Positions 1 through 21,190 of a DNA stretch of 21,190 bases are shown in pieces. The notes beneath the pieces are model-generated. The model was not told where the DNA came from. It saw only the letters and a list, made by a program, of their open reading frames with translations, and did no database searches. Positions within the stretch are counted from its first letter, which is position 1; each line of letters starts with the position of its first letter. Where the stretch lies: IMG/VR virus record IMGVR_UViG_3300046471_000133, positions 1-21,190 of that record. The stretch is one strand, 5' to 3'. Made by a program: the position numbers and the translations under genes. The stretch is from a virus.

Positions 1-41
1 CTCTTTCGAGCCGCCCTTCGTCACCCACTATCTCTGCGCGT

Positions 42-1100
42 TCAGACCGCCGCCTTCGCCCGCTCCCGGAACCGCACCGCTTCGCGCCCGAGCGTGTCGT
101 TCAGTTCGAGAAACACAGACTGCAGCGGCTCGATCTCCAGTTCGAAGAAGCTGTCGAGCGCCTTGGCCGGATCTCCGAAGCCGCCGGCGTTCGCGGGTAT
201 GATGCCCAGCAGCTGCGGCGGTACGCGGTGCGCTGCCAAGACGTCGTCGCGCGTCGTGTTCTTGATGCCGAGAAACTCATCGTTGGCTCCTACCGAGGCG
301 ATCGGCAGGATCTTGATGCCGTTCTCCTTCCCGTCAGCCGCATGCACGAACAGATTGCGGAAGTTGCCCGGCCCCTTCGACCGCTTGAGCGCGTCGCGCA
401 TCTTGTCCACGTCGCCATCGGCAAACTGGCCGGTGGCGTAGAGGATGTAGCCCGCGTGGTTCCCGTTCTCGTAATATCGGCGGCGGAACAGCGTGGCGTT
501 CTCGTTCAGCAGTGCCGCCTGCAGCGCCGACAGGTATTCCGGCAGGCCATAGATCTCCTGATTGATGTCGGGCGCCATGATCTGGTGGACGGTACCGGCA
601 TCGAACTCCATTTCGTTCTGATGACCCGGCACCCACCAGAAGCTTCCCGGCACGATGCCGCGCCGGGTATACTTGGCGAGGACATGATCGAGGCGCAGCA
701 AGCCGCCCAGGCGGCTGCGCACCTCCTGCACATAGGCGTTCCCGAGAACGAGGTAGTCCTGCACCATGGCCGCGAAGTCGCTTCGGCTCATCAGCGACGC
801 CGGATCGAGGCTAGCGGCCAGCATGTTGCGCTTGAGGATGATGGCACTCGAATGGTGCGGTGACGCGCGGAACGAGCGGGACAGGCCATCGAGCGAGATC
901 GGCGGTTCGTACCAGCGCTGGTTGTGCCAACACTCCAGCATGTCGAGCATTGTGGCCCGGCTGTTGACCGGTTCGGGATCGCCGAAGGTGAACGCCTCGA
1001 TCGACTGGCTACGGTTGTCGTTGGCTGGGACGATCGCCCCGCCCGATGCGGCGGCGCCCTCCTGACGGCTCATCCTGCGGGCACGGCTACGCTTGCTCAT
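42..1100 (-). CDS. Q: Phage portal protein, P2 gpQ family
   Basis: Portal subunit; twelve copies would form the ring at the capsid vertex through which terminase pumps DNA and to which the neck attaches. The 352-residue product is about the usual gpQ length (P2 Q is about 344) and carries the family signatures: RWYEPP near residue 62, HHSS near 82, KYTRRG near 142, the DINQEIYGLPEYLSAL stretch in the middle, and FRRRYYENG near 204. The ATG at 1100 overlaps the TGA of the upstream terminase gene by 4 bases (ATGA), so the two are translationally coupled on the minus strand, as in P2. The N-terminal 30 residues are basic and low in complexity and contain a PANDN motif. Nothing recognisable lies in the 41 bases beyond its stop codon. 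Confidence 0.96.
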   Translation of the reverse strand: MSKRSRARRMSRQEGAAASGGAIVPANDNRSQSIEAFTFGDPEPVNSRATMLDMLECWHNQRWYEPPISLDGLSRSFRASPHHSSAIILKRNMLAASLDPASLMSRSDFAAMVQDYLVLGNAYVQEVRSRLGGLLRLDHVLAKYTRRGIVPGSFWWVPGHQNEMEFDAGTVHQIMAPDINQEIYGLPEYLSALQAALLNENATLFRRRYYENGNHAGYILYATGQFADGDVDKMRDALKRSKGPGNFRNLFVHAADGKENGIKILPIASVGANDEFLGIKNTTRDDVLAAHRVPPQLLGIIPANAGGFGDPAKALDSFFELEIEPLQSVFLELNDTLGREAVRFRERAKAAV

Positions 1101-2953
1101 TCGATAATCTCCATCGTGCCCTTGGGCTTTTCCTTGCCGTCGAGCGGCTCGTTCATGAGAATGTGCATGGTTGCCCAGGCGAGGTCGGCGTGGCCGTCGT
1201 CGCCGCCACGCCCGGCCTTGAAGGTGACGTTGCGACCGCTGGTGGTCAGCGTCTTCTTGATCGACACGAAGGCTGAAACGAGATCGAGGTAACTGCTGTC
1301 GAAGGCCATGCGGCCCCGGCGAATGACGTTCTGTGCCTTCATGATCATGCCCGCCTTCACCTCCAGCGAGTATTCGATTTTCGCTACAGAGCAGCTGGGC
1401 AGTGCACCCGGCTTGGCGAGCAGCTGGTAGACGCCGGCGCCGACGCCCGTCGCATCAACGCCAAGATACGTGCAGTTGTAGCGGCTCAGCATGGCCTTGA
1501 TGAATTCGGCCTGCTCTTCGAAGTCGATGCCGCGCAGCGGATGCCGTTCGAGGATGCGGAATTGACCACCTTCGACCACCGGCGGGGCGGCGATGACGAG
1601 CGCCGCATTGTCGCCGGTCTCGCTCTGCTGAGGGTCGTAGCCTGCCCAGACCGCCCGGTTGCCATAGGGCCGCGCTGCCTCGGGATCGAAGTCGATCCAT
1701 TCCACGAGGCTATCACAGCCGCACGCGATCATGTCGTTGAACTTGAAAGCCGACAGGGTGTCGTCGACGAAGTCGCACATGAACAGATTGGCGAACTCGT
1801 CGGGCGCGTACTCGTCCCGCAGTTCCTCGATGTCGAAATCGGTGTTGCCGCCGCGCGCGGCGTCTTCGAGGGTGACGATATGCCGCCAAACGCGATCTGG
1901 CCCCACGCTGCCCGCCGCCAGCGCGGTGTGGCTGACGTCGATATCGATCCGCTCGGCCTTCTTGCGCCGACGGTTGCGGCGCTCGCCAGTCCAATACGGA
2001 TAGGCCGGGTGGGCCACGCTCGAAGGCGTCGAGAAGTAGGTTTTGCGCCACTTCTTGAGGGTGGCCATACCTGAGGCGACCTTGTTGAGCTCCTCGAACG
2101 AGTGGACCCAGAAGAATTCGTCGAAGTAGAAATTTCCGCTGCGGCCCTGTGCGGTGCGGAAGTTGGTGCCGAGGAAGTGGAGTTCGGCCGCCGCTTCCTC
2201 CTCATCGCGCATTTCCGACGTGATCGGCATTGGATCGCCGCCAAGGGTGACCCCCACCAGCTTCGCGAAGCTGACGATGTAGGAACGGAACTGGTGCGCC
2301 TGGGCCTTCGATGCGGACAGGAAGACTTGGTTCCGCCCTGTCTCGATCGCGTCCATTAGGGCTTCGAACGCGAAATAGTATGTCGCGCCAATCTGGCGCG
2401 ACTTCAGGATCATGCGGGTGCGCTGATCCTTCTTATCCCACCAGAGACGCTGGTAGTCGTAGCAGCCCTCAAGGAATATTCGCTTGAGTTCGGCCGCCTG
2501 TTCGGCGGTGAAGTGGTTCTTCTTCGGCGCCTTGCGCGGCCCGGCATTGCGGTTGCCGACCTTTTTGTTGATGTCACCGGTATGGCCGCCCGGCTCTTGA
2601 TAGCGGCGGACGCGCGCCAGGCTCTCGATCTGCCGGGATAGCGCCTCCATCTCCACCAGATCGCCGCTGGTCTTTTTTTCCTTGGCGATGAGCGTCAGCA
2701 GACGGATCTCCAGTCCGTCCTCGATCTTCTGGATCGACGGCGCGTCGTCCCACTTGTCGCGCTGCTTCCACGATTCAATGGTGGCGCGCGGGATCGACTT
2801 GCCGTTGTCGTTCGCCACGCCGTGCAACGCGAACTCGTCGGCGATCTGGCTGATGCCCCATCCGCGCCAGTACAGGCTGCGCGCATGGCGACGGGGATCG
2901 AACTGCCATGCAGTAGCAGGCGCGCCGGGCTGGGGAAGGAATGGGCCAGTCAT
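1097..2953 (-). CDS. P: Terminase large subunit (ATPase/nuclease), P2 gpP family
   Basis: DNA-packaging motor that translocates DNA into the prohead and cuts at cos together with gpM. The 618 residues show an N-terminal HTH-like gpP domain (about residues 25-65), then the ATPase with a Walker A-like KSRQIGAT at 184-191 and a Walker B FYFDE at 275-279. The RNase H-like nuclease domain has candidate metal ligands Asp440 (GYD), Asp500 (GVDATG) and Asp590 (HAD). Length fits the family (P2 P is about 590). It is the first gene of the leftward P-Q unit and diverges from O. No convincing Shine-Dalgarno precedes the ATG at 2953, yet residues immediately after it already match the family, so this start is kept. 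Expression is expected late, from the divergent region that holds the dyad at 2997-3022. Confidence 0.96.
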   Translation of the reverse strand: MTGPFLPQPGAPATAWQFDPRRHARSLYWRGWGISQIADEFALHGVANDNGKSIPRATIESWKQRDKWDDAPSIQKIEDGLEIRLLTLIAKEKKTSGDLVEMEALSRQIESLARVRRYQEPGGHTGDINKKVGNRNAGPRKAPKKNHFTAEQAAELKRIFLEGCYDYQRLWWDKKDQRTRMILKSRQIGATYYFAFEALMDAIETGRNQVFLSASKAQAHQFRSYIVSFAKLVGVTLGGDPMPITSEMRDEEEAAAELHFLGTNFRTAQGRSGNFYFDEFFWVHSFEELNKVASGMATLKKWRKTYFSTPSSVAHPAYPYWTGERRNRRRKKAERIDIDVSHTALAAGSVGPDRVWRHIVTLEDAARGGNTDFDIEELRDEYAPDEFANLFMCDFVDDTLSAFKFNDMIACGCDSLVEWIDFDPEAARPYGNRAVWAGYDPQQSETGDNAALVIAAPPVVEGGQFRILERHPLRGIDFEEQAEFIKAMLSRYNCTYLGVDATGVGAGVYQLLAKPGALPSCSVAKIEYSLEVKAGMIMKAQNVIRRGRMAFDSSYLDLVSAFVSIKKTLTTSGRNVTFKAGRGGDDGHADLAWATMHILMNEPLDGKEKPKGTMEIIE

Positions 2954-2996
2954 CGCGCGACCATGGCGCGCGTTTCAGGCCATCAGCACCGCCGTC

Positions 2997-3022
2997 CATT
3001 TGGCCGGGCGCCCGTCCAAATG
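2997..3022. promoter_or_regulatory. Inverted repeat CATTTGG-N12-CCAAATG, candidate late-activator site between P and O
   Basis: Two perfect 7-base arms, 2997-3003 and 3016-3022, are separated by exactly 12 bases. The centre is 56-57 bases from the P start and about 92 from the O start, in the divergent region where P2 has its late promoters PP and PO. P2 Ogr-type activators bind TGT-N12-ACA dyads, so the geometry matches while the half-site differs. The spacer here contains its own CGGGCGCCCG palindrome, but the second copy upstream of J (10008-10031) shares only the arms and spacing, which favours protein binding over RNA structure. No clear -10 or -35 pair was found on either side, as expected of an activator-dependent promoter. 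Function is inferred. Confidence 0.6.
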
Positions 3023-3101
3023 CACCCCCTTGAGAGATCGTGCCCGAGCGTCCCTTTCTGGCCTCACACCGCTGCCGAACCTCAAGGGAACCGGACCGAT
3101 C

Positions 3102-3917
3102 ATGGCCAAGAGCAAGTTTTTCCGCGTCGCCGTCGAAGGGCCCACCGTCGATGGCCGCGTCATCGAGCGCGAATTGCTGGTGCAGAGCGCCGCCAGCTAT
3201 GCGCCCGCGACTTACGCCGCCCGCATCAACTGCGAGCATATTGCCGGCTACAGCCCCGACAAGCCCTTCAACGCCTACGGCACCGTGCTCTCGCTCAAGA
3301 CCGAGGAAGTCGACCTCGTCGTTAATGGGGCAACGAAGAAGCTGCTCAGCCTCGTTGCGGAGATCGATGCCAACGACCAGCTGATCGCCCTCAATAAGGC
3401 CGGGCAGAAGCTGTTCACCAGCTGCGAAATCCATCCCAACTTCGCCGGCGAAGGCAAGGCCTATCTGGTCGGCCTCGCGATCACCGATTCCCCGGCATCG
3501 CTCGGCACCGAACCGCTCAAGTTCGCGGTTCAGTCCCGCCCCAACGTCTTCTCGTCGGCCTATGAGACGTCACTCGAGATCGAGCCCGTGCTCGATGGTG
3601 CGACGATCGCCGAGGCAACCAAGTCCGGCATGATCGCCGCCTTCACCTCGTTCTTCAAGGCCGACAAGCCGAAGGAACCGGTCACGCCGCCGGCGCCGCC
3701 TGCGCCCGCCAACGATAACGTTTTCGACGTCGAGCGCTTCGGCGCCGTGATGGGTGAGCAGGTTGCCGCCGCGGTGAAGCCGTCCAACGACGCTGTCGCT
3801 GCCCTTGGCGCCCGTTTCGATGCGCTGGAGGCCAAGCTGGCGACCACCGAGCAGCCGCAGAGCTTCAAGCGCGCGCCGGCCGCCGGCGGCAAGGGCTCCC
3901 TCGTCACCGACTGCTGA
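3102..3917 (+). CDS. O: Capsid scaffolding protein / maturation protease, P2 gpO family
   Basis: Internal scaffold and serine protease that guides assembly of gpN and then cleaves itself and the head proteins. The 271-residue product starts MAKSKFFRVAVEGPTVDGR. The candidate catalytic triad is Asp17, His46 (CEHIAGY) and Ser107 (KLFTSCEI), closely matching the Asp19/His48/Ser107 triad of P2 gpO. The C-terminal half is the scaffold part, with a Pro/Ala-rich linker (about 210-225) and a helical segment rich in Ala and Leu. The frame is open upstream to 2682, but that part lies over the divergent P gene. The ATG at 3102, with AAGGGA 12 bases upstream, gives the family N-terminus. It is the first gene of the rightward capsid operon. 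Confidence 0.95.
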   Translation: MAKSKFFRVAVEGPTVDGRVIERELLVQSAASYAPATYAARINCEHIAGYSPDKPFNAYGTVLSLKTEEVDLVVNGATKKLLSLVAEIDANDQLIALNKAGQKLFTSCEIHPNFAGEGKAYLVGLAITDSPASLGTEPLKFAVQSRPNVFSSAYETSLEIEPVLDGATIAEATKSGMIAAFTSFFKADKPKEPVTPPAPPAPANDNVFDVERFGAVMGEQVAAAVKPSNDAVAALGARFDALEAKLATTEQPQSFKRAPAAGGKGSLVTDC

Positions 3918-3976
3918 TCCGGCCCGTAACCCAGACCTGCCCCACGCCCCACGCGTCCCCTTAGGAGCCTTCGCCA

Positions 3977-5059
3977 ATGCGCAACGAAACCCGCCTGCTG
4001 TTCAACGCCTACGTCAGCCAGATCGCGCTGCTGAACGGCGTGGACAGCGCCACCGTCAAGTTCAGCGTTGCCCCCGCCGTCGAGCAGAAGCTGGAAGAGA
4101 AGATCCAGGAATCGAGCGACTTCCTCGGTCAGATCAATGTCGTGGGCGTCCCCGCCCAGCAGGGCGAGAAGGTCGGCGTTACCGTCACCCGCCCACTTGC
4201 AAGCCGCACCAACACCGGCGCTGGAAACCGCCGCACGCCTGGCGACCCGACCGACACCACGGACGACGGCGGCTATCACTGCCGCCAGACCAACTTCGAT
4301 CACGCGATCAAGTATGCGAAGCTGGACGCGTGGCGCCACAAGCCTGAATTCCAGACGCTGCTGCGCGATGTGATCCTTAAGCAGCAGGGCCGCGACCGCA
4401 TCATGATCGGCTTCAACGGCACCTCGGTCGCCGCGCAGACCGACCGCGCCGCCAACCCGCTGCTGCAGGACGTCAATGAGGGCTGGCTGCACAAGATCCG
4501 CACCCATGCCGCGAACCGGGTGCTTGACGATGGCGAACTGAGCACGGCGCCCGCCAAGGCTATCTACGTCGCCGCCGGCGTCGAAGTGGTCGACGGCGAT
4601 GCCACCAACGTCGATGATGCCGAGGCCGACTACGCGAACCTCGATGCGCTGGCATTCGATGCGCTCGATCTGCTCGATCCCTGGCACCGCAGCGACACCG
4701 ATCTCGTCGTCATCGTGGGCTGGTCGCTGGTCAAGGACAAGTACCTGAACCTGCTGCAGGGTGCTGGCGACACCGCGACCGAGCGCGAGGCTGCTCACCG
4801 TATCCTGACGCTGCCCAAGCAGCTGGCCGGCAAGCGCGCCGTCATCGTGCCGTTCTTCCCGGAAGACGCGCTGCTGGTGACCAGCCTCGATAACCTCTCG
4901 ATCTACTGGCAGGAGGAAACCCGCCGCCGTCAGGTCAAGGACGAGCCCGCGCTCGACCAGATCGAGAACTACGAATCCGTGAACGAGGATTACGTGGTCG
5001 AGGACTACGGCCGCTGCGCCCTCATCGAAAACGTCGTCATGGGCAAGAAGCCGGCCTGA
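3977..5059 (+). CDS. N: Major capsid protein, P2 gpN family
   Basis: Forms the icosahedral shell. The 360-residue protein (P2 N is 357) opens with MRNETRLLFNAYVSQIALLNG and has QESSDFL near residue 50, the GEKVGV turn, TNFDHAIKY, GFNGTSVA and a conserved NPLLQDVNEGWL segment, all close to P2 gpN. In P2 the N-terminal ~31 residues are removed by gpO; a similar cleavage is expected but not visible here. A good ribosome-binding site (TAGGAG, about 3962-3967) precedes the ATG. It sits 59 bases after O and 45 before M, in P2 order. Confidence 0.96.
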   Translation: MRNETRLLFNAYVSQIALLNGVDSATVKFSVAPAVEQKLEEKIQESSDFLGQINVVGVPAQQGEKVGVTVTRPLASRTNTGAGNRRTPGDPTDTTDDGGYHCRQTNFDHAIKYAKLDAWRHKPEFQTLLRDVILKQQGRDRIMIGFNGTSVAAQTDRAANPLLQDVNEGWLHKIRTHAANRVLDDGELSTAPAKAIYVAAGVEVVDGDATNVDDAEADYANLDALAFDALDLLDPWHRSDTDLVVIVGWSLVKDKYLNLLQGAGDTATEREAAHRILTLPKQLAGKRAVIVPFFPEDALLVTSLDNLSIYWQEETRRRQVKDEPALDQIENYESVNEDYVVEDYGRCALIENVVMGKKPA

Positions 5060-5104
5060 TCCCGGCTCTAGCCCTCCGAAACCGCTCCACCACAGGACAA
5101 CGCC

Positions 5105-5920
5105 ATGAGCCTTGCTCGTCGTAAACGCGATCGCATTCTCGCTGCCCAGACCATCATCGCAGCGCAGACGATCCATGCAAGCGTTGCATCTGTGCGTGGA
5201 GCGGCCCTCGCCTCCGCTGCTGCCCTCTCCCCGGCAGCGGGGGCGAACTCTTCGCCTGCCGACCGCGCCGCATCCCAGATTACCCTTCGCCTGACGCACG
5301 ACTTGCGCCGGCTCAAGGAAATCCGGTCGATCGACAAGAAGGTCGCAGCCAAGCGTGAGATGCTTCCCGAGTACAAGGCATGGGTGGACGGCATCATGAG
5401 CGCTGACGCCGGGGTCGGCAACGGCCTCGCCGCCGACGTGGTGCCCACGTACATGGTTTGGCTGCTCGACACTGAAGCCTACATGCCAGCGCTCGACGTC
5501 GCCGAGTTCCTGCTCCGACACCGCGTCGAGATGCCGAAGCGCTACGCACGCGACGTGCCAACCATCGTGGTTGAACTGGTCGCGGACGCTGCTGCCAAGG
5601 CGCAGAACGCTGGCCAGTCGTTCGATCCGGCTGTTCTCGACACCGCGGAGCACCTCACTGCCGGCTGCGACATTCACGATGAAGTGCGCGCCAAGCTACT
5701 GAAGGCGATTGGCGTCGAGCAGCTGCGCAAGGCAGAGGACATGCCGGCGGATGATAGCCGCATCGTTCTGGAAAGCACGCTGGTCCACCTTCGCGAGGCC
5801 CAGCGCCTCAACGACCGCGTCGGCGTGAAAGATCGCATCAAGCGTGCCGAGAAGCTGCTGGCCGCCGTCACGCCCCCCGCATCCGAATCAAACATCGAAC
5901 AGAGCGGCACCGCCGCCTGA
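5105..5920 (+). CDS. M: Terminase small subunit, P2 gpM family
   Basis: DNA-recognition subunit that pairs with gpP for cos cleavage and packaging. The 271 residues include a basic, Ala-rich N-terminus (1-60), the KREMLPEYKAWVDGIM segment corresponding to the KRELLPFWLPWVNGVL region of P2 gpM, the WLLDTEAYMPAL helix, and a C-terminal helical tail (EVRAKLLKAIGVEQL, then a TPR-like LREAQRLNDRVGVKDRI). AGGA at about 5093 serves the ATG. The Ala/Ser-rich stretch at about residues 30-55 is an insertion relative to P2 M. Confidence 0.93.
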   Translation: MSLARRKRDRILAAQTIIAAQTIHASVASVRGAALASAAALSPAAGANSSPADRAASQITLRLTHDLRRLKEIRSIDKKVAAKREMLPEYKAWVDGIMSADAGVGNGLAADVVPTYMVWLLDTEAYMPALDVAEFLLRHRVEMPKRYARDVPTIVVELVADAAAKAQNAGQSFDPAVLDTAEHLTAGCDIHDEVRAKLLKAIGVEQLRKAEDMPADDSRIVLESTLVHLREAQRLNDRVGVKDRIKRAEKLLAAVTPPASESNIEQSGTAA

Positions 5921-5926
5921 CAAGCT

Positions 5927-5976
5927 CGCCCCCGGCGCTCAGGGGCGGATCGCGCGATGCGGGAGGCCTTCGGGCC
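5927..5976. other. Two short hairpins in the M-L intergenic gap
   Basis: The 126-base gap between M and L contains CGCCCC (5927-5932) pairing with GGGGCG (5942-5947), and a GGCC-TTCG-GGCC hairpin (5965-5976) with a stable UUCG loop. Neither is followed by a T-run. They may be RNA processing or attenuation structures within the late transcript, or chance in GC-rich DNA. Confidence 0.3.
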
Positions 5977-6046
5977 GTAGGGCCGCATTTCCCCCGATCC
6001 TCACCCCTGTTAGCCGGCGGCGCCGGCGCGAACCTGAGGCTCCACA

Positions 6047-6529
6047 ATGTCCTTCGTCGCCCTGCCCCCTTCCGCCGATGCCGAGCAGCCGCAGGAAGCC
6101 GAGACGCCGATCGTCAACGACGGTTTCTTCCCCGACATCCAGCCCGCCGCCGTGCGCGAGGCCGCGAGGATCCCGACCAGCGTCACACCCGCGCGCCTTC
6201 GAGCGGCGATCCTTGGCGCCTTGCTGACGATGAAAGGTGACCTGCGCGGATACAAGGCGGGGCAGATCACCGCTGGTCATGCGCGTCTGGGTGATGTGCC
6301 TGCCGACGAACTGGACGGCCAGAGCGAGTTGCTGATCATGTATCAGCGCGCTGTCGCCCTCTACGCCAAGGCCGAACTGATCGAGCGCCACCGCGACTTC
6401 GACACGACGTCGGCCGGCGGCAACGACGCCCAGGAACTCACGCCCACCATCGGCGAACTGCGCCGCGATGCGCTCCACGCAGTGCGAGACATCCTCGGCA
6501 AGCCCCGCACCATTGTGGAACTGATCTGA
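6047..6529 (+). CDS. L: Head completion/stabilisation protein, P2 gpL family
   Basis: Head-completion protein that attaches at the portal and closes filled capsids. The 160 residues show family landmarks: NDGFFPDI near 24, VTPARLRAAI near 46, ITAGHARLGDVPADELDGQSE near 74, and the C-terminal TIGELRRDALHAVRDILGKPRTIVELI, parallel to TIDELWRDMRWAVARIQDKPRCIVSQI of P2 gpL. The ATG has GAGG about 10 bases upstream. Its TGA overlaps the ATG of X by one base. Confidence 0.94.
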   Translation: MSFVALPPSADAEQPQEAETPIVNDGFFPDIQPAAVREAARIPTSVTPARLRAAILGALLTMKGDLRGYKAGQITAGHARLGDVPADELDGQSELLIMYQRAVALYAKAELIERHRDFDTTSAGGNDAQELTPTIGELRRDALHAVRDILGKPRTIVELI

Positions 6530-6759
6530 TGGCGGCCGCCCAGACACTGACCGCAAAGCAGGGCGACAAGCTTTCGCTGTTGCTTTGGCGCGATGCCGGT
6601 CTGGGTCCGTCTGACCTCGCGCGCGTGCTCGATGCCAATCCCGGCCTCGCCGATCTCGGCACCATTCTCCCGCTCGGCACGGTGGTCATCGTACCCGCCA
6701 CCGCCGAGCCTAACGGCAGCGCCATCCGCGTGCTCCCCCTCATCCAACTTTGGAGCTGA
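6529..6759 (+). CDS. X: Tail protein X, P2 gpX (LysM-like) family
   Basis: Small 76-residue tail protein (P2 X is 67). The core ARVLDANPGLADLGTILPLGTVVIVP at about residues 31-56 matches VETVLAANPGLAELGAVLPHGTAVELP of P2 gpX; this family has a LysM-like fold and acts in tail assembly. Start and stop of X and L overlap as TGATG, so translation is coupled. It lies directly before the lysis genes, as in P2. Confidence 0.93.
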   Translation: MAAAQTLTAKQGDKLSLLLWRDAGLGPSDLARVLDANPGLADLGTILPLGTVVIVPATAEPNGSAIRVLPLIQLWS

Positions 6760-6762
6760 TCC

Positions 6763-7107
6763 ATGGACCTGCGCACGATCTTTCACATGGCCTTCGAACA
6801 CTGTGCCGAAGTGGTCGGCTCGCTGACCCCGTCGCTGATCGGATCAGCCGTCGCCCAGGCATGGAAGCCGGCGATGTCGTGGCGCGACCGCATGCTCCAG
6901 TGGGTCGTGGGCTCGACTGTCAGCTACTACGCCACCCTCGCGATCGTCGCCGTCACCGACTGGAATGGCTTCGTCGCGCAGTCGATCGCCTTCGGCATCG
7001 CGCTTCTCGCGTTCGATGCGACCCCGCGCGTCGTCAAGGCCGCGATCGACACCCTCGTCACTATCCCGGGCCGCATCGCCGACCGCTTCCTGCCGAAGAA
7101 GGGCTGA
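6763..7107 (+). CDS. Putative holin (small multi-pass membrane protein)
   Basis: This 114-residue protein has two clear hydrophobic segments, about residues 45-64 (MLQWVVGSTVSYYATLAIVA) and 68-85, plus a weaker one at 19-34, and a basic C-terminal tail ending PKKG. Size, membrane character and position between X and the lysozyme gene match P2 gpY-type holins, which would permeabilise the inner membrane at lysis time. GGAG at about 6752 serves the ATG, only 3 bases after the X stop codon. The sequence does not closely resemble P2 Y, so the assignment rests on topology and context. Confidence 0.75.
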   Translation: MDLRTIFHMAFEHCAEVVGSLTPSLIGSAVAQAWKPAMSWRDRMLQWVVGSTVSYYATLAIVAVTDWNGFVAQSIAFGIALLAFDATPRVVKAAIDTLVTIPGRIADRFLPKKG

Positions 7108-7110
7108 CCC

Positions 7111-7719
7111 ATGTCCGTGCTGACCACCGTCAAGAACAAGTCCCGCCAGATCGGCGCCGCCGCCCTAACCATCATCGGCGCGGCCATCGCGCTCGAAGGC
7201 GGCTACGTGAACCATAAGGCCGACCCCGGCGGCGAAACGAACATGGGGATCACCGTGCAGGTAGCGCGCGAGAATGGCTACACCGGCCCGATGCGCACGC
7301 TGCCGCGAGAGGTCGCGGAAAGCATCTACTACGACCGCTATCTCGTCGCCCCCGGCCTCGCTCCGCTGATCTCGATCGATGCCGCGGTTACCGAGGAACT
7401 GTTCGACACGACGGTGAACATGGGCCCGCCCCGCCCGTCGCGCTGGTTTCAGGATGGCATCAACGCCCTATGCGGCACGCGGCTTGCGGTAGACGGTCAG
7501 ATCGGCGCCAGGACGATCGCCGCCTATTCCACCTGCCAGAAGGAAGCGGGCGCCGTGAAGCTATGCGGGCGGATGCTCGATCGTCTCGATGCAAAACAGC
7601 GCTCCGAATATGATCGTCTCGTCCGCGTGAATCCCAGCCTCAAAGCCTTCCACAAGGGCTGGATTGCGCACCGCATCGGCAATGTTGACCGGCGAAAGTG
7701 CGGGAAGGCGCCGGCGTGA
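7111..7719 (+). CDS. Endolysin, GH108-type lysozyme (N-acetylmuramidase)
   Basis: Peptidoglycan hydrolase of 202 residues. The GH108 signature EGGYVNHKADPGGETNMGIT begins at the likely catalytic Glu29. A C-terminal peptidoglycan-binding-like part (about 120-185) includes AVDGQIGARTI. In this family the helix before the catalytic Glu normally carries charged residues, but here residues 14-28 (IGAAALTIIGAAIAL) are entirely uncharged and Ala/Gly-rich after a basic KNKSRQ start. That resembles a signal-arrest-release segment and may allow Sec export without the holin (inference). Cys residues at 121, 142, 152 and 197 could form disulfides. Its stop overlaps the GTG of the inner spanin (GTGA). Confidence 0.9.
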   Translation: MSVLTTVKNKSRQIGAAALTIIGAAIALEGGYVNHKADPGGETNMGITVQVARENGYTGPMRTLPREVAESIYYDRYLVAPGLAPLISIDAAVTEELFDTTVNMGPPRPSRWFQDGINALCGTRLAVDGQIGARTIAAYSTCQKEAGAVKLCGRMLDRLDAKQRSEYDRLVRVNPSLKAFHKGWIAHRIGNVDRRKCGKAPA

Positions 7720-8111
7720 TCGGCGCCAGCCATCTTGCACTCGCCGGCGCCCTTGCCGCGTGCGTCGCCGGCATCGGGGGGTTCTTTTACGGCACCTACG
7801 TCGGCACCGCGCAGGAACAGGCGGCGCAAAAACGCGCCGACGACGCGACCGACGTGGTGCGCGAGCAGCTGCAGGGCGAGATCGACGCCGGCGCCCAAGC
7901 CCACCAGTCCACCGAATACGCGCGGCAGGCCAACGTCAGGGAAATCTATCGTGAAACGCAAAAGGTCATCGAACGCCCGGTCTATCGCAATGTGTGCGTT
8001 GATGCTGACGGCGTCGGCCTGCTCGACCGCGCAGCTGCCATCGCGAACGGCGAAGGTGTCGCCGGCACTGCTGGCCCCACCACCGCCGCTGCCGAAGGTC
8101 CAACGCGATAG
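7716..8111 (+). CDS. Inner-membrane spanin (Rz-like)
   Basis: This 131-residue protein has one N-terminal membrane anchor (about residues 7-30, LALAGALAACVAGIGGFFYGTYVG) followed by a hydrophilic helical periplasmic stretch rich in Gln, Glu and Ala. That is the layout of an i-spanin, which joins an outer-membrane lipoprotein to fuse the two membranes in the last step of lysis. The GTG at 7716 is chosen over the in-frame GTG at 7698 because GGGAAGG (7702-7708) lies 7 bases upstream and the GTGA overlap with the lysozyme stop is typical of coupled genes. A +1-frame lipoprotein gene begins inside it at 7951, supporting the identification. Confidence 0.8.
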   Translation: MIGASHLALAGALAACVAGIGGFFYGTYVGTAQEQAAQKRADDATDVVREQLQGEIDAGAQAHQSTEYARQANVREIYRETQKVIERPVYRNVCVDADGVGLLDRAAAIANGEGVAGTAGPTTAAAEGPTR

Positions 8112-8253
8112 CGCAGGCGAGATGACCGGCGCCGACGCGCTGCCCAGCCTGACCGCCCTCTACGACGTCGCCGGCCAGATCCGCGCGGCCTTCATCGAAT
8201 TGCAGGCGGAAGTCCGCCTCGGCCTGAGGAAAGACGATGCGCAAAGCCGATAG
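7951..8253 (+). CDS. Outer-membrane lipoprotein spanin (Rz1-like), overlapping the i-spanin gene
   Basis: This gene starts in another frame inside the i-spanin gene, overlaps its last 161 bases and runs on for 142 bases. The GTG at 7951 has AGGGA at 7938-7942, 8 bases upstream. The product (100 residues) begins VKRKRSSNARSIAMCALMLT: a basic n-region, a short hydrophobic core, then TASAC with Cys24 as the likely lipidation site. The lipobox has Ala rather than Leu at -3, so it is not perfect. After Cys24 comes a proline cluster (PPPPLP), typical of Rz1-type o-spanins. The C-terminal ~45 residues are an extra helical region not seen in short Rz1 proteins. The end overlaps the R start by 17 bases. 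The frame stays open upstream to 7735, but that part lacks signal-peptide character. Confidence 0.75.
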   Translation: MKRKRSSNARSIAMCALMLTASACSTAQLPSRTAKVSPALLAPPPPLPKVQRDSAGEMTGADALPSLTALYDVAGQIRAAFIELQAEVRLGLRKDDAQSR

Positions 8254-8743
8254 CTTGCGGCGCTGGCTTACCGCCTGCGTGCCCGAATTCAAGACGCACC
8301 CCGACCGCCTGCAGATCTACCTCGAAAGCGGCCAGGTGTCCGCGCGCCAGTCCCGCACGCTTTCGTTCGTCTACCAGTACACCCTCAAGGCGCTGGTTAT
8401 GGATTTTGCGGCTGATGCCGACACCCTCATGATCCCTTTGCTAGCGTGGATCGAGAAGGAACAGCCCCAGCTGCTCCGCCGGGCCGACAGCCAGCCATTC
8501 GCTTTCGAAGCCGAACTGCTCGACAGCGAAACCTCCGACATCGAAATCTCGATCGACCTGACCGAAGCTGTCATAGTGAGCCCGCGCGCCGATGGCAGCG
8601 GATACGACACCGCTCATCCGCCCGAGCCCGACTTCACCGATCAATTCGCCGGCGTCACCGCCACCTTCCGGCAAGGATTCGGGGAAGCCGAACAGTTGCT
8701 TGAAAGCGAGCGTCCCGATCTGGCGACGCCGCCAACCGTATGA
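8237..8743 (+). CDS. R: Tail completion protein, P2 gpR family
   Basis: Needed for completing the tail so it can join the head. The 168-residue protein starts MRKADSLRRWLTACVPEFKTHPDRLQIY, parallel to MLKPDSLRRALTDAVTVLKTNPDMLRIF of P2 gpR, and has the YTLKALVMDFAADADTLMIPLLAWI segment equivalent to the YTLNVIVTDF...VPVLAWL region. Length is close to P2 R (155). GAGGAA at 8226-8231 precedes the ATG. It ends in an ATGA overlap with S. Confidence 0.94.
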   Translation: MRKADSLRRWLTACVPEFKTHPDRLQIYLESGQVSARQSRTLSFVYQYTLKALVMDFAADADTLMIPLLAWIEKEQPQLLRRADSQPFAFEAELLDSETSDIEISIDLTEAVIVSPRADGSGYDTAHPPEPDFTDQFAGVTATFRQGFGEAEQLLESERPDLATPPTV

Positions 8744-9414
8744 GCGACGATCTTGCCGAAGTGGAGCGGATAGCCGGCGCCCTGCTGCGCGGCGTGTCAC
8801 CGGCGCAGCGCAAAAATCTGATGCGCAAGATGGCGCGCGACCTAGTGATCAGCCAGCGCCAGCGCATCATCGCGCAGCGCCAACCAGACGGCTCGCCATT
8901 CGCGGCGCGAAAACCCAAGTCACAGCCGATCACGGGCCGTGGTACCGCCTGCTTCCTTTACCCCTCCGGCGGCGGTGAGCCCCGCCGGGTGATCATGAAA
9001 AGCTTCACTTGGGGCGCCGGCCGCATGATGACCGGCTTCGACATTGAGGCGGGCGCGATTCGGTCGTTCGACTTCGACAAGATCGTCAGATGGCTTCCCG
9101 TGCCCGAAGAGTATCGCAACGCCAGCGGCAGTCGCCTGCGCCGGCGGGGCGGTCTACGCCGTCGCGCGATGTTCCGACGCCTGGCAACGTCGCGCTTCCT
9201 GAAGACCGGGACGGACGATCAGGGCTTCTGGGTCGGCTTCAGCGGTAAGGTTTCGCAGATCGCCGACGTTCACCAGCGCGGCCTTCGCGACAGGCCTTCG
9301 CTGCGAGCGAAAGCAGTCGCATATCCGAAGCGTGAACTCCTTGGCACGACGCCGGCCGACCGGGAGCGCCTTCTCGATCTTCTCTACGACCACCTTGCCA
9401 GTGCGGCAGTTTAG
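8740..9414 (+). CDS. S: Tail completion/virion morphogenesis protein, P2 gpS family, with an internal insertion
   Basis: P2 S-type protein needed with R for finishing tails. The N-terminal part (ARDLVISQRQRIIAQRQPDGSPFAARK, residues 32-58) and C-terminal part (MFRRLATSRFLKTG near 144, VHQRGLRDRPS near 177, YPKRELLG near 195) match P2 gpS. At 224 residues it is about 70 longer than P2 S (150). The extra length lies at about 66-122 and looks like a small beta-rich module (RRVIMKSF, TGFDIEAG, RSFDFDKIVRWLPV). Its TAG overlaps the stop of the minus-strand gene that follows, so the two genes converge tail to tail. Confidence 0.92.
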   Translation: MSDDLAEVERIAGALLRGVSPAQRKNLMRKMARDLVISQRQRIIAQRQPDGSPFAARKPKSQPITGRGTACFLYPSGGGEPRRVIMKSFTWGAGRMMTGFDIEAGAIRSFDFDKIVRWLPVPEEYRNASGSRLRRRGGLRRRAMFRRLATSRFLKTGTDDQGFWVGFSGKVSQIADVHQRGLRDRPSLRAKAVAYPKRELLGTTPADRERLLDLLYDHLASAAV

Positions 9415-9911
9415 CGGCGCCCAGCCTTGATCTCCTCCATGTGATCAAGCGTTTCCTCGACGGCTAAGACGGCTCGGATTTTGGCATCGTCCAAATTGCC
9501 TCGCCAGTGCGGCATAGCAGGACTGTAGCCCTTCGCTCCCCCTCCCACATACTGTGCATGGATCATCCATCGCCCACGGTTCTGAGGTATCAGCGCCAAC
9601 GCGACGTCTTGGATCGTCGCAGTCAGGCCTCCGTCGTTCCCGTAGGGCTTCCATTCGGTTGACTGAACCAAGCGCAGAGCGCGCGATCTTTCTCGGCCAA
9701 GGAGTGTCACGATTGCCTGCATCTCGCCGGAAACCCGCGCTTCGCCGTTCACCATTCGCTGGATGCTCCGCAAGATAGTCTTAAACTCACGCCGATCGCC
9801 TAATGTCGAAAGCGTATCAGCCAAACTGGACTGATTTAGCGTCAAATCCTCGATTGCGGTCCGGAAACTGTCGGCGTCGGCCATGCCTGTGGCGATCGTA
9901 TCCTCTTCCAT
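9411..9911 (-). CDS. Putative HTH DNA-binding protein, minus-strand moron between S and J
   Basis: This 166-residue protein is not in a family I can name. Residues 15-72 resemble an XRE-type helix-turn-helix: SFRTAIEDL, then NQSSLADTLSTLG, then FKTILRSIQRMVNGEARV, then SGEMQAIVTLL, with a longer loop than usual between the second and third helices. Residues 85-166 form an unassigned C-terminal domain. The ATG at 9911 is preferred over the TTG at 9953 because AGGAG (9918-9922) lies 6 bases upstream, while the TTG overlaps the predicted promoter. It points against the late operon, is visibly lower in GC than its neighbours, and has its own promoter with an overlapping dyad: signs of a lysogenically expressed, probably self-regulated accessory gene. 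It occupies the place of P2 orf30, V and W. Confidence 0.65.
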   Translation of the reverse strand: MEEDTIATGMADADSFRTAIEDLTLNQSSLADTLSTLGDRREFKTILRSIQRMVNGEARVSGEMQAIVTLLGRERSRALRLVQSTEWKPYGNDGGLTATIQDVALALIPQNRGRWMIHAQYVGGGAKGYSPAMPHWRGNLDDAKIRAVLAVEETLDHMEEIKAGRR

Positions 9912-9922
9912 TGAATTCTCCT

Positions 9923-9961
9923 GCGACGTTTCATCGTAATTTATATACGACAAAACGTCGT
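9923..9961. promoter_or_regulatory. Operator-like imperfect inverted repeat spanning the -10 of the minus-strand HTH gene
   Basis: Two 16-base arms, 9923-9938 and 9946-9961, are reverse complements at 13 of 16 positions and flank the 7-base AT-rich ATTTATA. The arm at 9946-9961 is itself a smaller dyad (ACGAC-N5-GTCGT). The predicted -10 lies inside the repeat, so a bound dimer would block RNA polymerase. Binding by the HTH protein encoded just downstream is inferred from position and symmetry. Confidence 0.6.
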
Positions 9962-9970
9962 TATTAGCAA
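9942..9970 (-). promoter_or_regulatory. Sigma70-like promoter for the minus-strand HTH gene
   Basis: Read on the minus strand: TTGCTA (-35, 9965-9970), a 17-base spacer, then TATATA (-10, 9942-9947). Each hexamer matches the consensus at 4 of 6 positions with ideal spacing, in an AT-rich pocket of otherwise GC-rich DNA. Transcription would start near 9935, leaving a leader of about 25 bases containing AGGAG before the ATG at 9911. Confidence 0.6.
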
Positions 9971-10004
9971 CATCTCATCCGACCTCGTCGAAGGCTTCAA
10001 AGTG

Positions 10005-10034
10005 GGTATTTGGCTAGGCGGCTGACCAAATGCC
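10005..10034. promoter_or_regulatory. Inverted repeat ATTTGG-N12-CCAAAT upstream of J, second copy of the candidate late-activator site
   Basis: ATTTGG (10008-10013) and CCAAAT (10026-10031) are perfect arms separated by 12 bases; the symmetry extends to 9-base arms with one mismatch (10005-10013 and 10026-10034). The centre is 57-58 bases before the J start, nearly the same distance as the first copy has to the P start. The spacer differs from that of the first copy and is not palindromic. In P2 a late promoter (PV) lies upstream of the V-W-J-I block; here it would serve J and the fibre genes. Function is inferred. Confidence 0.6.
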
Positions 10035-10076
10035 GGGGCATGGTGCTTGCCCCTACGCTTCCGCGAGATGGCCGGC

Positions 10077-10982
10077 ATGGCCGACCCTACCTTCACCGCA
10101 GTTGATCTCTCGCGTTTGCCCGCGCCGGACCTCATCGAGGTGCTGGACTATGAGACGATCCTTGCCGACGCGGTAGCGCACTTCAAAGCCGAAATGGCGG
10201 CGAGTGGCATCGCGTTCGTCAATCGCGACAGCGACCCGGCGACCAAGCTAATGCAGACGTTCTCCTATCTCGCCCAACTGCTGCGCCAGCGCGTGAACGA
10301 CGCGGCCCGCGCAGTGATGCCGGCCTATGCACAGAAGGGCGACCTCGACAACATCGCGGCCCTGTTCGGCATCGTGCGCAAGACCATCACGCCCGCCGAC
10401 GATACGCTCGGCACCGAGGCTGTTATGGAAAGCGACACCGAGTTCCGCCGGCGTATGGTGCTTGCGCCAGAAGGGTATTCAGTCGCTGGCCCGGAAGGCG
10501 CCTACCTTTTCCATGCCCTCTCCGCTGACGCCGAGGTGCTCGATGCGACGGCCACCAGCCCGTCGCCTGGCGTCGTCGTGGTCTCACTGCTCTCGCGCGT
10601 GGGCAGCGGCGCCGCCCCGCAGGCGCTCGTCGACATCGTGCAGGCCTACGTCTCAGCCGACACGCGGCGCCCACTGACGGACCTCGTCACGGTGCAATCG
10701 GCCGAGATCGTGCCCTACGCCGTCGATTATGATCTCACCACATTCAACGGCCCCGATGGCACCCTCGTCCTCGCATCCTCGCTGACGAGCGTTCAGGCCT
10801 ACTGCGACGAAAGCCACCGCATCGGGCGCGACATTACCATGTCCGGGCTGTTCCACGCCGCCCACGTCGAGGGTGCCCAGAACGTCCACTTCAATTCGCC
10901 CACGGCCGACATCCCGATCAGCCGCACGCAAGCGCCGTTCTGCACCAGCGTCGCGGGTCGTTTTGCGGGCACGAACGAGTGA
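10077..10982 (+). CDS. J: Baseplate assembly protein, P2 gpJ family
   Basis: Baseplate wedge component. The product (301 residues; P2 J is 302) has LSRLPAPDLIEVLDYETILAD at the start, RQRVNDAARAVM near 77, TPADDTLGTEAVMESDTEFRRRM in the middle, SVAGPEGAYLFHALSADAEV, SPSPGVVVVSLLSR, and a C-terminal AAHVEGAQNV and SRTQAPFCTS, all parallel to P2 gpJ. The ATG at 10077 is preferred (in-frame ATGs also at 10047 and 10068) because a GAGA lies 9 bases upstream and it gives the family N-terminus; the Shine-Dalgarno is weak. It overlaps I by GTGA. V and W, which precede J in P2, are absent here. Confidence 0.93.
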   Translation: MADPTFTAVDLSRLPAPDLIEVLDYETILADAVAHFKAEMAASGIAFVNRDSDPATKLMQTFSYLAQLLRQRVNDAARAVMPAYAQKGDLDNIAALFGIVRKTITPADDTLGTEAVMESDTEFRRRMVLAPEGYSVAGPEGAYLFHALSADAEVLDATATSPSPGVVVVSLLSRVGSGAAPQALVDIVQAYVSADTRRPLTDLVTVQSAEIVPYAVDYDLTTFNGPDGTLVLASSLTSVQAYCDESHRIGRDITMSGLFHAAHVEGAQNVHFNSPTADIPISRTQAPFCTSVAGRFAGTNE

Positions 10983-11617
10983 CCTACCCCTCGATCCTGC
11001 CACCGGCGTCCACGCCGCTCGAAAAGGCGCTTGAACAGGTTGCCGCGAGGCTGGCCGACATCCCGACACCGCTGCGTTCGGTGTGGTCGCCGGCGGATAG
11101 CCCCGTCGGGCATCTGCCCTGGCTCGCGTGGGGCGTGGCGATCAGCCACTGGAAGACAGGTTGGACGGTTGAATACAAGCGTGCGGCGATCGCTGATGCC
11201 ATTCCCTATCACCGACGCAAGGGTACGCGCCGGGCGGTCGAGGAAGTGCTCGCGCGATACCATCCCGCACTGACGGTTACCGAATGGCATGAGACCACGC
11301 CCCGCCGCAGCCCGCACACTTTCGAAGTGCGCGCGCCGGCGGACATCGGCGCGGTATTCCTTACGCCGGAGACCGCATCGGCCATCATCGCAGATGTCGC
11401 GATCGCCAAGCCCGCCCGTGCGCATTTCGACTTTGTGCAGGTCCTTGAAGCGCAGGCCGGCCTCTACATGTCCGCAGGCGGCATGGGCGGCACCATGTTC
11501 CGCGCAGATTGCGCCGCCACCACCGACACGAGCCGCGACTGGTCGCGCATCTGGCAGACCGACGACGGCGAACCGCTTCTGACCGAAGACGGCCTCGCAT
11601 ATTGGGAAGAAGAATAA
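10979..11617 (+). CDS. I: Baseplate/tail formation protein, P2 gpI family
   Basis: Baseplate protein to which tail fibres are linked. The 212-residue product begins at a GTG that overlaps the J stop. Its N-terminal half (LPPASTPLEKALEQ, IPTPLRSVWSPADSP, LPWLAWGVAISHW, KRAAIADAIPYHRRKGTRRAVEEVL) follows P2 gpI closely. The C-terminal ~35 residues (DWSRIWQTDDGEPLLTEDG) are different and may connect to the fibre specific to this phage. Its TAA overlaps the ATG of the next gene by one base. Confidence 0.93.
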   Translation: MTYPSILPPASTPLEKALEQVAARLADIPTPLRSVWSPADSPVGHLPWLAWGVAISHWKTGWTVEYKRAAIADAIPYHRRKGTRRAVEEVLARYHPALTVTEWHETTPRRSPHTFEVRAPADIGAVFLTPETASAIIADVAIAKPARAHFDFVQVLEAQAGLYMSAGGMGGTMFRADCAATTDTSRDWSRIWQTDDGEPLLTEDGLAYWEEE

Positions 11618-12660
11618 TGGCCACCCTCGTCCTCAAACTGACGGATGCGGGGCTGGCCTCTGTGCAGGCCGCATCCGGCTCGGACCCTACCATCATCGCC
11701 TTTCTCGGCCTGACGAACGCGCACTTCGACTATGCCCCGACGCTGACCGCCCTTCCCGGCGAGTTCAAGCGGCTCGACGTTGCCTCCGGTCTGGCGGCTG
11801 CGCCGAACATCACGCACCTCACTGCATACGACACCAGCGCCGATGCCTGGACCTCGAACGGCTTTGGTCTATTTCTCGATGACGGCACGCTGTTCGCGGT
11901 TCACACCAGCGCGAGCCCGGTGCTTTCGAAGGTCAGCCTGGCTTTCGCGCTGCTCGCGTTCGACATCGCCTTTGAAGCCGATTTTGCGGCGAACATTTCC
12001 TACGGCAACGCTGTCTTCGCCTACCCGCCAGCGACCGAACAGGAGCGCGGCGTAGCGCGGCTCGCCACACAGGCAAGGGTTAACGCGGCCGACGATTCAG
12101 CCGACGATGGATCGACGATAGTCACGCCCAGGACCCTGCGCGCGCGGCTCGCTTCGTTCACCATGGCCGTCAACAACAGCATTGCTGCGATCAGCAACAC
12201 CGTTAGCACCGGTCTGGCGACGCTGGCGGCGCGACAGATCACGGGCGGTGGTCTGGTGTCCGGCGGCGGCTCACTCGAAGCCGACCTCACTTTCACCGTC
12301 ACCGAGGCGAGCGCGGCCGAGATCACCGCCGGCACCGTTGCCACCACCGTGGTCACACCGCGCCGCCTTGGTCCGATCTCGATGCTGCTCGAGCAGAATG
12401 GCTACATTCGCTTCTTCGGTTTCCAGATCGCTTGGGGCCGGTTCAGCGCAGCTCCCAACGTGTCCACCGGGGTGGTCTTCGCCCAGCCCTTCAACACCTC
12501 CTGTTTCTCGGCGGTGGTCAGCGGCGTGACCAGCTTGGGCACAGGGTCGCAGGAGAACACGCCTGCCGTCGTCGTGTCGACCATCACCAAGACCGGCTTC
12601 TCGGCCTTCAACGCCGACGATGAAGCCGATGCTACCTGTTACATCGCTGTAGGGACCTGA
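11617..12660 (+). CDS. Tail fibre protein, P2 gpH-like
   Basis: Receptor-binding or linking fibre of 347 residues. The N-terminal part (1-135), with TDAGLASV and GFGLFLDDGTLFAV, resembles the baseplate-attachment domain of P2-type fibres (DUF3751-like). ATEQERGVARLATQARVNA (140-158) and VTPRTLRARL (169-178) are the short fibre repeat common in such proteins, echoed by EITAGTVATTVVTPRRL at about 235-251. The C-terminus (257-347: NGYIRFFGFQIAWGRF, VVFAQPF, CYIAVGT) resembles the gp53-like fibre tip domain. The ATG at 11617 has GGGAAGAAG upstream; the frame is open back to 11509, but that lies over gene I. Confidence 0.88.
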   Translation: MATLVLKLTDAGLASVQAASGSDPTIIAFLGLTNAHFDYAPTLTALPGEFKRLDVASGLAAAPNITHLTAYDTSADAWTSNGFGLFLDDGTLFAVHTSASPVLSKVSLAFALLAFDIAFEADFAANISYGNAVFAYPPATEQERGVARLATQARVNAADDSADDGSTIVTPRTLRARLASFTMAVNNSIAAISNTVSTGLATLAARQITGGGLVSGGGSLEADLTFTVTEASAAEITAGTVATTVVTPRRLGPISMLLEQNGYIRFFGFQIAWGRFSAAPNVSTGVVFAQPFNTSCFSAVVSGVTSLGTGSQENTPAVVVSTITKTGFSAFNADDEADATCYIAVGT

Positions 12661-12663
12661 CCG

Positions 12664-15600
12664 ATGGCCAAGCTAAGCTCCAAGGCCGGCATCGCCGAAC
12701 TTCTCGATTTCGACGGCCGCACCGTCGCCGACGTGCTGCGGCAGGTGATCCTGTTTGGCACGGTATCCGAGCGCGAGGCCTTCACCTATCGCCACGGCGG
12801 CACGCCCGATGTGCGTTCTGGTACTCTGTGGGGACGCAAGGATCCCGGCGAGCTTCCGCGCTGGGATATCTGGCTCAACGCCGGCGACATCGGCCTTGAC
12901 GGCACGGCCGTCACGGAGAGCAAGTGGTATTCGTTCTTCTCGCAGTCCGAGGCGACCAATCGCGGCAACCACAGCGGCACGCAGGGGATCAACACGATCG
13001 TTGGTCTGCAAGGTGCGCTCGACACCCTCTACAGCAATATCACCTCGCGCTTTTCGGGCCCGTTCGGCGATCGTCCGTTCCCCGCACCTCGCGATGGCTA
13101 CCGCTACTACGCCTCTGATCTTGGCCGCGAGTTCCAGTGGATCGAGGTTGGCAGCAAGGACCTTTACGGCAATGTAGCCACGGCCGCCGGGTACGTTGGC
13201 CTCTACACCCTGGCCGAGATCAAAAACCTCGCGATCGGGTTTACGAACTTCCTGCCCCAGGCAAGGGTGGATGGCCTCGCCACGGACTTCGCCCGCTACG
13301 ATGGGCAGACCTTGAATGCCCGCATCTCGGGCTTTCGTGCCCGCGCGCTGTCCAGCGCCAGCACGGTCACAGCGCTGGTCGAATGGGAGGGCCATGCCGA
13401 CAAATTCACCCTGACGTGGGCCGGCTACAGCTTGCCCCTCGGCGGGCAGGTGCGTGGACTTAACACCAAGGCAATGAACTGGGGGAGCCAGACGGCGATG
13501 CTCGGGACCTCCGATTCCATGTTGGACGGCAAGTGGCTGGAGGCCGCTGCCGCCACGCTTGGCTACACGCTGGTCAATGTCGCGAAATACAGCAGCGGCT
13601 CGAAGCAGGTCTATCGCCTGGGGGTGCGCCCGCTGCGCTTCACCACGGCCGGCAACACGATCCCCGCCGGCGGAACCGGTGTGCAGATCACCGCGATCAA
13701 CGGCGTTGCCCCCGGCCCGGCCGTATCCTTCGACGCCTTTGCCGCTGAAGGCTTCCTCAACACGTCTGCTGGCGACACGATCGCCACGCACTGCAGCGAG
13801 GCGGGTTGGCTTGGCGGGCGACATGGCATCGTCTCGGTGCCCAACGCCGGCACGCCGGCCTATACCTTCACGCCGGACGACGGCGGCGCTGCCACGGCCC
13901 TCGATCCCCAGTCGCTTTTCGTCCCCGACAACCTCGCTCTGCTGCAGACTTCGGAGGTGGTCATTCGCAGTACGCAGAACACCTTCTTCGCGGGGCCGGG
14001 CAACCCCGTGTTTCCGAACGACATCAACCCGCGCGTGCTGGAAGATATCGGGCTTATCGTCGACGCCACAGCCGGGCAGCGCGTGACGATCCTCTCGCTC
14101 ACGCCTGGCCGCGACTTCGCGCCCGGTTCTGCCATCCGCAACGCGCTCACCTACTTCAACGCCCAGCTTCGCGCCCTGTGGCCGCAGCAGGCGGCGTTCA
14201 TCAACGGCGTCGGTACGAACTACGATTACATCCGCGCTCACGGGTCGGACGGGTCTGCCGAGGACATAGCCGACATCGCGAACGGCTTGCTGCCGCGCAG
14301 CTGCATGGCGTCCAGCGATCCGACCGAGGTGCATCTGAACGTAAAGGGTCAGGGGTTGGAACGCGATTTCTTCCTGCTGTGGCGGGCCTCCCAGAAGGCT
14401 CCGCCTGCGGTGCGCCTCGGCACCATTTTCCAGATCGACGCGACCGCGAAAAATCTGCGAACCGGCCTCGACACCACGGCGACCGCGACAGCAACGGTCA
14501 TGGGGCCCGCGATTGAGTACGCCGCTGCCGCCCAAGGAATGCGGGGCGAGCCGTTCGAAACGTTGGACGCAGCACAGTTTACGGCGATCCTCCCCACTGG
14601 CGGCGGCGTTCCTTTGGTGGATGCCAACGGCCAAGTCATCGGCGTTGTGCCGCGCAAGCCGGTGGATCAGGCTCAAGTCGAAGCCCTCGTCGGCGACAAA
14701 ATTTCCGCCGATGTATTCGAGTTCATCGTTGACCCGCTTGCGACCACCCCTCTGCCTTTGCTGGTCGATCAAGAGGGGCGCAACGTGCTGCCCCGAACCG
14801 ATGCGGCAGTGACGGCAAGGCTGGCGTCGAATGAGGCGAACGTTTCGGCCCTGACCGAACTTGTGGGCAAGGGCCCTGTGCGAACTGAAGTGTTCGAGCA
14901 GATCATCGTGCCCGGCACGGGCCAACGCTCGCCCCTCCTGCTCGATAATTCCGGGCAGGTGGTGCTCTGGTCGGGCGATGACGCAGCGGCGGCCTCGCTG
15001 GCGGTCTCTGTTGCCGCGCTGTCGGCCAGGATGGACGTATTCCACGATAGCGGGGGAGCGCCAGACGTTCAGGCCTACCAGGCGTGGAGGCTGCGCAAGG
15101 CGCGCATGAAGCTGCGGATGATGAACCTCGCCATCGCGAACACCCAGCTTTCGCTGACGTTCTGTGGTGACAGCTATATCGACGATTCACCCAAGTGGTT
15201 CCGCAAGTTCGCCGACATCATGTTCGCGAAATACGGGAGGGCCGCGATCGGGTATGTCGGCTTTGCGACGTCGGTGCAGCTGGTTGGCTGGCGCAATGCG
15301 CTTTCCAGCAACGCCACCGTCGTCGACGGCACTGCGACTTCCCCCGACACGTACTCGATCACCAGTTCGACCTCGGGCCTGCTGGGCGAGTGGTTTGTGT
15401 CCGCGACCGAGCCGCGACCGACCTCGGCGCGGCTTATGTGGAACGGCACGAGCGATGGCGTGATCCGTTACCGCTGGTTCGACACCGATGCGTGGAAGAC
15501 GCTCAATGTCCAGGGTAGCGGCGTCCAGTCGGCATTGATGGATCTGGCGGGCATGCCGGCGCTCAATACCCAAATCCGCCTGCGCATCGAAGTCGTGTCC

Positions 15601-16131
15601 GGCAGCGTCGAGTTGTACGGCGTCTACTACGCGAACTCGGCCGGCGCCGGTATCATCATCAACAAGTGCGGCAACAGCGGCACGCGTGCGTCGGGTTGGG
15701 CTGCAGTGGACCAGGCGCAGCAAGTGGCCGCTCTGGCGATGATCCCGACGGATACGCATTGCTTCCTGCTCGGCACAAACGACAATTCCGACAGTCGAAG
15801 CGATGTGCAGTTCGCTGCGGACATGGTCACGTTGTTCGCTCGCGCGCGGCTCGCAAACCCGCCCGCCAATCAGGTACCCGGCTGCGATCTCCTGATGATC
15901 CTGCCGGAAGACATTGTCCCCCATTACGCCACCAAGCCAGTGGGCCGCTACACCAGGGCGATGCGCGCGCTCGCACCGTCGATCGACTGCGCCGTGGTCT
16001 CCATGGGCTATTCGTTTGGCCCTGACCCGACCGTGTACCGCGCCTGGCTCGATGACAGCGGGTTTCACCCTCATCAGGACACCGGGGCCTACCTCGCCGC
16101 CGATCCCATCCTTCAACTCTTCTCTGCCTAA
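12664..16131 (+). CDS. Large tail fibre/tailspike with two SGNH-hydrolase-like domains
   Basis: The 1155-residue protein has an N-terminal fibre part with a NRGNHSGTQ motif (99-107; the NRxNHTGTQ fibre signature). A first SGNH-like domain (about 265-580) has block I-like LGTSDSM (280-286), a STQN segment (436-439) and a C-terminal DPTEVHLN (552-559). A linker (about 640-790) contains repeats of PLLVD..G..VL. A second, more canonical SGNH domain (about 815-1155) has GDS at 835-837, Gly1006 (GNSGTR), GTND at 1037-1040 and DSGFHP (1131-1136). SGNH enzymes are often esterases; on a phage fibre the likely role is deacetylating capsule or O-antigen sugars during adsorption (inference). It lies 3 bases after the short fibre gene, with a weak AGGGA upstream. 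Confidence 0.85.
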   Translation: MAKLSSKAGIAELLDFDGRTVADVLRQVILFGTVSEREAFTYRHGGTPDVRSGTLWGRKDPGELPRWDIWLNAGDIGLDGTAVTESKWYSFFSQSEATNRGNHSGTQGINTIVGLQGALDTLYSNITSRFSGPFGDRPFPAPRDGYRYYASDLGREFQWIEVGSKDLYGNVATAAGYVGLYTLAEIKNLAIGFTNFLPQARVDGLATDFARYDGQTLNARISGFRARALSSASTVTALVEWEGHADKFTLTWAGYSLPLGGQVRGLNTKAMNWGSQTAMLGTSDSMLDGKWLEAAAATLGYTLVNVAKYSSGSKQVYRLGVRPLRFTTAGNTIPAGGTGVQITAINGVAPGPAVSFDAFAAEGFLNTSAGDTIATHCSEAGWLGGRHGIVSVPNAGTPAYTFTPDDGGAATALDPQSLFVPDNLALLQTSEVVIRSTQNTFFAGPGNPVFPNDINPRVLEDIGLIVDATAGQRVTILSLTPGRDFAPGSAIRNALTYFNAQLRALWPQQAAFINGVGTNYDYIRAHGSDGSAEDIADIANGLLPRSCMASSDPTEVHLNVKGQGLERDFFLLWRASQKAPPAVRLGTIFQIDATAKNLRTGLDTTATATATVMGPAIEYAAAAQGMRGEPFETLDAAQFTAILPTGGGVPLVDANGQVIGVVPRKPVDQAQVEALVGDKISADVFEFIVDPLATTPLPLLVDQEGRNVLPRTDAAVTARLASNEANVSALTELVGKGPVRTEVFEQIIVPGTGQRSPLLLDNSGQVVLWSGDDAAAASLAVSVAALSARMDVFHDSGGAPDVQAYQAWRLRKARMKLRMMNLAIANTQLSLTFCGDSYIDDSPKWFRKFADIMFAKYGRAAIGYVGFATSVQLVGWRNALSSNATVVDGTATSPDTYSITSSTSGLLGEWFVSATEPRPTSARLMWNGTSDGVIRYRWFDTDAWKTLNVQGSGVQSALMDLAGMPALNTQIRLRIEVVSGSVELYGVYYANSAGAGIIINKCGNSGTRASGWAAVDQAQQVAALAMIPTDTHCFLLGTNDNSDSRSDVQFAADMVTLFARARLANPPANQVPGCDLLMILPEDIVPHYATKPVGRYTRAMRALAPSIDCAVVSMGYSFGPDPTVYRAWLDDSGFHPHQDTGAYLAADPILQLFSA

Positions 16132-16148
16132 TCTAGGAGCACACGCCC

Positions 16149-17147
16149 ATGGCCGACTATGCTTACGTTCTGCGTGCCCCTTACGCAGTTTCGGACACCT
16201 CGCTCACCAAGGTCTATCGCGATCCGCTCCTGAAGGATGCCAAGGACGGCGTTCGCTTCCTCTGGGACACCGCATTTCCCTGGTCCTACCCGGCGGGCGA
16301 TTTCGCCGGCCGGCAGGCAGCGGGTGCGCCAGCGGCCGACGCTCTCATCCGGGACATCTCGGAGCACAACAACGGAGCGTTTCGCAAGCTCGCGGCAGGA
16401 ACGGTCGGTTTTGCTGGCGGCGGCTTCGAATTGAAGACGCTCACGGGGCGGCACGGCTATGTCGAAGTGCCTGCGGCGGTGAACGCGGATATCTGGAATC
16501 CGGCCCCGGCCGGAGCCGCTGTGGTGGGCGGTAGCCAACTGTGGCTGGAATGCCTGTACCTTTGGGCCCCGGATCCGCGTCTTTGGACCGGCCCGGCCGC
16601 CAACTCCTTCTGCCCCATCATGCAGACCTCGGGTACTGATGCAGCGCCGACTGCGTATTACGCGACGACGCCGGAAAAAGCGTGGGTCGGCGTCAAAGCG
16701 GACGGCGCCGTGGTGGCGAACTTCCAGTCGCCCGCGATGGGCAACAACAATACGATCAACTATACCTCCTCGATCCTACCCCACATCGGGAAGCTGACGC
16801 AGATCGCGACGTGGCGAAGCGGAGCAGGCGCGACCCAATCGGGCCTGATGATCCGATCTTCCGTCTCTCGGAATGTCAGCAACACCTCGGCAAACGGGGT
16901 GGCCGCGAACGCTGACTCGTATGCCGCGTCCAAGACCAAGATCGGCATCGGTCCGTCGTCGATCTGGCCGGCAAGTGGCCTGGACATGAGCCAGTCTCCT
17001 TTTCGCATATACCGCGGCTTCACGGAAAACCTCGCCCGATCGGGCCGCAATCCATTGACGGTGCTCGATGACGACTGGGCGCGTGTCCAGGCACGGATTG
17101 CTGCTTCGGCCGCCGCAAATGGTGGAACCAGCCTGATATTCGCCTGA
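16149..17147 (+). CDS. Putative tail-associated lectin-like (LamG-type) protein
   Basis: This 332-residue protein is not a family I can name with certainty. It is beta-rich, with many Gly, Ala, Asn and Thr. The C-terminal segment FRIYRGFTENLARSGRNPLTVLDDDWARVQARI (about 286-318) resembles the end of concanavalin/LamG-like domains found in phage adsorption proteins, and the preceding strands (LWLECLYLW, ITQ-type loops, GLMIRSSVS) fit such a sandwich at about 120-310. AGGAG at about 16135-16139 gives a strong ribosome-binding site 9 bases before the ATG. Lying 17 bases after the hydrolase fibre, it is probably a receptor-binding or accessory tail component. The function is inferred from fold resemblance and position. 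Confidence 0.6.
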   Translation: MADYAYVLRAPYAVSDTSLTKVYRDPLLKDAKDGVRFLWDTAFPWSYPAGDFAGRQAAGAPAADALIRDISEHNNGAFRKLAAGTVGFAGGGFELKTLTGRHGYVEVPAAVNADIWNPAPAGAAVVGGSQLWLECLYLWAPDPRLWTGPAANSFCPIMQTSGTDAAPTAYYATTPEKAWVGVKADGAVVANFQSPAMGNNNTINYTSSILPHIGKLTQIATWRSGAGATQSGLMIRSSVSRNVSNTSANGVAANADSYAASKTKIGIGPSSIWPASGLDMSQSPFRIYRGFTENLARSGRNPLTVLDDDWARVQARIAASAAANGGTSLIFA

Positions 17148-17204
17148 CGGCCCGCCCCGCCGCATATGCTCGGTCGTCCCCGCGTCGATCCCTTACACTG
17201 GAAC

Positions 17205-17480
17205 ATGACAATGACCGAAACTTGCCTTGCCATCCTCCTCGTCCATGGCGCGGGCGCGGCGGATCACGCCGACACTCTGCTGGAACACTACGGGGCGACC
17301 CGCGCGATCACTGACGTCGCGGACGCTCAAAACGGCGACCTGTTGTTGCGCGAAGACGACGTCGAAGATCTGGATTGGATCGCCTCGAATGTGATCATGC
17401 TGTCCGGCAACCGGGCACCCATCGTGCGCAAGATCGCGCTGGAAGATGCGCTGGAGGATATTTCGGCCTCGGCAGCCTAA
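17205..17480 (+). CDS. Hypothetical protein downstream of the tail fibre genes
   Basis: Small acidic protein of 91 residues (MTMTETCLAILLVHGAGAADH...) that I do not recognise. It has a mixed helical pattern, an acidic middle (LLREDDVEDLDW) and an acidic C-terminus (EDALEDI). The ATG at 17205 (or 17211) is preferred to the in-frame ATG at 17166, whose first residues look like untranslated leader; the Shine-Dalgarno is weak either way. It sits where P2 has the fibre-assembly chaperone G but shows no visible resemblance to G. Two strong hairpins follow. Confidence 0.5.
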   Translation: MTMTETCLAILLVHGAGAADHADTLLEHYGATRAITDVADAQNGDLLLREDDVEDLDWIASNVIMLSGNRAPIVRKIALEDALEDISASAA

Positions 17481-17508
17481 CCCGGCGGCATCTTCACGCC
17501 GCAGCAAT

Positions 17509-17526
17509 CCCCTTCTACGGAAGGGG
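17509..17526 (+). terminator. Hairpin CCCCTTC-TACG-GAAGGGG after the fibre gene cluster
   Basis: A perfect 7-bp stem (17509-17515 with 17520-17526) closed by a TACG tetraloop, of the especially stable cUNCGg class. No T-run follows, so it may be a weak or Rho-assisted terminator or a processing/stability structure rather than a classical intrinsic terminator. Confidence 0.45.
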
Positions 17527-17605
17527 GTTCCGGATGTCCCCACATCCCGAAACCAGCGAGCCTGCACTCGCACTCTGACGGGCATTGCGCCTGTCCCATC
17601 GAGTA

Positions 17606-17631
17606 CCCTTCCGCGCTTAGGCGCGGGAGGG
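17606..17631 (+). terminator. Strong hairpin 22 bases upstream of dam
   Basis: An 11-bp stem (17606-17616 with 17621-17631, one G-T wobble) with a TTAG loop. No T-run follows. It sits in the dam leader, so it either ends transcripts arriving from the fibre genes or folds at the 5' end of the dam mRNA. Apart from this hairpin and the one at 17509-17526, nothing was recognised between 17481 and 17652. Confidence 0.45.
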
Positions 17632-17652
17632 CCATCCTGCAGGAAATCCTAC

Positions 17653-18471
17653 ATGTCTACCCCTTTTGTTCTCGTTTCCCCCACCGCTCCTGTCGCCGGC
17701 TACATCGGCGGAAAACGCAACCTTTCCAAGCGTGTCTGCGCGATCATCCAGCGCACCCCGCACACCAGCTATGCGGAGCCTTTCGTGGGCATGGGCGGTA
17801 TCTTTCTGCGCCGCAAAAGCCGTCCGCGCGCCGAGGCCATCAACGATATCTCGGGCGATGTCGTCGGGCTCTTCCGCTGCCTTGCGGAACACTATCCATA
17901 CCTGGTCGACATGCTGCGCTTTCGGGTCACGAGCCGTGCCGAGTTCGAGCGCCTGCTTGCGCAAGATCCCGAGCGGCTGACCGACCTGCAGCGCGCTGTA
18001 CGATTCCTTTACGTCCAGCGCCTGGCGTTCGGCGGGAAGGTATCGGGACGTTCCTTCGGCGTGGACGCCTCGTCGCCGGCGCGCTTCGATGTCAGCAAGA
18101 TCGAGCCCATGCTGGCAGACATCCACGATCGCCTGCAGTCCGTCGTGATCGAGCGCCTGCCTTATGCGGACTTCATCCGCCGATACGATCGCGAGGGCGC
18201 GTTGTTCTACCTCGATCCGCCGTATTGGGCCTGCGAGACGGACTATGGCCCGGGCGTTTTCACGCGCGCCGACTTCGCCGCACTGGCTCAGCAGCTGGCC
18301 GGCATCAAGGGCAAGTTCGTCATGTCCCTTAACGATAACCAGGGGGTGCGTGAGATATTTGCACGCTTCAGTATTGCTTCGATCGGCACCACCTACACGG
18401 TGGGAGCGAAGAGTAGACCAGCGCGAGAATTACTGATCAGCAATTTCGCATTGCCAGACAACGACAACTGA
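17653..18471 (+). CDS. dam: DNA adenine N6-methyltransferase, Dam/D12 class
   Basis: Transfers a methyl group from SAM to adenine N6 in a specific DNA sequence. The 272-residue protein (E. coli Dam is 278) has the N-terminal YIGGKRNL (17-24), motif I AEPFVGMGGIF (41-51) for SAM binding, a NDIS turn at 64-67, and the catalytic motif IV DPPY at 188-191 within FYLDPPYW. The order of motifs is that of D12-class (alpha) enzymes; GATC is the common target but cannot be read from sequence. AGGA at 17641-17644 lies 8 bases before the ATG. The frame is open upstream to 17446 without family residues. As a phage cargo gene it could protect phage DNA from host restriction or alter gene control. Confidence 0.92.
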   Translation: MSTPFVLVSPTAPVAGYIGGKRNLSKRVCAIIQRTPHTSYAEPFVGMGGIFLRRKSRPRAEAINDISGDVVGLFRCLAEHYPYLVDMLRFRVTSRAEFERLLAQDPERLTDLQRAVRFLYVQRLAFGGKVSGRSFGVDASSPARFDVSKIEPMLADIHDRLQSVVIERLPYADFIRRYDREGALFYLDPPYWACETDYGPGVFTRADFAALAQQLAGIKGKFVMSLNDNQGVREIFARFSIASIGTTYTVGAKSRPARELLISNFALPDNDN

Positions 18472-18476
18472 ACTGC

Positions 18477-18504
18477 GCTCCCCAGCGCTGCGCGCTGTGG
18501 GGGC
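18477..18504. terminator. Probable bidirectional terminator between dam and the convergent gene
   Basis: A 12-bp GC-rich stem with one bulged T and a TGC loop (18477-18488 with 18492-18504) lies 5 bases after the dam stop and 26 bases from the stop of the convergent gene. Sequences on both sides are only weakly T-rich, so termination efficiency is uncertain. Confidence 0.6.
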
Positions 18505-18530
18505 ATTCTATGTAAGCCGGCGTGACGTCC

Positions 18531-19143
18531 CTATGTCGACGCCTTCAGCTTCCCGATCACGACAGTGTGCACCGGCGCTCCCAGCGGAGCGAAAATTACG
18601 ACATCAGCGAGGAGAAAACCATTCTCATGTCGAAGCGCGATTGCGTGATCGCCTTCGACGTCGCCAGGAAGTTGGCTTTGCCCCTCAGGCCCTCCGACAA
18701 AGAGAAAGTCGTTAGGCTCTTCCTCGCCGATGATCCTCTCTAAAATTAATGGCTCGAACCCGTCGACTCCCATAACCGCGCATGCGTAAGAATAAGCGAT
18801 CTTGCTAAAAAAACGTGCGTACGCGTTCAAATTTATAAAGCCCATCATGACCATAGATTTGGGGTACGTCTTTTTGAGTTTCGATAGATCGTCGAAGCTG
18901 TAGGTCCAGAAATCGGTTGTGACTTGATCCCTTGGCGGATCAAACAAGATACCCGGCTTTGGAAGTTGCATCATCAGCAGCGCTGCAGGCACCTCCGCCG
19001 GCGGAAGGTGCAAAACCTGCGCAGGACGTTCCACACCGTCTTCGCCTCGCGGGATCACCCGCAGCGGAACAGTATCTATTCTAGATTTGACCGGCATGCC
19101 CGTTCGTAGCCGCGCCATTATCAACGATTTACGGAGCATTGGG
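18531..19143 (-). pseudogene. 3' fragment of an HNH-endonuclease-like gene, 5' end removed by IS66 insertion
   Basis: About 203 codons of a minus-strand gene remain, from the IS66 junction at 19143 to a TAG at 18531. The remnant contains MLRKSLIMARLRTGMPVKSR, then FSKIAYSYACAVMGVDGFEPLI and FVGGPEG, and a C-terminal LADVVIFAPLGAPVHTVVIG. This resembles the C-terminal region of phage and bacterial proteins that carry an N-terminal CxxC...HIIP HNH domain; if so, the nuclease motif lay in the lost part. The frame continues into the IS end as far as 19313, but those extra 57 codons are transposon DNA. GC is clearly lower than in the flanking phage genes, pointing to separate acquisition. An ATG at 19140 lies 3 bases from the junction, so an intact shorter gene cannot be fully excluded. 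The family call is from memory of pattern. Confidence 0.6.
19136..19143. repeat. Predicted 8-bp target site duplication (left copy), GCATTGGG
   Basis: IS66-family elements duplicate 8 bp on insertion. These are the 8 bases directly outside the left end. The right copy lies beyond the window, so the duplication is predicted, not observed. Confidence 0.4.
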
Positions 19144-19163
19144 GTAAGCGCGAAATTCCGCGC
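19144..19163. repeat. IS66 left terminal inverted repeat (outer part)
   Basis: GTAAGCG marks the outer end. Within it GCGCG (19148-19152) and CGCGC (19159-19163) form an internal dyad around AAATTC. The partner repeat is outside the window, so its full length cannot be set here. Confidence 0.7.
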
Positions 19164-19195
19164 ACCTGTTCGGTTGAGTGATGTGGTGTGAAGGA

Positions 19196-19223
19196 TGTGT
19201 CCACCAAGGAAGAGGTGGACACA
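19196..19223 (+). promoter_or_regulatory. Perfect 10-bp hairpin presenting the tnpA ribosome-binding site
   Basis: TGTGTCCACC (19196-19205) and GGTGGACACA (19214-19223) are exact reverse complements around an 8-base loop AAGGAAGA that contains the Shine-Dalgarno. The last stem base is the A of the tnpA start codon. The structure could limit transposase translation, for example on transcripts reading in from outside the element. Confidence 0.6.
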
Positions 19224-19675
19224 TGGAGATGGCACCAATGGGCCCCTATGGGCTCGAGGTTGTAAAGGTGACGAGTAACGGCCGGCGCTATTATGGTCGG
19301 GCGGGGAAGGCACGGTTGGTCGAGGCGTGCCTCGAGCCGGGCATATCGGTGGCGAGGCTTGCGCTGGAGCACGGTGTCAACGCCAACCAACTGCGCAAAT
19401 GGGTCAGCAAGTATCAAGAGCGCCAGAGTGCGAACGGGCAGCGGAGCACGGGGCAGTTGCTGGATCCGTCGGCGTTTATCCGGGTGGAGACGTCTCCGGC
19501 GCCTGCGGAGCGACACACTGGTGGGATCGCGATCCGGTCTGCGGGATTGGTACCGTCAGCGCGGCTGCAGGCGTCGATGCCAAATGGCGTATCGCTGACG
19601 CTGGAGGGGTGTGACGCGCAGTTGCTGGTGGTGATGATCGATGCGCTGGGGCACTGCAATGTTCCGGCTCGCTGA
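19223..19675 (+). CDS. tnpA: IS66 accessory protein TnpA
   Basis: Small HTH protein (150 residues) needed for IS66 transposition along with TnpB and TnpC. Residues 27-62 (AGKARLVEACLEPGISVARLALEHGVNANQLRKWVSK) are the Tn3/IS3-OrfA-like helix-turn-helix typical of IS66 OrfA. The C-terminal part ends in VSLTLEGCDAQLLVVMIDAL, like other IS66 TnpA proteins. The ATG at 19223 follows AAGGAAGAGG; in-frame GTG (19178) and ATG (19181) starts upstream would add about 15 residues through the hairpin. It overlaps tnpB by 17 bases. Confidence 0.88.
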   Translation: MEMAPMGPYGLEVVKVTSNGRRYYGRAGKARLVEACLEPGISVARLALEHGVNANQLRKWVSKYQERQSANGQRSTGQLLDPSAFIRVETSPAPAERHTGGIAIRSAGLVPSARLQASMPNGVSLTLEGCDAQLLVVMIDALGHCNVPAR

Positions 19676-20012
19676 AGATCTGCGCGTCTATCTCCACCGG
19701 GATCCGATCGACTTTCGCTGTGGGATCAACAGCCTTGCGATCCTGGTCGAGCAGTCGATGGGCCTCAATCCGTTCGAGCGCGCGGCGTTTGCCTTTTGCA
19801 ACCGGCGCCGGACCCGGATGAAGCTCCTGTTTTTTGATCGCTCAGGCTTTGTATTGGTGCTCAAGGCGCTGACGGAGGACAAGTTCCGATGGCCCCGGCG
19901 GGCGGAAACGGTGGTGGCGCTCACCGCCGAGCAATTGCGATGGTTGCTCGACGGGATCGATATTGACGCGATGGTGCCTCATCCGGTGCGGCAATATCAG
20001 TTTGTCGGCTGA
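19659..20012 (+). CDS. tnpB: IS66 accessory protein TnpB (Orf2-like)
   Basis: IS66 Orf2 family protein of 117 residues, a required helper of transposition with no settled biochemical role. Diagnostic segments are MFRLAEDLRVYLHRDPIDFRCG, GINSLAILVEQSMGLNPF, FCNRRRTRMKLLFFDRSGFVL and KALTEDKFRWP. The ATG at 19659 is chosen over the in-frame ATG at 19641 because it gives the family N-terminus. It overlaps the end of tnpA, suggesting coupled translation. Confidence 0.93.
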   Translation: MFRLAEDLRVYLHRDPIDFRCGINSLAILVEQSMGLNPFERAAFAFCNRRRTRMKLLFFDRSGFVLVLKALTEDKFRWPRRAETVVALTAEQLRWLLDGIDIDAMVPHPVRQYQFVG

Positions 20013-20053
20013 AGGCGGTTGACGCGGGAGGGGGCTTTCGATTCAAGACTGCG

Positions 20054-21190
20054 ATGGATCGAACCGGCGTCCCCACCATTGAAGAATTGATGGCGCTTCT
20101 GGCGACGAAAGCCGCCGAGGTCGCGACATTGGAGGCCGAGAGAGACGCTCTTGCCCGGCGCATCCTGAAGCTTGAGGAAGAACTGGCGCTGGCGCGGTTG
20201 CACCGCTTTGCGCCGCGCAGCGAAAAGCGCCTGGATCGTGTCTTCAATGAAGCCGAGCAGGCCGCCCTTGAGGACGATACCGACGAAGGACATGACGATG
20301 TCGACGGGCCGGACACCGCCGATCTTCCCGACACGGGATTGTCGGAGGCGAAAAAGCCAGAAGGGAAGAAGCGCGGGCGCAAGGCACTTCCTGCCGACCT
20401 GCCGCGCCAGCGCGTCGAATATGACCTCGCCGACGACCAGAAGGTCTGCCCGTGCTGCAGCGAACGGCTGCATCGCATGGGGGAAGTGGTAACCGAGCAG
20501 CTTCACATCGAGGTGAAGGCAACGGTCCTTCAGAATGCCCGCGCCAAATATGCATGCCGCAATTGTGACCGCACCGGGATCGCCACGCCGATCGTCCTTG
20601 CGCCGATGCCCGCCCAGCCTTTGCCGGGCAGCATTGCCACGGCCTCGACGCTGGCCTTTGCCCTTGTCCACAAATACGTGGATGGCACGCCGCTCTATCG
20701 TCTGGCGCAAACCTTCGAGCGCGCAGGGGTACCTGTCAGCCGTGGTGCTCTGGGCCATTGGGTGATCGCCTCGAGCGAGAGGCACCTGCATCGCATCTTT
20801 GATACCCTGAAGCTGCGGCTCCAGTCTCAGGAGATCATTCATGGCGACGAGACGACGGTTCAGGTCCTGAAGGAAGAGGGCAAGGCTCCTACCAGCACTT
20901 CGTATATGTGGGCCTACCGCAGCAGCGAGAACAGCGAACAGCCGATCGTGCTGCTCGATTATCAACCGGGCCGCGGGCAGGAGCATCCGCAAGCCTTCCT
21001 GGGCGACTATCGCGGTATCCTGATGAGTGACGGCTATACGGCCTGGCGCACATTAAAAGGCGTCACGCATCTGGGATGCATGGCCCACGCCAGACGGCGC
21101 TTTGCCGACGCCCTCAAGGCGAGGAAGAAACAAGGCGGACCGCCCGCACAGGCGCTCAAGTTCTTCGACCAGCTCTATCGGATCGAAAGA
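20054..21190 (+). CDS. tnpC: IS66 transposase TnpC, N-terminal 379 residues (runs off window)
   Basis: DDE transposase of the IS66 family, open from the ATG at 20054 (GGGAGGGGG about 15-25 bases upstream) to the last base. It has an N-terminal coiled coil (about 8-48), an acidic and then basic linker (72-110), a zinc-ribbon (Cys132/Cys135 and Cys168/Cys171), the IS66 helical segment (IATASTLAFALVHKYVDGTPLYRL near 194), and the catalytic core with Asp265 in HGDET and Asp326 in SDGY, followed by GCMAHARRRF at 341. IS66 TnpC is usually about 500 residues or more, so the final catalytic Glu should lie beyond the window. Nothing visible is broken. Confidence 0.93.
   Translation, partial: MDRTGVPTIEELMALLATKAAEVATLEAERDALARRILKLEEELALARLHRFAPRSEKRLDRVFNEAEQAALEDDTDEGHDDVDGPDTADLPDTGLSEAKKPEGKKRGRKALPADLPRQRVEYDLADDQKVCPCCSERLHRMGEVVTEQLHIEVKATVLQNARAKYACRNCDRTGIATPIVLAPMPAQPLPGSIATASTLAFALVHKYVDGTPLYRLAQTFERAGVPVSRGALGHWVIASSERHLHRIFDTLKLRLQSQEIIHGDETTVQVLKEEGKAPTSTSYMWAYRSSENSEQPIVLLDYQPGRGQEHPQAFLGDYRGILMSDGYTAWRTLKGVTHLGCMAHARRRFADALKARKKQGGPPAQALKFFDQLYRIER

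Follow-up and report, generated by a model that had tools for sequence, protein, structure and literature searches.

The S–J Junction and Its Cargo Gene

The window, i.e., the whole 21,190-nucleotide stretch of viral DNA analyzed here, is part of a P2-like prophage and includes the tail completion gene S (8740–9414, plus strand; PF05069, E = 1e-27) and the baseplate gene J (10077–10982, plus strand; PF04865, E = 4e-22), the start codon of J being uncertain within 10047–10077. Between them, on the minus strand, is an open frame for a 166-residue protein (9411–9911, ATG at 9909–9911), the proposed autorepressor, which has homologues of 30–65% identity. The 3′ end of this gene overlaps the end of S by 4 bp. 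Upstream of the ATG lies a large nested dyad (9924–9960), with 15-bp arms and a 7-bp center.

The gene order of the window phage and its relatives is of the Smp131 type, and they are probably phages of Alphaproteobacteria. In Smp131 and in a Zymomonas P2-like element, J directly follows S with a gap of under 100 bp; that is, the slot between them is empty. At the S–J junctions of the window (9411–10077) and of related phage loci L009–L027, the cargo differs; it measures from about 0.26 up to 4.7 kb, and its genes are unrelated and for the most part reversed. L009 carries a cluster of cytosine methylase, Vsr and GHKL ATPase genes; cargo elsewhere is weakly SIR2-like (L017), a ParA-like ATPase (L023), an acyltransferase (L011), or consists of unknown genes. 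Loss of the baseplate genes V and W from between S and J was considered and rejected: V and W of Smp131 come after the fibre genes, as does V of the Zymomonas element, and longer relatives have a gp25-like gene downstream. The 166-residue gene has its own predicted promoter, lies on the opposite strand, and is absent from the same site in relatives, all of which mark a cargo gene; prophage accessory genes usually have a promoter of their own and run antisense (PMC7067206). The first-pass annotation was right to place the gene inside the structural operon of a prophage, and that place is the S–J cargo slot.

A second, short dyad, approximately CATTTGG...CCAAATG, is found at 10006–10034, about 45–70 nt before J. 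It occupies the same place in 14 phage loci whatever the cargo, with weak covariation, and may be a DNA site or a fixed border of the cargo slot. Elsewhere in the window are a gene for a 1,155-residue fibre-region protein with a GDSL-type esterase domain near its C-terminus (12664–16131) and, downstream of the fibre region, a D12-class adenine methyltransferase gene (17446–18471). Near the right end of the record, at about 19178–20765, the translated frames resemble, by eye, an IS66-type insertion sequence.

The Predicted Promoter and Its Two Palindromes

The minus-strand order upstream of the gene is TTGCTA (−35), ATAACGACGTTTTGTCG (17 bp), TATATA (−10), AATTACGATGAAACGTCGC, AGGAG, and the ATG. 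The −35 element TTGCTA (9965–9970, minus strand), recognized by sequence and promoter score, aligns with TTGTAA in the phage relative L002, described below. The −10 region (9940–9947, minus strand) can be read as TATATA at 9942–9947, with a 17-bp spacer, or as TATAAA at 9940–9945, with a 19-bp spacer; within 100 bp upstream of the gene, no other pairing scores as well for a promoter as these two with TTGCTA. AGGAG at 9918–9922 (minus strand) has the sequence of a Shine-Dalgarno element. A strict consensus promoter scan reported no promoter at 9940–9970, and the assignment of this promoter to the 166-residue gene is a good guess rather than a certainty.

Of the 15 positions in the arms of the dyad, 9924–9938 and 9946–9960, 13 pair; between the arms is the 7-bp core ATTTATA (9939–9945). 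Extended to 9923–9961, the arms pair at 13 of 16, matching the 16-base arms and 7-base core first described. The −10 lies in or adjoins the core. When the 165-bp intergenic region was dinucleotide-shuffled 1,000 times, 13/15 was never reached at a gap of 0–12. Across the whole 21-kb window, about one dyad as good is expected by chance, and a few other places reach 13/15; the location of the dyad therefore counts as part of the evidence. By itself the dyad is modest evidence, and its position at the promoter and the relatives carry the argument.

The first-pass annotation had noticed that one arm is itself a dyad, and this is true of both arms. Operator 1 (proposed), ACGACGTTTTGTCGT on the minus strand at 9947–9961, has exact palindromic half-sites (5/5 pairs), fills the −35/−10 spacer, and is the sole exact copy of its palindrome within the window. 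Operator 2 (proposed), ACGATGAAACGTCGC on the minus strand at 9923–9937, pairs at 3/5 half-site positions and covers the predicted transcription start. The centers of the two are 24 bp apart. Readings as a nested dyad and as two palindromes cover the identical four half-sites. Tandem arrays in relatives favor the palindrome, which is thus taken as the functional unit, and 9923–9961 is better read as two 15-bp palindromes, RYGAC-N5-GTCRY, than as a single 37-bp dyad.

The Sites in a Phage Relative

L002 was the only close relative found in IMG/VR. Its homologue, 65% identical, is also reversed and lies in the same slot between S and J. From the −35 to the ATG, the two promoters align without gaps, with 32 of 59 positions identical, compared with 15.5 +/- 3.3 on shuffling; half-site positions are kept at 15/20 and the remaining promoter positions at 17/39. 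L002 has the palindromes ACGACATTTCAGCGT and ACGTCAATTCGTCGT, the latter being the counterpart of operator 2, at the 24-bp spacing and at no other. Its inner half-sites are degenerate. Inverted repeats upstream of its gene, when scored generically, do not exceed chance (P = 0.70). Scored for the pair of palindromes, L002 reaches 17/20, while the 304,806 places scanned in other loci all score below 16. A pattern fitted jointly to the window and L002 promoters matches only the L002 contig across IMG/VR, in a scan that may leave out the window's own record. Loss of the dyad from relatives in which the gene persists had been named beforehand as a ground for giving up the operator reading; the reading survived this test, with the four half-sites kept in L002.

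The conservation also bears on the idea that the dyad works as RNA and not as DNA, in a hairpin that serves as terminator, attenuator or stability element. On either strand the window dyad gives a good fold (z = −5.8 and −6.3), and a weaker nested hairpin is kept in L002 (z = −3.3 and −2.6). However, the predicted start of the cargo mRNA is inside the dyad, so the gene's own transcript cannot form the hairpin, and no U-run follows the dyad. The L002 stem is about 40–50% weaker while the half-site letters stay, and the tandem arrays described next suit a DNA-binding protein. Given the predicted start inside the dyad and a stem that weakens while half-sites are kept, a hairpin role is very unlikely.

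The Sites on Plasmids and a Chromosome

The search for relatives took in viral contigs and plasmids as well as about 1,180 whole genomes. The protein family is rare: there are five plasmid records, and profiles gave a handful of matches in the ~1,180 genomes. Counterparts of operator 1 are present in L002, L055, L006 and L007. L055 is a contig on which ordinary chromosomal genes flank the gene for a 30% identical protein. Directly before that gene stand three exact palindromes, ACGACAAATTGTCGC, ACGACATAATGTCGT and GTGACATTATGTCGT, at 22-bp steps; this is the sole exact tandem in the 2.8-Mb genome of L055. The Pseudomonas plasmids L006 and L007, at about 30% identity, have the promoter palindromes GTGACATATTGTCAC and GTGACATAATGTCAT, respectively, each with a degenerate second copy 22 bp upstream. 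With two mismatches allowed, neither array recurs on its plasmid. L004, L035 and L003 are without a clear copy of the motif.

The motif form YGAC-N5-GTCR was defined after inspection of the sequences. Exact copies within 100 bp have shuffling P values of 0.0045–0.012 each for the window, L055, L006 and L007. Close relatives are few, and the case for conservation rests on one phage promoter and three distant promoters. The upstream regions show a period of 24 bp in the window and in L002, and one of 22 bp in L055, L006 and L007 (P = 0.002–0.022). Generic inverted-repeat scores upstream of the homologues are significant for some only; the specific motif test, rather than the generic score, is the informative one. 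In the window, L002, L055 and L006, the two elements of the best promoter-like pair lie on either side of a palindrome, and the palindromic sites overlap the gene's own core promoter.

To summarize, the palindrome is kept with the gene across unrelated replicons, i.e., phage, plasmids and a chromosome, and in the replicons searched the array occurs nowhere outside the promoter of the gene itself. The autoregulatory operator first suggested from the window gains support from this comparison, in that palindrome arrays precede the gene in relatives at only about 30% identity.

The 166-Residue Protein and Residue 51

Searches with the 166-residue protein gave nothing meaningful in Pfam, PHROGs, NCBIfam, PADLOC, or PDB sequence or fold searches, the PDB fold search returning no significant match. 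No HTH family was found at E<=5 for the window protein in Pfam, PHROGs or NCBIfam, none was matched by its relatives in the family libraries, and an hhalign profile comparison with two annotated plasmid regulators gave nothing significant. AlphaFold2 places helixes at residues 5–25, 29–37, 40–54 and 62–84 (mean pLDDT 69 and 63). This four-helix N-terminal domain (residues 5–84) is predicted with low confidence; a β4-α C-terminal domain (residues 88–162) is better predicted and likely carries a second function. By eye, residues 26–71 resemble an XRE-type HTH with a short insertion, which is a lead only. The earlier label of an HTH-type gene stands to the extent that an HTH is plausible by eye; family library, PDB and fold searches lend it no support. 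We propose, from the operator evidence, that the protein belongs to the functional class of self-regulating DNA-binding proteins.

A 106-residue relative from Acidocella (L001/L003, 5908–6228) consists of the N-terminal domain alone, so this domain exists by itself. No operator of the RYGAC-N5-GTCRY type is found in the 100 bp upstream of this short relative.

A subgroup of the homologues, L005, L054 and L039 (62–71% mutual identity), is without the RYGAC-N5-GTCRY motif. Upstream of L005 and L054 are TTCC...TGG units with a 12-bp period (lag-12 P = 0.002 each). L005 has a perfect GTTCCACTAGTGGAAC, the 14-bp core of which is single on the plasmid at two mismatches; L039 has only TCCAGATCTGGA upstream, which is not significant. 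In the 100 bp upstream of the L054 and L005 homologues, tandem 12-bp units, TTCCnnnnnTGG, lie over the promoter, up to four of them in L054, and are possibly the operator of the L054/L005 subgroup.

Overall, L055 is closer to L005, L054 and L039 (43–49%) than to the phage proteins (30%). Despite this kinship, L055 resembles the phage proteins in having Q51 and the ACGAC operator. At seven columns L055 sides with the phage proteins and not with L005, L054 and L039; three of the seven, 51, 59 and 62, are in and after the third predicted helix: Q51 versus E/D, R59 versus K, and G62 versus A/P. L006, L007 and L004 have N at position 51, and the half-site of L006 and L007 is GTGAC. From these nine sequences, residue 51 is proposed as a specificity determinant.

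A broader, tentative reading is that these proteins form an undescribed regulator family on mobile elements, with a helical N-terminal and a β4-α C-terminal domain, each acting at its own promoter on a palindrome array with fixed steps of 12, 22 or 24 bp. The half-site would be set largely by residue 51, with Q51 specifying ACGAC, N specifying GTGAC, and E/D specifying a TTCCAC-type half-site, and the C-terminal domain would sense a signal, making a portable switch.

A Model for Autorepression

It is very likely that 9923–9961 is a two-site operator, and that the 166-residue protein represses its own promoter through the pair. Each 15-bp palindrome would bind one protein dimer, presumably through the N-terminal helical domain, with residue 51 helping to set the half-site. 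With operator 1 between the −35 and −10 and operator 2 over the start, the bound protein would exclude RNA polymerase. In the lysogen, expression of the cargo gene would then stay low and self-limited, independent of the surrounding tail operon. Sites in the spacer and on the start are most simply read as sites of repression, and the gene most likely switches itself down. We judge the unit to be a self-contained autorepressor cassette.

The main rival to repression is control of the kind exerted by the C proteins of restriction-modification systems, in which the protein would activate the promoter or act biphasically, one site raising expression and the second shutting it down. In C.Esp1396I, the C-boxes are GAC/GTC, and two dimers occupy OL and OR (PMC3758141). 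The two adjacent GAC...GTC sites of the window resemble such operators in their half-sites around an AT-rich center and in their closeness to the promoter, and the proposed small, self-regulating protein is a further likeness. The binding of two dimers together, a feature of C proteins, is proposed here from sequence. In L055, L006 and L007, one more site is present upstream of the −35, a position suited to an activator; the window and L002, however, are without one, and both of their sites cover core promoter elements. The GAC–GTC spacing is 5, not 4, the sites are in the −35/−10 spacer and on the start, and the 166-residue protein is longer, with an extra C-terminal domain. Restriction or modification genes do not adjoin the gene: its neighbors are S and J in both phages, and none is annotated beside the plasmid copies. 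Activation or biphasic control is accordingly improbable.

It is also most unlikely that the sites bind another regulator, with the cargo gene silenced or induced by a phage repressor or a host factor and the encoded protein a mere target, since the site accompanies the gene on replicons that are unrelated. The DNA-binding fold of the protein is putative and foreign control is possible for phage cargo promoters, but a second regulator common to the Pseudomonas plasmids and the chromosome with the palindrome is unlikely, and differences in operator type go along with differences at residues of the 166-residue protein.

Relation to Known Systems

Autorepression as a principle is well known; this protein family and its operator are without a match in the libraries searched. 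The antitoxins AbiEi and Rv2827c (PMC7319586) and the Xre-RES system of Pseudomonas putida (PMC12204516) offer a parallel in negative autoregulation, proposed here, and in inverted repeats that overlap the promoter. In contrast to these, the present gene is a single-gene unit in the contexts seen, and no sequence similarity was detected. No cotranscribed toxin gene is adjacent: the reversed gene is alone in the S–J slot of both the window and L002. The plasmid copies have different neighbors.

The S–J slot recalls the gpA–gpQ locus of E. coli P2-like phages, a known defence hot spot (PMC9122126), in being a small variable slot between conserved phage genes with some defence-like cargo. Here, the slot is between S and J, and the phages are of the Smp131 type, probably of Alphaproteobacteria.

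Most prophage cargo genes carry the annotation "hypothetical". In the present case, sequence alone was enough to match a DNA site with a protein in phage, plasmid and chromosome. The outcome is a concrete operator and a proposed specificity residue for a family absent from the searched libraries, and the S–J junction of these P2-like phages is marked as a cargo slot with defence-like genes.
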